Of a DNA stretch of 63,772 nt, positions 1 through 63,772 are shown in pieces; positions within the stretch are counted from its first letter, which is position 1; the number at the start of each line of letters is the position of its first letter. Location of the stretch: contig CAJFMB010000004.1 of NCBI GenBank assembly GCA_904390925.1, positions 1-63,772 of the forward strand. The letters run 5' to 3'. This stretch comes from an uncultured Subdoligranulum sp. Lineage in GTDB: Bacteria > Bacillota > Clostridia > Oscillospirales > Ruminococcaceae. A model generated the notes under the pieces. That model did not search any database, was not told the DNA's origin, and was given only the letters and a program-made list of their open reading frames with translations. The translations under genes were made by a program, and so were the position numbers.

Positions 1-170
1 TCCACCAAGGAGTGCCGCAGCCCTCTGCCTTGCATCTGCCGCCTTGCAGCGATTTTGCGATGCTTCGCAGTTCTTGCAGAACCTTTGTTTTCTTATGTCA
101 CTCGCGCCTTGCCCGGCGGAGTCCACCGGACCCTCCGCGGGGAGAGCGTCAGTTTTGGTATTCAGTCAGA
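1..170. other. Intergenic stretch downstream of proS, no gene seen
   Basis: No convincing coding frame is visible. Read on the minus strand it carries three short GCAAGGC-type repeats and a GC-rich inverted repeat (CGGAG with CTCCG around 120-145) without a clear T-run. It may hold the proS 3' end region, but I cannot assign an element. Confidence 0.4.
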
Positions 171-1610
171 TCAGTAGGCGATGCCCCAGACCACCATCGT
201 CTTGGCGGGCTTGCCGCAGATGGGGCAGACGTCGGACAGATGCTCCTGCGCAAAGGGCATGCAGCGGCTGGACAGGCCGGCCTTCTCCTTCATGGCCTCC
301 TCGCAGGCGACATCGCCGCACCACATGGTCTTGATGAAGCCGGTCTTGGTCTTGACCAGCTCCAGCACCTCGTCCATGGTGGTGGCGGAGTAGGTGCGGG
401 ATTCCCGGTTGGCCAGGGCGCGGTCATACAGCGACTTGGCCAGGGCTTCCAGCGCGGCGGGAATGGCGGTGGGCAGGTCCTCCAGCTTGACAAACTGCTT
501 TTCGCGGTTGTCGCGGCGGACCAGCACGCACTGACCCTGCTCCAGGTCACGGGGGCCGACCTCAATGCGCAGCGGCACGCCCTTCATCTCCCACTGGCTG
601 AACTTCCAGCCGGGGGCCTTGTCACTGTCGTCCAGCTTGACACGGGCAATGGGCTTCAGGCTTTCGGCCAGCTCGCGGGCCTTCTCCATGACGCCGGGCT
701 TGTGGGCGGCCACCGGCACGACGACCACCTGGATGGGCGCGATGGCCGGGGGCAGAATCAGGCCGTCGTCGTCGCCGTGGGTCATGATGATGGCGCCGAT
801 CAGACGGGTGGAGCTGCCCCAGGAGGTCTGGAACGGATACTGCAGCTTGTTGTCGCGGCCGGTGAAGGTCACGTCATAGGCACGGCTGAACTTGTCGCCG
901 AAATAGTGGCTGGTGCCGCTCTGCAGTGCCTTGCCGTCCTTCATCATGGCCTCGATGGTGTAGGTGGCCTCGGCGCCGGCAAACTTTTCCTTGTCGGTCT
1001 TGCGGCCTTTCAGCACCGGGATGCACAGGTCATGCTCGCAGAAATCGGCGTAGCAGTTCAGCTGCTGCTCGGTCTCGGCCTGGGCCTCCTCGGCGGTCTC
1101 ATGGATGGTATGGCCCTCCTGCCACCAGAACTCGCGGGTGCGCAGGAAGGGACGGGTGCTCTTTTCCCAGCGGACCACGCTGCACCACTGGTTGTACAGC
1201 ATGGGCAGGTCGCGGTAGCTCTGCAGCACATGGGCAAAGTGATCGCTGAACATCGTCTCACTGGTGGGACGGACAGCCAGGCGCTCCTCCAGCGGCTCGC
1301 TGCCGCCGGAAGTAACCCAGGCCACCTCGGGGGCAAAGCCGTTGACCAGCTCGCCTTCCTTCTTCAGCAGGCTCTCGGGGATCAGCATGGGCATGGCCAC
1401 ATTCTCGTGACCGGTGGCCTTGAAGCGCTCGTCCAGGTCCTTCTGGATGTTCTCCCAGATGGCGTAGCCGTAGGGGCGCAGCACCACAAAGCCCTTGACG
1501 CTGGAATACTCCACCAGCTCAGCCTTCTTGCAGATGTCGGTATACCACTGGGCAAAATCGACCTCCTGTGCGGTGATCGCTTCGACCATTTTCTTCTTAT
1601 CGTTTGCCAT
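171..1610 (-). CDS. proS: Prolyl-tRNA synthetase (archaeal/eukaryote-type short form)
   Basis: Class II aminoacyl-tRNA synthetase that charges tRNA-Pro with proline in the cytoplasm. The 479-residue product has the short ProRS architecture without the INS editing insertion of the long bacterial form. Visible are the class II motif 2 region ([20 protein letters not shown] area), the motif 3-like [10 protein letters not shown] segment, and a C-terminal zinc-binding-like CPICGK followed by the terminal VVWGIAY characteristic of the archaeal-type enzyme. A longer frame runs up to 1697, but ATG at 1610 is preferred. It begins MANDKKKM, has GAGGGAC a few bases upstream, and a good promoter (TTGAAA/TATTAT, 1676-1704) overlaps the would-be extension. 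The gene is monocistronic and lies downstream of acpP on the same strand. Confidence 0.95.
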
Positions 1611-1675
1611 AAAGTCCCTCACACTTTCCCGGCCGGCCCGGGCACCCCCGGCGGCCTGTTTTTCGGTTCTATACC

Positions 1676-1704
1676 ATAATACCCCATTGGGCGCCATTTT
1701 TCAA
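1676..1704 (-). promoter_or_regulatory. Predicted sigma-A promoter of proS
   Basis: On the minus strand TTGAAA (1699-1704) is followed after a 17-bp spacer by TATTAT (1676-1681). It lies about 65 bp upstream of the chosen proS start and shows that the upstream in-frame extension is not translated. Confidence 0.6.
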
Positions 1705-1727
1705 ACCCATTTGGCCGGCGCAGCAAC

Positions 1728-1758
1728 AAAAAATCCCCTGCGTTTTGCCGCGCAGGGG
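1728..1758 (-). terminator. Intrinsic terminator of acpP
   Basis: On the minus strand CCCCTGCG and CGCAGGGG form an 8-bp stem (1735-1758) followed by ATTTTTTG. It sits just after the acpP stop codon. Confidence 0.85.
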
Positions 1759-1767
1759 AAACGGGGT

Positions 1768-2004
1768 TCACAACCGGTCCTCAACGTACTGGGCAACGTC
1801 GCCCACCGTGTGGAAATTCTCGATCTCCTCATCCGGAATCTCGACGCCAAATTCGTCGGACAGGGTGGTGATCATGTCCACGACATCCAGACTGTCCGCG
1901 CCGAAATCCTCCACAATGTCGCTGTCCGGGGTGATCTTGTCCGGGTCGACGTCCAGCTGGTCGGCCAGATACTCACGGATACGGTCAAAAACTTCGGATT
2001 CCAT
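1768..2004 (-). CDS. acpP: Acyl carrier protein
   Basis: Small acidic carrier of fatty acid synthesis. It holds the growing acyl chain on a 4'-phosphopantetheine arm attached to the serine of the GADSLD motif (roughly residue 37 of 78). The length of 78 residues matches ordinary AcpP. An in-frame upstream extension exists, but ATG at 2004 is favoured: it gives the standard length and places an AAAGGAG site about 10 nt upstream. A competing ATG nine bases earlier would sit almost on the ribosome binding site. The gene has its own near-consensus promoter (2104-2132) and terminator. No fab genes are adjacent. Confidence 0.93.
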   Translation of the reverse strand: MESEVFDRIREYLADQLDVDPDKITPDSDIVEDFGADSLDVVDMITTLSDEFGVEIPDEEIENFHTVGDVAQYVEDRL

Positions 2005-2103
2005 CTCCTGCATTCTCCTTTTGTCCGTCCGCCCCGCGGCGTGTCGGTCCGTCGCCGGCGGGCGCGGCATGATGTCATCGGTTGCCGATGTTCGTTACTA
2101 ACA

Positions 2104-2132
2104 TATATAGCGTATCCACCGGAAGTTGTCAA
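2104..2132 (-). promoter_or_regulatory. Predicted strong sigma-A promoter of acpP
   Basis: Minus strand TTGACA (2127-2132), 17-bp spacer, TATATA (2104-2109). The perfect -35 fits a highly expressed housekeeping gene. Confidence 0.75.
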
Positions 2133-2178
2133 GGCGGTTTTTTTGGGTGTGGCAGGACATTGTCCGGACAGCTTTTTC

Positions 2179-2207
2179 TTGTATGTGGGGGCGGCGGACA
2201 GTATAAT
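2179..2207 (+). promoter_or_regulatory. Predicted promoter of dapF operon
   Basis: TTGTAT (2179-2184), 17-bp spacer, TATAAT (2202-2207), located about 60 bp upstream of the dapF start and divergent from acpP. Confidence 0.65.
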
Positions 2208-2269
2208 AGAAGCAAAGAAAACCCGGGCAGACCTTCTGCCCGGAGGAGTGACTTACAGGAGGGCAACCT

Positions 2270-3121
2270 ATGCAACTTTCCTTTACCAAAATGCACGGCG
2301 CCGGCAACGACTATATCTATCTGGACTGCCGCGGTACCGGCCTGCCGCAGCAGATTGCCGACTGGTCGGTTTCTTTGTCCCGGCATCACTTTTCCATCGG
2401 TGCGGACGGCATCATCTGCATCTGCCCGCCGTCCACCCCGGGCGCCGACGCCACCATGCGGATGTTCAATGCCGACGGCTCCGAGGGCAAAATGTGCGGC
2501 AACGGTGTGCGCTGCGTGGCGGAGTTCCTCTACACCCACGGCGTGGCGCGGGATACGCTGGAGATCGACACCCTTTCCGGCCGCAAGACGCTGCGCCGCC
2601 TGGGCGAGGGCCAGTGGCAGGCCGAGATGGGCCGCTTCTCCGCCATGGCCGCCGACCTGCCCGCCGTGAATGTGGGCGAAGGCCCGCTGGTGCATGTGCC
2701 GCTGGAGGTGGCGGGCAAGACCTGGGACGCCGCCTGCATCAGTATGGGCAACCCCCACTGCGTCATTCAGTGGCCGGATGAGGATGTCCCCACCGGCAGC
2801 GCGCTGGCTGCCATCGGCCCGGATTTTGAGCATCATCCGGTTTTCCCCGAGCGCACCAACACCGAGTTTGTTTATGTCTACGGGCCCGACCGGGTGAAGA
2901 TGCGGGTCTGGGAGCGGGGCAGCGGCGAGACGCTGGCCTGCGGAACCGGTGCCTGCGCCACGGTGGCCGCACTGGTGCTGCGGGGCATCTGCCCGCGGGA
3001 GACCCCGGTGGCGGTGGAGCTGCTGGGCGGCACCTTGCAGATCACGGTTTTGCAGGATGACCGCGTGCTGCTGGCGGGGCCTGCCGTGACAGCCTTTACC
3101 GGCACGGTGGAAGTGGAGTAA
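2270..3121 (+). CDS. dapF: Diaminopimelate epimerase
   Basis: Converts LL-diaminopimelate to meso-diaminopimelate, the precursor of lysine and of the peptidoglycan cross-link residue. The 283-residue protein shows the two catalytic cysteines in their usual settings: GNGVRCVAEF near residue 73-80 and ACGTGACAT near residue 225. The N-terminal FTKMHGAGNDYIYLD block is also typical. An AGGAGGG site precedes the ATG. It is followed after 3 bp by the MBOAT gene, so it probably heads an operon of three genes (dapF and the two O-acetylation genes). dapL, which makes its substrate, lies 2.6 kb downstream behind its own promoter. Confidence 0.96.
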   Translation: MQLSFTKMHGAGNDYIYLDCRGTGLPQQIADWSVSLSRHHFSIGADGIICICPPSTPGADATMRMFNADGSEGKMCGNGVRCVAEFLYTHGVARDTLEIDTLSGRKTLRRLGEGQWQAEMGRFSAMAADLPAVNVGEGPLVHVPLEVAGKTWDAACISMGNPHCVIQWPDEDVPTGSALAAIGPDFEHHPVFPERTNTEFVYVYGPDRVKMRVWERGSGETLACGTGACATVAALVLRGICPRETPVAVELLGGTLQITVLQDDRVLLAGPAVTAFTGTVEVE

Positions 3122-3124
3122 CCG

Positions 3125-4537
3125 ATGAGCTTTTCCACCGTACAGTTTCTCTTTGTCTTTCTGCCGGTGGCCTGGGCGGTGTTTTTCCTGCTGCCCCGGC
3201 GGGCACGCAATCCGGTGCTGGCGCTGCTCAGCCTGCTGTTCTGCCTGTGGGGCGGGTACAGGGCCACAGCGCTGCTGGTGGGCTTCACCGCCTTCAACTG
3301 GCTGGCCGGGCTGGCGCTGGCCCGGGCGGACAAAGCCAGAAAGCCGCTGCTGGCGGGCTGTGTGGTGCTGGATCTGGCGGTGCTGGGCTTTTTCAAGTAC
3401 GCGGGCTTTGTCAGTGAAAACCTGGCCACCCTGCTGCCCGGCGCGGTGCCGGTGGTCAGCATCGCCCTGCCGCTGGGACTGAGCTTTTACACCTTCCAGG
3501 GCATCGCCTACTGTGTGGACGTGGCCCGGGAGGATACCCCGCCCGCCCGCAATCCGGTGCGGTTTTTCCTCTACATGGCCTTTTTCGCCCATGTGACCTC
3601 GGGCCCGATCCTGCGCTATGGCGAGCATGCCCCCTGGCTGGACCCGGTATCCCCCGAGCGCCGCATCACGCTGGACCGGTTCTGCTACGGCATCAAGCGG
3701 TTCACGCTGGGCCTTGCCAAAAAGGCGCTGCTGGCCGACCAGCTGGGGGTCTTCCACAACCGGGTGGTGTCGGTCCCGGCGGCGTCGGTGCCCGCGCCGG
3801 TGCTGCTGGCCGGCTGCACCGCCTACGCCTTCCAGCTCTACTATGACTTTTCCGGCTACAGCGATATGGCGGTGGGCCTGGGCGAGATGTTCGGTATCAC
3901 CCTGCCGGAAAATTTCAGCTATCCCTTTCTCTCCCGCACGGTGGGGGAGTTCTGGCGCCGCTGGCACATCACGCTGGGGGCCTGGTTCAAGCGGTATCTC
4001 TATTTCCCGCTGGGCGGCAGCCGATGCAGCACCGCCCGCACCTGCTTCAACCTGTTTGTGGTCTTTCTCTGCACCGGCATCTGGCACGGCGCCGCCTGGC
4101 AGTTTGTGGCCTTCGGGGTCTGGCACGGCCTCTGGAGCTGTGCCGAGCGTCTGGGCCTGGCCAGACTTCTGGACCGGCTGCCCCGGTGGGTCAGCCACCT
4201 GTATTTCGTGGCGGTCGGCTGGGTGGGCTTTGTGCTGTTCGGCGCGCCAGGCCTGCGCCAGGCGCTGGCGGAACTGGCCGGCATTTTCACCTGGCAGGCG
4301 GGGGACCCCGGTATGACGGTCACCGCCTTTTTCGGCCTGCGGGAGGCGCTTTTGCTGCTTGCCGCCGTGGCCCTTTGCGGTCCGGTGCAGATGCTGGCGC
4401 CGCGGTTTCGCAGCTGGCTGTGGGACCGGAAACCGCCCTGCCCCCTTGGCACCGCGGTGCTGCTGGTGCTGCTGTTCGGCAGCATTGTGCTGGTCACCGT
4501 CGGCAACTACCAGGGCTTTATCTATGCCCAGTTCTGA
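3125..4537 (+). CDS. MBOAT family O-acyltransferase (AlgI/DltB-like)
   Basis: Multi-pass membrane acyltransferase of 470 residues in the AlgI/DltB group of the MBOAT superfamily. These proteins move acyl groups across the membrane for O-acetylation of extracellular polysaccharide or cell wall. Family signatures include the FKYAGF segment near residue 95, the GLSFYTFQGIAY block near 118, EFWRRWHITLGAWFKRYLYFPLGG near 275-300, and the putative catalytic histidine in GIWHGAAW near 320. Many hydrophobic helices are evident. It starts 3 bp after dapF. Its partner is the next gene, an AlgJ/AlgX-like protein. The acetylated polymer (exopolysaccharide, teichoic acid or peptidoglycan) cannot be told from sequence. 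Confidence 0.88.
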   Translation: MSFSTVQFLFVFLPVAWAVFFLLPRRARNPVLALLSLLFCLWGGYRATALLVGFTAFNWLAGLALARADKARKPLLAGCVVLDLAVLGFFKYAGFVSENLATLLPGAVPVVSIALPLGLSFYTFQGIAYCVDVAREDTPPARNPVRFFLYMAFFAHVTSGPILRYGEHAPWLDPVSPERRITLDRFCYGIKRFTLGLAKKALLADQLGVFHNRVVSVPAASVPAPVLLAGCTAYAFQLYYDFSGYSDMAVGLGEMFGITLPENFSYPFLSRTVGEFWRRWHITLGAWFKRYLYFPLGGSRCSTARTCFNLFVVFLCTGIWHGAAWQFVAFGVWHGLWSCAERLGLARLLDRLPRWVSHLYFVAVGWVGFVLFGAPGLRQALAELAGIFTWQAGDPGMTVTAFFGLREALLLLAAVALCGPVQMLAPRFRSWLWDRKPPCPLGTAVLLVLLFGSIVLVTVGNYQGFIYAQF

Positions 4538-4588
4538 GCCCGCAGCGCAGCCGCGCCGGGTATTCCACCACAAGAATCCGAGGTCGCC

Positions 4589-5644
4589 ATGTGTAAAAAA
4601 CTGCTGACCGCCCTGTTCTGCGGGGTGCTGGGACTCAGCTTTCTGATCTTCAACATCTTCAGCCGGCAGCTGTCGGGGGACAACCACGAAAACCGTCTGC
4701 TCACCGGGCTGCCCCAGGTGCTGCAAAGCCCGCTGTCCCAGCTGCCGGAAAACCTCAACAATTTCATTGCCGACAACTCCCCCTTCCGCTACCAGCTGGT
4801 GGAGCTCAACGCCAATGTGAACTATCTGCTCTTCGGGCAGGTGAACAATGACCAGGTCCTGGCCGGCAAGGACGGCTGGCTGTTTTACAAGGACGGCCCC
4901 GACGCTGCCCGGCCGGTGGCCAACTACCAGGGCCTGCCCGACACCTTTTACAGCGAGGCGGAGCTTGCCGCCGCGGCGGCCTCCCTGGACCGGCTGTCCG
5001 CCGCATTGGCGCAGCAGGGCTGCACGCTGGTACTGGACCTGACCCCCTCCAAGGACCGGGTCTATCAGGAGTACATGCCCGACGGCTACCCCATTGTCCA
5101 GGCGGAAAACCGCACCGACCGTCTGGCCACCTACCTGCAGCAGCACACCTCCGCCCGGGTCAGCTGGCAGTACCCGGCGCTGCGTGCCCGGGCGCTGGCC
5201 GACCCGGACCAGCCGCTCTATTTCAGGACCGATACCCACTGGAACAGTGCCGGTGCCCTGATCGGGCTGGACGGCGCCCTGACGGCGGCCGGAGTGCAAT
5301 GTCCCGACTTTTCCGACTACCGGCTTGTCCAGAACGGCACCCAGACCGGGGACCTGGCCAATGTGGCGGCGCTGTACACGGTTCTGCCCGCCGACCCGGA
5401 GTACACCGCCGAAAACTATGCCGAACTCTGCCCGCAGGATGCCCGCACGGTGGGGGTTTTGGGGGACAGCTTCAGCGAGTATTATATGGATTATTTGGCT
5501 GTGCGCTTTGCCGGCAGCTGGCGGGATACCTACGAGAACGCCCTGACCCAGGCGCTGGTGCAGGACCCGGGCTGTGACATTCTGATCCTGCAGGTGGCCG
5601 AGCGCAAGCTGGACACGGTGCTGGCGCTGCTGGAACAGTTCTGA
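4589..5644 (+). CDS. AlgJ/AlgX-like DHHW-family SGNH acetyltransferase partner
   Basis: A 351-residue protein with an N-terminal signal/anchor helix (LFCGVLGLSFLIFNIF) and an extracytoplasmic SGNH-hydrolase-like domain of the AlgX/AlgJ (DHHW) type. Key motifs are the catalytic Asp/His region YFRTDTHWN near residue 213 and the serine block GVLGDSFSEYY near 290, with LDLTPSKDRVY between them. In alginate and related systems such proteins receive acetyl groups from the MBOAT partner and put them on the polymer outside the membrane. It follows the MBOAT gene by 51 bp. The target polymer is unknown. Confidence 0.82.
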   Translation: MCKKLLTALFCGVLGLSFLIFNIFSRQLSGDNHENRLLTGLPQVLQSPLSQLPENLNNFIADNSPFRYQLVELNANVNYLLFGQVNNDQVLAGKDGWLFYKDGPDAARPVANYQGLPDTFYSEAELAAAAASLDRLSAALAQQGCTLVLDLTPSKDRVYQEYMPDGYPIVQAENRTDRLATYLQQHTSARVSWQYPALRARALADPDQPLYFRTDTHWNSAGALIGLDGALTAAGVQCPDFSDYRLVQNGTQTGDLANVAALYTVLPADPEYTAENYAELCPQDARTVGVLGDSFSEYYMDYLAVRFAGSWRDTYENALTQALVQDPGCDILILQVAERKLDTVLALLEQF

Positions 5645-5688
5645 CCCGCCCGGCGGTGAGGGAATGCTAACTTTCCGGCATCAGGTAT

Positions 5689-5716
5689 TTGCCAAACCCG
5701 CAAACCGTGCTATAAT
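5689..5716 (+). promoter_or_regulatory. Predicted promoter of dapL
   Basis: TTGCCA (5689-5694), 16-bp spacer, consensus TATAAT (5711-5716). It lies inside the longer open frame, which supports the downstream start of dapL at 5772. Confidence 0.7.
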
Positions 5717-5771
5717 TAGCATGCAAGACTGTAGATTGGCGGCGGATTCCGCTGCCGGAGGGGATGAGACC

Positions 5772-6962
5772 ATGTATTTGAACAAGCATTTTTCCGAGGT
5801 GGCCGAAAGCTACCTGTTCAGTGACATCGCCCACAAGGTGGCGGCCTATCAGGCAGCTCACCCGGAGGCGGACGTCATCCGTCTGGGTATCGGCGACGTG
5901 ACGCTGCCGCTGGCCAAGCCGGTCATCGCCGCGCTGCACAAGGCGGTGGACGAGATGGGTGACAAGGCCACCTTCCGCGGCTACGGCCCCGAGCAGGGCT
6001 ATGATTTCCTGCGTCAGGCCATCCAGAAATACTATGCCGGCCGGGGCATCGACCTCCAGCTGGAGGAAATCTTCATCTCCGACGGCGCCAAGAGCGACCT
6101 GGGCAACCTGCTGGACCTGTTTGCCGTGAACAATACCATTCTGGTGCCCGACCCGGTTTACCCGGTCTATGTGGATGACAATGTCATGGCCGGACGCACC
6201 GTCAAGTATATGTCGGCCACCGCCGAAAATAACTTCCTGCCCATGCCGGAGGATGCGGTGGATGCCGACATCGTCTATCTGTGCAGCCCCAACAACCCCA
6301 CCGGTGCAGCCTACACCACCGCCCAGCTGGAGCAGTGGGTCAAGTGGGCCAAGGAGCACAATGCGGTGATCCTGTACGATGCCGCCTACGAGTGCTTTGT
6401 CTCCGAGCCGGGCTGCGCCCGCAGCATCTACGAGGTGGCAGGCGCCAAGGAAGTGGCTGTGGAGGTCTGCAGCTTTTCCAAAATCGCCGGCTTCACCGGC
6501 ACCCGCTGCGGCTATACCATCGTGCCCACCGCCATTGAGCAGGACGGCATGAGCCTGAACAAGATGTGGCTGCGCCGCCAGACCACCAAGTTCAACGGCG
6601 TGCCCTACATTGTGCAGCGCGGCGCCGAGGCGGTCTTTACCGAGGAAGGCATGAAGGAGATCCAGCACAACCTGGACTACTACCGCAACAACGCCGCGGT
6701 CATCGCCGCTGCGCTGGATGAGGCCGGCGTCTGGTACTGCGGCGGCAAGAACAGCCCCTATGTCTGGATGCGCTGCCCCGCCGGCATGAAGAGCTGGGAT
6801 TTCTTTGACTGGCTGCTGGAAAACGCCCACGTGGTGGGCACCCCGGGTTCCGGCTTCGGCCCCTGCGGGGAAGGCTATTTCCGCCTGACCGCCTTCGGCG
6901 ATGCGGACAAGACGAAGGAGGCCGCCGAGCGGCTGAAAAAGGCGATTGCCTCGCTGCAATAA
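5772..6962 (+). CDS. dapL: LL-diaminopimelate aminotransferase
   Basis: PLP-dependent fold type I aminotransferase that converts tetrahydrodipicolinate directly to LL-diaminopimelate, bypassing the acylated-intermediate routes. Its 396 residues carry the family hallmarks: the N-terminal SYLFSDIAHKV region, IRLGIGDVTLPL, YLCSPNNPTGAAY, and the PLP lysine in CSFSKIAGFTGTRCGY. The start at 5772 (MYLNKHFSEVAESY) is chosen because the promoter lies upstream of it and a GGAGGGGATG-like site precedes it. With dapF nearby, this window shows the DapL variant of lysine/DAP synthesis. I see no lysine riboswitch in the short leader. Confidence 0.95.
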   Translation: MYLNKHFSEVAESYLFSDIAHKVAAYQAAHPEADVIRLGIGDVTLPLAKPVIAALHKAVDEMGDKATFRGYGPEQGYDFLRQAIQKYYAGRGIDLQLEEIFISDGAKSDLGNLLDLFAVNNTILVPDPVYPVYVDDNVMAGRTVKYMSATAENNFLPMPEDAVDADIVYLCSPNNPTGAAYTTAQLEQWVKWAKEHNAVILYDAAYECFVSEPGCARSIYEVAGAKEVAVEVCSFSKIAGFTGTRCGYTIVPTAIEQDGMSLNKMWLRRQTTKFNGVPYIVQRGAEAVFTEEGMKEIQHNLDYYRNNAAVIAAALDEAGVWYCGGKNSPYVWMRCPAGMKSWDFFDWLLENAHVVGTPGSGFGPCGEGYFRLTAFGDADKTKEAAERLKKAIASLQ

Positions 6963-7019
6963 CGGCACAGACGCCGAAGTTTTGGAGATCGTTTGAGTGA
7001 GAGAAGAAGGAGGATACCC

Positions 7020-7430
7020 ATGAGCGAAGCAAATGAGATCATGCAGTTTTTGAAGGACAACCCGGTATTTTATCTGGCCACCGTGGACGGCTATCTGCCG
7101 CGGGTGCGGCCGCTGGGCTTTGCCATGTGGTACAACGGTCATCTCTGCATTGCCATCGGCAAGCACAAGGCCGCTTACAAGCAGCTGCTGGACAACACCA
7201 ACCTGGAAATCTGCACAGCCAATGACCGGGGCGAGTGGCTGCGGGTGCAGGGTACCGCCAACTTTGACAACACGCCGGAAGCGGTGCAGGCGGCCTTCAA
7301 GGTCATGCCCCAGCTGGCCGACATGTACAACGAGGAGACCGGCCTGAAACTGGGCATTGTATACATGGACCATCTGTCGGCCAAACTCTTCTCGATGTCG
7401 GGCGTGGTCAAGGAACTGATGAACTACTAA
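7020..7430 (+). CDS. Pyridoxamine 5'-phosphate oxidase-family flavin-binding protein
   Basis: A 136-residue split-barrel flavoprotein-like protein related to pyridoxamine phosphate oxidases and the NimA-type group. Visible are FYLATVDGYLPRVRPLGFAM near residue 17, the internal NLEICTANDRGEWLRVQG strand region, and YMDHLSAKLFSMSG near the C-terminus. Such proteins usually bind FMN; the physiological substrate is unknown. ATG at 7020 is preferred to an upstream in-frame ATG because AAGGAGG lies at proper spacing. It is followed closely by rubredoxin, which suggests a role in electron transfer or oxidative-stress handling in an anaerobe. Confidence 0.82.
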   Translation: MSEANEIMQFLKDNPVFYLATVDGYLPRVRPLGFAMWYNGHLCIAIGKHKAAYKQLLDNTNLEICTANDRGEWLRVQGTANFDNTPEAVQAAFKVMPQLADMYNEETGLKLGIVYMDHLSAKLFSMSGVVKELMNY

Positions 7431-7493
7431 TTTTTGTCGAAAGCGGGGCAACCTGCTTTGGAAGACCAATTTCCCAATAAAGGAGAATGCAAA

Positions 7494-7655
7494 ATGAAGC
7501 GCTATGTCTGCGATGTTTGTGGCTATATCTACGACGAGGCTGTGGGCGACCCGGATAACGGCGTTGCCGCCGGCACCAAGTGGGAAGATGTCCCCGATAC
7601 CTGGGTCTGCCCGCTGTGCGGCGTCGGCAAGGATCAGTTCTCCGAAGCAGAATAA
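7494..7655 (+). CDS. Rubredoxin
   Basis: A 53-residue one-iron electron carrier. Two CxxC pairs coordinate the iron: [10 protein letters not shown] at residues 5-8 and CPLCGVGKD near 38-41. The [14 protein letters not shown] context is diagnostic. AAAGGAGAATGC gives a good ribosome binding site before ATG 7494. It sits 63 bp after the flavin-binding protein and is followed by a strong terminator. In anaerobes rubredoxin often donates electrons to flavodiiron proteins; one is encoded at 48395. Confidence 0.96.
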
Positions 7656-7676
7656 TCCCGGCCTGAACAAACACTG

Positions 7677-7724
7677 AATACGGCGGTCCTGTCCGGCATG
7701 CCCGGCGGGACCGCCGTATTTTTT
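7677..7724 (+). terminator. Intrinsic terminator after rubredoxin
   Basis: A 13-bp perfect stem AATACGGCGGTCC / GGACCGCCGTATT (7677-7689 with 7708-7720) followed by T residues. Confidence 0.93.
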
Positions 7725-7793
7725 CGTTGCGGCCCGGACCATCCAGGGGCGAAATCCTGTTTGGGAAAACTCTGCACCCTGCCCGCGGAAGCA

Positions 7794-7822
7794 TGGACAC
7801 CGCCGGTCCCATCGGCTATAAT
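7794..7822 (+). promoter_or_regulatory. Predicted promoter of the glycosyltransferase gene
   Basis: TGGACA (7794-7799), 17-bp spacer, TATAAT (7817-7822), about 40 bp before the ATG at 7863. Confidence 0.65.
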
Positions 7823-7862
7823 ACTGTTGAGATTCCCACCCCACAACAAGGAGGCTGTCCCC

Positions 7863-8870
7863 ATGCAGGACAAAATCAGCGTCATCATGGCGGTCTACGA
7901 CGCCAAGGACCTGCTGCCGCTGGCTGTGCAGAGCGTGCTGGCCCAGACCCACCGCAATCTGGAACTGATTCTGGTGGAGGACGGCAGCCCCAACGGCTGC
8001 GGCGAACTGTGCGACCGGCTGGCTGCCGGTGACGCCCGGGTGCGGGTGATCCACAAGCCCAACGGCGGCGCCGCCAGTGCCCGCAATGCCGGGCTGGATG
8101 CCGCCACCGGCGATTATATCGGCTTTGTAGACTCCGACGACCTGGTGGAGCCGGATTTTTATGAGACCCTGCTGGCTGCGATGCAACAGGCCGGCTGCCG
8201 GATGGCCGGCTGTACCGCCGACCGAATTGACGAAAACGGCAACAAGCTGCCCGGCGTCCATGTGTCGGTGGAGCAGCCCGGTGTCCGCCCGGCGCTGGAG
8301 CTGTTCCGGGACCTGTTCACCCGCGGCAGCATCTATCCCATGGTCTGCTGGAACAAGCTGATGGCGGCCTCGCTGTGGCAGGGACACCGGTTTGACCCCA
8401 GTTTCCGCTACGGCGACGACGGCAACGTGATGCACCTGATCTGCGACGGTCAGACCATCGCCTGCGTGGACCGGCCGCTCTACCATTACCGGCTGCGCAG
8501 CGGCAGCCTGACCACCTCCCGCTTTGAGCCCCGGCATCTGGACGATCTGCGGCTGTGGCATCTGTGGTACCGGTTCTTTCTGCAAAAGCCGGACACCGCC
8601 GACCTGGCCCAGTGGTGCCTGGCCGATTACTGGAAGCGGTTTTATCTGCTCTACCTGATGGCCCGGCAGGACGGCCCCCTGACACCGGAAAGCCGCGCCG
8701 CCTTTGCCGGGTATCTGCCCCAGCTGCGGGAACTTCTGCCGCAAATTGCCGCCGACCCCCATGTGTCGGGGCTGGAAAAGTTCCGCGCCCGTCTGTTTGC
8801 CGCCTCGCCCCAGCTGGCCTACACGCTGGCCTGCGCCTGGGGCAAGCTGGCCGGGGACAAAAAACAGTGA
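7863..8870 (+). CDS. Family 2 glycosyltransferase
   Basis: A 335-residue GT-A fold glycosyltransferase. The N-terminal catalytic domain has ISVIMAVYDAKDLL, the nucleotide-binding VEDGSPNG near residue 41, and the metal-binding DxD-type motif GFVDSDDLVEPDF near 86-98. The C-terminal half is less conserved, and no transmembrane segment is evident. It probably transfers a sugar from a nucleotide sugar to a cell-surface glycan; donor and acceptor are unknown. The start at 7863 follows AGGAGG and is downstream of the predicted promoter. The gene is monocistronic. Confidence 0.88.
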   Translation: MQDKISVIMAVYDAKDLLPLAVQSVLAQTHRNLELILVEDGSPNGCGELCDRLAAGDARVRVIHKPNGGAASARNAGLDAATGDYIGFVDSDDLVEPDFYETLLAAMQQAGCRMAGCTADRIDENGNKLPGVHVSVEQPGVRPALELFRDLFTRGSIYPMVCWNKLMAASLWQGHRFDPSFRYGDDGNVMHLICDGQTIACVDRPLYHYRLRSGSLTTSRFEPRHLDDLRLWHLWYRFFLQKPDTADLAQWCLADYWKRFYLLYLMARQDGPLTPESRAAFAGYLPQLRELLPQIAADPHVSGLEKFRARLFAASPQLAYTLACAWGKLAGDKKQ

Positions 8871-8881
8871 GAGAAAAAAGA

Positions 8882-8936
8882 GGCACCTCCCCCCCGCCGT
8901 CCCTTCCGGGACCGGCAGGGCAGAGGTGCCGTTTTT
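8882..8936. terminator. Bidirectional intrinsic terminator
   Basis: GGCACCTC and GAGGTGCC pair around a long loop. A T-run follows on the plus strand, and on the minus strand GAGGTGCC is followed by TCTTTTTT. It separates two convergent genes. Confidence 0.8.
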
Positions 8937-8947
8937 GTTGTTTCTTC

Positions 8948-10360
8948 TCAGAAGCCGTGATGTTCCATCAGCTTGCGACCCATCAGTACACCCATGACCG
9001 AGGCCATCATCAACCCCCGGGTCCAGCCGGAGGAGTCACCCAGACAGTGCAGCCCCGCCAGGTTGGTTTCCAGGTCGGTGTCCATCCGTACCTTGTTGGA
9101 GTAGAATTTCAGCTCCGGCGAATAGAGCAGCGTTTCCGGCGCCGCAAAGCCCGGCACCACATGGTCCACCATCTTGATGAACTCGATGATGTTCACCATG
9201 GCGCGGTAGGGCATGGCGGCGGTGATGTCCCCGGCCACCGCATCCGCCAGCGTGGGGCGGACGTTGGCCCGGGCCAGTTCCCGGGGCCAGGTGCGCTTGC
9301 CGTCCAGAATGTCGCCGTACCGCTGCACCAGGATATGCCCGGCGCCCAGCATGTTGGTCAGCTCGCCCACCTTCTGGGCGTAGGCGATGGGCTGGTTGAA
9401 GGGCTCGGTGAAGTTGTGGCTGCACAGAATGGCCAGGTTGGTGTTGGGGCTTTTCAGGTCCTTGTAGCTGTGGCCGTTGACCACCGCCAGGTCGTTGTCG
9501 TAGTTTTCCTGGGCCACAAAGCCGCCCGGGTTCTGGCAGAAGGTGCGGACCTTGTTCTTCCAGGGGCGGGGATAGCCGATCAGCTTGCCCTCGTACAGCA
9601 CCTTGTTGATGGTCTCCATCACCTCGTTGCGGCATTCCACCCGGACGCCGATGTCCACCGTGCCGGGCTTGTGGGTGATGCCGTGCTCGGCGCAGAGCTT
9701 TTCCAGCCAGTCGGCACCCCGCCGGCCGGTGGCAATGACCACCTGCCGGGCGTGCAGGTCATGTTCCAGCCCGCCGGACTCCCGGACCCGCACGCCGGTG
9801 CAGGTACTGCCATCCAGAAGAATGTTCTCGCACTCGGTGGAAAACAGCATCTCCACCCCCGCGTCGGCTAGATAATTCTGAATGTTCAGATAAAGCTGCT
9901 GGGCCTTCTCGGTGCCCAGGTGGCGGATGGGACAGTCCACCAGCTGAAGCCCCGCCTGGATGGCCCGCTTGCGGATGTCCTTGATCTCCGGTCCCTGATA
10001 AATGCCCTCCACATGGGGGTCGGCGCCGAATTCCAGGTAGATCTTGTCGGTGTAGTCAATCAGGCTCTGGGCAAAATCCTCCCCGATCAGTTCCGGCAGT
10101 TCGCCGCCCACCTCATGTGAGAGCGAAAGCTTGCCGTCGGAAAAGGCGCCGGCGCCGGAAAACCCTGTGGTGATGGCACAGGTGGGCTTGCAGTTGACGC
10201 AGTGGCCGACCTCCGACTTGGGGCAGTGCCGCTTTTCCACCGGCTTGCCCTTTTCCACCAGCAGAATGCTGGCCCGGCTACCCCGGCGCAGCAGTTCCAG
10301 CGCGGTGAAAATGCCGGCAGGACCGGCTCCGACGATAATCAGATCATACATGGCTTTCAT
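8948..10360 (-). CDS. NAD(P)/FAD-dependent oxidoreductase (uncharacterised FAD-utilising family)
   Basis: A 470-residue flavoprotein of the family often annotated as uncharacterised FAD-dependent dehydrogenase. The Rossmann-type FAD site IIVGAGPAGIFTALELLRRG is at residues 7-26. It is followed by a cysteine pair region (GHCVNCKPTCA) and GFSGAGAFSDGKLSLS. A second dinucleotide block, VVIATGRRGADWL, lies near 225, and the C-terminal GLHCLGDSSGWTRGLMMASVMG closes the FAD domain. The start at 10360 is preceded by AAGGAGA. The substrate is unknown. It lies downstream of the cytidylate kinase-like gene with about 110 bp between them. Confidence 0.85.
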   Translation of the reverse strand: MKAMYDLIIVGAGPAGIFTALELLRRGSRASILLVEKGKPVEKRHCPKSEVGHCVNCKPTCAITTGFSGAGAFSDGKLSLSHEVGGELPELIGEDFAQSLIDYTDKIYLEFGADPHVEGIYQGPEIKDIRKRAIQAGLQLVDCPIRHLGTEKAQQLYLNIQNYLADAGVEMLFSTECENILLDGSTCTGVRVRESGGLEHDLHARQVVIATGRRGADWLEKLCAEHGITHKPGTVDIGVRVECRNEVMETINKVLYEGKLIGYPRPWKNKVRTFCQNPGGFVAQENYDNDLAVVNGHSYKDLKSPNTNLAILCSHNFTEPFNQPIAYAQKVGELTNMLGAGHILVQRYGDILDGKRTWPRELARANVRPTLADAVAGDITAAMPYRAMVNIIEFIKMVDHVVPGFAAPETLLYSPELKFYSNKVRMDTDLETNLAGLHCLGDSSGWTRGLMMASVMGVLMGRKLMEHHGF

Positions 10361-10412
10361 TGGCGTTCTCCTTGCTGTGATGTGGCCATTTGACAAAAAA
10401 TGACACAAGTAT

Positions 10413-10438
10413 GGCCGGGAACCCGGAGGCTCCCGGCC
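10413..10438 (-). terminator. Possible weak terminator or hairpin after the kinase-like gene
   Basis: GGCCGGGA pairs with TCCCGGCC around a short loop. No T-run follows directly on the minus strand (a TTTTTT tract is about 20 nt further on), so termination is uncertain. Confidence 0.35.
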
Positions 10439-10469
10439 GGAATGCTGGTTGGTGGATTCTGTTTGCCGG

Positions 10470-11072
10470 TCACTGCTGGTTCTGCATGGTGCGGGCGGCA
10501 TCCACAATGATCTGGGCACAGGTCTCCCGACCCAGTGCGGCGTTCAGGCACAGATCATAGTTTTTCGCTTCGCCCCAGCGGTTTTCGGTGTAGTAGTTGT
10601 AGTAGCTGGCACGGGCGCGGTCGTGCTTGGCCAGCGTTGCCTCCCACAGACGGTCGGCCATGTCCTTGGCGCCAGGGCGTGCCTTGGCAAAGGCAATGCG
10701 CTGTTCCAGCGGGGCAAACACAAAGGTACGCAGCACATTTTCCCGGTCACGCAGCACATAGTCGCCGCAGCGGCCCAGAATGATGCAGGACTCCTTCTCC
10801 GCCAGTTCCTTGATGACATTGGACTGCAAGATGTAGACCTGATCCGCCAGCGGCAGGGTATTGCCCATCATGTACAGGCTGTAGATCAGGCTGCCACTGC
10901 GCTGTGTCTCCGACGCGGCGATGGCCTCCTCGGTCAGGCCGCTCTTTTTGGCGGCAATGGTGATCAGTTCCTTGTTGTACAGGGGAATGCCAAGTTCCTG
11001 TGCCACCATCTGGGCAATCTCGCTGCCGCCGGATGCATACTCACGGGCCATCGTGATGACAATGTGTTTCAT
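10470..11072 (-). CDS. Cytidylate kinase-like family protein
   Basis: A 200-residue P-loop-type protein of the cytidylate-kinase-like family common in Clostridia. The start shows HIVITMAREYASGGSEIAQMVAQELG, where the glycine-rich ASGGSEIA segment replaces a classic GxxGxGK loop. Further on are IPLYNKELI, CIILGRCGDYVL near 105 and an arginine-rich C-terminal half (RVRTFVFAPLEQRI type). Family members are annotated from similarity to CMP kinase; whether this protein phosphorylates CMP is not established. The start at 11072 (MKHIV) has GAGGTGG upstream. Its own promoter is at 11158-11186. Confidence 0.82.
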   Translation of the reverse strand: MKHIVITMAREYASGGSEIAQMVAQELGIPLYNKELITIAAKKSGLTEEAIAASETQRSGSLIYSLYMMGNTLPLADQVYILQSNVIKELAEKESCIILGRCGDYVLRDRENVLRTFVFAPLEQRIAFAKARPGAKDMADRLWEATLAKHDRARASYYNYYTENRWGEAKNYDLCLNAALGRETCAQIIVDAARTMQNQQ

Positions 11073-11157
11073 CTGTTCCACCTCGCAATCAATCTTGCCG
11101 CCGTCCATGCGGCCGCAGACGGTGCAGAGAAAAGACGGACTTTCCCCTTATACCGTC

Positions 11158-11186
11158 AGTATAGCGGGAAACCCCGGCCCACGCAA
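11158..11186 (-). promoter_or_regulatory. Predicted promoter of the cytidylate kinase-like gene
   Basis: Minus strand TTGCGT (11181-11186), 17-bp spacer, TATACT (11158-11163). Confidence 0.6.
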
Positions 11187-11257
11187 GGAAATGCCGGAAG
11201 TTTCTCACACTTACACAAAGCTAACCAACCGGATTTGTACGCCTTTGCCAAAGAGAA

Positions 11258-11295
11258 GCGGACTGCGCACCCGAAACGGATGATCCGCAGTCCGC
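11258..11295 (-). terminator. Intrinsic terminator after the membrane protein gene
   Basis: A 10-bp stem GCGGACTGCG / CGCAGTCCGC followed on the minus strand by TTCTCTTT. Confidence 0.65.
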
Positions 11296-11307
11296 AGAGG
11301 ATTACAG

Positions 11308-11727
11308 TCAGTTCATGTACTTCCGGATCAGGTCATCCACCACAGGAATCGGCAGACTGCTCTGGCCCAGCGCGGTCAGACCAAGCAGAATGAACAGGAC
11401 CTTCTCAAACAGGCGGATCAGATCGTCGATCAGCGCCACAAAGGAATTGACGAACGGAATGGACAGATTCAGTCCGAACATGCCCACAAAGTCCACCGCC
11501 AGCCCGGTGAAGTCGGTCAGGAAACCAACCACCGAGATCAGCAGCCCGAACACAACCATCAGGGACACTGCCTTGACGGCGGTCTTGCGCAGCCACTCGT
11601 TCTGCTCAAACAGCAGCACATAGCCGGCCAGCAGAATTGCAACAACGGAACCATTCAGAAAAGCCATCAGGTACAGCGCAGCGCCGAACAGGCCAACGCC
11701 GATTCCCAGCCGAGTCTTTTGCATCAT
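11308..11727 (-). CDS. Small integral membrane protein of unknown function
   Basis: A 139-residue hydrophobic protein with about three to four predicted membrane segments (GIGVGLFGAALYLMAFL, VVAILLAGYVLLFE, VSLMVVFGLLISVVGFL and VLFILLGLTALG) and a short charged C-terminus. I do not recognise a named domain. GAGGAGGATCCCGTT gives a strong ribosome binding site. It lies just downstream of the zinc-ribbon gene (32 bp), so the two are probably cotranscribed from the promoter at 12433-12461. The partner's zinc ribbons suggest a shared, unassigned role. Confidence 0.75.
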   Translation of the reverse strand: MMQKTRLGIGVGLFGAALYLMAFLNGSVVAILLAGYVLLFEQNEWLRKTAVKAVSLMVVFGLLISVVGFLTDFTGLAVDFVGMFGLNLSIPFVNSFVALIDDLIRLFEKVLFILLGLTALGQSSLPIPVVDDLIRKYMN

Positions 11728-11759
11728 AACGGGATCCTCCTCAAATTATTGTTATGTTG

Positions 11760-12347
11760 TTATTTCAGCTTGGTGCCGCATTCCACACAGAACAGCATAT
11801 CCTCGGTCACCTTGGCGCCACAATTGGGGCAGACCTTTTCTGCCACCGGTGCAACGGGAACATCCACAGCTGCCTCGGCAGGGGCAGCCTCCTCCGGGGC
11901 GGGTTCCGGCTGGGGGAAGGGGTTGCCGCAGGAAGTGCAGAAACGGGTTCCCTCCTTGACCAGCTGGCCGCAGTTGGGGCACTTGACCATGCCGGCGGGA
12001 ATGTACTCCGGCATCTTGGTGCCGCAGGAGTTGCAGAAGGACGCGCTGATCGGCACCTCGGCGCCGCAGTTGGGGCAGGCCTGGACACCCTTCAATGCCA
12101 TGATCTGGGTCTTGTAGGTGCTGATTCTGCCCTCAGCGTCCCGGATGGCGTTTACCATATCAGAAAAAGCAGGCTCAAAATCCTGCGGATGCAGTTCAAC
12201 ATACTTCTTGCCGATTTCGAAGTAGTAGTTGTTGATGTTGCGGTTCTCATTATTGACCGCCGAATTCAGGCGATTGATTTCCATGCTGGCGCGGGCCTTG
12301 TTCATCATGCCGTCTGCCGTTGCATTGATGTCATCCAGAAAAGACAT
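11760..12347 (-). CDS. Zinc-ribbon domain protein
   Basis: A 195-residue soluble protein. The N-terminal third is helical (residues 1-85, MSFLDDINATADGMMNKARAS). It is followed by three zinc ribbons: CPNCGAEV/CNSCGTK near 94-113, CPNCGQLV/CTSCGNP near 122-141, and CPNCGAKV/CVECGTK near 174-193. A Pro/Ala/Glu-rich linker separates ribbons two and three. Proteins of this layout are common in Clostridia, and their function is not established. It is first in a two-gene unit with a small membrane protein. Confidence 0.85.
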   Translation of the reverse strand: MSFLDDINATADGMMNKARASMEINRLNSAVNNENRNINNYYFEIGKKYVELHPQDFEPAFSDMVNAIRDAEGRISTYKTQIMALKGVQACPNCGAEVPISASFCNSCGTKMPEYIPAGMVKCPNCGQLVKEGTRFCTSCGNPFPQPEPAPEEAAPAEAAVDVPVAPVAEKVCPNCGAKVTEDMLFCVECGTKLK

Positions 12348-12427
12348 ACAGTACTCCCCCTTGGTTGAAAAATCCGTCAGGAAGAACCGTCAAAGAGGGT
12401 TTCTCTGACGAATTCCACCAAAATACA

Positions 12428-12461
12428 TTTCCATTCTAACATGGAAACTGTCCTTTTTCAA
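12428..12461 (-). promoter_or_regulatory. Promoter of the zinc-ribbon gene with overlapping inverted repeat
   Basis: Minus strand TTGAAA (12456-12461), 17-bp spacer, TAGAAT (12433-12438). A 7-bp inverted repeat TTTCCAT / ATGGAAA (12428-12447, 6-bp gap) covers the -10 and could be an operator. Confidence 0.55.
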
Positions 12462-12565
12462 TATAAATGGCAGGCCCGGAAGAATTTTCTTTCTCTGTGA
12501 TGTCCGAGCGGAAAAACCGAATGGATTGCGAATATGACGCATATTTATGCACCGAGGTGATGTTT

Positions 12566-13261
12566 ATGCTGCAAATTCTGACGATTTTTCTCGAGAGTGC
12601 CGTATCCCGGATTCTCTACCTGGCGCTGCATCTGGAAACCGGCAGCTTTCCGCGGCCCTTGCGGGCAGCCCAGGAGCGGCAGGCGTTCGCTGCATTGCAG
12701 GCGGGCGACCGGACTGCCCGGGATACCCTGATCCGCCACAACCTGCGTCTGGTGGCCCATGTGGCCAAAAAATACTATGCGTCCGGCGGCAGTCAGGATG
12801 ACCTGGTCAGCATCGGGACCATCGGGCTGATTAAGGCGGTGGACAGCTTCGACCCGGCCCGTAAGGTCCGGTTTGCCAGTTATGCCTCCCAGTGCATTGA
12901 AAATGAGATCCGGATGCACTTGCGGCACACCCGGCGGGAGGGCACGCCGCTTTCCCTGCAGGAACCGCTGGAGGGCTATGCCAACGACAGCGGGCAGCTG
13001 ACGCTGGCGGATACCCTGCCGGATGACACAGTGATGGAGGACGACTGCGAGCGCCGGGCAATCGCCGGGTGGCTGCGGGTACTGGTCAAGGAGCTGCCGC
13101 CGCGGGAGGAAAAGATTCTGACGCTGCGCTACGGGCTGGACGGCGGATCGGAGCTGACCCAGCAGGCGGTGGCCGAGCGGCTGGGCATCAGCCGCAGCTA
13201 CATTTCCCGGATTGAAAAACGGGCGCTGGAACGGCTGCGCCGGCTGTGGGAGACAACCTGA
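12566..13261 (+). CDS. sigK: RNA polymerase sporulation sigma factor SigK-like
   Basis: Sigma-70 family factor resembling the late mother-cell sporulation factor SigK. The 231-residue protein starts with a hydrophobic segment (ILTIFLESAVSRILYLAL) that resembles the SigK pro-sequence. Region 2 follows: LIRHNLRLVAHVAKKY, DLVSIGTIGLIKAVDSF and FASYASQCIENEIRMHLR. Region 4 has the helix-turn-helix LTQQAVAERLGISRSYISRIEKRALERL. ATG at 12566 with GAGGTG upstream is preferred to a start 33 codons earlier. The gene is intact, with no skin-like interruption inside it. Lineages close to Faecalibacterium are usually described as non-sporulating, so its present role is uncertain. Confidence 0.88.
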   Translation: MLQILTIFLESAVSRILYLALHLETGSFPRPLRAAQERQAFAALQAGDRTARDTLIRHNLRLVAHVAKKYYASGGSQDDLVSIGTIGLIKAVDSFDPARKVRFASYASQCIENEIRMHLRHTRREGTPLSLQEPLEGYANDSGQLTLADTLPDDTVMEDDCERRAIAGWLRVLVKELPPREEKILTLRYGLDGGSELTQQAVAERLGISRSYISRIEKRALERLRRLWETT

Positions 13262-13369
13262 CCCTGCGGCCCTTGCGATTTTTCCCTGCCGGTTCTATAC
13301 TGAAAACAGGAAATCAACCGACAGGAAGGGTGTACCATCAACAAGAGCGATCTGACCCGCGATTACTGC

Positions 13370-14464
13370 ATGCTCAAAGGCCCGCTGGCCAAAAAAGGGT
13401 ATGACTGGTGGTGGCATTCCTTCACGGCGGAGAATGTGGCAACCGGTGCCCGCAAATCCTTTTATGTGGAGTATTTTCTCTGCAATCCGGCGCTGGCCCA
13501 GGCGGAGCCGGTCCTGGTCTGGAACGACCCTGCCGCCCAAAAAGCCGGCAGACGGCCCTCCTACTGCATGGTGAATGTGGGCTTCTGGGGCAGGGAAAAG
13601 GGCCAGCTGCACCGGTTTTTCCCCTGGAGCCAGGTGACGATTCCCATGGATGCCCCGCTGCACCTGACAGCCGGGGACTGCATCTGTACCGAGACACGCA
13701 TTGCCGGCAGCGTGAAGGTGACGCCGGAGCAGGCGGCCGCCCACCCGGAATGGATGTCCGACGCGGGGGAAATGTCCTGGGATTTGCAGGTCCACAAGCA
13801 GGTGGCCTACAACGTGGGGTACGGGGCGTCGAAATTCTTCCGCGCCCTCAATGCGTTTGAGATGTTCTGGCATGCCGAGGGCATGAAAACCGCCTTTGCG
13901 GGCTGGGTCCGGCTCAACGGCCAGGAGTACCGCGTCCGCCCCGAAACCTGCTACGGTTATGCCGACAAAAACTGGGGCGGAGATTTCACCTCCCCCTGGG
14001 TGTGGCTGTCCAGCAACGACCTGGTCAGTCGGGTCACCGGCAAGCGGCTGACCAACAGTGTCTTTGAGGTGGGCGGCGGCAACCCCAAGGCCTTCGGCAT
14101 TGCGCTGGGCCGCAAGCTGCTGGGACAGTTCTACTACGAGGGCAGGGACTACGAGTTCAACTTCAGCAAATTCTGGACCGGCAGCCGCACCTTTTTTGAC
14201 TGCCGGGAGACCGACACCCAGATCCTCTGGAAGGTTATCCAGACCACCTTCCGGGCCAAAATGGAGGTGGAGATCGCCTGCAACAAGGAAGAAGTGCTGT
14301 GGATCAATTACGAATCCCCCGACGGCTGCAAGCGGCACACCCGCCTGTGGAACTGCGGCAACGGGTTCGGCACGGTAAAGCTCTGGGAAAAGCGGCAGGG
14401 CCGCTGGTCGCTGGTGGATGAGGTCCAGGCCGGCAGCGTCGGCTGCGAGTACGGAACCTATTGA
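13370..14464 (+). CDS. Tocopherol cyclase-like family protein, possibly starting at ATC 13337
   Basis: A protein of about 364 residues of the tocopherol cyclase-like family found in many Clostridia. Visible are the N-terminal MLKGPLAKKGYDWWWHSFTA, a central AGWVRLNGQEYRV and CYGYADKNWGGDF, and the C-terminal GTVKLWEKRQGRW and GCEYGTY. The biochemical role in bacteria is not established. Homologues as I recall them extend about ten residues upstream of this methionine. Here the same frame runs back through NKSDLTRDYC to an ATC codon at 13337, with AGGAAGGG six bases before it and no ATG or GTG at that place. The true start may therefore be a non-canonical ATC. The gene is convergent with the next one and ends at a strong shared terminator. 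Confidence 0.8.
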   Translation: MLKGPLAKKGYDWWWHSFTAENVATGARKSFYVEYFLCNPALAQAEPVLVWNDPAAQKAGRRPSYCMVNVGFWGREKGQLHRFFPWSQVTIPMDAPLHLTAGDCICTETRIAGSVKVTPEQAAAHPEWMSDAGEMSWDLQVHKQVAYNVGYGASKFFRALNAFEMFWHAEGMKTAFAGWVRLNGQEYRVRPETCYGYADKNWGGDFTSPWVWLSSNDLVSRVTGKRLTNSVFEVGGGNPKAFGIALGRKLLGQFYYEGRDYEFNFSKFWTGSRTFFDCRETDTQILWKVIQTTFRAKMEVEIACNKEEVLWINYESPDGCKRHTRLWNCGNGFGTVKLWEKRQGRWSLVDEVQAGSVGCEYGTY

Positions 14465-14521
14465 CGCGGGCCGCGGAACCCTGCCGGACCGCTTCCGGAA
14501 GGTATGAAATCAAGCTGCATC

Positions 14522-14563
14522 AAAAATTCCCCGCCCGGCCGCACAGGCCGGACGGGGAATTTT
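14522..14563. terminator. Bidirectional intrinsic terminator
   Basis: A long stem AAAATTCCCCG plus GGCC against GGCC plus CGGGGAATTTT, with A/T tracts on both sides, sits between convergent genes. Confidence 0.9.
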
Positions 14564-14595
14564 GTATTGGGACAAATGTCAGGGGGCGTGCCGGG

Positions 14596-15357
14596 TCATT
14601 CTTCCTCAGACAGCAGGTCCTTGGCGCAGTTCAGCGCATTGAACAGCCGGGGAATGCCCATGTAGGGCATGGCGTGCACCAGCGCGCAGACCACTTCCTC
14701 CCTGGTGCTGCCGGTTTTCAGGGCGCCGGCCACATGGGCACAGACCTGAACTTCTGCACCGCCCAGCGCAGCCAGCAGAACCACCGTCAGCAGTTCCCGC
14801 TCCTTCTCGCCCAGGCCGGTACGGGTGTTAAAGTCCCCGAACCCGAAATCGGTGAGAAAATCCGGCACCGCGTTTTTGAAAGCGCCGGGCAGCCAGGCAT
14901 AGCGGTCCCGGATCTCGCTGCCATAGGTGGGGGCCTGGATGGCCAGCCCGGCCGGATGGCGGGTTTCCTCGGTGATGGTCTCCTGGCTTTCCAGCGGCAG
15001 GGCAATGCCGTTGGCGGTGAAGGTCTCGTTCATGGCGGCGATGGCGTTCAACGTCTTGGGAAAGCCGATGAAGGGGGCACACTGGTAGATCACCTCGCGG
15101 ATCTCCACCGGAGAAATGCCGATGTTCAGGCAGGCACCCACATGGGCTTTCAGCTGAGGTAGCGTCTGGTTGACCGCCAATACCGTGATGGTGATCAGCT
15201 CCCGCATCCGGTCATCCAGCGATCCGGTGTAGCAGACCTCGCCGAAGATGAACCGCTGCAGAATCCGCATGAATTCCGGGTCGGTGCCCTCGTTGTTGAC
15301 CGGTTCCCCGCCGAACAGGGTATGAAATTTTTCACGGCATTTTTCCACACGATCCAT
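14596..15357 (-). CDS. Carboxymuconolactone decarboxylase family protein (two-domain)
   Basis: A 253-residue protein with two tandem CMD/AhpD-like helical domains, residues about 20-110 and 130-240. Typical segments are DDRMRELITITVLAVNQTLPQLKAHVGACLNIG with EIREVIYQCAPFIGFPKTLNA, and LGEKERELLTVVLLAALGGAEVQVCAHVAGAL with EVVCALVHAMPYMGIPRLFNAL. No AhpD-type CxxC redox pair is seen, so a peroxidase role is doubtful; the substrate is unknown. The start at 15357 has GGAAGGAAG upstream. Its promoter lies at 15417-15445. Confidence 0.85.
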   Translation of the reverse strand: MDRVEKCREKFHTLFGGEPVNNEGTDPEFMRILQRFIFGEVCYTGSLDDRMRELITITVLAVNQTLPQLKAHVGACLNIGISPVEIREVIYQCAPFIGFPKTLNAIAAMNETFTANGIALPLESQETITEETRHPAGLAIQAPTYGSEIRDRYAWLPGAFKNAVPDFLTDFGFGDFNTRTGLGEKERELLTVVLLAALGGAEVQVCAHVAGALKTGSTREEVVCALVHAMPYMGIPRLFNALNCAKDLLSEEE

Positions 15358-15416
15358 GGGACAGCTTCCTTCCTTTCGGTCAGTCAAAAGCGGCAGATCA
15401 TTTCTTTTCTGTCCCT

Positions 15417-15445
15417 ATTATAGGCGGGAAGCGGAAAATAGTAAA
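15417..15445 (-). promoter_or_regulatory. Predicted promoter of the CMD-family gene
   Basis: Minus strand TTTACT (15440-15445), 17-bp spacer, TATAAT (15417-15422). Confidence 0.55.
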
Positions 15446-15501
15446 ATACTTTCCCGGTATCGCTAAATATTCGTTTTGTGCATGAATGCCCGCCCCGGGC
15501 G

Positions 15502-16203
15502 TCAGGGCAGGCTCAGGTCCACCGGGACCGGCGCGCCCAGCACCATGGAATCGGGGGTGACCAGGCAGTCCATGGCCCGTACCTCCACCCCGGCGTCTGC
15601 GGCCTCCCGCAGGGCAAGGCCGAACTCCCGGTGGGTGTCCCAGTTGGGGCAAAACCGCTGTACCCCCGTCATCTGGATCACCACCAGCACACAGCACCGC
15701 CAGCCCTGGCGGGCAAACCCGGTCAGCTCCCGCACATGCTTCAGCCCCCGCAGGGTGGGCGCGTCGGGAAAGCGGGCCACCCCGTCCTGCTCCAGCGTGC
15801 AGCCCTTGACCTCCACCAGCACCCGGCGGTCCTGCTGCATGGCGGCAAAGTCAAAGCGGGAATCCCCCACCGTCTGTTCCGCCCGCAGCTGCTGCAGGGG
15901 ACCCAGCCCGCCGGCGGCCAGCCATTCCCCGGCTGCCGCGTTGGGCGCCGCCGAGTCCATGTTGATCAGCAGCCTGCCCCGGGGCGTGACCTTTTCCACC
16001 GCCACCAGGTCACAGGGGGTGGCGCGGCCGGGCCGGGCGGAATATTCCAGATACACTTTTGCCCCAGGTACCAGAAGCTCGGCACAGCGGCCGGTGTTTT
16101 TCACATGGGCGCGCAGCTCACTGCCATCCGGCAGCTGCACCCGGGCCACAAAGCGGTTGGGCCGCTGCAAAAATACGGCTTGCTGAATGTGATGATACTG
16201 CAT
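15502..16203 (-). CDS. sfsA: DNA/RNA nuclease SfsA family protein
   Basis: A 233-residue member of the SfsA family, named sugar fermentation stimulation protein in E. coli and related to nucleases. Seen are the OB-like N-terminus with FVARVQLPDGSELRAHVKNTGRC, and the conserved active-site regions SRFDFAAM, VLVEVKGCTLE and ARFPDAPTLRGLKHVREL. The cysteine/valine-rich CCVLVVIQM strand follows. The start at 16203 is preceded by AAAAGGAGG. The promoter is at 16235-16263. The exact cellular role remains unclear in the family. Confidence 0.93.
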   Translation of the reverse strand: MQYHHIQQAVFLQRPNRFVARVQLPDGSELRAHVKNTGRCAELLVPGAKVYLEYSARPGRATPCDLVAVEKVTPRGRLLINMDSAAPNAAAGEWLAAGGLGPLQQLRAEQTVGDSRFDFAAMQQDRRVLVEVKGCTLEQDGVARFPDAPTLRGLKHVRELTGFARQGWRCCVLVVIQMTGVQRFCPNWDTHREFGLALREAADAGVEVRAMDCLVTPDSMVLGAPVPVDLSLP

Positions 16204-16234
16204 CGAATCCTCCTTTTCAGGGTGTACAGAATCT

Positions 16235-16263
16235 AGGATACCCGGCCCGGCGGTTCCATGCAA
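16235..16263 (-). promoter_or_regulatory. Predicted promoter of sfsA
   Basis: Minus strand TTGCAT (16258-16263), 17-bp spacer, TATCCT (16235-16240), just downstream of the glgP terminator. Confidence 0.5.
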
Positions 16264-16275
16264 GCACCGGCGCAA

Positions 16276-16311
16276 AAAATGCCCTGCGGCAATGCAGCCG
16301 CAGGGCATTTT
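16276..16311 (-). terminator. Intrinsic terminator ending the alpha-glucan operon
   Basis: A 15-bp stem AAAATGCCCTGCGGC / GCCGCAGGGCATTTT with a 6-nt loop directly follows the glgP stop codon. It marks the end of the nine-gene minus-strand operon. Confidence 0.92.
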
Positions 16312-16315
16312 CCGG

Positions 16316-18574
16316 TCAGGTCAGATGCCAGATGTCCTGGTTGTACTGGGCGATGGTGCGGTCGGAGGAGAAGTAGCCGGATTTGGCAATGTTCACCAGC
16401 ATCTTCCTTGCCCAGGCGGTGCGGTCCTCGTACCCGGCCAGGGCGCGCTCCTTTTCGGCAATGTAGCTTTCCACATCCAGCAGCGCCATGAACCAGTCCT
16501 TGTACTTCATGTCATGCCACAGGGCGCTGAGCATGGCCGGGTCCCCCTGCTGCAGCAGCTGGGGCGAAACCAGAAAGTCCACCAGATACTCCACCCCGGG
16601 ACGGTGGTAATAGTCCAGCGAATGGTAGCCGCCGGTGGCATACAGGTCGATGACCTGACTGCTGGAGACGCCGAAGGTATAGATGTTGTCGGGGCCCACC
16701 AGGTCTGCAATCTCCACATTGGCGCCGTCCATGGTGCCCAGCGTCACGGCACCGTTGGCCATGAACTTCATGTTGCTGGTGCCGCTGGCCTCCTTGGACG
16801 CCAGCGAGATCTGTTCCGACAGGTCACAGGCGGGGATCAGTGCCTCGGCCCAGCTGACGTTGTAGTTTTCCACCATGACCACCCGCAGCCAGGGACTGAC
16901 CTCCGGGTCGGATTCGGTCAGTGCCTGCAGGCAGAGGATCAGATGGATGATGTATTTGGCCATGGTGTAGGCGGGCGCCGCCTTGGCACCGAACAGCACC
17001 GTGATGGGCCGGGCGGGCCGGTTGCCGCCCTTGATCTGCAGATACTTGTAAATGACCCACAGGGCATTCATCTGCTGGCGCTTGTACTCGTGCAGGCGCT
17101 TGACCTGGATGTCAAAGATGGAGTTCTCGTCCACCTGCACCCCCTGACGCTGGGCCAGCAGCCGCTGCAGGCGGCGCTTGTTGTGCTGTTTGACTTCCAG
17201 CAGCGAGGCAAGGCTGTCCGGGTCCTCGGCATAGTCCAGCAGCTGTTCCAGGCGGGCGGCGTCCCGGGTCCAGCCGTCCCCGATGCGGGCGGTGATCCAG
17301 CGGGCCAGCGCCGGGTCGCAGGCCTGCAGCCAGCGGCGGAAGGTGACGCCGTTTGTCTTGTTGTTGAACTTTTCCGGGTAGAGATCGCAGAAGGGCTTGA
17401 GCTCGGAGGTCTTGAGGATCTCGGTGTGCAGGGCGGCCACGCCGTTGACCGAGTGTCCGTAGTGGATGTCCATGTGGGCCATGTGCACCCGGTCCCACTG
17501 GTCGATGATGGCCACCCGCGGGTCGTCGCTGCGCAGCCGGGCGCGGCGGTCCAGCTCCCGGATGATGGGCACCAGCCCGGGCGCCACCGTCTGCAGATAT
17601 TCCATCGGCCACTTTTCCAGTGCCTCGGCCAGAATCGTGTGGTTGGTGTAGGCACAGGTCTTTTCCACCTGGGCCACCGCATCGTCAAAGGACATGCCGC
17701 CGGCGGTCAGCAGACGGATCAGCTCAGGAATCACCATCGAAGGGTGGGTGTCGTTGATCTGGATGGCCACATGGTCGCTGAGGGTCTCGGGCGCAAAGCC
17801 CCGCTGCGCCAGCTCGTCCAGAATCATCTGGGCGCCGGCCGACACCATGAAATACTGCTGGTAGACCCGCATCAGCTGACCGTCCCGGTCGCTGTCGTCG
17901 GGGTACAGGAAGGAGGTCAGGCAGTGGACCACGTCCCGCTTGTCAAACTGGATGCCGCAGGCGGGCGGGTCGGCGGGCTGCTCCACGTCAAACAGATGCA
18001 GCCGGTTGGCAATGCCGCTGCCCGGCACCGCAATGTCGTAGAGCACTGCCTCCAGCTCAAAGCCGCCGAAGGGGACGGTGTAGCGCTTTTGGGTATCGGT
18101 CAGCCAGCTTTCCGGCTGAATCCAGGGGTCGGGTTGCTCCTGCTGTTTGCGGTCGATGAATTTCTGATGGAACAGGCCGTAGTGATAGTTGAGGCCCACG
18201 CCGTCCCCGGGCAGGCCCAGCGCGGCGATGGAGTCCAGAAAGCAGGCGGCCAGCCGGCCCAGTCCGCCGTTGCCCAGCGAAGGCTCCGGCTCGTATTCCT
18301 CCAGCGCCGCCAGCGACCGGCCCATGCCGGCCAGCAGCGTCCGCACCGGCTCAAACAGGCCCAGCGCCAGCAGATTGTTGCTGAGCAGCTTACCCATGAG
18401 AAATTCCGCCGAGAAATAGTAGAGCTTGCGGTCCCCGGCGGGGGCGGGCAGTGCCATTGCCTGCTGCTGGGTCAGTTCCAGCAGGGCGTGGTAGAGTTGC
18501 TCGTCGGTGCAGCTTTCCGGCGCAAGCGAAAACCGCTGCTGTGTGATGGCGTTCAGTTGCTGTTTCAGTTCCAT
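16316..18574 (-). CDS. glgP: Glycogen/starch/alpha-glucan phosphorylase
   Basis: PLP-dependent enzyme that releases glucose-1-phosphate from the non-reducing ends of alpha-1,4-glucans. The 752-residue protein has the GT35 layout: an N-terminal [16 protein letters not shown] glycine loop near residue 95, central [17 protein letters not shown], and C-terminal VHVLKRxHEYKRQ-like [15 protein letters not shown]. The PLP lysine is in [19 protein letters not shown] near residue 597. It is the last gene of the operon, 61 bp after malQ, and is followed by a strong terminator. It probably consumes the linear dextrins produced by the upstream enzymes. No signal peptide; cytoplasmic. Confidence 0.96.
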
Positions 18575-18635
18575 GGCAATCTTCTCCTTTGCCGGGAAAG
18601 ACCCGGACTTTGCATGAGAGGGCTCCGGAAAATAT

Positions 18636-20141
18636 TCAGTCAGGGCACCGGCCGTAGGTCTCGGTGACGGTGCGGATGCGGGCGGCCAGACGGGAGGTCA
18701 GCACATCGGCAGTGACCCGCCAGCGCCAGTTGCCGCCCAGGGTGGACGGGTGATTGATGCGGGCGCGGTTGTCCAGGCCCAGCCAGTCCTGCAGCGGAAT
18801 GATGCACCACCTGGCCACCGAGGCCATGGCCATGCAGGCAAAGTCCCAGTACAGCGGTTCCACCGCGTCGGGGGCCCGGTGCAGGTAGCGACGCACCGCC
18901 TGCTGCTCCTCCGGCAGGATGTTTTGGTACCAGCCGGTCACCGTCTCGTTGTCGTGGGTGCCGGTGTAGACCACACAGTCGGCGGTGTAGTTGTGGGGCA
19001 GATAGTTGGCCGCGCCGGAGGAATCCCTGCTGTCAAAGGCAAATTCCAGCACCTTCATGCCGGGAAATCCGCAGTCGGTCACCAGCTGCCGCACGCCGTC
19101 GGTCAGATAGCCCAGGTCCTCGGCAATCACCGGCCGCTCCCCCAATGCGGCGCGCAGTGCGTCAAACAGGTCCTTGCCGGGGCCCGGCCGCCAGACGCCG
19201 TCCCGGGCATCCGGGGCGCCGGCCGGTACGCAGAAATACTCGTCAAAGCCGCGGAAATGGTCGATGCGCACCACGTCGTACCGGGCAAAGCTGGCGGCCA
19301 TCCGGGCAATCCACCAGCGGTAGCCGTCGGCCTTATGGATGGGCCAGTCGTACAGCGGATTGCCCCACAGCTGGCCGGTGGCGGAAAATCCGTCCGGCGG
19401 AACCCCCGCCACCCCGGTGGGATGCCGGTCGCCGTCCAGCTGGAACAGCTCCGGGCTGGCCCAGGTGTCGGCCGAGTCAAAGGCCACATAGATCGGAATG
19501 TCCCCGATGATGCGGATGCCCCGGGCGTTGGCGTAGGCTTTCAGGCTGTGCCACTGCCGGTCAAACTGATACTGGACAAACCGCTGGAAGTCCAGCACCC
19601 CGGCCAGCTGTTCCCGGGCCTGTGCCACCGCCTCCGGCTGACGCAGCCGGAGATCATCCGGCCACAGGTCCCAGGGGGCGCCGCCCTGTGCCGACTTGAT
19701 GGCGGTGAACAGGGCATAGTCCTCCAGCCAGGAAGCGCTCCGGTCCACAAAGGCCCGGTATGTGCCGCTGCTGCTGCCGCCGGCCGCCTGCCAGCGGGCA
19801 AAGGCACTGCGCAGCAGTGACTCCCGTTCCCGGTACAGTCTGCCGTAATCCACCGCATCCGGGGCATTCCCGGCGGCCGCCGCGCGGCATTCCTCGTCGG
19901 TCAGAAGTCCCTCCGCCGCCAGCGTGTCCGGGTCAATGAAATAGGGATTGCCCGCAAAGGTGGAAAAGGACTGATAAGGGCTGTCGCCGTAGCCGGTGGG
20001 ACCCAGCGGCAGAATCTGCCAGAAACTCTGGCCCGCCGCGGCCAGCCAGTCCACAAAGGCGCGGGCCGTCCGGGAAAATCCCCCGATGCCGTAGGGCCCT
20101 GGCAGACTGCTCACCGGCAGCAAAATACCACTTGCTCTCAT
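18636..20141 (-). CDS. malQ: 4-alpha-glucanotransferase (amylomaltase)
   Basis: GH77 enzyme that disproportionates maltodextrins, producing glucose and longer chains for GlgP. The 501-residue sequence shows the GH77 signatures [17 protein letters not shown] at the N-terminus and [18 protein letters not shown]. The catalytic triad is the nucleophile in [12 protein letters not shown], the acid/base in [10 protein letters not shown] and the HDN of [20 protein letters not shown] precedes the ATG. It is 15 bp from the upstream alpha-glucosidase gene, so translation may be coupled. Confidence 0.96.
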
Positions 20142-20156
20142 GGGTTGCCTCCTTGT

Positions 20157-21779
20157 TCAGATCTGACGGCAGTAAAGCACTGCCTCCCAGGGGCGCAGCA
20201 TGCCGTCGGCGGGCTGGCCCTGGGTGGCCAGCAGCGGGCTTGTCCCGGCAAAGTCCCGGGGCAGGGCAAAGGCGGCGGGACGGCCGCTCAGGTTGGCGGC
20301 CACCAGCAGCTGCTGTCCGGCGCCGGTGCGGGTGTAGGCAAACACCTGGTCGTCCTGGGGGCAGAGCAGGGTAAAGTCCCCTTCCGCAAACACCGGGCAG
20401 CATTTGCGCAGGGCGATCAGCTTCTGGTAGGTGTAAAAGACCGAATCCGGGTCGGCCAGTGCGGCCTCGGCGTTGATTTCGGTGTGGTTGGGGTTGACCC
20501 GCAGCCAGGGCGTGCCGGTGGTGAACCCGGCGTTCCCGCCGGCGGTCCATTGCATGGGGGTGCGGGCGTTGTCCCGGCCCATGCGGTGGATGGCGGCCAT
20601 CGCCTCGGCGTCGGTTTTGCCGGCGTCGCGCATCTCCTGGTAGGCGTTCAGGCTTTCAATGTCCCGCAGATCGGCCAGGGGATAGGGGGCGTTGGTCATG
20701 CCCAGCTCCTCCCCCTGGTAGATGTAGGGGGTGCCCTGCAGCCCGTGCAGCACCACCGCCAGCGCCTTGGCGGAATCGACCCGGCAGGCGCCGTCGTCGC
20801 CCCAGCGGCTGACAATGCGGGGCAGGTCGTGGTTGTTCCAGAACAGGCTGTTCCAGCCGCAGCCGTGCAGCCCGGTCTGCCAGCGGGCGATGCTCTCCTT
20901 CAAAACCGGCAGCGGCATCGGCCGGGCATTCCACTTGCTGCCCGCCTGGTCCAGCATCATCTGCTCGAACTGGAACACCATGCTGAACACACTGCCGTCG
21001 GGGGCACTGTACTGTCTGGCCCGCGCCAGGTCGGCGCCCCAGGCTTCGCCCACCGTGATCAGGTTGGCGCCGCCGAAGGTCTCCCGGTTCAGCTCCCGCA
21101 GATACTCCATCAGCCGCGGGCCGTTGGCGGTCACCTGCAGGTCCGGGTCCTTGGCCACCTGGTCGATGACATCCAGCCGGAAGCCGGCCACCCCCTCGGC
21201 CATCCAGCCGCGGATCATCGCATACAGCTCCTGGCGGACCTTGGGATTGTCCCAGTTCAGATCCGGCTGCTGGGGGGCAAACTGGTGGAAATAATACTGC
21301 CCCAGCTCCGGCACCCAGGTCCAGGCCGACCCGCCGAAACCGGCCCGCATGCCGTTGGGCGGAATGTCGGGGGTGCCGTCCCGCCAGATGTAATAGTCGT
21401 GGTAGGGATTGTCCCGCCCTTGCAAAGCCTGCCGGAACCAGCGGTGCTGGTCGCTGGTGTGGTTGAGCACCAGATCCAGCAGAATGCCGATGCCCCGGGC
21501 CTTTGCCTGCCGGATCAGGGTGCGCATCTCCTCCATGGTGCCGAACATCGGGTCAATGGCCTGGTAGTCGCTGATGTCATAGCCGTTGTCCGCCTGGGGC
21601 GAGGCAAACACCGGACAGAGCCACAGGGCATCCACCCCCAGTTTCTGCAGATAGTCCAGCCGGCTGAGAATGCCCGGCAGATCGCCGATGCCGTCGCCGT
21701 TGGAGTCCTGAAAACTTTTGGGATAAATCTGGTAGACGACAGCTTCCTTCCACCAGTCCTTTTTGGTAAAGTCTGCCAT
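20157..21779 (-). CDS. GH13 alpha-glucosidase (oligo-1,6-glucosidase type)
   Basis: A 540-residue cytoplasmic GH13 enzyme most like subfamily 31 alpha-glucosidase/oligo-1,6-glucosidase. The start WWKEAVVYQIYPKSFQDSNGDGIGDL is highly typical. The catalytic set is the nucleophile in GFRLDVIDQV, the acid/base in ITVGEAWGAD, and the transition-state stabiliser in NNHDLPRIVSRWG. The V-I-D context after the nucleophile favours alpha-1,6 activity in this subfamily, as far as I recall. ATG 21779 is chosen because GGAGGTG precedes it. It probably trims short branched dextrins and isomaltose in the operon. Confidence 0.92.
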   Translation of the reverse strand: MADFTKKDWWKEAVVYQIYPKSFQDSNGDGIGDLPGILSRLDYLQKLGVDALWLCPVFASPQADNGYDISDYQAIDPMFGTMEEMRTLIRQAKARGIGILLDLVLNHTSDQHRWFRQALQGRDNPYHDYYIWRDGTPDIPPNGMRAGFGGSAWTWVPELGQYYFHQFAPQQPDLNWDNPKVRQELYAMIRGWMAEGVAGFRLDVIDQVAKDPDLQVTANGPRLMEYLRELNRETFGGANLITVGEAWGADLARARQYSAPDGSVFSMVFQFEQMMLDQAGSKWNARPMPLPVLKESIARWQTGLHGCGWNSLFWNNHDLPRIVSRWGDDGACRVDSAKALAVVLHGLQGTPYIYQGEELGMTNAPYPLADLRDIESLNAYQEMRDAGKTDAEAMAAIHRMGRDNARTPMQWTAGGNAGFTTGTPWLRVNPNHTEINAEAALADPDSVFYTYQKLIALRKCCPVFAEGDFTLLCPQDDQVFAYTRTGAGQQLLVAANLSGRPAAFALPRDFAGTSPLLATQGQPADGMLRPWEAVLYCRQI

Positions 21780-21813
21780 AATCGTACACCTCCATTTGTG
21801 CAAAGTGTGGGGA

Positions 21814-23526
21814 TTACAGGCGGCGCACCAGCGCGCCGCCGGGGGCAAGCAATTCGCCGTCCCACCGGTGAGCAAACAGCACGCTGCCGCCGCCGGGCAG
21901 CGGCCGGGACGTTTGTCCGGCATTGATCCAGACCTCCAGCGCATTGCCGCGGCGGTAATGCACCAGCCGGTCGGGCCCGGGGCAGAAGACGATCTCGCTG
22001 TCCTGCAACGCCGGCTCGGTGCGGCGCAGCGCCACCAGCGCCCGGGTAGCCTCCAGACGCAGCCGTCCGGTGTCGGTGTCCAGGTCCTCCCAGGGCATGC
22101 AGCGGCGGCAGTCGGGGTCGTGGCCGCCTTCCAGCATCAGCTCGGTGCCGTAGTACAGGCAGGGCGTGCCGGGCAGCGTCATCAGCACTGTCAGCTGCTG
22201 CCAGAACTCGTCCTCACCGGATACCCGGCTGCGCAGCCGGATGGTGTCGTGGGAGTCCAACAGCGTGAACTGCACCGCATTGACCTGGGCCGGGTAGACG
22301 GTCAGGCAGCGGCCGACCTCCCACCCGAAGGCCTCTGCCGGCTGGTCGGGATGCTCAAAAAAGCGGCGCACCGCGCTTTGCAGCGGATAGTGCATGACCG
22401 CGTCGTACTCGTCGCCCTCCAGCCAGGCCGGGGCGTCGTGCCACAGCTCGCCCAGCAGATAAATGTCCGGCTTCAGCGCCTTCAGGCGGGTGCGGACCCG
22501 GCGCAGGAAGGCGTGGCTGATCTCGTTGCCCACATCAAAGCGCAGCCCGTCAATATCATACCGGCGGACCCAATCCTCGCAGATCTTCAGCAGATAGTCC
22601 TGCAGGCCGGGGTCGTTGGTGTTCAGCTTGGGCATGCCGCCGTGAAAACTGAAGGAGAAATACCGCCCGTCCCGGGTGTTGCCCTCGGCAAAGGGCCACT
22701 GACGGACGAAAAACCAGTTCCAGTAGGGGGAGACAGGGCCGCGGGCCACCACGTCCCGCCAGGGGGCAAAGTCGGGGCCGCAGTGGTTGAACACCGCATC
22801 CAGCATCACCCGGATGCCGTTGGCGTGGGCCTGCCGCACCAGCTGTTCCAGGTCGGCCTCGGTGCCGAAATTGGGGTCCACCCGGGTGTAGTCGGCGGTG
22901 TCGTACTTGTGAAAGCTGCGGGCGGCAAAAATCGGGTTCAGATAGATGCCGTTGATGCCCAGCCCGGCCAGATAGGGCAGCCTTTCGGTGATGCCGGCCA
23001 GGTCGCCGCCGAACCGCTCGGCGTTGGTCACCGGGCCTTTCCGCCAGGGCAGTGCCCCCGGCGACCCGCTGCCGCCGCGGCAGAACCGGTCGGGGTAAAT
23101 CTGGTACCAGACCGTCCGCCGCACCCAGTCGGGCGGGGCAATGCAGTCGGCGGGGTTCATCCAGGGCATCAGGAAGCACTGAACATGCTCGTCCAGCTGC
23201 AGGTCGGTGCGCAGGCCGTCCTCGTACAGATACATGCATTCCGGCCCGGCAGTCAGGGCAAACACATACCGCAGCCGGCGGTAGGGCGGCTGCAGTGTGA
23301 TGCGCCACATCCGGTGGTGTTCCAGCTCCAGCCAGGGTTCCAGATCGGCACGGTGTCCCTGCCAGGCGGCGGCACCGCCGGCAATGCCCGCCTCGTAGGG
23401 GTCGGCGTAGATCAGCTCCGCCCGGTCCACATCCTTGCCGGTGCGCAGCGTGATCTGCAGGGTTTGCGGGTCCAGCATACAGCACATGGGCATGCGGGCC
23501 TCGTGACAGATGGCAGCCAGATTCAT
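21814..23526 (-). CDS. GH13 neopullulanase/cyclomaltodextrinase-type alpha-glycosidase
   Basis: A 570-residue GH13_20-like enzyme. It has an N-terminal CBM34-like domain (residues about 1-125, with LRTGKDVDRAELIYADPYE), followed by the catalytic barrel starting VWYQIYPDRF. The triad is the nucleophile in IDGLRFDVGNE, the acid/base in YLLGELWHDA, and LLDSHDTIRL. Such enzymes cleave cyclodextrins, maltodextrins or pullulan in the cytoplasm. No signal peptide is visible. AAAGGAGGCAACC precedes the ATG. It is 33 bp downstream of the debranching enzyme gene. Confidence 0.9.
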   Translation of the reverse strand: MNLAAICHEARMPMCCMLDPQTLQITLRTGKDVDRAELIYADPYEAGIAGGAAAWQGHRADLEPWLELEHHRMWRITLQPPYRRLRYVFALTAGPECMYLYEDGLRTDLQLDEHVQCFLMPWMNPADCIAPPDWVRRTVWYQIYPDRFCRGGSGSPGALPWRKGPVTNAERFGGDLAGITERLPYLAGLGINGIYLNPIFAARSFHKYDTADYTRVDPNFGTEADLEQLVRQAHANGIRVMLDAVFNHCGPDFAPWRDVVARGPVSPYWNWFFVRQWPFAEGNTRDGRYFSFSFHGGMPKLNTNDPGLQDYLLKICEDWVRRYDIDGLRFDVGNEISHAFLRRVRTRLKALKPDIYLLGELWHDAPAWLEGDEYDAVMHYPLQSAVRRFFEHPDQPAEAFGWEVGRCLTVYPAQVNAVQFTLLDSHDTIRLRSRVSGEDEFWQQLTVLMTLPGTPCLYYGTELMLEGGHDPDCRRCMPWEDLDTDTGRLRLEATRALVALRRTEPALQDSEIVFCPGPDRLVHYRRGNALEVWINAGQTSRPLPGGGSVLFAHRWDGELLAPGGALVRRL

Positions 23527-23559
23527 GCAGGTTGCCTCCTTTCCGGGAAAAAACAGATG

Positions 23560-25524
23560 TTATTCGGCCCAGCCGCCCTCGAACCCGGCGGATTCGGGCC
23601 GCTCCACCGCCTCACAGGCGCGCAGCAGTTCGCCCACGCTCCAGGCCTGGGCAAAGCATCCGCGGGAGATGCCCGGCACGGCGCCGTCATAGATCTCCGG
23701 CAGCTGGCCCAGGCAGCCCTCCCGCAAAGCGGGCAGCAGCAGATCCAGGTCGGCCTGCACCCGGGCGGCGGGAACCCCCAGCCGCAGCCGGGCCAGATAG
23801 TAGCCGCCCAGCGGGAAGGGCCAGACGGTGCCCTGGTGGTAGGCCAGGTCCCGCAACCGCTGGGGCCCGCCGTACTCCGGGTGAAACTCCGGGTCGTCGG
23901 GGGAGAGGGTGCGCAGCCCGCAGGGGGTCCACAGGGCCTGTCCCACGCTGTCCACCACCCCGGCCGCCTGTGCCCGGGTCAGCGGCGTGAAGGGCATGGA
24001 CACCGCCCAGATCTGGTTGCAGCGCAGCTGGGTCTCGGCGGGGGAGGGGGCGTCGCAGACCACATCCCGCAGACGGTGCTCCTCCGGCATCCAGAAGGCG
24101 CGGCGGAAGGCCTCCCCGGCCTGGTCGGCCTGCCGGTCGTAGCCGGTGCCGTCCGCCCCGGCCAGCGGCGCCAGCCGGGCCATCACCCGCAGGGCGTTGT
24201 ACCAGTAGGCGTTGACCTCCACCGGACAGCCGTGGCGCGGGGTGGGCAGATGGTCACCGATGCGCACATCCATCCAGGTCACCTGGTCCAGCCCCTCCCC
24301 GGCGTGGAGAAGTCCCTCCCCGTCCATGCGGATGCCGTGACGGGTGCCGGTGCGGTATTTGTCCAGGATGCGCTCCGCCACCGGCCAGACCTCCCGCACA
24401 AAGGCGTCGTCCCCGGTGCGGCGGTGATACAGCCACAGGCAGTTGACAAACAGCAGGGCCGCATCCACCGTATTGTAGCGGGGCGGCGCGCCGTTTTCCG
24501 GGAACAGGTTGGGCATCAGGCCGTCCTTCTCGTTGGCGGCAAAGGTGCGCAGAATGCTTTTGGCGTCCTGGTACCGGCCGGTGGTCAGGGTGCAGCCGGG
24601 CAGGGCGATCATGGTATCCCGGCCCCAGTCGGCAAAGAAGGGATATCCTGCAATGATGGTCATGCCGCCGGTGGACGCCCGCTGAACCAGAAAGGCATCT
24701 GCTGCCGCCGACAGCGCCCGGCCCAGCTGGCTTTTCAGCCCGGCGGCCTGGGTCTGCTGTCTGCGGCGCCGGGCCTGGGCGGCCAGCAAAGTTTTTGCCC
24801 GGGGCAGCCGGGGACTGCAGCCGAACACCACCCCGCAGGTTAAAGTCTCGCCGGGGGCGGCGGTAAAGCAGAAGTGCCCGGACGCTGCCGCCAGCCCCGA
24901 GGCATTGCGCCCGTCGGGGGCGTCGTGGCGGTAATATTCTGTGGAAAAGCGGACCGGTTCTGCCTCCGATTTTCCGTTTTCCACCGACCAGAACAGCGTC
25001 CGGCCGTTGCTTTCCACCCGGTTGCCCTGCCAGACAAACCGGCGCCGGCGGGTCAGGCGGCCGCCCTTGGGCACAAAGCGCAGCCAGGGGGTGACGGTGA
25101 GGGTGCAGGGGACGGCGGTGGCGTTTTCCAGCGTGTACTGCACCGCCACCGTGTTGTCGCCCCTGGCCATGGCCACCCGGCGGGTGATGCGTACCCCCCG
25201 CACCTGGTAGGTCCAGCAGGGCTCGGCGGCATCCAGCGACACCAGATACCGCCAGCCATCCTCCGGTTGTCCGTCGGTTTTGTCCTGGGTGGACAGGGCG
25301 AAGGTCCGGCCCGCCGTCTCCAACGTCTCGGACAGGCGGTGGACCAGGTCGATCCGCTCGGTGGGGGGCAGTGGACAGGCCATCAGCAGGGCATGGTACC
25401 CCCGTGTGGCGGAGAAGGCCGCCGACAGCGAACAGTATCCGCCCAGCCCGTTGGTCAGCAGAAAACAGTTCTGCTGGGCGCGGGCGGCGTCGGCAAAATC
25501 AGGGCGTCCGAACAAGTATTCCAT
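23560..25524 (-). CDS. Glycogen debranching enzyme (amylo-alpha-1,6-glucosidase type)
   Basis: A 654-residue protein with an N-terminal beta-rich debranching domain (FLLTNGLGGYCSLSAAFSATRGYHALL, residues 20-47) and a C-terminal (alpha/alpha)6 amylo-1,6-glucosidase domain. The latter shows GYPFFADWGRDTMIALPGC near 305, NTVDAALLFVNCLWLYH, and the late HQGTVWPFPLGGYYLA near 600. It removes single alpha-1,6-linked glucose stubs, complementing pullulanase, which removes longer branches. It is in the operon between pulA (23 bp) and the GH13_20 gene. No signal peptide. Confidence 0.92.
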   Translation of the reverse strand: MEYLFGRPDFADAARAQQNCFLLTNGLGGYCSLSAAFSATRGYHALLMACPLPPTERIDLVHRLSETLETAGRTFALSTQDKTDGQPEDGWRYLVSLDAAEPCWTYQVRGVRITRRVAMARGDNTVAVQYTLENATAVPCTLTVTPWLRFVPKGGRLTRRRRFVWQGNRVESNGRTLFWSVENGKSEAEPVRFSTEYYRHDAPDGRNASGLAAASGHFCFTAAPGETLTCGVVFGCSPRLPRAKTLLAAQARRRRQQTQAAGLKSQLGRALSAAADAFLVQRASTGGMTIIAGYPFFADWGRDTMIALPGCTLTTGRYQDAKSILRTFAANEKDGLMPNLFPENGAPPRYNTVDAALLFVNCLWLYHRRTGDDAFVREVWPVAERILDKYRTGTRHGIRMDGEGLLHAGEGLDQVTWMDVRIGDHLPTPRHGCPVEVNAYWYNALRVMARLAPLAGADGTGYDRQADQAGEAFRRAFWMPEEHRLRDVVCDAPSPAETQLRCNQIWAVSMPFTPLTRAQAAGVVDSVGQALWTPCGLRTLSPDDPEFHPEYGGPQRLRDLAYHQGTVWPFPLGGYYLARLRLGVPAARVQADLDLLLPALREGCLGQLPEIYDGAVPGISRGCFAQAWSVGELLRACEAVERPESAGFEGGWAE

Positions 25525-25547
25525 GGATGAGGTACCTCCAATGTATG

Positions 25548-27539
25548 TCAGGCCATCTGCCCGGCCACCAGTGCAGTGCCGGCAGGCAGGGTCACCTGTC
25601 CGGTCAGCAGGCGGGCAGGTGTTGTTTGCCAGGCAAAGGAATCAGTCCCGTCTGCCAGCAGCTGCCATGGTCCGTCGGGCAGCACCGCCGCATGGGGCAG
25701 GCTGTCGGCGTTGTACAAAAGCAGCAGCCGGGGCCAGCGGCTGCCGGGGCCTGCGTTGTCCAGCAGAAATGCCGCGCAGCGGCGGCCCGGACGGCTGGCC
25801 TGCAGCAGCCGGCGGGGTGCGGTCTCGCTCTTGTCGCACAGCGCGGGCAGCAGCCGGCGCAGCGCCATCAGGCCCCGGTAATACTCGGCCAGCTCCTGCC
25901 AGGGAGAGGTCCAGGCCCGGGTCCAGTCCAGCCGGTTGAGGGCAGCCGGCGACTGAAAGCTGTCCCGCAGGCCCTGCTTGGTGCGGCCGAACTCCTCCCC
26001 GGACAGGAGGAACCAGTGCCCCTGACAGCCGAAACAGAGGGCGGCGGCCAGCCGGTTGGCCCGCAGAATTTCGGGGGCGGGCCGGTCAAAGTTCTGGTGC
26101 GGGTCCATGGTGATGACCAGCTTGTCCCACAGCGTCCAGTCGTCATGGCAGGACAGGTAGCTGATGGTCTGGCTGGGGGCCCGGACGGCAAACCGCCCGC
26201 CCTGCACCCCGGCCCAGCCGGTGACGGCGTGGGCCAGGTCCTCCAGCCGGGCGCTGCCGCCGTTGACAAAGCCGGGCACCCCCGCGTGCAGGATATGTCC
26301 CTTGGCCAGGTCCCGGGTGGCATCGCAGAAGGCGCCGATGTTTTCATCCAGCCGGCACAGCGCCCGCTTGCCGGCGGCATGGGACCCCCGCCGCATGGCG
26401 GTGTGGTGGGCGGCCCAGGGCTCACCGTAGACCAGCTTTTCCCCGCGGCCGTAGGTTTCGTCCAGTGCAGTGCGGATGGACTGCATCAGGTCGGTGTCCA
26501 GCAGGCCCATCAGGTCAAACCGGAAACCGTCAAAATGGTATTCCTTCGCCCAGTAGAGCACCGATTCCCGGATATACCGGGCGCACATGCTGCGCTCGGT
26601 GGCCAGGTCGTTGCCGCAGCCGGACCCGTCGGAGGGGCTGCCGTCGGGGTTCTGCCGGTAGAAGTACCAGGGCTCGGTGCGCCACAGCCAGGAATCCAGC
26701 GTGTAGGTGTGGTTGTATACCACGTCCATAATGACACGGAATCCGCTGCGATGCAAGGACTGAATTGCTTCTTTCAACTCCCGGATGCGCACAGCACCGT
26801 CCGCCGGGTCGGTGGCGTAGCTGCCCTCCGGCACGTTGTAGTTCACCGGGTCGTAGCCCCAGTTGTAGCTGTCGCTGCCCTCCGGCACCGAGCCGTAGTC
26901 AAATACCGGCATCAGCTGCAGGTGGGTCACCCCCAGCCGTTTCAGATAGGCCAGGCAGGTGGGGTGCACACCGTCACCGTTCCAGGTGGTGTCCGTCAGG
27001 GTGAAAGCCAGGTATTTGCCCCGGTATTCCGCCGGTACACCGCTGGCCGGGTCCCAGGAAAAATCCTTCACATGGGTTTCATAGATGATGTCCTCGGGGC
27101 CACGGGCGGGCGCATGGTCCTGTGCCCAGCCCTCCGGGTCGGTGCGGCGCAGGTCAATGACCATGCTGCGCACCCCGTCCTGCCCGCAGGCGACCGCCCA
27201 GGGGTCGGCGGTGCGGCGGGTGACACCCTCCGCGTCGGTGACGGTGAAGTCGTAATATTGTCCGTCCAGATTGCCTGGCAGCCGGCACTGCCAGACGCCC
27301 CTGTCCCGGCGGGCAAGCTCCACGCACAGCAGCGGCTGGGAGCTGCCACCGTCCGGGTAGAGAAACAGCTGCACCGCCCGGGCAGTGGGGGCCCAGAGAC
27401 GGAACTCGGTGGCCTCGGGGGTCCACAGTGCCCCCAGCGGGCCGTCATAGTGGAAACTGCGGGCAAACGCCTTGGAATCGTACAGGCGCCTGCGGTTGGA
27501 AATTCCGACCGGAGGTTCGGAGGAAACAGCAGACTGCAT
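25548..27539 (-). CDS. pulA: Type I pullulanase
   Basis: A 663-residue GH13_14 debranching enzyme that hydrolyses alpha-1,6 branches. After an N-terminal CBM48-like domain (TEFRLWAPTARAVQLFLY, residues about 45-62) comes the type I pullulanase hallmark YNWGYDPVNYNVPEGSY near 270. The catalytic residues are in FDGFRFDLMGLLD, KLVYGEPWAA and YLSCHDDWTLWDKL. No signal peptide or anchor is seen, so it acts on imported branched dextrins or stored glycogen. AGGAAGGA lies upstream at somewhat long spacing. It begins 144 bp after malG, the largest gap inside the operon. A paralogue lies at 57642. Confidence 0.94.
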   Translation of the reverse strand: MQSAVSSEPPVGISNRRRLYDSKAFARSFHYDGPLGALWTPEATEFRLWAPTARAVQLFLYPDGGSSQPLLCVELARRDRGVWQCRLPGNLDGQYYDFTVTDAEGVTRRTADPWAVACGQDGVRSMVIDLRRTDPEGWAQDHAPARGPEDIIYETHVKDFSWDPASGVPAEYRGKYLAFTLTDTTWNGDGVHPTCLAYLKRLGVTHLQLMPVFDYGSVPEGSDSYNWGYDPVNYNVPEGSYATDPADGAVRIRELKEAIQSLHRSGFRVIMDVVYNHTYTLDSWLWRTEPWYFYRQNPDGSPSDGSGCGNDLATERSMCARYIRESVLYWAKEYHFDGFRFDLMGLLDTDLMQSIRTALDETYGRGEKLVYGEPWAAHHTAMRRGSHAAGKRALCRLDENIGAFCDATRDLAKGHILHAGVPGFVNGGSARLEDLAHAVTGWAGVQGGRFAVRAPSQTISYLSCHDDWTLWDKLVITMDPHQNFDRPAPEILRANRLAAALCFGCQGHWFLLSGEEFGRTKQGLRDSFQSPAALNRLDWTRAWTSPWQELAEYYRGLMALRRLLPALCDKSETAPRRLLQASRPGRRCAAFLLDNAGPGSRWPRLLLLYNADSLPHAAVLPDGPWQLLADGTDSFAWQTTPARLLTGQVTLPAGTALVAGQMA

Positions 27540-27683
27540 GAAAAAGATCCGTCCTTCCTGTGTAAAATGCCAGGATCCGGAAAACAGAACGGCCAGACCG
27601 CCGGAAATCCGGCAGCCCGGCTGCTCTGGATCAGGGAATGGTGGAAAGCGTATGGATGTCAGGGAATGACGGCAGCCGGACCA

Positions 27684-28547
27684 TCAGCCTTTGACAGCGC
27701 CGGCCATGCCGTTGACATAGTATTTCTGCAACTTCAGGAACAGGATGGCGATGGGGATCGAGATCAGCACCGCACCGGCAGCAAAGCTTGTGTACCAGTT
27801 GTCAATGTACTCTTTCTCCAGCATGCGCCACAGGCCGATGGCCACCGTGTACTGGTCGGCGTTGGCCCGGCAGATCACCTTGGCAAAGATGAAGTCCACC
27901 CAGGGCGCCGTGAAGGAGGTGAGAATCTGGTAGATGATGATGGGCTTGGACAGCGGCAGCGTGATGCGGGTGAAGATCTGCCACCGGGTGCAGCCGTCCA
28001 GTAGGGCGGCCTCGTCCAGCTCCTTGGGCATGGTGTCAAAGAAGCCCTTGATGATCTGGAAGCCCAGTGCCGCGCCGCCGGAATAGCACAGGATCAGGGC
28101 GATGCGGACGTTGTTGCCCTCGGTCAGGCCGACGGCTTTGAGGATGAAGTAGACGGCCACCATCGACATGAAGCCGGGGAACAGGCCCAGGATCATGGCC
28201 ATGTTCATGTAGGGCTTGCGCAGCTTGAAGCGCAGGCGGCTCAGACAGAAGGAGGCCGACAGCACAAAGAAACTGGACAGCAGGCAGCTGAAGATGGCGA
28301 TGATCAGGGTGTTTAAAAACATCTGCGGGAAGTTGAGGATGGTGGTGTCGGTGAACAGCTTGATGTAGTTGTCCAGCGTGTAGGTCTTGGGGAAGAAGGA
28401 GGAAACATAGCTGCCCTTTTCCCCGCGGAAGCTGGTCAGGATGACCCACAGCACCGGGAACATCCAGATCACGGCCAGGATGGCCAGGATGGTGTGGACA
28501 ATGATGTTGTTGCGCAGGCGAATCCCCTTGGCACTTTTCTGTTTCAT
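27684..28547 (-). CDS. malG: Maltodextrin ABC transporter permease (MalG-like)
   Basis: A 287-residue inner subunit of a carbohydrate uptake ABC importer of the MalG group with six predicted membrane helices. The ATPase-docking EAA loop is in ELDEAALLDGCTRWQIFTRITLPLSKP near residue 180-205. The start shows the MalG-like HTILAILAVIWMFPVLWVILTSF. It begins 2 bp after malF with GGAGG in front. It pairs with malF; the substrate is inferred to be maltodextrin from the enzymes encoded downstream. Confidence 0.93.
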   Translation of the reverse strand: MKQKSAKGIRLRNNIIVHTILAILAVIWMFPVLWVILTSFRGEKGSYVSSFFPKTYTLDNYIKLFTDTTILNFPQMFLNTLIIAIFSCLLSSFFVLSASFCLSRLRFKLRKPYMNMAMILGLFPGFMSMVAVYFILKAVGLTEGNNVRIALILCYSGGAALGFQIIKGFFDTMPKELDEAALLDGCTRWQIFTRITLPLSKPIIIYQILTSFTAPWVDFIFAKVICRANADQYTVAIGLWRMLEKEYIDNWYTSFAAGAVLISIPIAILFLKLQKYYVNGMAGAVKG

Positions 28548-28549
28548 GC

Positions 28550-29944
28550 TCAGATGCCTCCTTCTTCACGGTAGGATTTGCTGTTGCGGTAGGTGAGCAG
28601 CGAGCCGATGGCCAGAATGATGAAGGTGAGAATGCCCACCACGGCGCCCACATTGTAATACTGCTTGTCGATGGTCAGCTTGTACAGCCAGGTGACCAGC
28701 AGGTCGGTGCTGCCGGCGGTGGAGGCAAGGTCGGTGACCGGGTCGCCGCCGGAAAGCAGATAGATGACGTTGAAGTTGTTCACGTTGCCGGTGAAGGTGG
28801 CGATCAGGTAGGGGGTGGTCACATAGAGCATGTAAGGCAGCGTGATGCGGAAGAAGGTCTGGACCGAGTTGGCACCGTCCACCTTGGCGGCCTCATACAG
28901 CTCGGTGGGAATGTTCTGCAGCACGCCGGTGAGCTGCAGCAGGGTGTAGGGCACGCCCACCCAGATGTTGATGACAATGACGGTGACCCGTGCCCAGGTG
29001 GGGTCGGTGAAGAAGGGCAGGCTGGCGCCCTCGGCGATGACGCCCAGCTCCCGCAGCAGCACGTTGATGGCGCCGTCCGGCTGCAGCATGGTGCGCATGA
29101 TCAGCAGCGAGACGAACATGGGCACGGCACAGGGCAGCACGAAGCAGAAGCGCCAGAATCCCTTGGCCCGGGTCTCCTTGCGGTTGATGACCACAGCCAG
29201 GATCATGCCGGCAATGTAGTTGGTGAAGGTGGCAAAGAACGCCCAGACCAGCGTCCAGATCAGCACGCTCCAGAAGGTGGAGCCCAGCACCGAGTTGGAG
29301 TCAAACAGGGTGGCGAAGTTTTCCAGCCCCACCCAGTCAAACAGCACCAGATGGTTGTCGATCTTACTGTAATTGGTGAAGGCCATGCAGATCATGAAGA
29401 TCAGCGGCAGGATGGTCAGCGCACCGATGAAGATCATCGGCGGGGTCATCAGCAGGCGGTAGAGGTTGTCATCCAGCAAAGCCTTCAGATCCTCCGCAAA
29501 GCTGTTCACATGCTTGCCTGCCCTGGCCCGGCACTCGGCCCGGTAGGCGCTTTTCAGGGTGCCCCGCCAGATCCAGAACATCACCCCGGTCAGAATCAGG
29601 GTGGCCAGGCCGTAAAGCAGCAGCAGGATGGACTGGTCGCCCTGGGTGTACTCAAACACCTGCAGCTCCTCGTTCCAGAATTCCTGCCGCTCGACAGTGC
29701 CCAGACTGCCCAGCATATAGATATTATGGAAGCCGTTTGTCACCATAAAGGCGATGTAGGCGATCTCGGCGGCCAGGAACAGTATCCCCTTGACCACCTG
29801 CTTGTGGACGATGTTGCCGTACCCCATCACCACTGCCGAGAGCTTTGTCTCAAAGCTGCCCTCCTTCAGGGCAGCCAGGCAGGTGTAGGGGGTCTCGAAT
29901 TCCGGCGCCCGGCGGCGGATCTTGGCCGCAGTAATCCCATTCAT
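28550..29944 (-). CDS. malF: Maltodextrin ABC transporter permease (MalF-like, N-terminally extended)
   Basis: A 464-residue MalF-type permease, longer than the usual ~300-residue Gram-positive sugar permease. The first 150 residues add two membrane helices (IVHKQVVKGILFLAAEIAYIAFMV, ILLLLYGLATLILTGVMFWIW), like the extended MalF/MdxF form. The six-helix core follows from about 165, with the EAA loop ELYEAAKVDGANSVQTFFRITLP near 365. GGGAGG precedes the ATG. It lies between the binding protein (36 bp) and malG (2 bp). Confidence 0.93.
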   Translation of the reverse strand: MNGITAAKIRRRAPEFETPYTCLAALKEGSFETKLSAVVMGYGNIVHKQVVKGILFLAAEIAYIAFMVTNGFHNIYMLGSLGTVERQEFWNEELQVFEYTQGDQSILLLLYGLATLILTGVMFWIWRGTLKSAYRAECRARAGKHVNSFAEDLKALLDDNLYRLLMTPPMIFIGALTILPLIFMICMAFTNYSKIDNHLVLFDWVGLENFATLFDSNSVLGSTFWSVLIWTLVWAFFATFTNYIAGMILAVVINRKETRAKGFWRFCFVLPCAVPMFVSLLIMRTMLQPDGAINVLLRELGVIAEGASLPFFTDPTWARVTVIVINIWVGVPYTLLQLTGVLQNIPTELYEAAKVDGANSVQTFFRITLPYMLYVTTPYLIATFTGNVNNFNVIYLLSGGDPVTDLASTAGSTDLLVTWLYKLTIDKQYYNVGAVVGILTFIILAIGSLLTYRNSKSYREEGGI

Positions 29945-29980
29945 TCAGAAATCCTCCCTTGTGTAAGTATCCGGCGGCGG

Positions 29981-31213
29981 TTACGAGATGCCGTCGCTGT
30001 TCATGGCATCGTTCATGGCCTCGGTCTGCTCGGCGGCGTTCTCGTGGGTGACGGTGCCGTTGCGGATGCCTTTGCCCATGTTCTCCACGGGGGTCCAGCA
30101 GTTGTTCATGGCGGCCACAAAGGGCTGCAGGACCGAGGTGCGGTCAAAGGTGTCGTTCTGGGCGGTCACCAGCGGATCGGCGGCAATCTCGGGGTCGGCC
30201 AGCAGACTGGTGTTGCAGGGGATGACGTTGCGCAGCTCATAATGCAGCTGCTGTGCTTCGGCGGAACCCAGGTAGATGGCCAGCTGCACTGCCTGGACCG
30301 GGTATTCGGTGTTGGAGTTGACGCCGATGGCCTTGCTGCCGGCGTAGGCGTACATCTGCTTTTCCTCGCCGTTCAGGGTGTAGGTGGGCAGGGCGGCCAC
30401 GCCCATGTTGTCGCCCAGAATTTCCTGGATGGAGGCGACATCCCAGGAGCCGGTGAAGATGGCGTTGATGCTGCCGTCCCGCAGCCCTGCCATGCCGGAA
30501 CCGTCGGCATCCACCACAAAGTTGGGATTGTTGTACAGATCAATCAGATAATCGGTGACCTCGGCAGCCTTTTCCCCGCCGAAATCGGCGCCCAGTTCCT
30601 CCTGGGTGCCGTCCCCGAACAGGGTGCAGCCGTTGCCGAAGTAGAAGGCGGGCAGATACCAGGAGTTGGTGAAGGGGAAGCTGACCACGCCTTTTTCCAG
30701 CATGGTGTCCAGGTTCTTCACATCCTCCTCGGAAAAGACGCTCTTGTCATAGTACATGAACCAGGTGTTGGTGGTGAACGGCACACCGTAGACGTAGCCG
30801 TCCAGCGTCAGGCTGTCCACCAGCGTCTGGCTGTTGGTGGCCTTGATCTCGTCGGCGTAGATGCCGCCGATCTTGGCCAGGGCGCCGGCGTCGGTCAGGG
30901 TGGTCAGCGTGTCGTTGGCAAACAGGAACACGTCGGCGCTGGCCTCGGCGTCCTGGCTGACGGTGGATGCGGCACTGGCCTCATCCGCCACGCCGTAGAC
31001 GAATGTGATGTCCCATTCGGGGTGCATCGCGGCAAATTGCTCGCAGCAGGTCTGCAGCCATTCGCCGCTTTCCCGGGACTGGTCCTCCGAGGGACTCCAG
31101 ACCATCAGACGGACGCTCTCGGTGCCGCTCTCACCGGAACAGCCCGTCAGCAGCCCTGCCAGGGAAGCGCCCGCCAGGGTCAGGGCGAGCGCTGCGGACA
31201 GTTTCTTACGCAT
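29981..31213 (-). CDS. malE: Extracellular maltodextrin-binding lipoprotein
   Basis: A 410-residue family 1 solute-binding protein anchored by a lipid. The signal peptide KLSAALALTLAGASLAGLLTGC ends at a lipobox cysteine near residue 25, followed by SGESG. The mature domain contains family 1 binding-protein features: VRLMVWSPSEDQ at the start, DVFLFANDTLTTLTDAGAL, YGVPFTTNTWFMYYDKSVF near 140, and FTGSWDVASIQE near 240. ATG 31213 (MRKKLS) has GGAGG upstream. It is the first gene of the nine-gene operon, read from the promoter at 31376-31404. No ATPase gene follows the permeases. Confidence 0.92.
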   Translation of the reverse strand: MRKKLSAALALTLAGASLAGLLTGCSGESGTESVRLMVWSPSEDQSRESGEWLQTCCEQFAAMHPEWDITFVYGVADEASAASTVSQDAEASADVFLFANDTLTTLTDAGALAKIGGIYADEIKATNSQTLVDSLTLDGYVYGVPFTTNTWFMYYDKSVFSEEDVKNLDTMLEKGVVSFPFTNSWYLPAFYFGNGCTLFGDGTQEELGADFGGEKAAEVTDYLIDLYNNPNFVVDADGSGMAGLRDGSINAIFTGSWDVASIQEILGDNMGVAALPTYTLNGEEKQMYAYAGSKAIGVNSNTEYPVQAVQLAIYLGSAEAQQLHYELRNVIPCNTSLLADPEIAADPLVTAQNDTFDRTSVLQPFVAAMNNCWTPVENMGKGIRNGTVTHENAAEQTEAMNDAMNSDGIS

Positions 31214-31296
31214 TTGGCATTCCTCCATCCAGGTTACAGGGTCGGATTCCGGTGCGGCAGAACCCGGCCGGGTCGGGCAGACGCCACAGATCGAAA

Positions 31297-31312
31297 GTTT
31301 CGGACCGTTTCA
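31297..31312 (-). promoter_or_regulatory. GTTTCG-type operator pair, distal to the malE promoter
   Basis: GTTTCG at 31297 and GTTTCA at 31307, 10 bp apart in direct orientation, lie in the malE leader between promoter and gene. They probably bind the divergent LacI-family regulator. Confidence 0.45.
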
Positions 31313-31349
31313 ATCTGTGCTATCTGCGTCGGTTTTACGAAAACTGAAT

Positions 31350-31365
31350 GTTTCGTATTGTTTCG
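31350..31365 (-). promoter_or_regulatory. GTTTCG direct-repeat operator just downstream of the malE promoter
   Basis: Two exact GTTTCG hexamers at 31350 and 31360, 10 bp apart. On the transcribed minus strand they read CGAAAC and begin about 10 bp past the -10, a position expected for repression. Confidence 0.5.
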
Positions 31366-31375
31366 AGCTGACTTT

Positions 31376-31404
31376 ACTATAGACCCGTTTTTTGCGTTCT
31401 GCAA
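31376..31404 (-). promoter_or_regulatory. Predicted promoter of the alpha-glucan operon
   Basis: Minus strand TTGCAG (31399-31404), 17-bp spacer, TATAGT (31376-31381). It would give a malE leader of about 155 nt. Confidence 0.65.
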
Positions 31405-31501
31405 GACTTTTTTACAGGAATATGAACGATTTGTGAATGCTGTACAACAAAAGTACGGGGAATTTGGCCAGTCTGCCAAGGCGCTTTCGGGACACTCTGT
31501 G

Positions 31502-31527
31502 CGAAACAACCCGAAACATCACGAAAC
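31502..31527 (+). promoter_or_regulatory. Triple CGAAAC array upstream of the lacI-type gene
   Basis: Three exact CGAAAC hexamers begin at 31502, 31512 and 31522, so all face the same side of the helix. The array is about 35-60 bp upstream of the regulator's -35 and about 100 bp upstream of the malE -35. It is likely a regulator-binding site. Confidence 0.5.
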
Positions 31528-31561
31528 GCACAAAAACAGAACGGCCATTTTTGTCAATGCG

Positions 31562-31590
31562 TTGCCTTTTGCCGGAACACTCGCTATAAT
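31562..31590 (+). promoter_or_regulatory. Predicted promoter of the LacI-family gene
   Basis: TTGCCT (31562-31567), 17-bp spacer, consensus TATAAT (31585-31590), about 55 bp before the ATG. Confidence 0.7.
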
Positions 31591-31644
31591 AGAAAGTGAA
31601 AATTGTGAAAACCGGCGGCTCTGCCGGGAAAGGGGGACTTCTGA

Positions 31645-32646
31645 ATGGCGACCATGGCGGATATTGCCAAAAAGGTGGGGGTCTCCAAGGGGACGGTGTC
31701 CAAGGCCATCAACGGTGCCCCGGACATCAGCGAAACTTTGCGAAAAACCATTCTCGAAACGGCGGTGGAACTGGGGTATCTGCGGGCGCGGCGGGGTGCT
31801 GCGCGCACCCTGGCCATCCTGGTGGAGAACATGGGCTACACCAAGCCGGAGGATTTCGGCACCGACATTGTCACGGGATTCCGCCAGATGGCGGAACCGG
31901 CCGGCTACAATGTGCAGGTGACCGAACTGAGCGTGGACCTGGAGCGGACCACCCGCTATGACGAGTACATGCTGCAACAGGGGTATCTGGGGGCATTGCT
32001 GCTGGGACTCAGCCTGGAGGACCCCTGGCTGGAGGATTTCCGCACCAGCCACACCCCGGCGGTGCTCTACGACAACCTGGTGCAGCCCAATCCCACGGTG
32101 GCCACCCTGGGCATGGACAACAACGAGGCGGTGGGCCAGGCGGTGGCGGCACTGCGGGCCATGGGCCACCGCAAGGTGGGGTACCTGAGCAGCGCGCTGG
32201 GGTCCCACATCTACCGGGTCCGCTACCAGAGCTTTTTCAATGCCCTGCGCCAGAACGACCTGCCCGATGACCCGTCGCTGGCGGGCACCAGCTTTTTCTC
32301 CTCCGAGACACTGGATGCCCATCTGCCCCGCCTGCTGGAACAGGGGGTCACGGCGATCCTCTGCAGCTCCGACCTGCTGGCCCACACCGTCATGATCCGC
32401 TGTCAGGAGCTGGGGCTGCACATCCCCCAGGACATCAGCATCATGGGCTTTGACGACCTGGCCTTCTGCGCCCACACCTCGCCGCCGCTGTCCACCATCC
32501 GGCAGGACCGGCTGCAGCTGGGCAAAAGCGGCTACTATGCGCTGCAAAGCCTGCTGGACGGGGTGCCCATCAGCAGCCTGCTGCTCCATGCGCCGCTGAT
32601 TCTGCGCGGGTCCACCGGTCCCGCCCCCCAGCGGCAGAGCCAATAA
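31645..32646 (+). CDS. LacI-family transcriptional regulator of the alpha-glucan operon
   Basis: A 333-residue LacI/GalR regulator. The N-terminal helix-turn-helix is MADIAKKVGVSKGTVSKAING (residues 4-24). A periplasmic-binding-like sensor domain follows with GFRQMAEPAGYNVQVTEL, VATLGMDNNEAVGQAV, GHRKVGYLSS and CSSDLLAHTVMIRCQELGLHIPQDISIMGFDDLAF. It is divergent from malE and shares an intergenic region rich in GTTTCG/CGAAAC hexamers, so it probably represses the operon and responds to a maltodextrin-related ligand. Two further in-phase CGAAA hexamers lie inside its own 5' coding region (near 31727-31747). Confidence 0.9.
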   Translation: MATMADIAKKVGVSKGTVSKAINGAPDISETLRKTILETAVELGYLRARRGAARTLAILVENMGYTKPEDFGTDIVTGFRQMAEPAGYNVQVTELSVDLERTTRYDEYMLQQGYLGALLLGLSLEDPWLEDFRTSHTPAVLYDNLVQPNPTVATLGMDNNEAVGQAVAALRAMGHRKVGYLSSALGSHIYRVRYQSFFNALRQNDLPDDPSLAGTSFFSSETLDAHLPRLLEQGVTAILCSSDLLAHTVMIRCQELGLHIPQDISIMGFDDLAFCAHTSPPLSTIRQDRLQLGKSGYYALQSLLDGVPISSLLLHAPLILRGSTGPAPQRQSQ

Positions 32647-32654
32647 AACAAAAC

Positions 32655-32706
32655 TGCCCCGGCATCCGGCTGAACTTCAGCCGGATGCCGGGGCATCTGC
32701 TTTTTT
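32655..32706. terminator. Bidirectional intrinsic terminator
   Basis: A long near-perfect stem TGCCCCGGCATCCGGCTGAA against its complement (32655-32695). TTTTTT follows at 32701 on the plus strand and GTTTTGTTTT on the minus strand. It separates the convergent regulator and uvrA-like genes. Confidence 0.92.
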
Positions 32707-32715
32707 CCAATGGAG

Positions 32716-35190
32716 TTATATAAATCGTCCGGTGACGCTGTCGGGGCAGGCACGGAGTTCCTCCAGCGTGCCGCAGGCCACGATCCGCCCGCCGTCCGCC
32801 CCGCCGCCGGGGCCCATGTCAATCAGGTAATCGGCGTTGCGGATCACATCCAGGTCGTGCTCGATCACCACCACTGTGGCGCCGTGCCGGATCAGCGTCT
32901 CAAAGACCCCCAACAGCGTCTGCACGTCCAGCGGGTGCAGCCCGATGGTGGGCTCGTCAAACACAAAGACACTGTCCTGCTGGGGACGGCCCATCTCGCT
33001 GGCCAGTTTCAGCCGCTGGGCCTCGCCGCCGGACAGGCTGGGGGTTTCCTCCCCCAGGGTCAGGTAGCCCAGCCCCAGGTCATCCAGCACCTGCAGCCGC
33101 TGGTGAACCAGTTTCATCTCCTTGCAGGCATCCAGTGCGTCGTGCACATCCATTGCCATCAGGTCAGGCAGCGAGTAAACCCTGCCCGCCTTGTTTTGGA
33201 TCTGCACCCGGGCCGTATCCCTGGCATACCGGGCACCCCGGCAGTCGGGGCAGGGAATGTCCACGTCGGGCAAAAACTGTACATCCAGGCTGATGACGCC
33301 GGTGCCGTCGCAGGTGGGACAGCGCAGCCGCCCGGTGTTGTAGGAAAAATCCCCCGCCTTGTAGCCCAGCGCCTTGGCTTCGGGGCTGCGGGCAAAAATC
33401 TTGCGCAGCTCGTCATGGACGCCTGCGTAGGTGGCCACGGTGGACCGGACATTGATGCCGATGGGGGTGGCGTCAATCAGCTTGACCTGGCCGATGCCGC
33501 CGGCCTCCACCGCCTTCACATGGTCCGGCAGCTTTTGTCCCGCGACCGCCGCCTGCAGCCCCGGCACCAGACTTTCCAGGATCAGGGTGGTCTTGCCGGA
33601 CCCGGAAACGCCGGTGACCACCGTCAGGCGTCCCTTGGGAATGTCCACCTCCAGCGGCTGCACCGTGTGGATGGCCCCGGTGGAAAGATGGATGCGCCCC
33701 TCATCAAACAGAGCATCCTTTGCCGCCCGCTTTCGCACCTGCACCGGCTTGCCGGTTAAAAACGGCCCGATCCGGGATTGGGGGTCGGCGGCCAGCGCCT
33801 CTTTGGTGCCCTGGGCAATGACCCGACCGCCGTCGGCACCGGCGCCGGGACCCATCTCGATGATCCAGTCGGACTCGGACAGGATCTGGGTGTCATGGTC
33901 CACCAGCACCACCGAGTTGCCGTCCGCCAGCAGATCCCGCATCACACCGGTGAGCCCCACAATGTTGGAGGGATGCAGCCCGATGGAGGGCTCATCCAGC
34001 ACATACAGCACGCCGGTGGTGCGGTTGCGCACCGCCCGGGCCAGCTGCATCCGCTGTCGCTCCCCGGTGGACAGGGTGGAGGCCGCCCGGTCCAGCGTCA
34101 GGTAGCCCAGCCCCAGATCCATCAGCCGCTTTGCCACCGTCTGGAAACTCTCGCAGATGCTTTGGGCCATGGGGCGCATCTCCTCCGGCAGGGTGTCCGG
34201 CACACCGGCCACCCAGTTTACCAGGTCGGACAGCGTCATCGTGCAGGCCTCGTCCAGCCCGATGCCCCGCAGCCGGGGCGCACGGGCGGCTTCGCACAGG
34301 CGGGTGCCGCCGCAGTCGGGACAGGGCCCGATCTTCAAAAACTTTTCCACCCGCTTCATGCCCTTCTCGTCCTTGACCTTGGCCAGGGCGTTTTCCACCG
34401 TGTAGGTGGCGTTGAAGTAGGTGAAATCCAGCTCCGCCAGCTCGTTGGTGTGCTTGGAATGGTAGAGGATATGCTTTTTCTCTGCCGGGCCATGGTAGAC
34501 GATCTCCTTTTCCCGGTCGGTCAGATCCCGGAAGGGCACATCGGTGCGCACCCCCATGGCGCGGCAGACGTCCACCATCAGCGACCACATCAGCGAGTTC
34601 CAGGGCGCCACCGCTCCCTGCTCAATGGTCAGGCTCTCGTCCGGCACCAGGGTGGCCTGGTCCACCGTGCGCACCACGCCGGTGCCGCCGCAGGTGCGGC
34701 AGGCACCCTGGCTGTTGAAGGCCAGTTCCTCGGCGCTGGGGGCATAAAATCTGGCGCCGCACCGGGGACAGACCAGCTCCTGCCCGGCGGCCACCGCCAG
34801 GGTGGGTGGCAGGTAGTGGCCGTTGGGGCAGCGGTGGCTGGCCAGACGGCTGTACATCAGCCGCAGACTGTTCAAAAGCTCGGTGCCGGTGCCGAAGGTG
34901 CTGCGGATGCCCGGCACCGCGGGGCGCTGGTGCAGCGCCAGCGCGGCGGGCACATACAGCACCTCGTCCACCGAGGCCTTGGCCGCCTGGGTCATGCGGC
35001 GGCGGGTGTAGGTGGACAGTGCCTCCAGATACCGGCGGGACCCCTCGGCGTAGAGGACGCCCAGCGCCAGCGAGGATTTGCCCGACCCGGATACCCCGGC
35101 AATGCCGACAATCCTGTTCAGCGGCACATTGACATCCACATTTTTCAGATTGTGCACCCGCGCCCCGCGGATCTGGATGGCGTCGATCAT
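32716..35190 (-). CDS. UvrA-like excinuclease ABC ATPase (short, UvrA2-type)
   Basis: An 824-residue tandem ABC ATPase of the UvrA family. Both nucleotide domains are complete: Walker A GVSGSGKSSL near 33 and GVSGSGKTTL near 520, signatures LSTGERQRMQLARAV near 375 and LSGGEAQRLKLASEMG near 720, and Walker B VLDEPSIGLHP and VFDEPTIGLHP. Zinc cysteines (CPRCGARF, CRTCGGTG, CPDCGGTR, CPTCDGTG, CPDCRGAR) are present. At 824 residues it is over 100 shorter than classical UvrA (~940), and the region that would hold the UvrB-binding domain is short. It is therefore probably a UvrA2-type paralogue rather than the main nucleotide excision repair protein. uvrB and uvrC are not adjacent. Confidence 0.88.
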   Translation of the reverse strand: MIDAIQIRGARVHNLKNVDVNVPLNRIVGIAGVSGSGKSSLALGVLYAEGSRRYLEALSTYTRRRMTQAAKASVDEVLYVPAALALHQRPAVPGIRSTFGTGTELLNSLRLMYSRLASHRCPNGHYLPPTLAVAAGQELVCPRCGARFYAPSAEELAFNSQGACRTCGGTGVVRTVDQATLVPDESLTIEQGAVAPWNSLMWSLMVDVCRAMGVRTDVPFRDLTDREKEIVYHGPAEKKHILYHSKHTNELAELDFTYFNATYTVENALAKVKDEKGMKRVEKFLKIGPCPDCGGTRLCEAARAPRLRGIGLDEACTMTLSDLVNWVAGVPDTLPEEMRPMAQSICESFQTVAKRLMDLGLGYLTLDRAASTLSTGERQRMQLARAVRNRTTGVLYVLDEPSIGLHPSNIVGLTGVMRDLLADGNSVVLVDHDTQILSESDWIIEMGPGAGADGGRVIAQGTKEALAADPQSRIGPFLTGKPVQVRKRAAKDALFDEGRIHLSTGAIHTVQPLEVDIPKGRLTVVTGVSGSGKTTLILESLVPGLQAAVAGQKLPDHVKAVEAGGIGQVKLIDATPIGINVRSTVATYAGVHDELRKIFARSPEAKALGYKAGDFSYNTGRLRCPTCDGTGVISLDVQFLPDVDIPCPDCRGARYARDTARVQIQNKAGRVYSLPDLMAMDVHDALDACKEMKLVHQRLQVLDDLGLGYLTLGEETPSLSGGEAQRLKLASEMGRPQQDSVFVFDEPTIGLHPLDVQTLLGVFETLIRHGATVVVIEHDLDVIRNADYLIDMGPGGGADGGRIVACGTLEELRACPDSVTGRFI

Positions 35191-35371
35191 CAGGCGGTCC
35201 TTCCCTTCATCTTTTTCTGTCTGATATTATAGCATGGAACCGGGGAAATGGGGATACGGTTAATTTTTTGACACTGTGGTGGATTCGTCCCTTTACGGGG
35301 GCGGTCTCTTATGGTATTTTATAAGTAAATGGAACTGCCCGGAACAATACAGCACAGACGAGGTGTTTTGT

Positions 35372-36214
35372 ATGGCATTGCTTCAGGTGAATTATGTTTC
35401 CCAGGCGCTGATGCGCACGGTAACGCTGCATGTGGTGCTGCCGGTGGACAAGTTTGACTCTGAGACCAGCCCCTACCACCCGGAACGGAAATTCCCCACA
35501 TTGTACCTGCTGCACGGCGTTTTCGGCAATTATACCGACTGGGTCAGCGGCACCCGTGTCCAGCGCTGGGCCGAGGCCCACGACCTGGCGGTGGTGATGC
35601 CCTCCGGCGACAACCGGTTTTATGTGGACCAGCCTGCCGCCCACGACCTGTACGGCGAATTCATCGGCAGGGAACTGGTGGAGATCACCCGGCGGATGTT
35701 CCCGCTCTCCCGCCGGCGGGAGGACACCTTTGTGGGCGGGCTGTCCATGGGCGGCTTCGGCGCATTGCGCAACGGCCTGAAATATTACCGCACCTTCGGG
35801 TGTATTGCTGCCTTGTCGGCCGCCAACGTGGTGGCGATACTGGATCAGTACACCGAGGATTCGCCCAGTTTTCTGCGGCGCAAAAGTTATCTGGAATCGC
35901 TGTTCGGCCCGGCGGAGCAGGTCCCGGGCAGCGACTGTGATCTGTTTGCCCTGGCCGACGCACTGAAAGACCAGCCTGACAAACAGCCCAAAATCTATCT
36001 TGCCTGCGGTGAGCAGGATGATCTTCTGCCGGTCAACCGCCGGACCCGGGATCAGCTGATGGCGGACGGATTTGACGTGACCTGGCGGGAGGCCCCCGGC
36101 GGGCACGAATGGGATTTCTGGGACAGCCAGATCCGGCAGGTCATTGAATGGCTGCCGCTGCGCAGCGCAACGGCAGGCATCAACAGCGGCAACGTCCGCC
36201 GCACAGACGAATGA
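35372..36214 (+). CDS. Alpha/beta-hydrolase esterase (esterase D/tributyrin esterase type)
   Basis: A 280-residue member of the putative esterase (esterase D) alpha/beta-hydrolase family. Seen are FPTLYLLHGVFGNYTDWV (oxyanion region, near 48), the nucleophile elbow GGLSMGGFGALRNGL near 120, an acid region KIYLACGEQDDLLPVNR near 210, and the histidine in APGGHEWDFWD near 240. The start at 35372 has GAGGTG upstream. No signal peptide, so cytoplasmic. It could deacetylate sugar or xenobiotic esters or act on S-formylglutathione-like thioesters; the substrate is not assignable. Confidence 0.85.
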   Translation: MALLQVNYVSQALMRTVTLHVVLPVDKFDSETSPYHPERKFPTLYLLHGVFGNYTDWVSGTRVQRWAEAHDLAVVMPSGDNRFYVDQPAAHDLYGEFIGRELVEITRRMFPLSRRREDTFVGGLSMGGFGALRNGLKYYRTFGCIAALSAANVVAILDQYTEDSPSFLRRKSYLESLFGPAEQVPGSDCDLFALADALKDQPDKQPKIYLACGEQDDLLPVNRRTRDQLMADGFDVTWREAPGGHEWDFWDSQIRQVIEWLPLRSATAGINSGNVRRTDE

Positions 36215-36218
36215 AGAA

Positions 36219-36271
36219 CAGGAGCCCTGTTCCTGGAGAATCTCTCCGGGGGCAGAGCTCCTGCGCGTTTT
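36219..36271 (+). terminator. Probable terminator after the esterase gene
   Basis: CAGGAGC (36219-36225) pairs with GCTCCTG (36257-36263) around internal pairing, followed by CGCGTTTTA. The T-run is modest. Confidence 0.55.
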
Positions 36272-37277
36272 ATTTGAGAAAAACGGGTTGTCCCCGGCGG
36301 ACGCTGCCGCCCGGCAGGAACCGGTAACCGATCAGCTGGGTTTTGCTCACCGGTTCACCCTGAATCAGTTTCAGCACCGTGTCGGCACAGATGCAGGCCT
36401 CGTCCTCGGCATTGAAGCGGATGGTGGTCAGCGCCGGGGTCAGTACCTCGCTGGTGTCGTAGCCGCCGAAACCGGTGACGGATACATCCTCCGGGATGCG
36501 CAGACCCAACTCCCGGGCCGCCTTGTAGACGCCGTAGGCGATCCGGTCTGTGGCGCAGATCAGCACCTCCGGCCGGTCCTTCTGTTGCAGGACCCGGCGG
36601 GCCACATCACAGGCGGTGGCATAGGAAAAGTCGGCCAGATAGTTGCGCACATCGGTGACGCCGCCCTCGGCCAGCCCGCGCAGGATGCCCTCCTTGCGGC
36701 GGATGCCCACGGCGATATCGTCCTCGGTGACCCAGATCAGCCCCGCGGAACGCAGACCCTGTTCCGCCAGATGACGCCCCAGCATCTCGCCGGCGGACAG
36801 ATTGTCATCCAGAATCGAGATACCGGCGTCAAATTCCTGGCCCATGAACACCACCGGCGTCCGGATGCTCTCCACCGCCCGGCGATGGGCCGGCGTGATG
36901 AAGCTGGCCACCAGAATGATGCCGTCCACGTTCATCCGGGCCAGATTCCCGATGCTGGCCACCTCAAAGGCAATGTCGCTTTCGGTGTTGACAAACAGCG
37001 GCCAGTAGCCCTTGGTGCGCAGATATTTGTCCATCACAGTGAGCACCCGGGGGGTAACGGTGGAATCAAAACCAGGCAGAATCACACCGATCATTTTCGA
37101 CTGCTTGGCACTGAGCCGTGCAAAGGGATTTGCTTCAAAATGAAAATGCTCGATGGCACGCTGGATGCGCCGGGCGCTGTCCTCCCGGACCGGTTTCCCG
37201 TTGAGATACCGGGAAACCGTGCTTTTGGCAACACCGGCCATGGCGGCCACATCATTGATGGTTGCTCCCTCGCTCAT
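36270..37277 (-). CDS. LacI-family repressor of the sucrose genes (ScrR-like)
   Basis: A 335-residue LacI/GalR regulator. The helix-turn-helix ATINDVAAMAGVAKSTVSRYLNG (residues 5-27) and hinge helix KPVREDSARRIQRAIE are followed by a sugar-binding sensor domain with MIGVILPGFDSTVTPRVL, NVDGIILVASF, ISILDDNLSAGEMLGRHL and SVTGFGGYDTSEVLTPALTTIRF. It is divergent from the PTS and GH32 genes. The intergenic region has perfect AAAACCGGTTTT-type palindromes, so it is most likely their repressor. ATG 37277 is chosen because it precedes the HTH at the normal distance. Confidence 0.88.
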   Translation of the reverse strand: MSEGATINDVAAMAGVAKSTVSRYLNGKPVREDSARRIQRAIEHFHFEANPFARLSAKQSKMIGVILPGFDSTVTPRVLTVMDKYLRTKGYWPLFVNTESDIAFEVASIGNLARMNVDGIILVASFITPAHRRAVESIRTPVVFMGQEFDAGISILDDNLSAGEMLGRHLAEQGLRSAGLIWVTEDDIAVGIRRKEGILRGLAEGGVTDVRNYLADFSYATACDVARRVLQQKDRPEVLICATDRIAYGVYKAARELGLRIPEDVSVTGFGGYDTSEVLTPALTTIRFNAEDEACICADTVLKLIQGEPVSKTQLIGYRFLPGGSVRRGQPVFLK

Positions 37278-37422
37278 GATTCCCCGCCTTTCCCTTATCT
37301 GATAAGGTATCTCTATTGTATCACAGCGCGGATATGGCGTCAAAGGCCTTTTTCCGCGGTCTTTGGTGTTGGAAACCCCTCTGTCAGACAGCAAGAATCT
37401 CTTTCTATGATACCATAATATA

Positions 37423-37436
37423 TAAAACCGGTTTGA
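37423..37436. promoter_or_regulatory. LacI-type operator O2 near the repressor gene
   Basis: TAAAACCGGTTTGA differs by one base from the perfect palindrome at 37512. It lies about 150 bp upstream of the repressor start and may allow autoregulation or looping. Confidence 0.6.
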
Positions 37437-37473
37437 CCAAAAATTACGATGATTATTTGTTAAATATTACGAA

Positions 37474-37501
37474 TTGACGGAACGTGAAAAGAAGATATAA
37501 T
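37474..37501 (+). promoter_or_regulatory. Predicted promoter of the sucrose operon
   Basis: TTGACG (37474-37479), 16-bp spacer, TATAAT (37496-37501). The operator begins 11 bp after the -10. Confidence 0.72.
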
Positions 37502-37511
37502 GAAATTAATG

Positions 37512-37525
37512 TAAAACCGGTTTTA
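37512..37525. promoter_or_regulatory. Perfect palindromic operator O1 of the sucrose operon
   Basis: TAAAACCGGTTTTA is a perfect 14-bp palindrome at about the transcription start, a classical LacI-family repressor site with the central CCGG. Confidence 0.75.
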
Positions 37526-37605
37526 GAATGTCCGCAATCACCCGCTGTTCCTGCCGGCCGACCAGCCGGCATGGTCAGGAACAGCCCCACAGTCAGGAGG
37601 ATCTT

Positions 37606-39042
37606 ATGAGCGACAAGGAGAAACAGCAACGGTATCTTGAGATATCGAAGCGGATTGTCGATGCCGTCGGCGGCAAAGACAACATCATGGCCAGCACCCA
37701 TTGCGCCACGCGGCTGCGCATTGTGCTGAAGGATTACGACAAGATTGACAAGGACGCCATCGAGAACACTGACCTGGTCAAGGGCGAGTTCGTCGCCGGC
37801 AACCAGCTGCAGATCATCTTCGGTGCCGGCCTGGTCAACGAGGTGTATGAGGTCTTTGCCGACTACACCGGCACCGCCGGAAAGAGCATGGCGGAAGTCA
37901 AGGAAGTGGCTGCCCAGAAGATGAACCCGCTGCAGGCGGTCATCAAGTCTCTGTCCGACGTCTTTGTGGACATCATGCCCGGCATCCTGGCCGCCGCACT
38001 GCTTTCCGGCCTGACCGGCGTGCTCAGCCAGTGGGACGTGGTGGAAAACAACGCCACCCTGTACGGCATCAACAAGCTGGTCAGCCTGGCGTCCAACGGT
38101 ATCTTCAACATTCTGCCCATGGCGGTCTGCTACTCGGCCTGCAAGCGCTACGGCGGCAAACCCATCCTGGGCCTGGTCATCGGTGCCATCATGCTGGACG
38201 GCTCGCTGGCCAACGCCTATGACGCTGCCAAGGGCCTGGTGGATGTCCAGTCCATCAGCCTGTTCGGCTTCAACATTGAGCTGGTCGGCTTCCAGGGCGG
38301 CATCATCATCGCTCTGATGATGGGCTTCATCATCGCCAAGCTGGATATCTTCTTCGACAAAAAGATCCCCGACGTGGTCAAGCTGCTCTTCTCGCCCATG
38401 TGCTCGGTGCTGATCTCCACCATCCTTCTGTTCACCATCGTCGGCCCTGTGGGTCGTCTGCTCTCCAACGGCATCACCAACGGTCTGGTCTGGATGACCC
38501 AGAACCTGGGTGCCCTGGGTTACATGGTCTTTGCCGGCGTGCAGCAGATCATCGTCATAACCGGTCTGCACCATATTCTGGGCGCCATCGAGGCACAGTT
38601 GCTTGCCGATCCTGAAATCGGCCGCGACTTCCTCAACCCCCTGATGAGCGTTGCTCTGATGGGTCAGGGCGGCGCTGTGCTGGGTTACCTGGTGCTGAAC
38701 TGGAAGAACAACAAGATGAAAGAGCTCTGCATCCCCTCCTTCATCTCCACCCTGTTCGGTATCAGCGAGCCCGCCATCTTCGGCGTCAACCTGCGGTATA
38801 AGTTCCCCCTGGTGGCAGGCTGCATCGGCGGTGCCTGCGCAGGTGCTTACGTCTACTTCTCCAAGCTGACCGCCATGGGCTTCGGCACCACGGCTCTGCC
38901 CGGCCTGGCCATCTGCGACCCCGCCAACAACGGCTATGTCAACTACATCATTGCCCATCTGATTGCGCTGGCCATCGGTATGGTGCTGACCATCGTCTTC
39001 GGCAAGGCACTGGCCAAGAAGAAGGCCGTTGCCGTCAACTGA
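37606..39042 (+). CDS. Sucrose-type PTS transporter subunit IIBC
   Basis: A 478-residue phosphotransferase permease with an N-terminal EIIB domain followed by the EIIC membrane domain. The phosphorylatable cysteine is in NIMASTHCATRLRIVL near residue 35, with DLVKGEFVAGNQLQIIFGAGLVNEVY after it. EIIC motifs include MPGILAAALLSGLTGVL and the GITEPAIFG-like GISEPAIFGVNLRYKFP near 385. No EIIA domain is fused, so a separate EIIA(Glc) protein is needed. The neighbouring GH32 hydrolase and the repressor make sucrose the likely substrate; trehalose or a beta-glucoside is less likely. Confidence 0.9.
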   Translation: MSDKEKQQRYLEISKRIVDAVGGKDNIMASTHCATRLRIVLKDYDKIDKDAIENTDLVKGEFVAGNQLQIIFGAGLVNEVYEVFADYTGTAGKSMAEVKEVAAQKMNPLQAVIKSLSDVFVDIMPGILAAALLSGLTGVLSQWDVVENNATLYGINKLVSLASNGIFNILPMAVCYSACKRYGGKPILGLVIGAIMLDGSLANAYDAAKGLVDVQSISLFGFNIELVGFQGGIIIALMMGFIIAKLDIFFDKKIPDVVKLLFSPMCSVLISTILLFTIVGPVGRLLSNGITNGLVWMTQNLGALGYMVFAGVQQIIVITGLHHILGAIEAQLLADPEIGRDFLNPLMSVALMGQGGAVLGYLVLNWKNNKMKELCIPSFISTLFGISEPAIFGVNLRYKFPLVAGCIGGACAGAYVYFSKLTAMGFGTTALPGLAICDPANNGYVNYIIAHLIALAIGMVLTIVFGKALAKKKAVAVN

Positions 39043-39067
39043 GGATTCTCTGTTCGAATTTTAACAA

Positions 39068-39103
39068 CAACCGGTTGCCCGGGCGGGTTTCCCGTCCGGG
39101 CAA
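39068..39103 (+). promoter_or_regulatory. Intercistronic palindrome and hairpin between the PTS and GH32 genes
   Basis: CAACCGGTTG (39068-39077) resembles half of the operator palindrome. It overlaps a hairpin TTGCCCGG / CCGGGCAA (39075-39103) with no T-run. It may be an extra repressor site or a stabilising mRNA structure. Confidence 0.45.
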
Positions 39104-39127
39104 TCGGACGATACGGGAGGAACTGTC

Positions 39128-40576
39128 ATGGAAAATCCCAACTACCGCGCCCAGATTCAGCAGGCCTATGCTGATATGAACAAGGCTCCCGCCGACCCCT
39201 GGCGTCCGGCCTATCACCTGACCCCGCCCGCCGGCACGCTGGGCGACCCCAACGGTCTGTGCCAGGTGGGGGACACCTACCACATCTTTGATGTCACCAG
39301 CCCGCTGAACTGCCGGGTCACCAGCCGCACTCCCTGCGTCTGGGGTCATTTCACCACAAAGGATTTTCTCCACTACACCCTGCAGCCCATCGCCATCTAT
39401 CCCGATAACCGCCGGGACCGGGACGGCGTCTACAGCGGCTCGGCCCTGGTGGCGGGGGACCGGCTGTACCTCTACTACACCGGCAATGTGCGCCATCACG
39501 GCAACTATGACTACATCCATGCCGGCCGGGAACAGAACGTGCTGCGGGTGGAAAGCACCGACGGTGTCCACTTCACCGGCAAGACGCTGCTGCTCACCAA
39601 TGAGGATTTCCCTGCGGACATGAGCAATCATGTCCGTGACCCGCAGATCCTCACCCGGGACGGCAAGATCTATATGCTGCTGGGCGCCCGCACGCTGGAA
39701 GATGTGGGCTGCGCCCTGGTGTATGAGAGCGAGGACGGCACCCGCTTCCACCTGGTCAACCGCCTGACCACCCCGGAAAAGTTCGGGTATATGTGGGAGT
39801 GCCCCGACCTGGCAGTGGTGGACGGCCAGCCGGTGTTCATCTGCTGCCCCCAGGGCATCCCCCACGAGGACTACCGCTACCAGAACGCCCATCAGTGCGG
39901 CTGCTTCCCGTTGCACGGGGACTTTGCCGCCGATGCGACACTGGGGGATTTCCAGCAGTTTGACTACGGCTTTGACCTGTACGCCGCCCGCACCCTGAAG
40001 GCGGACGACGGCCGGATTCTGCTGTTTGCCTGGATGGGCATGTCCGAGACCAGCTACAACCGCAATATCTGCGCCGACCGGGGCTGGGACCAGGTCATCG
40101 CCATGCCGCGGGAACTGTCCTGGAAGGACGGCCACCTGTGGCAGAAGCCGCTGACCGAGCTGGCTGCGCTGCGGGATGACCATACCAGCGTTTCTGCCGC
40201 CGACGGCGGACGCTGGCAGAGCCGCCGCTGCGAGCTGGTGCTTTGCCCGGAGGCCGGCCAGGATGTGACGCTGCATCTGTACGAGGATGTCACGCTGCGC
40301 TATCAGGCTGCCGAGGGAGTCCTGACGCTGGAAATGGGCCCGGTCTGCGGCGAGACCCGCGGTGTGCGCCGCATGAAGCTGGATACCCTGACCAAGATGG
40401 ACATTTATCTCGACGGTTCCACCATGGAAATCTTCCTGAATGACGGATATGCCGCCATGACAAGCCGCATTTTTGGCGAAAGCACGACGATTACGGCTGA
40501 CGCCTTTGCAGGAAAGATCGTTTTTTACAACCTGCACGGATTTTCCATTGCGGATGCCCGTGAGGACGGCGTATAA
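39128..40576 (+). CDS. GH32 sucrose-6-phosphate hydrolase-like enzyme
   Basis: A 482-residue five-bladed beta-propeller glycosidase with a C-terminal beta-sandwich. The nucleophile is the Asp of LGDPNGL near residue 43; this motif departs from the common WMNDPNG. The transition-state Asp is in HVRDPQIL near 170 and the acid/base Glu in MWECPDLAVV near 222. The context (PTS IIBC upstream, LacI repressor) points to hydrolysis of sucrose-6-phosphate into glucose-6-phosphate and fructose. GGGAGG precedes the ATG. A strong terminator follows. Confidence 0.88.
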   Translation: MENPNYRAQIQQAYADMNKAPADPWRPAYHLTPPAGTLGDPNGLCQVGDTYHIFDVTSPLNCRVTSRTPCVWGHFTTKDFLHYTLQPIAIYPDNRRDRDGVYSGSALVAGDRLYLYYTGNVRHHGNYDYIHAGREQNVLRVESTDGVHFTGKTLLLTNEDFPADMSNHVRDPQILTRDGKIYMLLGARTLEDVGCALVYESEDGTRFHLVNRLTTPEKFGYMWECPDLAVVDGQPVFICCPQGIPHEDYRYQNAHQCGCFPLHGDFAADATLGDFQQFDYGFDLYAARTLKADDGRILLFAWMGMSETSYNRNICADRGWDQVIAMPRELSWKDGHLWQKPLTELAALRDDHTSVSAADGGRWQSRRCELVLCPEAGQDVTLHLYEDVTLRYQAAEGVLTLEMGPVCGETRGVRRMKLDTLTKMDIYLDGSTMEIFLNDGYAAMTSRIFGESTTITADAFAGKIVFYNLHGFSIADAREDGV

Positions 40577-40592
40577 TGCCAGTATGACAAGC

Positions 40593-40635
40593 GCAGGGGA
40601 ACAGACAGATACCTTGTCTGTTCCCCTGCTTTTTT
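40593..40635 (+). terminator. Intrinsic terminator of the sucrose operon
   Basis: A 15-bp stem GCAGGGGAACAGACA / TGTCTGTTCCCCTGC followed by TTTTTT, directly before the alpha-galactosidase gene. Confidence 0.93.
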
Positions 40636-40674
40636 GATGGCACGGCGCTGCAAACGCGCAGAAAGGAGCCGCGT

Positions 40675-42921
40675 ATGTCGATTGTTTTTCACGAGCAGAG
40701 CAAAACCTTCCACCTGTACAATCAGGACATCAGCTATATTATCAAGATCCTGCCCAGCGGGCATCTGGGCCAGCTGTACTGCGGCAAGGCCATCCATGAC
40801 CGGCCGGATTTCGACCGCCTGTTTGAGACCTGCCCCCGGTCGATGTCGGTCTGCTATTTTGAGGATGACCCGGCCTATTCGCTGGAACACATCAAGCAGG
40901 AATATGCCACCTGTGGCACCGGTGACATGCATCTGCCGGCGTTGGATGCCTGCACCCCGGACAGCAGCCGCCTGCTGGACCTGCATTACCAGGGCCATGC
41001 TGTCACCCCCGGCAAGCCGGTGCTGAACGGCCTGCCCGCCACCTACACCGAGCAGGACGACGAGGCCGAGACCCTGTCTGTCCGGCTGGCCGACCCGCTG
41101 GCCGGCGTGACGGTGACGCTGTTTTACACCATCTTTGCCCAATATCCCGCCATCGCCCGCCATGCCGAGATCGGTTACACCGGCCAGGGCACCCTGCGGC
41201 TGGACCGGGCCATGAGCCTCTGCCTGGACTTGCCCGACATGGACTACGAGATGGTGGAGCTGACCGGCGCCTGGGCCCGGGAACGCCATGTGGTCGCCCG
41301 GCCGCTGGCCCAGGGGGTACAGGCGGTCTATTCGCTGCGGGGCTGCTCCAGCCACCATTTCAACCCCTTCCTGGCCCTCAAGCGCCCCGACACCACCGAG
41401 CTTTCCGGCGAGGTGTACGGCTTCAGCCTGGTGTACAGCGGCAATTTCCTGGCCCAGGCGGACGTGGACCCCTACCATGTGACACGGGTGACCATGGGCA
41501 TCCATCCCCAGAATTTCCACTGGAAGCTGGCGGCAGGGGAGACCTTCACCACCCCCGAGGCGGTGCTGGTTTACAGTGACCGGGGCCTCAACGGCATGTC
41601 CCAGACCTTCCACCAGCTCTACCGCACCCGGCTGGCCCGGGGCGTCTGGCGGGACAAGGTCCGGCCGATCCTGGTGAACAACTGGGAAGCCACCTACTTT
41701 GATTTTGACGAGGACAAGCTGCTGGGCCTGGCTGCCGAGGCCAAAAAGTTGGGCATCGAGCTGTTTGTGCTGGATGACGGCTGGTTCACCAACCGCAACG
41801 ACGACCACGGCGGTCTGGGCGACTGGGAGGTCAACACCGCCAAGCTGCCCGACGGACTGAAAGGCTTTGGCGAAAAGCTCAACGCCATGGGCATGCAGTT
41901 CGGGTTGTGGATCGAGCCGGAAATGGTCAACCCCGGCACCCGGATGTGGCAGGAGCATCCCGACTGGGTGCTGCACCAGCCGGGCCGCCGTCCCCAGCCG
42001 GGCCGCAACCAGTATGTGCTGGACTATTCCAATCCGGCGGTGGTGGAGCATCTCTACCATCATTTTGAGGCGCTGTTTGACGGGGTGCCGCTGCGCTACA
42101 TCAAGTGGGACATGAACCGCAGCATCAGCGATGCCTTCTCCTGCGCGGCAAATCCCGACACCCAGGGCGAGGTGCTGCACCGGTATATCCTGGGCGTCTA
42201 CCGGCTGTACCAGCTGCTGACCGACCGGTTCCCGCAGATTCTGTTTGAGTCCTGTGCCTCCGGCGGTGCCCGTTTTGACCCGGGCATGCTCTACTATGCG
42301 CCCCAGTGCTGGACCAGCGACGACACCGACGCGGTGGAGCGGCTGAAAATCCAGTACGGTACCAGCTTTGTCTACCCGGTGTCCAGCATGGGCGCCCATG
42401 TGGCGGCGGTGCCCAACCATCAGGTCAAGCGGGTCACCTCGCTGACCATGCGGGCCAATGTGGCGATTTTCGGTGCCTTTGGCTACGAGCTGGACCTGAC
42501 CAGGCTGGGGGACCACGGGCAGGAACTGGTGACCCGGCAGGTGGAGTTTGTCAAACAGCACCGGCAGCTGCTGCAGTTTGGCACCTTCTGGCGGCTGAAA
42601 AGCCCCTTTGCCGGCAACGAGACCGCCTGGATGACGGTTTCCCCTGACCGGCAGCATGCCATTCTGGCAGATTACCGCGTCCTGCAGGAGGTCAATGTGG
42701 GCTACCGGCGGCTGAAACTGGCGGGGCTGGACCCGGATACCCTTTACCGGGTTACCCCGCTGGGCAGCGGTATGGCGGTGTGCGGCCCCGTGCAGGAGGC
42801 CTTCGGTGATGAACTGATGCACGCCGGCCTTGTGACCAGCGACGGAAGCTGCGGCGAAAACAAGTCCGACGAGGGGGATTTCCTCAGCCGTCTGTACCTG
42901 GTGGACGCTTTGCCCCAATAA
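40675..42921 (+). CDS. GH36 alpha-galactosidase
   Basis: A 748-residue cytoplasmic GH36 enzyme that removes alpha-1,6-galactose from raffinose, stachyose or melibiose. Family marks are PILVNNWEATYFDFDE near 325, LFVLDDGWFTNR near 360, the nucleophile in IKWDMNRSISDAF near 476, CASGGARFDPGMLYY near 530, and the acid/base in WTSDDTDAVERLKIQYG near 545. It has no visible promoter of consensus quality and lies 98 bp after the GH32 gene, separated by a strong terminator. It may depend on read-through or on a weak promoter within 40636-40674. Raffinose would yield galactose plus sucrose, linking it to the upstream genes. Confidence 0.94.
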   Translation: MSIVFHEQSKTFHLYNQDISYIIKILPSGHLGQLYCGKAIHDRPDFDRLFETCPRSMSVCYFEDDPAYSLEHIKQEYATCGTGDMHLPALDACTPDSSRLLDLHYQGHAVTPGKPVLNGLPATYTEQDDEAETLSVRLADPLAGVTVTLFYTIFAQYPAIARHAEIGYTGQGTLRLDRAMSLCLDLPDMDYEMVELTGAWARERHVVARPLAQGVQAVYSLRGCSSHHFNPFLALKRPDTTELSGEVYGFSLVYSGNFLAQADVDPYHVTRVTMGIHPQNFHWKLAAGETFTTPEAVLVYSDRGLNGMSQTFHQLYRTRLARGVWRDKVRPILVNNWEATYFDFDEDKLLGLAAEAKKLGIELFVLDDGWFTNRNDDHGGLGDWEVNTAKLPDGLKGFGEKLNAMGMQFGLWIEPEMVNPGTRMWQEHPDWVLHQPGRRPQPGRNQYVLDYSNPAVVEHLYHHFEALFDGVPLRYIKWDMNRSISDAFSCAANPDTQGEVLHRYILGVYRLYQLLTDRFPQILFESCASGGARFDPGMLYYAPQCWTSDDTDAVERLKIQYGTSFVYPVSSMGAHVAAVPNHQVKRVTSLTMRANVAIFGAFGYELDLTRLGDHGQELVTRQVEFVKQHRQLLQFGTFWRLKSPFAGNETAWMTVSPDRQHAILADYRVLQEVNVGYRRLKLAGLDPDTLYRVTPLGSGMAVCGPVQEAFGDELMHAGLVTSDGSCGENKSDEGDFLSRLYLVDALPQ

Positions 42922-43022
42922 AATGCACCGACCTGTCGGGCACAAAATCTGTACAAAACAGACGAAAATAGAAAAATCAGTTCAGAAATACTTTTGCAAA
43001 TTAATAAATTATGAAGAAAGTA

Positions 43023-43051
43023 TTGACAAACTGTTACAAAGAGCCTAACAT
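43023..43051 (+). promoter_or_regulatory. Predicted promoter of the T-box-controlled cstA gene
   Basis: Consensus TTGACA (43023-43028), 17-bp spacer, TAACAT (43046-43051). Transcription would start near 43058 and give a leader of more than 400 nt. Confidence 0.75.
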
Positions 43052-43057
43052 ATAGCC

Positions 43058-43396
43058 ACATCGTCCAAATGCAGGGAACGGGACAAGGTCCGCAGTCCAC
43101 CGGTTTGCAGAAAGCCGTCGGTTTGTGAAAGACGGCAGCCAGGCGCCGCGGAGCATCACCCGCAAGCAGTTTGGGGGAACCCGCGGCAATGTGCGGACCG
43201 CGGCAGTATCCCGGACCGGCAGCCCACCGTTATCGGGGCGCGCAGTAGCTTTTGCAGGCCGCTGCGGCAGAGTGGCCGGTTACCGGCGGGAGCGTTTCTC
43301 CCGGCGGACCGACAATTGAAGTGGTATCGCGGAGGTGTGAACAGGCCTTCGTCTTCAGCAGTTCTCAAAGACTGCCCGGAGACGAAGGCCTGTTTT
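43058..43396 (+). ncRNA. T-box riboswitch leader upstream of cstA
   Basis: The leader holds the hallmark T-box sequence AAGTGGTATCGCGG (43319-43332; consensus AGGGTGGNACCGCG). It is followed by GGCCTTCGTCT and an intrinsic terminator (43341-43396). A Stem I-like region is visible at 43079-43162. Its apical hairpin GCCGTC / GACGGC carries a GGTTTGTGAAA loop, resembling the conserved distal loop. Lower helices are TCCGC / GCGGA and CGGG / CCCG. The TGGT bulge would pair with a tRNA ending ACCA. An ATC triplet lies in the internal loop 43153-43158, but I cannot fix the specifier codon. Confidence 0.8.
43341..43396 (+). terminator. T-box-regulated intrinsic terminator
   Basis: ACAGGCCTTCGTCT (43341-43354) pairs with AGACGAAGGCCTGT (43380-43393), followed by TTTGGTTTT. 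The 5' arm contains the CCTTCGTC element that would otherwise pair in the antiterminator with the T-box sequence. Confidence 0.85.
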
Positions 43397-43472
43397 GGTT
43401 TTGCTTTCTGCAGGCGGACGGGAAATCCAAGGGAGGGCATGGGAGCCTTCCCGCGAAAGAGGGAAAAGAAAG

Positions 43473-45188
43473 ATGAATACACTCGTGATCGTGCTGATCG
43501 CAGCGGTCTGTCTGGCCGCTGCCTATGCGCTGTACGGACGCTGGCTGGCAAAAACCTGGGGCATTGATCCCAAGGCCGCTACCCCGGCCCACCGGCTGCA
43601 GGACGGCAAGGACTATGTCCCCACCGACGGCTGGACGGTGTTCAGCCATCAGTTTTCTTCCATCGCCGGTGCCGGCCCTGTCACCGGCGCCATCCAGGCC
43701 GCGGCTTTCGGCTGGCTGCCGGTGCTGCTGTGGATTCTCGTCGGCGGCATCTTCTTCGGTGCTGTCACCGACTTCGGCGCCCTGTACGCCAGTGTCAAGA
43801 ATGACGGCAAATCCATGGGCCTGCTGATTGAAAAGTACATCGGCAAGTTCGGCCGCAAGGTCTTCCTGCTGTTCTGCTGGCTGTTCACTTTGCTGGTCAT
43901 CGCCGCCTTCGCCGACATGGTGGCCGGCACCTTCAACGCCTACGAGGTTGTGGACGGCGTCAGCCAGCTGTCTGCCTCCGCCACCACCAACGGCGCTGCC
44001 GGCTGCATCTCGCTGTTCTTCATCGTCTTTGCCATGCTGCTGGGCCTGTTCCAGAAAAAGTTCCACTTCACCGGCTGGAAAGAGATTGTTGCCGGCCTGG
44101 TCTGCACCGTGGCGGCTCTGGCACTGGGCATGCTGCTGCCCATCACCATGGGCAAGGATGCCTGGCTGTACGCCACCTTCATCTACATCTTCTTCGCCGC
44201 AACGCTGCCCATGTGGCTGCTCAAACAGCCCCGTGACTTCATGACCACCTTCATGTTCATCGGCATGATCGCCGGCGCCGTGCTGGGCCTGCTGGTGAAG
44301 CACCCCACCATGAACCTGCCCGTCTACACCGGCTTTGAAAATGCAAGCCTGGGCACCTTGTTCCCCATCCTGTTCGTCACCGTGGCCTGCGGCGCTGTTT
44401 CCGGCTTCCACAGCCTGGTTTCCTCCGGCACCTCCTCCAAGACCATCGACAATGAAAAGGATATGCCCAAGGTCGGCTACGGCGCCATGGTCACCGAGAG
44501 CCTGCTGGCTGTCCTGGCCCTCTGCGTGGCCGGTGCCGCTGCCGCAGCGGACGGCACCCCTGCCGCCGGCACTCCCTTCCAGATCTTCTCCAGCGGCGTT
44601 GCCGGTTTCTTTGAAATGTTCGGCGTGCCCGTCTACGTGGCCCAGTGCTTCATGACCATGTGCGTTTCGGCTCTGGCCCTGACCAGTCTGGACGCCGTGG
44701 CGCGGATCGGCCGTATGAGCTTCCAGGAGCTGTTCTCGGTGGATGACATGCAGCACGCCGAGGGTTGGCGCAAACTGCTGTGCAACACCTGGTTCTCCAC
44801 CATTGTCACCCTGGTCTGCGGCTTTGTGCTGGCCAAGATCGGCTATACCAACATCTGGCCGCTGTTCGGTTCCGCCAACCAGCTGCTCAGCGCTCTGGTC
44901 CTTGCCACCCTGTGTGTCTTTATGAAGGTCACCGGCCGCAACAACAAGATGCTGTTCCCGCCGCTGATCATCATGCTCTGCGTCACCTTCACCGCTCTGG
45001 TCCAGCGGCTGATCGCCCTGGTCCAGGCAGTGGCCGCCGGCAGCGCCACCTTCTGGGTGGAGGGCCTGCAGCTGATCATCGCCGTGCTGCTGATCGCTCT
45101 GGGCCTGACCATCGTGGTCAGCTCGGTGAAAGCCTACCTCACCTCCCGCAAAAATGCCGAGAAGGAAGAGGCAGAAGTCAAGGCATAA
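43473..45188 (+). CDS. cstA: CstA-family carbon starvation / peptide or pyruvate transporter
   Basis: A 571-residue membrane protein with more than ten hydrophobic helices and the CstA signature region DGKDYVPTDGWTVFSHQFSSIAGAGPVTGAIQAA near residues 45-80. GTSSKTIDNEKDMPKVGYGAMVTES near 325 and LTSLDAVARIGRMSFQEL near 405 are also typical. E. coli CstA has been linked to peptide uptake, and a close relative (BtsT) to pyruvate uptake. The T-box leader here implies induction when a particular charged tRNA runs low, which suits an amino-acid or peptide import role. GAGGG lies upstream of the ATG. Confidence 0.92.
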   Translation: MNTLVIVLIAAVCLAAAYALYGRWLAKTWGIDPKAATPAHRLQDGKDYVPTDGWTVFSHQFSSIAGAGPVTGAIQAAAFGWLPVLLWILVGGIFFGAVTDFGALYASVKNDGKSMGLLIEKYIGKFGRKVFLLFCWLFTLLVIAAFADMVAGTFNAYEVVDGVSQLSASATTNGAAGCISLFFIVFAMLLGLFQKKFHFTGWKEIVAGLVCTVAALALGMLLPITMGKDAWLYATFIYIFFAATLPMWLLKQPRDFMTTFMFIGMIAGAVLGLLVKHPTMNLPVYTGFENASLGTLFPILFVTVACGAVSGFHSLVSSGTSSKTIDNEKDMPKVGYGAMVTESLLAVLALCVAGAAAAADGTPAAGTPFQIFSSGVAGFFEMFGVPVYVAQCFMTMCVSALALTSLDAVARIGRMSFQELFSVDDMQHAEGWRKLLCNTWFSTIVTLVCGFVLAKIGYTNIWPLFGSANQLLSALVLATLCVFMKVTGRNNKMLFPPLIIMLCVTFTALVQRLIALVQAVAAGSATFWVEGLQLIIAVLLIALGLTIVVSSVKAYLTSRKNAEKEEAEVKA

Positions 45189-45220
45189 CAGCCTGATCCC
45201 AGGACAAGCAACATAGACAG

Positions 45221-45259
45221 AAAGGAAGGGCCGTCCCGCCGGGACGGCCCTTCCTTTTT
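45221..45259 (+). terminator. Intrinsic terminator after cstA
   Basis: A 16-bp stem AAGGAAGGGCCGTCCC / GGGACGGCCCTTCCTT with a 3-nt loop, followed by TTTT. It lies between convergent cstA and prfC. Confidence 0.92.
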
Positions 45260-45291
45260 ATGGTGTTTGCTCTGAACAGGGAACCGGCCCA

Positions 45292-46905
45292 TCAGAAGGT
45301 CAGGTTGCCGAATTCCGAAAGCTTCAATGCTTCGTTGTGCTGGGTGGCCCAGTCGATGCTCCAGGGGCTGGCGAAGAGCAGCAGGCGGTTGCCCTTCAGG
45401 TCCTCGATGCAGCGGGTGTCGCTGGTGATGTCCAGATCTTTGGGGTCCAGCTCATCCGGCGAGTTGAGAATCCAGCGGATATACTCGTAAGGCAGCGTCT
45501 GCATGCGGATGTCCACGTTGTACTCGTTTTTCAGGCGGTACTCCAGCACTTCCAGCTGCAGCACACCGACCACGCCGACGATGACTTCCTCCATGCCGGC
45601 GCCCAGGTCGCGGAAAATCTGGATGGCGCCTTCCTGGGCAATCTGCTCCATACCCTTGACGAACTGCTTGCGCTTCATGGTGTCCACCTGGGTCACCCGG
45701 GCAAAATGCTCGGGGGCAAAGGTGGGAATGCCGGCAAACTGCACATGCTGCTTGCCGGTGCACAGCGTGTCGCCGATGGAGAAGATACCCGGGTCAAACA
45801 GGCCGATGATGTCGCCGGCATAGGCCTCGTCCACAATGGCGCGGTCGTCGGCCATCAGGCTGGTGCCGGTGGCCAGTTTGATGTTCTTGCCCTCCTGGAC
45901 GTGGTAGGCTTCCATGCCGCGCTCAAACTTGCCGGAGCAGATACGCAGGAAAGCAATGCGGTCCCGGTGGTTCTTGTTCATGTTGGCCTGGATCTTGAAG
46001 ATGAAGCCGGAAAACTCCTCCCGGCAGGGGTCCACCAGTTCGCCGCTCAGCGAATCGGGACGGGCCAGCGGGGTGGGGGTCAGCCGCAGAAAGTCCTTCA
46101 GGAAGGGCTCCACACCGAAGTTGGTCAGCGCCGAACCGAAGAACACCGGCGACAGGGTACCGTTCTGCACAGCCTCCAGGTCAAACTCCTCGGCGGCGCC
46201 GTCCAGCAGCTCAATGTCGTCGGCCAGCTGGCGGTGGTTGTCAGCGCCGATCAGCTCGTCCAGTTTCGGATCGCCCAGCTCGGCGGCAATCTCGTCCACC
46301 ATCTTGACGCCGTTGGCGCGGCCGTCGCCTTCAAAGGCCAGGACCCGGCGGCTGCCGCGGTCATAGACGCCCTTGAACCGCTTGCCGCAGCCGATGGGCC
46401 AGTTCATCGGGTAGGTCTTGATGCCGAGAATCTCCTCGATGTTCTCCATCAGGTCAAAGGGGTCCCGGGCTTCCCGGTCCATCTTGTTGATGAAGGTGAA
46501 GATGGGAATGTGGCGCAGGGTGCAGACCTTGAACAGCTTGATGGTCTGGGCCTCAACGCCCTTGGCGGCGTCGATGACCATGACCGCCGAGTCGGCAGCC
46601 ATCAGGGTGCGGTAGGTATCCTCGCTGAAATCCTGGTGTCCCGGTGTGTCCAGAATGTTGATGCACTTGCCGTCATAGTGGAACTGCAGCACCGACGAGG
46701 TGACACTGATGCCGCGCTGCTTTTCAATGTCCATCCAGTCGGACACGGCGTGACGGGCGCTCTGTTTGCCCTTGACCGAACCGGCGGTCTGGATGGCTCC
46801 CCCGTAAAGCAGCAGCTTTTCCGTCAGGGTGGTTTTGCCGGCGTCGGGGTGCGAGATGATCGCAAATGTGCGCCGGCTTTCAATTTCTTCGCGCATGCTT
46901 GCCAT
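45292..46905 (-). CDS. prfC: Peptide chain release factor 3
   Basis: Translational GTPase that recycles RF1/RF2 from the ribosome after peptide release. The 537 residues carry G1 ISHPDAGKTTLTEKL near 17, G2 QRGISVTSSVLQF, G3 DTPGHQDFSEDTYRTL near 90 and G4 FINKMDREARDP near 145. The RF3-typical FSGFIFKIQANMNKNHRDRIAFLR occurs in domain II and PFLKDFLRLTP before it. AAGGAGAG lies about 11 nt upstream of the first of two close ATGs. The promoter is at 47067-47095, leaving a GC-rich leader of about 150 nt. Confidence 0.95.
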   Translation of the reverse strand: MASMREEIESRRTFAIISHPDAGKTTLTEKLLLYGGAIQTAGSVKGKQSARHAVSDWMDIEKQRGISVTSSVLQFHYDGKCINILDTPGHQDFSEDTYRTLMAADSAVMVIDAAKGVEAQTIKLFKVCTLRHIPIFTFINKMDREARDPFDLMENIEEILGIKTYPMNWPIGCGKRFKGVYDRGSRRVLAFEGDGRANGVKMVDEIAAELGDPKLDELIGADNHRQLADDIELLDGAAEEFDLEAVQNGTLSPVFFGSALTNFGVEPFLKDFLRLTPTPLARPDSLSGELVDPCREEFSGFIFKIQANMNKNHRDRIAFLRICSGKFERGMEAYHVQEGKNIKLATGTSLMADDRAIVDEAYAGDIIGLFDPGIFSIGDTLCTGKQHVQFAGIPTFAPEHFARVTQVDTMKRKQFVKGMEQIAQEGAIQIFRDLGAGMEEVIVGVVGVLQLEVLEYRLKNEYNVDIRMQTLPYEYIRWILNSPDELDPKDLDITSDTRCIEDLKGNRLLLFASPWSIDWATQHNEALKLSEFGNLTF

Positions 46906-47157
46906 GGGCTTCTATACTCTCCTTACTCATTCGGCGGGCGGCACAGGGCACGGCCCGCGGTCGGGTGTCCGGCAACGACTTCAGGCAGACGGTTAAGGCT
47001 GCATACCCGGCGACACTCCTCTCCTGGCACAAGCCCCGGATGGGGCGCAAAATCACATACCTATTTACTATACACGGTTTTGCGCCGGAATGCAACGCCC
47101 TTCGGTGCTGCCGGTCCACCTGATGTTGTAAAAATATGGCGACGGAGGGTGCAAACC
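46906..47157. other. Divergent intergenic region between prfC and the PAP2 gene
   Basis: It contains the prfC promoter and a roughly 150-nt prfC leader that is rich in inverted repeats such as CCGGGGC and CCGGACACCCG. No coding frame is supported, and I could not match it to a known riboswitch class. Confidence 0.5.
47067..47095 (-). promoter_or_regulatory. Predicted promoter of prfC
   Basis: Minus strand TTGCAT (47090-47095), 17-bp spacer, TATAGT (47067-47072). Confidence 0.65.
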
Positions 47158-47186
47158 TTGACGGATGCCCTCACCCTGCCTATAAT
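47158..47186 (+). promoter_or_regulatory. Predicted promoter of the PAP2 gene
   Basis: TTGACG (47158-47163), 17-bp spacer, consensus TATAAT (47181-47186). It gives a leader of about 230 nt. Confidence 0.72.
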
Positions 47187-47192
47187 GGGTTA

Positions 47193-47425
47193 CAAGCAAT
47201 CCGGCGGCAAATGAAAAATTTCTTCGGATTGCAAAATCTGCGCTGTCTGGTTCGTCTATATGGTCAGAGTCCTTTCCAAACGCAAGGCGCAGGGGCCGTA
47301 TACCGGCCGCAGACCAAATATCTGACCTGCCTTTTGCACCGGAATCGGAAAAGGACGCAAAACAGTATGGCGGATGCCGGATCGATTCCCTAATCGGTCC
47401 GGCCCAAAACAAAGGAGCTTGTCCC
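47193..47425 (+). promoter_or_regulatory. Long structured 5' leader of the PAP2 gene
   Basis: Hairpins are visible: GCAATCCG with CGGATTGC near 47200-47235, GGCCG with CGGCC near 47293-47310, and GCCGGATCGATT with AATCGGTCCGGC (47376-47403) just before the ribosome binding site AAAGGAG. No T-run terminator is present. The function is unknown; translational control is possible. Confidence 0.4.
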
Positions 47426-48115
47426 ATGATTACCTGGTGTAAGCGTCACCCGATTCAGTTCATGACGCTGTATCTGGTGTTTTACTTATCGTTTTTCACC
47501 CTGTTGGAAAAGAACATCGTCCCGCAGGTGATCCTGCACTGTGCGCTGGATGATAAGATCCCCTTCGTCAAGTACGCGATCATTCCTTATTATATGTGGT
47601 TCGTCTGGATTGTCGGCACCCTGTTCTGGCAGCTTTACCGGGCCCCCAAGCAGGAATTCTGGCGGCTTTGCCTGCCGCTGTTTGCCGGCATGACCCTGTC
47701 GCTGATGTTCTGTGCGGTGGTTCCCAACGGCGTCAATCTGCGCCCCGCCGCCATCCAGGGCAACGACATCTTCACCCAGCTGGTGCGCGGGCTCTGGAGC
47801 GCCGACACCTCCACCAACGTCTGCCCCTCCATCCATGTCTTCAACTCGATCACGCTGGACCTGGCCTTTCAGCGCAGCAGCCTGCTGCATGGCCGCCGCG
47901 GTCAGGTGGTACGCTGGGCAGCCCATCTTTTGGATGTGGCGGTGGTCCTTTCCACCATGATGCTGAAACAGCACTCGGTGATTGATGTGGTCTGCGGCAT
48001 TCTGCTGGCGGTGGCGCTGGACCGTGTGGCGTCGGTGGTGGCTGCCCGTCTGGGCCGCCGTCCTGTGGGCCTGTCGGCTGCCGAACGGCCGCATGCCGTG
48101 CTGGAACACGAATAA
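47426..48115 (+). CDS. PAP2-superfamily membrane phosphatase
   Basis: A 229-residue integral membrane protein with about five to six helices and PAP2 phosphatase motifs: the serine/histidine block NVCPSIHVFNS near 133 and the catalytic-histidine block LKQHSVIDVVCGI near 190. Motif 1 (KxxxxxxRP) is replaced by a NGVNLRP segment near 105. Such proteins dephosphorylate phosphatidate, undecaprenyl pyrophosphate or inositol lipids; the substrate cannot be deduced. AAAGGAG precedes the ATG. Confidence 0.85.
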   Translation: MITWCKRHPIQFMTLYLVFYLSFFTLLEKNIVPQVILHCALDDKIPFVKYAIIPYYMWFVWIVGTLFWQLYRAPKQEFWRLCLPLFAGMTLSLMFCAVVPNGVNLRPAAIQGNDIFTQLVRGLWSADTSTNVCPSIHVFNSITLDLAFQRSSLLHGRRGQVVRWAAHLLDVAVVLSTMMLKQHSVIDVVCGILLAVALDRVASVVAARLGRRPVGLSAAERPHAVLEHE

Positions 48116-48131
48116 CCGCGCTTTTCTGCAT

Positions 48132-48164
48132 GCCCTTTCTGCTTCTGGCAGGAAGGGCTTTTTT
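48132..48164 (+). terminator. Intrinsic terminator after the PAP2 gene
   Basis: GCCCTTTCTGC / GCAGGAAGGGC with a 5-nt loop, followed by TTTTTT. Confidence 0.9.
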
Positions 48165-48394
48165 GTGGGGAAAAATCCGGGAAACTATCTTTTCGCTGCT
48201 GCAACTTTGTGTTATACTTGTGGATGGAAAATTTGCCGCAGACAGGATTTTTCTGCCGGAAATGTTGCGCCGGCAACGGCGGGCTGATTGCCTGCCGTAG
48301 TATACTGTCGGGTGGAAATTGACCGGCAGAAACTTGTCTGTCGCTCAGCCGCGGGGAGGTTGGATCCCCGCCATTATAGGGAGGTTACCGTTTT

Positions 48395-49606
48395 ATGCAC
48401 TGCACGCATCTGATTGCCGCCGACACCTGGTATGTGGGCGCCAGCGACCGCCGTCTGGCCAAGTTTGAAAATCTGTTCCCCATTCCGCGGGGCGTTTCCT
48501 ACAACTCTTACCTGATCCTCGACGAAAAGACTGCCCTGCTGGACACCGCCGATGCCAGCGTGGCGGGTCAGTTCCTGGAAAACGTTACCTATGCGCTGGG
48601 CGGCCGCAAGCTGGATTACCTGATTGTGGACCACATGGAGCCGGACCATGCCGCCACCATCGCCGAGGTGCTGCTGCGCTGGCCTGAGGCCCAGATCGTC
48701 TGCAACGCCAAGACGGTGCCGATGCTCAAGGCTTACTATCCCGCCCGTGCCGGCAAGATGGACGAGGCCCTGCTGGTCAAGGAAGGCGACGTGCTCAGCC
48801 TGGGCAGCCATGAGCTGACCTTTGTCATGGCGCCCATGGTCCACTGGCCGGAAGTCATGTTCACCTACGACACGACCACCAAGGTCCTGTTCTCCGCCGA
48901 CGCCTTCGGTACCTTCGGCGCACTGGACAGCAACATTTTTGCCGACCAGGTGGATTTTGCCCGCGACTGGCTGGATGATGCCCGCCGTTACTATGCCAAC
49001 ATTGTGGGCAAGTACGGCACCCAGGTGCAGGCTGTGCTGAAAAAGGCCGCCGGCATTCCCATCGAGGTCATCGCCCCGCTGCATGGTCCCATCTGGCGGG
49101 AGAACCTCGGCTGGTTCCTGGGCAAGTACGACCTGTGGAGCCGCTGGCAGCCGGAGGACAAGGGCGTTGTCATCCTGTACGGCAGCATGTACGGCAACAC
49201 CGCCAACGCTGCCAAGGCACTGGCCGGCTGCCTGGCCGACCGGGGCGTTGAGGACATCGCCGTCCGCGACCTGTCGGTGACCGACGTGAGCGAGGCTGTG
49301 GCCGAGTGCTTCCGTGCCTCCACCATCGTTCTGGCTGCACCCACCTACAATGCCGGCATCTATCTGCCGATGGCCCACCTGCTGGAGGACCTGAAGTGCC
49401 TGGCACTGCAGAACCGCACCTTCGCCCTGATCGAGAACGGCAGCTGGGCCCCCATGTCCGGCAAGCTGATGGCTGAGCGTGTGGGTGAGCTGAAGAACTG
49501 CGCCCTGCTGGATACCCGCCTGACGCTGCGCGGTACGCTGTCCCCGGCACAGTATGCCGACCTGACCGCACTGGCAGACGCTGTGGCTGCCGCCGTCAAG
49601 GCATAA
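48395..49606 (+). CDS. Flavodiiron protein (FprA family A-type flavoprotein)
   Basis: A 403-residue oxygen- or nitric-oxide-reducing enzyme. The N-terminal metallo-beta-lactamase-like domain carries the diiron ligands HMEPDH near residue 82-87, a later histidine in MVHWPE near 150, an aspartate in FSADAFG near 168, and a histidine in APLHGPIWR near 229. The C-terminal flavodoxin domain binds FMN through YGSMYGNTANAA near 265. In anaerobes it detoxifies O2 with electrons from rubredoxin (a rubredoxin gene is at 7494). GGGAGG precedes the ATG. The 230 bp upstream hold no other gene. Confidence 0.94.
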   Translation: MHCTHLIAADTWYVGASDRRLAKFENLFPIPRGVSYNSYLILDEKTALLDTADASVAGQFLENVTYALGGRKLDYLIVDHMEPDHAATIAEVLLRWPEAQIVCNAKTVPMLKAYYPARAGKMDEALLVKEGDVLSLGSHELTFVMAPMVHWPEVMFTYDTTTKVLFSADAFGTFGALDSNIFADQVDFARDWLDDARRYYANIVGKYGTQVQAVLKKAAGIPIEVIAPLHGPIWRENLGWFLGKYDLWSRWQPEDKGVVILYGSMYGNTANAAKALAGCLADRGVEDIAVRDLSVTDVSEAVAECFRASTIVLAAPTYNAGIYLPMAHLLEDLKCLALQNRTFALIENGSWAPMSGKLMAERVGELKNCALLDTRLTLRGTLSPAQYADLTALADAVAAAVKA

Positions 49607-49635
49607 GCTTTCCCAAAACAGAAACAGGATTCCCT

Positions 49636-49671
49636 GCGCTGCGGACCGGTTGCCGGCCGCAGCGCTTTTTT
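49636..49671 (+). terminator. Intrinsic terminator after the flavodiiron gene
   Basis: GCGCTGCGG / CCGCAGCGC stem followed by TTTTTT. Confidence 0.92.
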
Positions 49672-49719
49672 GTGTCCGCTTTCAGGCGGGACAGCAGACC
49701 GCAGGACTGGCAAGACCTA

Positions 49720-49776
49720 TTGCATCACAATAAAAATATATTGAAAAACGATAAAATAGACTTGAAAAACAATAAA
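49720..49776 (+). repeat. Three 15-bp repeats with exact 21-bp spacing (candidate operator array)
   Basis: TTGCATCACAATAAA (49720), TTGAAAAACGATAAA (49741) and TTGAAAAACAATAAA (49762) start exactly 21 bp apart, that is, two helical turns. The last copy contains the -35 hexamer of the DUF2975 operon promoter. They probably bind the XRE regulator encoded in the same operon. Confidence 0.6.
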
Positions 49777-49790
49777 CCGTGTGCTATACT
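49762..49790 (+). promoter_or_regulatory. Predicted promoter of the DUF2975/XRE operon
   Basis: TTGAAA (49762-49767), 17-bp spacer, TATACT (49785-49790). The -35 lies inside the third 21-bp-spaced repeat. Confidence 0.68.
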
Positions 49791-49824
49791 TCAGCCATAC
49801 CGAAAGAAAAAGGAGGAATGCCCC

Positions 49825-50328
49825 ATGCCGAATCTTGCGCCGGATGGCCAAAAAGGCGGCACCCACCCCTTCTGGGATGACCGCAAAAGCATTGCGCTGA
49901 CCCGCCTGGTCACGGTCCTGGTGTTTGTGGTGTGTATTGTCATTGCCGCCTGCGGGCCCGCCATTGTGGACTGGCTGATCGTCCGGGGCCGGGTGGCGGT
50001 GCAGGGACCCGCCGTGCGGTGGGTCATGCTGGGACTGGGGTATCTGCTGGCGGTTCTGGCCCTGTGGATGCTCTACAACCTGTTTCGCTTCCTCACCCGG
50101 CTGGAACAGGGCGAGGTCTTTGTCCCGGCAACGGTGCGGGCGCTGCGGCGCATTGCCTGGTGCTGTGCGCTGGCTGCCCTGATCTGTGTGCCGGCGGGTG
50201 CGGTGCTCTACTTCCCCTTTGCCTGTATGGGCATTGCGGCGGGCTTTATGGCGCTGATCGTCCACGTCATCAAGAACGCCTTTGAGCAGGCCGTAAAAAT
50301 GAAGGACGAACTGGACTATACTGTCTGA
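49825..50328 (+). CDS. DUF2975-type four-helix membrane protein
   Basis: A 167-residue membrane protein resembling DUF2975 proteins, with four predicted helices (LVTVLVFVVCIVIAACG, VMLGLGYLLAVLALWMLYNLF, AWCCALAALICVPAGAVLYF and CMGIAAGFMALIVHVIKNAFEQAV). It shows the typical LEQGEVFVPATVRALRRIAWC loop and C-terminal KMKDELDYTV. Such proteins nearly always pair with a small XRE regulator, as here (12 bp downstream). The function is unknown; they are thought to be membrane partners or sensors. AAAGGAGG precedes ATG 49825. Confidence 0.85.
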   Translation: MPNLAPDGQKGGTHPFWDDRKSIALTRLVTVLVFVVCIVIAACGPAIVDWLIVRGRVAVQGPAVRWVMLGLGYLLAVLALWMLYNLFRFLTRLEQGEVFVPATVRALRRIAWCCALAALICVPAGAVLYFPFACMGIAAGFMALIVHVIKNAFEQAVKMKDELDYTV

Positions 50329-50340
50329 AGGAGCCGCCTT

Positions 50341-50562
50341 ATGCCCATCAATGTGAATCTGGATGTGATGATGGCCCGGCGGCACATCGGCGCAGGGGAG
50401 CTGGCCGAAAAAATCGGCATCACCCCCGCCAACCTCTCCATCCTGAAAAACAACAAGGCACGGGCGGTGCGCTTTACCACGCTGGAAGCGCTCTGCCGTG
50501 CGCTGGACTGCCAGCCGGGGGATATTCTGGAATATCTGCCGGACCCCGACCCCGACCGGTAA
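50341..50562 (+). CDS. Small XRE/YozG-type helix-turn-helix regulator
   Basis: A 73-residue Cro/CI-type DNA-binding protein consisting almost only of the helix-turn-helix. LDVMMARRHIGAGELAEKIGITPANLSILKNNKARAVRFTTLEALCRALDC spans residues 7-57, followed by a short acidic proline-rich tail. This matches the YozG-like partner of DUF2975 proteins. It likely binds the 21-bp-spaced repeats upstream of its own operon. AAGGAGCC precedes the ATG. Confidence 0.9.
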   Translation: MPINVNLDVMMARRHIGAGELAEKIGITPANLSILKNNKARAVRFTTLEALCRALDCQPGDILEYLPDPDPDR

Positions 50563-50603
50563 CTGCCGCCCTGATTTTTCGCTGAACAAAGGAGAAACTG
50601 AAT

Positions 50604-52277
50604 ATGGAACATACCCCGAAAGAGGGCGCAGGTCGTCCCCTCTATGTCAGTGCACCCATTTTACAAAATGGCGACCCTGCAAAACAGACGCAGCAGCCTT
50701 CCGCCGCCCCGGCATTGCCTGCCCGTCCGGCCTGGCAGCCGGGACCCGGTTATCTGGCGGCAGCGCTGCTCAGCTATCCGCTGGCCTGGTTCTACACCCG
50801 GTACCTGCTGTTTTCCGACAGCGAGACCTGCCGCTGGTCGATGCCGCTGTTTGCGGTGCTCTACCTGGCGGGGGTCAGCCTGTTTGCCTGGGTACAGAAG
50901 CGTCCTGCCTGCAAAGAAAGCACCTTCTGGGCGGTGTGCTGGCTGGTCCAGTCGCTGGCGGTTGCTCTCTACGGCAGCCACGATGTGCTGAGCCTGTGGC
51001 AGTGGGCTGCCTGGCATGCCACCGCCGTCCTGTGGACCATGAGCCGGACCGGCATGTTCGCCGCCGGCAAAAGCGGTATCTGGACGCCGCTGGACCTGCT
51101 GATGGGGGTCACGGTGCTGCCCTGGCGGGATTTTTTCCTTCGCATTGTGACCTGGTTTGGCAGCGCCGCAAAGGCACTGCGCAGCATGGCGGGCACCAGC
51201 CGCAAAAAGCTGCTGGGCATCCTGTTCAGCGTTGTGGTGGCATTGGTTCTCTGCCTGCTGGCCTGGGAGCAGCTGGCAGGGGTGGACGCCACCTTTGCCC
51301 GGCTGGCCGACCGGCTGCTGGGCTGGCTGGACTGGTCCCGCTGGCTGAGGCCGGACACCATCATCTACCTGATTCTCTCACTGCCGGTGGGCGCCTGGCT
51401 GTTCGGCCTGGCAGGCGGGGGACTGCGCCGCAAAGCCCCGCCGGTCCCGGCCCAGCGCGTCCGTCAGGCACTGGACGCGCTCCCTGACCTGCCTTCCTCC
51501 ACCGGATACCTGGTGCCGGGGGCACTCTGCGCGGTGTATACGCTGTTCTTTGGACTGCAGGCTGCCGAGTTCGCCACAGCCCTGGGGCAGGGGGGACTCA
51601 GCGCCGGGGCAGCGTCGGAATTTGCCGTGACCGGCTTTTGGGAGCTGTGCCGGATTCTCATGCTGGATTTTGCGGTGCTGGTGGCTTTGGAACTGTTCGG
51701 GGGGCCACTGCGCACCCCCGGACGCCGGCGGCTTCTGCTGACGCTGTTCGGTGTGTACGGCCTTGCCTTTGTGTTCCTGGCGGGGGCCAAACTGGGTGCC
51801 TACATCTGGCTGTACGGCCCCACGCCGCTGCGGATGTTTTCCGGCTGGTTCCTGGCTGTGCTGGGGGTCTGGTGCCTGCTGGCGCTGGTCTGGCTCTGGC
51901 GGCCGGTCCCGGCGGCACGGTTGGGCATCCTGGTGCTGGCGGCCTCCTTCGCTGTGTTTTGCTGCCTGCCGGTGGAACAGATCTGCATTGACGAAAATAT
52001 CCGCCGGTGCATGACCGGCCAGACCGAGGACATTGATGTTTCCCTCATGTGGCAGTGTGACAACGGCGGCCGGCTGGATGGCTATATTGCCGCCGAGCTG
52101 GTGAAGGCCGGCTGGTTTGAGGGCCGGACCGCCGACAGTGTGGGACAGCTGTACTATGACGCGGCGGATACCTGGAACGGCAACTGCACCATCTGGGTGC
52201 AGGGGGATTTGCTGCAGCTCACCTTCCAGCAGGGCGTCTGCACCGATGCCGTCTTGAACCGGGCAGCCGACCGGTAA
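50604..52277 (+). CDS. DUF4153/DUF4173-like polytopic membrane protein
   Basis: A 557-residue membrane protein with about eleven to twelve hydrophobic segments between residues 45 and 455, followed by a hydrophilic extracytoplasmic-looking C-terminal tail of about 100 residues (EQICIDENIRRCMTGQTEDIDV). The short WxxxFxxFNxF-type core could not be defined, but layout and neighbours fit the DUF4153/DUF4173 group seen beside DUF2975 and XRE genes. It starts 41 bp after the regulator with AAAGGAG upstream. The function is not known. Confidence 0.7.
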   Translation: MEHTPKEGAGRPLYVSAPILQNGDPAKQTQQPSAAPALPARPAWQPGPGYLAAALLSYPLAWFYTRYLLFSDSETCRWSMPLFAVLYLAGVSLFAWVQKRPACKESTFWAVCWLVQSLAVALYGSHDVLSLWQWAAWHATAVLWTMSRTGMFAAGKSGIWTPLDLLMGVTVLPWRDFFLRIVTWFGSAAKALRSMAGTSRKKLLGILFSVVVALVLCLLAWEQLAGVDATFARLADRLLGWLDWSRWLRPDTIIYLILSLPVGAWLFGLAGGGLRRKAPPVPAQRVRQALDALPDLPSSTGYLVPGALCAVYTLFFGLQAAEFATALGQGGLSAGAASEFAVTGFWELCRILMLDFAVLVALELFGGPLRTPGRRRLLLTLFGVYGLAFVFLAGAKLGAYIWLYGPTPLRMFSGWFLAVLGVWCLLALVWLWRPVPAARLGILVLAASFAVFCCLPVEQICIDENIRRCMTGQTEDIDVSLMWQCDNGGRLDGYIAAELVKAGWFEGRTADSVGQLYYDAADTWNGNCTIWVQGDLLQLTFQQGVCTDAVLNRAADR

Positions 52278-52302
52278 ACCCCCGGATCGGGACAACCGGC
52301 AC

Positions 52303-52331
52303 TGGACGGCAAGGAAAATCCAAACTATAAT
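52303..52331 (+). promoter_or_regulatory. Predicted promoter of tcdA
   Basis: TGGACG (52303-52308), 17-bp spacer, TATAAT (52326-52331). A hairpin CTGCTGCGG / CCGCAGCAG (52342-52379) would lie at the very 5' end of the transcript, with no T-run. Confidence 0.65.
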
Positions 52332-52413
52332 AATAGAAATACTGCTGCGGGCGGGAACCATGGTTTCTGTCCGCAGCAGTTGCAGAGTTTGGCACAACAG
52401 GAGGATGACAACC

Positions 52414-53163
52414 ATGCAGGATGACCAATACAGCCGTACCCGGCGGCTTCTGGGCCAGCAGGCACTGGACACATTGCGCGGCGCGCGGGTGGCGGTGTTT
52501 GGCATCGGCGGGGTGGGAGGCCACGCCACCGAGGTGCTGGCCCGCAGCGGTGTGGGCAGCCTGACGCTGGTGGACAGCGACACGGTGGCGCTGTCCAACC
52601 TGAACCGCCAGCTGGTGGCGCTGCACTCCACTCTGGGCCAGTACAAGGTGGATGCCATGGCCGCCCGCATTGCCGACATTGACCCCACCATTCAGGTGAC
52701 GCCGGTCCGGCTGTTCTACGGCCCCGACACCGCGGATCAGATCGACATTACCGGCTTTGACTATGTGCTGGACTGTATCGACACCGTCACCGCCAAGCTG
52801 CTGCTGATCCAGCGCTGCCAGGCTGCCGGTGTGCCGGTGCTCTCCAGCATGGGGGCTGCCAACAAGCTGGACCCCACCGCCTTCCGGGTGGCGGACATCG
52901 AAAAGACCAGTGTGGACCCGCTGGCCCGTATTGTCCGCCTCCAGTGCCGGAAACGGGGCATCCGCAAGCTCAAGGTGGTCTTTTCCACCGAGCCGCCGCT
53001 GCAGCCGCTGCCGGACCCGGCGGCAGAGGTCCCTGCCGACCCGGACAAGCCCCGGCGGAGCATTCCTGCCTCCAACGCCTTTGTGCCGGCTGCCTGCGGC
53101 CTGGTCATGGGCGGGGAAGCAGTCAAGGATCTGCTTCGTGCTGCCGGAACCCTGCGAAAATAA
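52414..53163 (+). CDS. tcdA: tRNA threonylcarbamoyladenosine dehydratase (TcdA/ThiF family)
   Basis: E1-like ATP-dependent enzyme of 249 residues that cyclises t6A37 of ANN-decoding tRNAs to ct6A. Seen are the adenylation Rossmann motif VFGIGGVGGHATEVLARSGVG near 29-49, LTLVDSDTVALSNLNRQLVAL near 52-72, and YVLDCIDTVTAKLLLIQRC near 113. The late cysteine/valine-rich FVPAACGLVMGGEAVKDLL follows. ATG at 52414 is preferred to an in-frame ATG at 52405 because AGGAGG would touch the earlier one. A strong terminator follows. Confidence 0.92.
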   Translation: MQDDQYSRTRRLLGQQALDTLRGARVAVFGIGGVGGHATEVLARSGVGSLTLVDSDTVALSNLNRQLVALHSTLGQYKVDAMAARIADIDPTIQVTPVRLFYGPDTADQIDITGFDYVLDCIDTVTAKLLLIQRCQAAGVPVLSSMGAANKLDPTAFRVADIEKTSVDPLARIVRLQCRKRGIRKLKVVFSTEPPLQPLPDPAAEVPADPDKPRRSIPASNAFVPAACGLVMGGEAVKDLLRAAGTLRK

Positions 53164-53199
53164 AAGTATCCCGATGCAATAGAATACGTTTGTCAGGCC

Positions 53200-53243
53200 A
53201 ACCCCGCCGCGGAACTCTATCCAGAGTTCCGCGGCGGGGTTTT
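53200..53243 (+). terminator. Intrinsic terminator after tcdA
   Basis: A 19-bp perfect stem starting AACCCCGCCGCGG with a 4-nt loop, followed by TTG and T-rich sequence. Confidence 0.92.
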
Positions 53244-53507
53244 GTTTCGGTTTCACATGCCAGGGACCGGCAGTGTCAGGCAATCTTTTGTCTTTTGCTG
53301 GAGCAAGATCCTCATAATTCGACCTTATTTGCAGGAAACTGCGTATATGATGAACAGGAACAGAATCCATACGCGGTTGTGGCGGGATTCTGTCGCGGAA
53401 GAAAACCGGCTCCCGGAAGGATTACATATCTGGCCGGACAGAGCTCTTCTTGCGGAGAGGACGGCATTTGCCGCCGGTACAGAAAAAGGAAAGCGGAGTG
53501 GCACAAA
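53244..53507 (+). other. Upstream region of the sortase module
   Basis: About 260 bp of lower-GC sequence between the tcdA terminator and the lipoprotein gene. I find no consensus promoter; candidate -10 boxes are CATAAT (53316 region) and TATATG (53344 region). No coding frame is supported. Confidence 0.4.
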
Positions 53508-53984
53508 ATGGAAAAACGAATCGCGGCATGCCTTCTGGTTTTGCCGATGATTTTTTTGACGGCATGCCGTCAGGGCAAAGATGTCTGGGCTACGCCTGGC
53601 GAGACTGTCAGCACGGCCTTGTTTGACTTTTCCATCGACAATGTCACCGTGACCGATAGCTACGGCGCCCTGACTCCTTCCGACGGGGAAAAACTGGTGC
53701 AGATGGATCTGACCGTCACCAATACCAGTGACCGGCAGCTCACAATGTTTGCAGAGGATTTCCAGCTCCAGTGGGGGGACGGCGATGAGGATTACGGCAC
53801 CTGTCTGACCGCAGTGGACACTGACATGGTGCCGTATTCCTATACCCTGGAACCCGGCAACAGTCACAGCGGCATCATGCTGGTCGAGGTGCCGGAGGAT
53901 TCCATGGCCCTGACGGTGGCCTATCAGGAAATGCTGGCCAGCGGCAAAAAGGGCAATGCCTATTTTGTGGAGGCTGCACTGTGA
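53508..53984 (+). CDS. Putative lipoprotein with DUF4352-like domain
   Basis: A 158-residue exported lipoprotein. The N-terminal signal KRIAACLLVLPMIFLTAC ends at a lipobox cysteine near residue 20. The mature part is an immunoglobulin-like DUF4352-type domain with FSIDNVTVTDSY, KLVQMDLTVTNTSDRQLTMFAEDFQLQW and a late GIMLVEVPEDSMALTVAYQE. The role is unknown; such domains are found in cell-envelope proteins of Gram-positive bacteria. The start has a GGAG site at 9 nt. The stop overlaps the sortase start by 4 bp (GTGA), showing translational coupling. Confidence 0.82.
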   Translation: MEKRIAACLLVLPMIFLTACRQGKDVWATPGETVSTALFDFSIDNVTVTDSYGALTPSDGEKLVQMDLTVTNTSDRQLTMFAEDFQLQWGDGDEDYGTCLTAVDTDMVPYSYTLEPGNSHSGIMLVEVPEDSMALTVAYQEMLASGKKGNAYFVEAAL

Positions 53985-54841
53985 AACCAATCAGGCTGAT
54001 GGCCGGAATGTTTCTGTCAGGGGTGGGTGCGGCGATTGTAGCCGCGCTGGTCTGGATGGCGCCGGGCTGGCTGGAGGAATACCAGCTGAAAAGCCAGCGC
54101 CCGCCGGAAATCACGTTGGCGGAAACGACGCAGCAGACAGATTCCCCGGAAAGCACCCCATCACCGGAGGAGATTGAAGCCGCCCAGCGTGCGCGGTTTG
54201 CGGATCTGCTGGCGGAGAACCCCGATGTGGTGGGCTGGATCACCATTGACGGCACCAGGATTGATTATCCGGTTTTGCAGACCACCGACAACCAGTTTTA
54301 TCTGCGGCATGGTCTGGACAAAAGGTATGACAACCGCGGCCTGCCTTTCGCCGATTATGAGTGCGATGTGAAAAACGGCAGGCACCTGATTATTTACGGA
54401 CACAACATGGGGGATGACGAGTCCGACCGGTTCACAAATCTTCAGGAATACCGTGACCCGGAGTATTATACCACCCACCCCACCATCCTGCTGGATACGC
54501 TGTACAGCAGTCAGATCTACAAAATTGTTGCGGTCTTTGCGGTCACGGCGCGTACCGGCGATGCGGATTATTTTGCGTACAACAGTTATATCAACTTCGC
54601 CGACGATGCTGCCGAACAGGACTACCTGGACCAGGTATCGCAGCGTGCCTTTTACACCACAGGCGATTATATGCAGGCGGATGAGAAGATCCTTTCGCTG
54701 AGCACCTGTATTTATGCAATGCAGGACGCCCGCATTGTGGTGATGGCCCGCCCTTTGCGGGAAGGGGAAAGCACCGAAGCCGACACGGTGAATGTGAATC
54801 CCGATCCATTGCTGCCGGCGCGCTGGCCGCAGGGCGCGTAA
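53981..54841 (+). CDS. srtB: Class B sortase
   Basis: A 286-residue membrane-anchored transpeptidase that links surface proteins to the cell wall. One N-terminal helix (LMAGMFLSGVGAAIVAALVWMA) is followed by a linker and the sortase barrel. WITIDGTRIDYPVLQTTDNQFYL near 85-107 is typical of class B. The catalytic histidine is in IIYGHNMGDD near 138, the cysteine in ILSLSTCIYA near 235, and the arginine in DARIVVMARPL near 250. It starts with GTG overlapping the lipoprotein stop. The LPQTG protein 104 bp downstream is the obvious substrate. Confidence 0.93.
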   Translation: MKPIRLMAGMFLSGVGAAIVAALVWMAPGWLEEYQLKSQRPPEITLAETTQQTDSPESTPSPEEIEAAQRARFADLLAENPDVVGWITIDGTRIDYPVLQTTDNQFYLRHGLDKRYDNRGLPFADYECDVKNGRHLIIYGHNMGDDESDRFTNLQEYRDPEYYTTHPTILLDTLYSSQIYKIVAVFAVTARTGDADYFAYNSYINFADDAAEQDYLDQVSQRAFYTTGDYMQADEKILSLSTCIYAMQDARIVVMARPLREGESTEADTVNVNPDPLLPARWPQGA

Positions 54842-54945
54842 ACACCTGCGGCATCTGACCCTGGTTTCAGGCGTTGCGGCCGGCAAATCACATGGGGGCA
54901 AGGTTGCGGCGGTTGAAATAAAAATGTATGCAAAGGAGTAATAAC

Positions 54946-57315
54946 ATGCAGAAAACGAAAAAGTTTCGTCGTCTGCTGGCGGCGCTTCTGGCGGTGCTGA
55001 TGCTCAGCGTCTGCATCCCTGCCATGGCGTTTGCCACGGACGAAGGCAGCGAACAACGTATTGTTATCAGTTTTAACCGAGGCGAAGGCTCTTGGCCGGA
55101 AGGAAGCGCGCCGGAATATGATGTGTTTTCCTACACGCTGATTTCCGGCAGACTGAAAGATGGACAGAATACCCCCGACGTCGTTGCACCGGAGGGAATG
55201 CAGTTTGTCGGCTGGACGAATACCTGGAACAGTGAGGTTCTTCCTGCCGGCAGCTTTGTTTCCTTTGAGGATGCGAAGGCCACGATCGGGAAGGAATTCA
55301 CCGACGCGGAAGAGCAGTATATCTCTTACACCGCAAAATTTGAACCGATTGACCCGGATGCAGGCAAGACCCTGAAAATCAACTGGGGAATTGACAATGC
55401 GGAAGGCGCTCACTGGAAAAATAGTAGCGAAGCAAGCTATACCGAGACCATTGCCTGGGCAGACCGTGGCAATACCCTTGTCATGCCGGAAATTGTTGTG
55501 GAGGAAGGCTACGAGCTGGCAGGCTGGTCTGTCAGCGGCACCCAATCCAACTACTGGGACCCCGAAACCACGACCTTCGGCCTGACCGGTCTGATTGTGG
55601 AGGATGAAGAGGGCGGCCAGGTGGCCATCACTGCCCACATCGTCAAAAAAGAGGAACAGGAAGAGACTTCCGGCAAGACGCTGAAAATCCACTGGGCCAT
55701 TGACGACACCGAAGGCGCGCACTGGAAACTGTACGACGAAGCAAGCCGTACCGAGACCATTGCCTGGGCAGACCGCGGCAATACCCTTGTCATGCCGGAA
55801 ATTGTTGTGGAGGAAGGCTATGAGCTGGCAGGCTGGTCTGTCAGCGGCACCCAATCCAACTACTGGGACCCCGAAACCACGACCTTCTGCCTGACCGGTC
55901 TGATTGTCGAGAATGAGGAAGGCGGCCAGGTGGCCATCACTGCCCACATCGTCAAAAAAGAGGAACAGGAAGAAACTTCCGGCAAGACGCTGAAAATCCA
56001 CTGGGCCATTGACGACACCGAAGGTGCGCACTGGAAACTGTACGACGAAGCAAGCCGCACCGAGACCATTGCCTGGGCAGACCGCGGCAACACCTTTGTC
56101 ATGCCGGAAATTGTTGTGGAGGATGGCTACGAGCTGGCAGGCTGGACCGTCAGCGGAACCCAGCCCAATTACTGGGACCCCGAAACCACGACCTTCGGCC
56201 TGACCGGTCTGATTGTCGAGAACGAGGAAGGCGGCGAGGTGGCCATCACCGCCCACATTCTCAAGAAAGAGCAGCCGGAAGAGGTTCCCGGCAAGACGCT
56301 GAAAATCTTCTGGGCAATTGACAATGCCGATGCAGCCCACTGGGAACTGTATGATGGCAATGCCCGCACCGAGACCATTGCCTGGGCGGATCGCGGCAAC
56401 ACCTTTGTGATGCCGAAGGTTGTCGTGGAGGATGGCTACGAGCTGGCAGGCTGGTCTGTCAGCGGCACGCAGGGCAACTATTGGGACGCCAATACTTATA
56501 ACTTTGGCCTGACCGGCCTGATTGTCGAAGATGAAGAGGGCGGCTACGTTTCGATTACTGCCAACATTGTCAAGAAAGGCAATCAGAGTGTTGGCATCAA
56601 CTTCTACGACGAAGGAAACCGGGAACAGGTCTGCGAGGACCGCATCGAAGTCCCCGCCGATGCCACCACAGTGAACATGTCTGATGTCGTTGTTCCCGAG
56701 GGGTACGAACTTCTCGACGACAGCCAGCAGGAACTCCAGATCAATGACGGCTGGGTCTATGTTGGTGTCAGCTGCAAGTGGACCCTGAAAATCTACTGGG
56801 CAATTGACAGCGATCAGGCCTGCTTTGCCAACGGCAATGAGGCTTCCTGGACCCAGGAACTGACCTGGAAGCATGTGGATGACGAGATGGCCATGCCTGA
56901 AATCAGCGTCAACGATGGGTACAAGCTCAATGGCTGGAAGGTCAGCGGCGCAAATGACGAGTTCTGGACGCCTGATCTGCTGAGCGTCAAGGATCTGTCC
57001 CAAAAGTGCGCAAAGGATGACAACGGCGGCTCCCTTTATGTCACGGCCAACATTGTCCCGGCGTCTGCGGACCCCACCACGCCTTCCACCGGGGATACCA
57101 CAGGTAACAACAATACCACTACCGTGACCAGCACTGGCACGACCGCAGACAACACCGTTGTCAAGAGCGATGCTCCCGCCGACAACACTGCCAAGGTCCT
57201 GCCGCAGACTGGCGTTGAAAGCAATGCCCCCGTCATCGGCTTTGTTGTCGTGTTGCTGGCGGCCATGGGCGGCGCTGCAGGCTATCTCTTCGTTGTACGC
57301 AAAAAACTGAACTGA
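54946..57315 (+). CDS. Sortase-anchored surface protein with four 103-residue tandem repeats
   Basis: A 789-residue cell-wall protein. A signal peptide (FRRLLAALLAVLMLSVCIPAMAFA) is followed by a unique region. Four 103-residue repeats begin GKTLKI at residues 140, 243, 346 and 449, followed by a linker and one degenerate repeat near 612. Each repeat holds VVEEGYELAGWSVSGTQ, akin to Listeria-Bacteroides/InlB B-type repeats. A Thr/Asn/Pro-rich stalk leads to the LPQTG sorting motif, a hydrophobic helix (VIGFVVVLLAAMGGAAGYLFVV) and an RKKLN tail. It is likely displayed by the upstream class B sortase. An adhesin role is inferred. A start six codons earlier is less well placed for AAAGGAG. Confidence 0.9.
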   Translation: MQKTKKFRRLLAALLAVLMLSVCIPAMAFATDEGSEQRIVISFNRGEGSWPEGSAPEYDVFSYTLISGRLKDGQNTPDVVAPEGMQFVGWTNTWNSEVLPAGSFVSFEDAKATIGKEFTDAEEQYISYTAKFEPIDPDAGKTLKINWGIDNAEGAHWKNSSEASYTETIAWADRGNTLVMPEIVVEEGYELAGWSVSGTQSNYWDPETTTFGLTGLIVEDEEGGQVAITAHIVKKEEQEETSGKTLKIHWAIDDTEGAHWKLYDEASRTETIAWADRGNTLVMPEIVVEEGYELAGWSVSGTQSNYWDPETTTFCLTGLIVENEEGGQVAITAHIVKKEEQEETSGKTLKIHWAIDDTEGAHWKLYDEASRTETIAWADRGNTFVMPEIVVEDGYELAGWTVSGTQPNYWDPETTTFGLTGLIVENEEGGEVAITAHILKKEQPEEVPGKTLKIFWAIDNADAAHWELYDGNARTETIAWADRGNTFVMPKVVVEDGYELAGWSVSGTQGNYWDANTYNFGLTGLIVEDEEGGYVSITANIVKKGNQSVGINFYDEGNREQVCEDRIEVPADATTVNMSDVVVPEGYELLDDSQQELQINDGWVYVGVSCKWTLKIYWAIDSDQACFANGNEASWTQELTWKHVDDEMAMPEISVNDGYKLNGWKVSGANDEFWTPDLLSVKDLSQKCAKDDNGGSLYVTANIVPASADPTTPSTGDTTGNNNTTTVTSTGTTADNTVVKSDAPADNTAKVLPQTGVESNAPVIGFVVVLLAAMGGAAGYLFVVRKKLN
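55363..56598 (+). repeat. Four 309-bp tandem repeats inside the surface-protein gene
   Basis: Copies start at 55363, 55672, 55981 and 56290, each exactly 309 bp apart and in frame. Copies 2 and 3 are nearly identical at the nucleotide level and copies 1 and 4 more diverged. The third base positions are also conserved, implying recent duplication or gene conversion. Confidence 0.93.
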
Positions 57316-57457
57316 GTGCCTTTCGGTCTCCAGCACAATAGATCGATCCGGTACGCGGGCGCTTTTGCGCCAGGTTTCCCCCATGAACGGGTTTTCCCGT
57401 CCGCTTTTTGCCTCAGCGATTGGATAAGCAGGGACTCCTGAACAAAGTCCCAAAATT

Positions 57458-57493
57458 GGCACGTTCCGGATTTTCCGGGCCGTGCCTCTTTTT
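57458..57493 (+). terminator. Intrinsic terminator after the surface-protein gene
   Basis: GGCACG (57458-57463) pairs with CGTGCC (57481-57486), with inner CCGG pairing, followed by TCTTTTT. Confidence 0.75.
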
Positions 57494-57526
57494 GCGAGCG
57501 AATCCCGAAATCCTGGGATTTTCCGC

Positions 57527-57555
57527 TTGTCAAGCCACGGACCACAGGGTATAAT
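57527..57555 (+). promoter_or_regulatory. Predicted promoter upstream of the second pullulanase
   Basis: TTGTCA (57527-57532), 17-bp spacer, TATAAT (57550-57555). A full intrinsic terminator lies only about 25 nt past the start site. Confidence 0.7.
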
Positions 57556-57583
57556 AAATTGGTCAACAAGTAAACAGGCGATC

Positions 57584-57620
57584 CGGACGGCTGTCATTCC
57601 GTTGACAGCCGTCCGTTTTT
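57584..57620 (+). terminator. Terminator/attenuator in the leader of the second pullulanase
   Basis: CGGACGGCTGTCA (57584-57596) pairs with TGACAGCCGTCCG (57603-57615), a 13-bp stem followed by TTTTT (57616-57620). It lies between a good promoter and the gene, so transcripts of about 60 nt would end here unless it is bypassed. Confidence 0.85.
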
Positions 57621-57641
57621 ATGCAAAGAGAGGAACCTTTC

Positions 57642-59579
57642 ATGAGACAACAGCAGGCAGCGGCATTGCCCGCCTACACCGGACGAGATCTGGGTGCATC
57701 CTGGCAGAAGGATCACACCACCTTCAAGCTGTGGGCACCCACGGCGGCGGTGGTGCGGATTCTTTTGTATGCCACCGGCTCGGATGATGAGGCAGGGGCG
57801 CAGCTGCTGGGAAGTGTGGTCATGCAGCCGTCCAGCCAGGGAATCTGGCAGGCGGTGGTGGAAGGCGACTGGCAGGGCACCTATTATGTCTATGCCCTGC
57901 AGTTTGCCGACACAGAAGGGGAGGTCCTGTCGGCCGATCCCTACGCCAAAGCCTGCGGCATCAACGGCCTGCGCAGTATGGTCATTGATATGGCCTGTGC
58001 TGTGCCGGACGGCTGGGCCGAGGACCGGCGCCCGGCCATTGCGCCCCATGCCCGGGCAATCTGGGAGACCCATGTGGCGGATTTTTCCGCAGACCCCAAA
58101 AGCGGTGTGCCGGAGGCCTGGCGGGGCAAATTTCTGGGCTTTACGGTGGAGGATACCTGCCTGGACGGAAACCCGAACAAACCCACCTGCCTGAATTATC
58201 TCAAGCGGCTGGGGGTCAGCCATGTGCAGCTCATGCCGATGTTTGACTTTGGTTCCACCGATGAAAGCGACCCGGATGGCTATAACTGGGGCTATGACCC
58301 GGTGAACTACAATGTGCCGGAGGGCGCCTATTCCACTGATCCCTGGCACGGCGAAGTGCGGGTCAGGGAATGCCGTGCCATGATCGCCGCCATTCACCGC
58401 GCAGGGCTGGGCGTGGTGATGGATGTGGTCTACAACCATACCTACCATGCTGACAGCTGGCTGGAACGCACAGTGCCGGGGTATTACTGCCGCCGCACAC
58501 CCGACGGCAGCCTGACCAACGGGTCCGGCTGCGGCTGTGACATGGCCAGCGAGCATGCCATGATGCGCAAGTATATTGTGGATTCCTGCTTGTTCTGGGC
58601 AAGGGAATACCATGTGGACGGCTTCCGGTTTGATCTGATGGCGCTCATTGACACCGAGACGATGAACGCAGTCCGCGCTGCGCTGGATGCCCTGCCGGGG
58701 GGAGAGAACATCCTGATGTACGGCGAACCCTGGATGGGCGGCGGCACCTGCATGGCGCCCGGCACCCGCCCGTCGGGCAAGGGCGCACTGGATGTGCTGG
58801 ACCCCCGGATCGGCTTTTTCTGCGACGGCACACGGGACGCCATCAAGGGCGGTGTATTCGACGCCAAAACCCCCGGCTATGTCAATGGCGGCCCTTATTA
58901 CGGCGTGCGGGTGCTCCACGCGGTGAATGCCTGGATGGACGGTGCCGACGGGTTCACTCCCCGGGCCCCCGGCCAGGTGGTGCAGTATGTTTCGGCCCAC
59001 GACAACTATACCCTGTGGGACAAGCTGAAACTGGTGGCCGGCCGGAAAAATTTTGCCGCCGCCGACGCGGATCTGCTGGCCCAGAACCGGATGGCAGCCG
59101 GAATCTATCTGACCTGCCATGGCCTGCCGTTCCTGCTTTCGGGCGAAGAGTTCGCCCGTACCAAACGGGGAAACCCCAACAGCTACCAGGGCCCCCTGAC
59201 GCTGAACCGGCTGGACTGGCAGCGCGCCTGGAAGTTCCGGTCGCTGGTGGAATATTACCGGGGCCTTTTGGACATCCGCAGCCATTATCCGGAATTGTCC
59301 GGGGAGGAAGGGGAGAGCGCTCCCATCATGCTGGCGCTGCCCGGCTGGCTGGTGGGCTTTGTGCTGGAAAAGTCGGACGGCAGCGGCGAGCTGGCGGTCT
59401 TTTACAACCCTGAACCCACCGGAATGCAAGTGGAACTGCCCGCGGGGGGCTGGCGGTATCTCAGCGACGGTACCACCGCCCAGGCAATGCCCTACGGCAA
59501 CCCCTGCACCGGCAGTGTGGAACTGGCCCCCACCAGTGTGACCATCCTGGTACGGCAGACGGAATCGGAGAAAACGTGA
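57642..59579 (+). CDS. Second type I pullulanase (GH13_14)
   Basis: A 645-residue paralogue of the operon pullulanase. An N-terminal CBM48-like region (TTFKLWAPTAAVVRILLY near 25-42) is followed by the hallmark YNWGYDPVNYNVPEGAY near 212. The catalytic set is in VDGFRFDLMALID near 328, ILMYGEPWMG near 358 and YVSAHDNYTLWDKL near 450. No signal peptide is seen, so it is cytoplasmic even though it lies beside a surface-protein module. ATG 57642 follows AGAGAGGAAC. The gene is monocistronic and is controlled by a promoter plus terminator leader, separate from the main alpha-glucan operon. Confidence 0.93.
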   Translation: MRQQQAAALPAYTGRDLGASWQKDHTTFKLWAPTAAVVRILLYATGSDDEAGAQLLGSVVMQPSSQGIWQAVVEGDWQGTYYVYALQFADTEGEVLSADPYAKACGINGLRSMVIDMACAVPDGWAEDRRPAIAPHARAIWETHVADFSADPKSGVPEAWRGKFLGFTVEDTCLDGNPNKPTCLNYLKRLGVSHVQLMPMFDFGSTDESDPDGYNWGYDPVNYNVPEGAYSTDPWHGEVRVRECRAMIAAIHRAGLGVVMDVVYNHTYHADSWLERTVPGYYCRRTPDGSLTNGSGCGCDMASEHAMMRKYIVDSCLFWAREYHVDGFRFDLMALIDTETMNAVRAALDALPGGENILMYGEPWMGGGTCMAPGTRPSGKGALDVLDPRIGFFCDGTRDAIKGGVFDAKTPGYVNGGPYYGVRVLHAVNAWMDGADGFTPRAPGQVVQYVSAHDNYTLWDKLKLVAGRKNFAAADADLLAQNRMAAGIYLTCHGLPFLLSGEEFARTKRGNPNSYQGPLTLNRLDWQRAWKFRSLVEYYRGLLDIRSHYPELSGEEGESAPIMLALPGWLVGFVLEKSDGSGELAVFYNPEPTGMQVELPAGGWRYLSDGTTAQAMPYGNPCTGSVELAPTSVTILVRQTESEKT

Positions 59580-59580
59580 A

Positions 59581-59616
59581 CAAAAGAGGCATGGCCTGCA
59601 GGCCATGCCTCTTTTG
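59581..59616 (+). terminator. Perfect 36-bp palindrome terminator after the second pullulanase
   Basis: A perfect palindrome whose arms read CAAAAGAGGCATGGCC plus its complement. The A-tract before and T-tract after make it a bidirectional intrinsic terminator. Confidence 0.9.
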
Positions 59617-59641
59617 CTTGTCTGCCGGGCACCGGGGGCGA

Positions 59642-59689
59642 GTCCCTTCCCGTCCGCTTCCGGAAACAACAAAAAAGAAGAGGTTCTAC
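59642..59689 (+). repeat. 48-bp direct repeat, copy 1
   Basis: Identical over 48 bp to 59816-59863. It starts GTCCCTTCCCGTCC and ends GAAGAGGTTCTAC. Just before it, CCGGGGGCGAGTCCCTTCC resembles the T-arm and 3' acceptor of the neighbouring tRNA-Arg in opposite orientation. Confidence 0.9.
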
Positions 59690-59751
59690 GTTTTTTGTAA
59701 AATCTCTTCGTGGATGTGTTGGGGTGCGCTGGCAGGAGACTCTCCCGCGCT

Positions 59752-59782
59752 CTTTTCAACAGTCCGCAGGACTGTTGAAAAG
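59752..59782. repeat. 31-bp palindrome between the 48-bp repeats
   Basis: CTTTTCAACAGTCC, 3-nt loop GCA, and the perfect complement. It is symmetric on both strands and may act as a terminator or as part of a small repeat element. Confidence 0.7.
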
Positions 59783-59815
59783 CCGGGACGCAAAGCGGCC
59801 GGACGAGCTGTTCGG

Positions 59816-59863
59816 GTCCCTTCCCGTCCGCTTCCGGAAACAACAAAAAAGAAGAGGTTCTAC
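59816..59863 (+). repeat. 48-bp direct repeat, copy 2
   Basis: Exact second copy of 59642-59689. It includes the 5' part of the tRNA terminator hairpin and lies 21 bp from the tRNA 3' end. Confidence 0.9.
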
Positions 59864-59882
59864 ATTTCTGTAAAACCTCTTC
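59844..59882 (-). terminator. Intrinsic terminator of tRNA-Arg
   Basis: On the minus strand GAAGAGGTT pairs with AACCTCTTC, followed by TTTTTTG, directly after the tRNA 3' end. Confidence 0.88.
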
Positions 59883-59884
59883 TT

Positions 59885-59961
59885 TGGTGCGCTGGAAGGG
59901 ACTCGAACCCCCGGCCTTCTGATTCGTAGTCAGACACTCTATCCAGCTGAGCTACCAGCGC
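59885..59961 (-). tRNA. tRNA-Arg (anticodon ACG)
   Basis: A full 77-nt cloverleaf with encoded ACCA end. The acceptor stem is GCGCTGG / CCAGCGC. The D-arm contains AGCTCAGCTGGATAGAG, and the anticodon loop CTACGAA is closed by TCTGA / TCAGA, giving ACG. The T-arm is GGGTTCGAGTCCC-like. A34 is expected to be edited to inosine by TadA so that CGU, CGC and CGA are read. It has its own promoter and terminator. Confidence 0.97.
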
Positions 59962-59974
59962 GACTGCAAGAAGT

Positions 59975-60003
59975 ATAATACCATACCCCTTCCGGGAAGT
60001 CAA
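59975..60003 (-). promoter_or_regulatory. Predicted promoter of tRNA-Arg
   Basis: Minus strand TTGACT (59998-60003), 17-bp spacer, TATTAT (59975-59980), 14 bp before the tRNA 5' end. Confidence 0.78.
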
Positions 60004-60039
60004 GCATTTTTCGGGGCTTTTTAAAATTTTTTTGAAAAA

Positions 60040-60064
60040 ATTTTTGCCGGCTCCAAGGGCCGGT
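60040..60064 (-). terminator. Probable terminator of the HAD hydrolase gene
   Basis: On the minus strand CCGGC and GCCGG pair around a 7-nt loop, followed by CAAAAATTTTTTC. It lies between the HAD gene and the tRNA promoter. Confidence 0.6.
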
Positions 60065-60081
60065 TTTGCCGGGCCTTTGGT

Positions 60082-60735
60082 TTACAGCCTGCCGGCTTTC
60101 AGCAGGTCCCGCACCTCCAGCAGATCCCTGCAGCAGGCGTTGTACAGTTGGCGGATCTCTGCATCCGGTTGGGCCAGGTCCGGCACCATCACCGTCACGG
60201 CGCCGCTGGCATGGCCGGCCCGCACTCCGTTGAAGCTGTCCTCCAGAACCAGGCAGTCCTGGGGCGGCAGGCCCAGCACCTGTGCAGCCTTCAGGAAAAT
60301 GGCCGGGTTGGGTTTGGAGTACTGCACGTCCTGCCCGCTGATCCGGCCGGAGAAATACCGCTCAATGCCGGCAATGCGCAGATACCGGTCAATGGTCTCG
60401 TGGGAGCTGGAACTGGCCACCACCCGGGGCAGCCCGGCCTGGTCCAGGTATTCCAGCAGCTCATACAGCCCCGGTTTGGCGGGGGCGCCGTTGGCCAGCG
60501 CCGTTTTGCCGATGCCGTTCACCGTGTCCAGCAAAAGCTGTGGGTCCACGGCGGGATAATGCTTTGCCAGGTAGTGGAGCATGTTTTCCCCGGCCAGGCC
60601 CCGGGCCCCGGCCACAAAATCATCGGTGGGGGCGGGCTGCCCCAGCTGTTCCAGGGCAGGCGCCCACAAGGTGGTCCAGATGCGCTCGGTGTCAAACATC
60701 AGCCCATCCATATCAAAAATAACGCCACGGATCAT
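60082..60735 (-). CDS. HAD-family hydrolase (beta-phosphoglucomutase/phosphatase-like)
   Basis: A 217-residue haloacid dehalogenase-superfamily enzyme with a helical cap of subclass IA. Motif I is VIFDMDGLMFDTE at residues 5-17 with the nucleophile Asp and general acid Asp. Motif II is VVASSSSHETIDRYL near 104, and motifs III/IV are SKPNPAIFLKAAQVLG and CLVLEDSFNGVRAG near 140-170. It could be a sugar-phosphate phosphatase or beta-phosphoglucomutase. The latter needs a maltose or trehalose phosphorylase partner, which is not seen here. GAGGGG precedes the ATG. Confidence 0.88.
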   Translation of the reverse strand: MIRGVIFDMDGLMFDTERIWTTLWAPALEQLGQPAPTDDFVAGARGLAGENMLHYLAKHYPAVDPQLLLDTVNGIGKTALANGAPAKPGLYELLEYLDQAGLPRVVASSSSHETIDRYLRIAGIERYFSGRISGQDVQYSKPNPAIFLKAAQVLGLPPQDCLVLEDSFNGVRAGHASGAVTVMVPDLAQPDAEIRQLYNACCRDLLEVRDLLKAGRL

Positions 60736-60879
60736 GGCAAAACCCCTCTTCCTTCGGGCTGTGCCCGAAAACTGCCCCTATTGTACCGCATTTGCCCCGC
60801 CCGCTGCAACCCGGCAACCACCGGATTTGAACAGCCTTTTCGGACTTGTGCAAAGAATAAAAAAAGCCGTCCGGACGGG

Positions 60880-60909
60880 TTGACTTGTCCCCCTGCGGGG
60901 TGGTACGAT
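60880..60909 (+). promoter_or_regulatory. Predicted promoter of mgtE
   Basis: TTGACT (60880-60885), 18-bp spacer, TACGAT (60904-60909). It gives a leader of about 275 nt. Confidence 0.6.
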
Positions 60910-60915
60910 AAAGCC

Positions 60916-61190
60916 GGAAGACGGTTGGTACATCCCGTCCCGGAATCAACAGAAAAAAAGGCAGGTGGTACGACGTGGAAAACCCCGGTAGTCCCAGTTA
61001 CCGATGTACACAAAATCATACGGCAGCCGCAGTTTTGGTCACAGACGCACGGCGACAGGCGGACGGGAATCCGGACAATCCCCGTCGGCCTGCTGTTTGG
61101 CGCGTCTGAAAGGACGCGCCTTTTTCTTTGCCCGGATGCAGTGCGGGCAAAGTATGCCCGGACACCGGCTGCCCCAAGGAGGTATGCCCG
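60916..61190 (+). ncRNA. Structured mgtE leader, candidate riboswitch of unrecognised class
   Basis: A long-range pair GTACATC / GATGTAC (near 60928-60934 and 61002-61009) encloses a G/C-rich domain. A second hairpin lies at 61056-61092. A terminator (61099-61125) lies before the ribosome binding site. CAGACGC (61042-61048) is perfectly complementary to GCGTCTG (61102-61108), the 5' arm and loop of that terminator, so antitermination is possible. It does not show the M-box conserved blocks. Confidence 0.6.
61099..61125 (+). terminator. Conditional terminator in the mgtE leader
   Basis: GGCGCGTC (61099-61106) / GACGCGCC (61113-61120) followed by TTTTTC, 65 bp before the mgtE start. Confidence 0.85.
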
Positions 61191-62552
61191 ATGTCTGATA
61201 CTGCAATCCAGACCCTGAAGAAGATGCTGGCCCATCTGGACGACGCCAAAAAATACCAGAGCCTGCGGGACGTGATGGAGACGCTGCCCGCACCCGACCT
61301 GGCCGCCGTGTTTGAGGATCTTCCGCCGGAAAAGATGCCGGTATTGTTCCGGTTGATGCCCAAGGACCTGGCCGCCGAAGTGTTTGCCGAGCTGACGCCG
61401 GAAACCCAGGAGACGCTGATCCAGGGCCTGTCCGACCGGGAACTGAAGCTGGTCATTGACGAACTGTTTGTGGACGACGCCACCGACCTGGTGGAGGAGA
61501 TGCCCGCCGGTGTGGTCAAGCGCATTCTGGCCCAGGCGTCGCCGGACACCCGTCAGATGATCAACGAGCTGCTGAAATATCCCGAGGACTCGGCCGGCGG
61601 CGTCATGACCACCGAGTTCATGGAGCTGCGCCCCGACATGACGGTGCGTCAGGCCATGGAGACCATCCGCACCAACGGCTTTGACAAGGAGACCATCAAC
61701 AACTGCTATGTCACCAAATCCGACCGTACGCTGGCGGGGGTGGTATCGCTGCGGACGCTGGTGCTGGCAAAGGACCCGGACCAGCAGATTGCCGGTCTGA
61801 TGGACGACAATGTGGTCAGCGTCAGCACCGACACCGACCGGGAGGATGTGTCCAAGCTGTTTGAAAAGTACGGCTTTCTGGCCATTCCGGTGGTGGACAA
61901 GGAAAAGCGCCTGGTGGGCATTGTGACGGTGGATGACGCTTTGACCATCATGCAGGACGAAATCAACGAGGATATCGCCAAGATGAACGCCATGGCCCCC
62001 ACCGACCGGCCCTATTTCCGCGCCAGCCTGTGGGATCTGTACAAGAGCCGCACCCCCTGGCTGCTGTTCCTGATGCTCAGCGCCACCTTTTCCAGCCTGG
62101 TCATCCGCAGCTACGAGAATGCCCTGGCTGCCGTCACGGTGCTGACCGCCTACATTCCCATGCTGACCGATACCGGCGGCAATGCGGGCAGCCAGACCAC
62201 CTCCACCGTCATCCGCGGTATGGCCACCGGCGACATCCGGCCGCATGACTTTTTCCGGGTCATCTGGCGGGAAATGCGGGTTTCGCTGCTCTGCGGCCTG
62301 ACGCTGGCGGTCTGCAACTTCGGCAAGCTGATGTGGCTGGACGGCGTGGGCGCCGGTGTGGCGCTGGCCGTCAGCCTGACGCTGGTCTGCACCGTGCTGC
62401 TCAGTCAGATGATCGGCAGTGTGCTGCCCATTGTGGCCCGCAAGGTGGGCATTGACCCGGCGGTGATGGCCTCGCCGCTGATCACCACCATCGTGGACAC
62501 CACCACGCTGCTGCTCTACTTCAATTTTGCCCGTCTGGTGCTGGGTCTCTGA
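61191..62552 (+). CDS. mgtE: Magnesium transporter MgtE
   Basis: A 453-residue Mg2+ channel/transporter with the standard layout. The N-terminal helical domain (residues about 15-130) has DLPPEKMPVLFRLMPKDLAAEVFAEL. Two CBS domains (about 135-255) carry DSAGGVMTTEFMEL and AIPVVDKEKRLVGIVTVDDA. A plug helix leads to a five-helix membrane domain from about 285, which includes VLTAYIPMLTDTGGNAGSQTTSTVIRGMATGDI near 320-350, the ion-pore signature. AAGGAGG precedes ATG 61191. It sits behind a structured leader with a conditional terminator. Confidence 0.95.
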   Translation: MSDTAIQTLKKMLAHLDDAKKYQSLRDVMETLPAPDLAAVFEDLPPEKMPVLFRLMPKDLAAEVFAELTPETQETLIQGLSDRELKLVIDELFVDDATDLVEEMPAGVVKRILAQASPDTRQMINELLKYPEDSAGGVMTTEFMELRPDMTVRQAMETIRTNGFDKETINNCYVTKSDRTLAGVVSLRTLVLAKDPDQQIAGLMDDNVVSVSTDTDREDVSKLFEKYGFLAIPVVDKEKRLVGIVTVDDALTIMQDEINEDIAKMNAMAPTDRPYFRASLWDLYKSRTPWLLFLMLSATFSSLVIRSYENALAAVTVLTAYIPMLTDTGGNAGSQTTSTVIRGMATGDIRPHDFFRVIWREMRVSLLCGLTLAVCNFGKLMWLDGVGAGVALAVSLTLVCTVLLSQMIGSVLPIVARKVGIDPAVMASPLITTIVDTTTLLLYFNFARLVLGL

Positions 62553-62579
62553 CACTCTGCCCGGCGGAAGATACAAAAT

Positions 62580-62617
62580 GCCCCCGTGCTCCGGTTGCGG
62601 AACACAGGGGCGTTTTT
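62580..62617. terminator. Bidirectional terminator between mgtE and lepA
   Basis: GCCCC, GTG and CTCCG pair with CGGAAC, AC and GGGGC, followed by GTTTTTG on plus and CATTTTG on minus. Confidence 0.8.
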
Positions 62618-62628
62618 GTTGTATCGGA

Positions 62629-63772
62629 TCAGTCGTCAGAATCCAGCTTGAGGATGGCGGTGAAGGCCTCGCTGGGCAGGTTGACGGTGCCCAGCTTGCG
62701 CATCTTCTTTTTGCCTTCCTTCTGCTTTTCCAGCAGCTTCTTCTTCCGGGTGATGTCGCCGCCGTAGCACTTGGCCAGAACATCCTTGCGCATCGCCTTG
62801 ACGGTCTCGCGGGCGATAATCTTGCCGCCCACGGCAGCCTGCACCGGAACCTCGAACAGCTGGCGGGGAATGTTCTCCTTCAGCTTCTCGCAGATGCGGC
62901 GGCCCTTGGCATAGGCGTTGTCGGCAAAGACGATCAGCGACAGGGCGTCCACCGGATCGCCGTTGAGCAGGAAGTCCAGCTTGACCAGCTTGGACTCGTG
63001 CCAGCCTTCCCACTCATAGTCGTAGCTGGCGTAGCCGCGGCTGCGGCTCTTGATGGCGTCGAAGAAGTCATAGACAATCTCACCCAGCGGCAGCTGATAG
63101 TGCAGGTCCACACGGGTCTCGTCCAGATACTTCATGTCCACCAGCACGCCGCGCTTCTGCTGGCAGAGATCCATCAGCGGGCCCACATAGTCGTTGGGGG
63201 TGTAGATGTGGGCGTTGACGAAGGGTTCCTCCTGCTTGACAATGCGGGTAGGGTCGGGGTAGGCGGCAGGATTGTCGATGATCTCCACCGTGCCGTCGGT
63301 CAGTGTCAGCCGGTACTGGACGCCGGGGGTGGTGGTGATCAGGTCCAGGTCAAACTCCCGCTCCAGCCGCTCGGTGATGATCTCCATGTGCAGAAGCCCC
63401 AGGAAACCGCACCGGAAACCAAAACCCAGCGCGGCACTGGTCTCCGGCTCAAAGCTCAGCGAGGCATCGTTCAGCTGCAGCTTTTCCAGTGCGTCCTTCA
63501 GGTCGGGATAGTCGGCGCCGTCCACCGGATAGATGCCGCAGAACACCATCGGCGTCACATTGCGGAAGCCGGGCATGGCCTCGGCGGTGGGATTGGCGGC
63601 CAGCGTCACCGTGTCGCCCACGCGGGTATCCCGCACCGTCTTGATGCTGGCGGTCAGGTATCCCACCTCGCCTGCCTCCAGCTTGTCGCAGGGGGTCAGG
63701 CTGGTGGCGCCCATGTGGCCCACCTCCACCAGCTGGAACTGGGCGCCGGTGCTCATCAGGCGGATGGTGTCG
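62629..63772 (-). CDS. lepA: Elongation factor 4 (LepA), C-terminal part; 5' end beyond window
   Basis: Translational GTPase that acts on stalled or mispositioned ribosomes. Only the C-terminal ~380 codons are present; the frame continues past the window edge, so the GTPase domain is missing only because of truncation. Visible are [11 protein letters not shown] and [33 protein letters not shown] of domains [64 protein letters not shown], and the LepA-specific C-terminus [44 protein letters not shown]. Confidence 0.97.

Follow-up and report, generated by a model that had tools for sequence, protein, structure and literature searches.

We found that the leader of the mgtE gene in a 63,772-nucleotide stretch of DNA from an uncultured Subdoligranulum sp. 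(hereafter the window) probably acts as a ribosome-mediated attenuator, in which the start of a short upstream open reading frame (uORF) would serve as a gauge of Mg2+. The points that speak for an attenuator of this kind are the exchange of start codons among related uORFs, the detection of such uORFs by a blind rule, the frame-specific use of the codons CGA and AGT, and the failure of the signature to exceed chance before corA. A sequence-only reading of the same leader had proposed a new riboswitch for Mg2+ or another metal. From that proposal we retain a cis-acting mgtE attenuator with a probable link to Mg2+, but not the aptamer, whose closing helix is chance-like and which has no covarying core. 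The conserved uORF, which spans most of the region concerned, was absent from that reading.

The mgtE leader of the window

The window mgtE gene is preceded by a leader of about 275 nt, in and around which we mapped the following elements. Type B denotes a set of 20 Gemmiger leaders described below.

60880..60909, + strand: promoter-like site by sequence motif (TTGACT, an 18-nt spacer and TACGAT, with TG ahead of the second hexamer)
60920..60939, + strand: short 5' hairpin GACGG...CCGTC, in both the MFE and the centroid fold
60959..60968, + strand: uORF Shine-Dalgarno AGGCAGGTGG, read from the letters; all 20 type-B relatives share GGTGG
60975..61109, + strand: uORF with a GTG start, 44 codons plus TGA, MENPGSPSYRCTQNHTAAAVLVTDARRQADGNPDNPRRPAVWRV; conserved in 31/31 Gemmiger leaders read
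61002..61004, + strand: CGA arginine codon, uORF codon 10, proposed as the place where translation slows or aborts; 29/31 Gemmiger and 66/81 other uORFs use CGA for their first Arg
61022..61029, + strand: region 2, GGCAGCCG, whose complementarity to region 3 holds in 92.7% of cells across the window and six near relatives; GGCAGC invariant in the 20 type-B leaders
61042..61048, + strand: CAGACGC, the antiterminator arm of the sequence-only reading, with weak comparative support
61099..61125, + strand: intrinsic terminator by terminator scoring (9-bp stem, -16.9 kcal/mol, then TTTTT)
61166..61173, + strand: region 3, CGGCTGCC, immediately 5' of the mgtE Shine-Dalgarno, from the letters and pairing counts
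61176..61182, + strand: mgtE Shine-Dalgarno AAGGAGG, read from the letters
61191..62552, + strand: mgtE, with MgtE, MgtE_N and CBS Pfam matches

The uORF peptide opens MENPGSPSYRC. The terminator stem proper occupies 61099-61120 and is followed by TTTTTC, and 70 nt separate the end of the terminator from mgtE. Blocks resembling the promoter-like site (TTGAC...TGGTA) are visible 5' of the uORF in relatives.

Part of what had been said about this leader holds. The four short segments on which the riboswitch proposal was built lie where it had placed them (CAGACGC at 61042-61048, GCGTCTG at 61102-61108, GTACATC at 60928-60934 and GATGTAC at 61003-61009), the Pfam matches confirm that the downstream gene is mgtE, and the predicted terminator is a good one. 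The proposal also described the M-box as absent and the sensor class as unrecognised, and scanning for known riboswitch classes agrees with both statements: no Rfam family matched the leader at gathering scores, a tRNA was the only match in the window at that level, and at E up to 10 there were two weak, unrelated matches around the leader. The M-box (RF00380) was rejected for the window, where it found no match, and the same tool detected M-boxes in 6 of 60 related loci. A T-box leader was likewise rejected: the leader contains GGTGGTACGACG, which we take to resemble a T-box motif, and it gave no match to the Rfam T-box model.

The proposed antiterminator fared less clearly. CAGACGC and GCGTCTG are complementary as letters, but support for their pairing is weak. 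Among shuffled leaders, 6.5% contain a 7-mer perfectly complementary to the terminator arm, which makes the match mildly unusual; across the window and its six near relatives the pairing holds in 73.5% of cells, a value matched by 10 of 500 column shuffles, and sliding the partner by two columns gives 71.4%.

The presence of mgtE and of a terminator with a possible antiterminator would also suit an aptamer-type Mg2+ riboswitch. However, we consider such a riboswitch very unlikely and rejected it as the main reading, as the leader matches no known class, has no covarying core and is conserved in codon frame. The helix GTACATC/GATGTAC, said to close an aptamer-like domain, is chance-like: 49% of shuffles contain some 7-bp helix that closes 50-110 nt, and in the window and six near relatives this one is complete in 4 of 7 and shows no two-sided change. 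GTACATC itself lies within the loop of the short 5' hairpin, and the 3' arm of the helix consists of uORF codons. The covariation check, which like the scan for known classes had been suggested in the sequence-only reading, gave no support either, the consensus fold of 20 relatives containing 22 pairs of which none changed on both sides, and the fold of the whole leader is barely better than that of shuffles (z -1.59). A new aptamer-type riboswitch is therefore unsupported, and the leader is probably not a metal-binding RNA.

Two neighbouring features of the window were also recorded. A tRNA-Arg with anticodon ACG (59885-59961, - strand) lies about 1 kb from the uORF with its CGA Arg codon; tRNA-Arg(ACG), as inosine, is the reader of CGA. 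The closeness of the two may be a coincidence, because an Rfam scan found no tRNA near the mgtE leader in the Gemmiger loci L017 and L018. In addition, a 55-nt direct repeat (59639-59693 and 59813-59867, 96% alike, spaced 174 nt) separates the tRNA from the gene whose end is near 59579.

Conservation of the uORF and its codons

The nearest relatives of the window genome belong to Gemmiger (one of them is labelled Faecalibacterium sp.), and MgtE is present in 33 of the 35 genomes of the genus. Our Gemmiger set comprises 31 mgtE leaders; the second MgtE copy of G019 was left out, and L069, in which we judged the uORF start by eye to be the same, lies outside the set. All 31 leaders, otherwise very different from one another, contain a short uORF with its own Shine-Dalgarno-like GGTGGT. 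The start codons ATG, GTG and TTG interchange among these uORFs, and AGT and CCC are gained or lost as complete codons. The peptides begin M-[D/E]-x-[P/S/A], and most continue with Ser-Pro and then N/Y-R-C. Aspartate or glutamate at residue 2 in 31/31 Gemmiger peptides is partly built in, as the loose rule by which the uORFs were selected demands GA after the start; the blind rule described below recovers 26 of the 31. Proline is common in Gemmiger and less so in other clades.

Visible selection is confined to the first 8-15 residues, which hold an acidic residue at position 2, followed by Pro, Gly and Ser, and usually an Arg encoded by CGA. Whereas this N-terminus is conserved, the C-terminus is free and the length varies from 23 to 60 aa. 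A conserved short ORF adjoining a transporter gene might encode a functional micro-protein, such as a binding partner of MgtE, but we find this extremely improbable given that only the N-terminal residues are conserved, that length and C-terminus vary, and that in L085, L086 and L072 the ORF runs into mgtE. Seven uORF peptides tried against NCBIfam matched no profile, and Pfam gave no credible match.

Codon usage points to the same short segment. Within nucleotides 4-57 of the Gemmiger uORFs, CGA occurs 29 times in frame versus 2 and 4 times in the other frames, and AGT 61 times versus 4 and 3; in 81 other uORFs the corresponding counts are 79 versus 14 and 26 for CGA and 122 versus 2 and 11 for AGT. 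CGA is the first Arg codon in 95 of these 112 uORFs, at positions ranging from codon 4 to codon 17 in the 81 others, and makes up 5-6% of Arg codons within mgtE. Serine is encoded by AGT in 82% (Gemmiger) and 63% (other) of cases in the first 15 uORF codons and in 8% of cases in mgtE; codons 2-16 of mgtE contain CGA for 2 of 79 Arg and AGT for 6 of 99 Ser. A slight A/T-rich drift near the uORF start is seen for other residues (for example, GAA and ACA), but it fails to explain CGA because AGA stays at 9-13% of Arg in the uORFs. Residue 2 is not independent evidence in the 112-uORF table, since D/E at that position was part of the selection rule.

RNA pairing with the downstream leader was rejected as the cause of this bias by exchanging CGA for other CGN codons and AGT for AGC. 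Every other CGN codon paired less well than CGA in 2 of the 29 Gemmiger cases and in 18 of the 72 others. Compared with AGC, AGT gained pairing in 3 and lost it in 53 of the 60 Gemmiger cases, and elsewhere (n = 117) gains and losses numbered 47 each. Pairing thus provides no explanation of the codon bias. Judged from the sequence, the conservation is coding, in one frame, rather than that of an RNA structure. CGA is described as being among the slow Arg codons in a his-leader assay in Salmonella (PMC4046918).

The strong preference for CGA and AGT could also reflect a classical attenuator that responds to charged tRNA under Arg, Ser, Pro or Gly shortage and senses no Mg2+, and attenuators with runs of regulatory codons are described as common, the ilvB and cysS uORFs being examples. 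We consider this rather unlikely. Arg usually occurs once before the variable part, the content of Pro and Ser varies by clade with no residue run common to all, and the downstream genes are Mg2+ transporters, not amino-acid genes.

Candidate alternative RNA structures and a possible switch

If the uORF start is a Mg2+ gauge, ribosomes at low Mg2+ would slow or drop off there, as in intrinsic ribosome destabilisation, and the slow CGA codon would assist. The uORF segment GGCAGCCG, together with CAGACGC in the window species, would then be free to pair with CGGCTGCC and the terminator arm, respectively. This would prevent formation of the terminator or of the hairpin that, in most Gemmiger, also hides the mgtE start site, and MgtE would be made. 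At ample Mg2+, ribosomes would traverse and cover the segment, and the OFF structures would form. We infer that the uORF is translated, that the response is to Mg2+ and that the switch works in this direction.

The complementary segments that such a switch would use are clearest in the 20 type-B Gemmiger leaders. There, the mgtE Shine-Dalgarno lies within a hairpin GCTGCC...GGAGGCAGC, after which a U run extends to the ATG, and the hairpin can therefore act both as a terminator and as a mask of the start site. This pairing (3:4) is possible in 100% of cells, with no two-sided change. All 20 leaders carry GGCAGC, the complement of GCTGCC, in the uORF region, and this alternative pairing (2:3) is possible in 94.4% of cells, with 6 of its 8 pairs invariant and 3 cells with two-sided changes. 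Finally, the uORF Shine-Dalgarno can pair right after GGCAGC in 20/20 leaders (1:2), with no two-sided change. Because the arms are invariant, they leave the pairing itself unproven.

Regions 2 and 3 are also kept in the window and its six near relatives, but this group has a separate terminator, the one already noticed in the sequence-only reading, unlike the combined hairpin of type B. The window uORF stop (61107-61109) falls at the terminator loop; the stop lies inside the terminator in the window, L015, L016, L024 and L026 (5 of 6 scored) and beyond it in L014. The OFF step is therefore uncertain for the window group, in which a ribosome completing the uORF might block rather than allow termination. 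A terminator was scored in 28 of the 31 Gemmiger leaders; predicted pairing between upstream RNA and the 5' arm of that terminator reached p < 0.05 in none of the 28 and exceeded the mean of shuffles in 24.

The spacing of these elements is consistent with the attenuator. Counted from the first base of CGA, region 2 (GGCAGC, with variants GGCAAC and GACAGC) starts after 13-21 nt in 28 of 29 leaders and after 27 nt in the remaining one, L014. Set against the size of a ribosome footprint, this distance fits a ribosome with CGA in its A site and region 2 just free.

Duplex folding of the uORF start against the rest of the leader gave 27 of 103 leaders at z below -2.33 (mean z -1.05), with no common design, and was therefore kept out of the main evidence. 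Outside Gemmiger, leaders such as L160 to L162 have uORF codons (GGAAGTAG, CCCCGAAG) that could base-pair farther downstream, with ACTTCC or TTCGGGG close to the start site of mgtE, which is a different arrangement of the same idea.

Spread among Mg2+ transporters and likeness to known leader peptides

A blind rule, which asks for an M-[D/E] uORF in the leader and takes the mean of 20 shuffles as expectation, recovered such uORFs well beyond Gemmiger. It was satisfied by 26 of 31 Gemmiger mgtE leaders (shuffle mean 2.5; 24 with CGA, shuffle mean 0.25), 83 of 118 other, mostly Oscillospirales leaders (9.3; 73 with CGA, 3.1), 17 of 28 in the class sample (3.2; 11 with CGA, 0.15) and 18 of 26 in the phylum-wide sample (2.6; 4 with CGA, 0.45), where CGA is thus rare. 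Before mgtA, 8 of 9 leaders satisfied it (1.4), 6 of them with CGA. Before corA, the counts were not beyond chance (4 of 27 versus 2.7; one with CGA, L238, versus 0.55). The rule misses 5 of the 31 Gemmiger and 35 of the 118 other leaders, which counts against the attenuator reading.

The four mgtE sets are nested, and the leaders are the fetched part of the search matches. The 118-leader set combines the family and order searches plus L062, L063, L066 and L072 (the last being Oliverpabstia, a genus outside the order Oscillospirales), with leaders below 350 nt and L069 excluded and with second gene copies and species without any such leader included. L213 in the 28-leader class set is the same gene as L153 in the order set, and 26 of the 28 phylum leaders were long enough. 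For corA, 30 of the listed places were fetched and 27 leaders were usable; corA had been chosen as a second transporter test and was used as a control because that test came out negative.

An independent ranking, in which short ORFs were ordered by Shine-Dalgarno alone and residue 2 was then scored, gave a similar picture. D/E was found at residue 2 in 15 of 21 Gemmiger, 65 of 74 order, 13 of 18 class and 8 of 15 phylum leaders with such an ORF, and in 0 of 14 before corA. Typical uORF starts are MDAGSSSGTKPG, MDICGRSTK, MEPVGRS and MDTGPERR, and others are MDAGSSSGTNPDGR, MDADPGS, MDPDS and METDPGRS. A pattern scan of 148 family genomes returned eight matches: three before canonical mgtE, one before a divergent MgtE (MDGSSCSRS), one before a P-type ATPase (MDPDRS) and three chance-like. 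As a reversed control pattern also gave eight matches in the 148 genomes, the count is uninformative and only the neighbours of the matches carry information. The best NCBIfam models for the ATPase and the divergent MgtE are the Mg2+ P-type ATPase and mgtE, below whole-protein cut-offs, both proteins being cut by the locus end. The nine mgtA leaders come from nine Mg2+ P-type ATPases found in 147 order genomes at the cut-off applied. In L234, the ninth, the gene start had been called wrongly by the automatic method, and by eye it has a shorter uORF (MDSDCSP), with a TGA stop exactly where the related L229 carries CGA; the L234 mgtA frame is also interrupted. Overall, and as far as sequence can establish it, a conserved coding uORF is attached to Mg2+ importers in many Bacillota.

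This attachment bears on a further alternative, namely that the uORF senses some other translation stress, such as a drug in the manner of erm leaders, with MgtE as part of the response. Ribosome-stalling leader peptides are described as serving this purpose in Gram-positive bacteria, but the signature is tied to two Mg2+ importer families, which a general drug response would not need, and we regard this explanation as highly improbable.

Mg2+ sensing by abortive translation has been described in enteric bacteria for MgtL, CorL and MgtQ (PMC11282234, PMC11552253, PMC8092293). The leaders studied here share with these attenuators a Mg2+ transporter leader that carries a short ORF with its own Shine-Dalgarno, and early acidic and Pro residues in the peptide, the acidic residue 2 being partly built into our selection. 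Translation of mgtL in E. coli and Salmonella is described as ending in drop-off at low Mg2+, which turns mgtA on via a Rho-dependent terminator (PMC11282234). In the E. coli K-12 record, mgtL encodes Glu2, Pro3, Asp4 and a Pro-Arg with CGA, and it thus resembles our uORFs in its acidic residue 2, its prolines and its Pro-Arg from CGA. It differs in phylum and gene family, in its use of Rho, where the Bacillota leaders have intrinsic terminators and a start-site hairpin, and in being richer in acidic and Pro residues than the peptide of the window; acidic residues are sparse in Gemmiger peptides (usually one, early), which counts against an MgtL-like reading.

CorL of E. coli and Salmonella is a UUG-started uORF that also acts through Rho, with translation inverse to corA expression and an N-terminus reported as conserved (PMC11552253). 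We found an ORF before E. coli K-12 corA (ysgD; L191, 1219-1275) whose record has no CorL label. From its place and UUG start it is probably CorL, although the name ysgD is absent from the text of PMC11552253. It begins TTG GAC ACA CCC AGT AGA, and the uORF of Gemmiger L041 begins TTG GAT ACC CCC AGT AGA, so that both encode MDTPSR. The likeness to L041 is limited to these six residues, and the seven peptides tried in profile searches gave no sign of full-length homology to MgtL or CorL. CorL residues 2-6 are matched at 5/5 by one and at 4/5 by nine of the 112 uORFs, and at 3 and 32, respectively, of 67,129 start codons in all loci gathered, uORFs included.

The closest layout is that of MgtQ before Salmonella mgtB, in which translation of mgtB is described as requiring Asp2 and Glu5 and as depending on structures 1:2 and 3:4 versus 2:3 (PMC8092293). 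Type-B Gemmiger leaders have the same layout, with the transporter start site masked in 3:4. MgtQ, however, is intra-operon, purely translational and 8 codons long, whereas the Gemmiger elements lie in a 5' leader, have a U run after the mask and contain longer ORFs.

Two RNA elements also precede mgtE genes. The M-box exerts Mg2+ control over mgtE leaders and, unlike in the window, stands upstream of an acidic uORF with CGA in L075, L076 and L085, where two Mg2+ sensors may act one after the other; an M-box with no convincing uORF is found in L077, L133 and L147. A THF riboswitch near the mgtE locus of L080 (3638-3738, - strand) is unrelated. The mgtE motif of Thioalkalivibrio is likewise a conserved element before mgtE, but it is described as a structured RNA restricted to that genus, with the start site in stem P4, and is listed as a riboswitch candidate rather than a uORF (PMC11109978).

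Among the matches listed in our literature search, which covered titles, the starts of abstracts and text passages, with most subscription papers and all supplements outside its scope, we found no leader peptide before mgtE in Bacillota, and an earlier report is possible. The main text of a 2021 survey of noncoding RNAs, as far as its passages were covered, mentions neither mgtE nor magnesium (PMC8632094).

We put at about even the broader proposal that bacteria widely gauge Mg2+ by translating an unstable leader-peptide start. In this view, MgtL, CorL, MgtQ and the Bacillota mgtE and mgtA uORFs would form one functional class, in which early acidic residues, in many lineages with a slow CGA, make elongation fail at low Mg2+, alongside or instead of the M-box. 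If the attenuator reading is true, the ribosome itself would be the Mg2+ sensor in a large part of Bacillota, gut commensals included, for both MgtE and the P-type Mg2+ ATPase and, in a few species, in series with the M-box. That would also point to a role for one synonymous codon, CGA, that is directly testable, and well over a hundred natural uORF variants are available from which to learn which nascent chains destabilise ribosomes.
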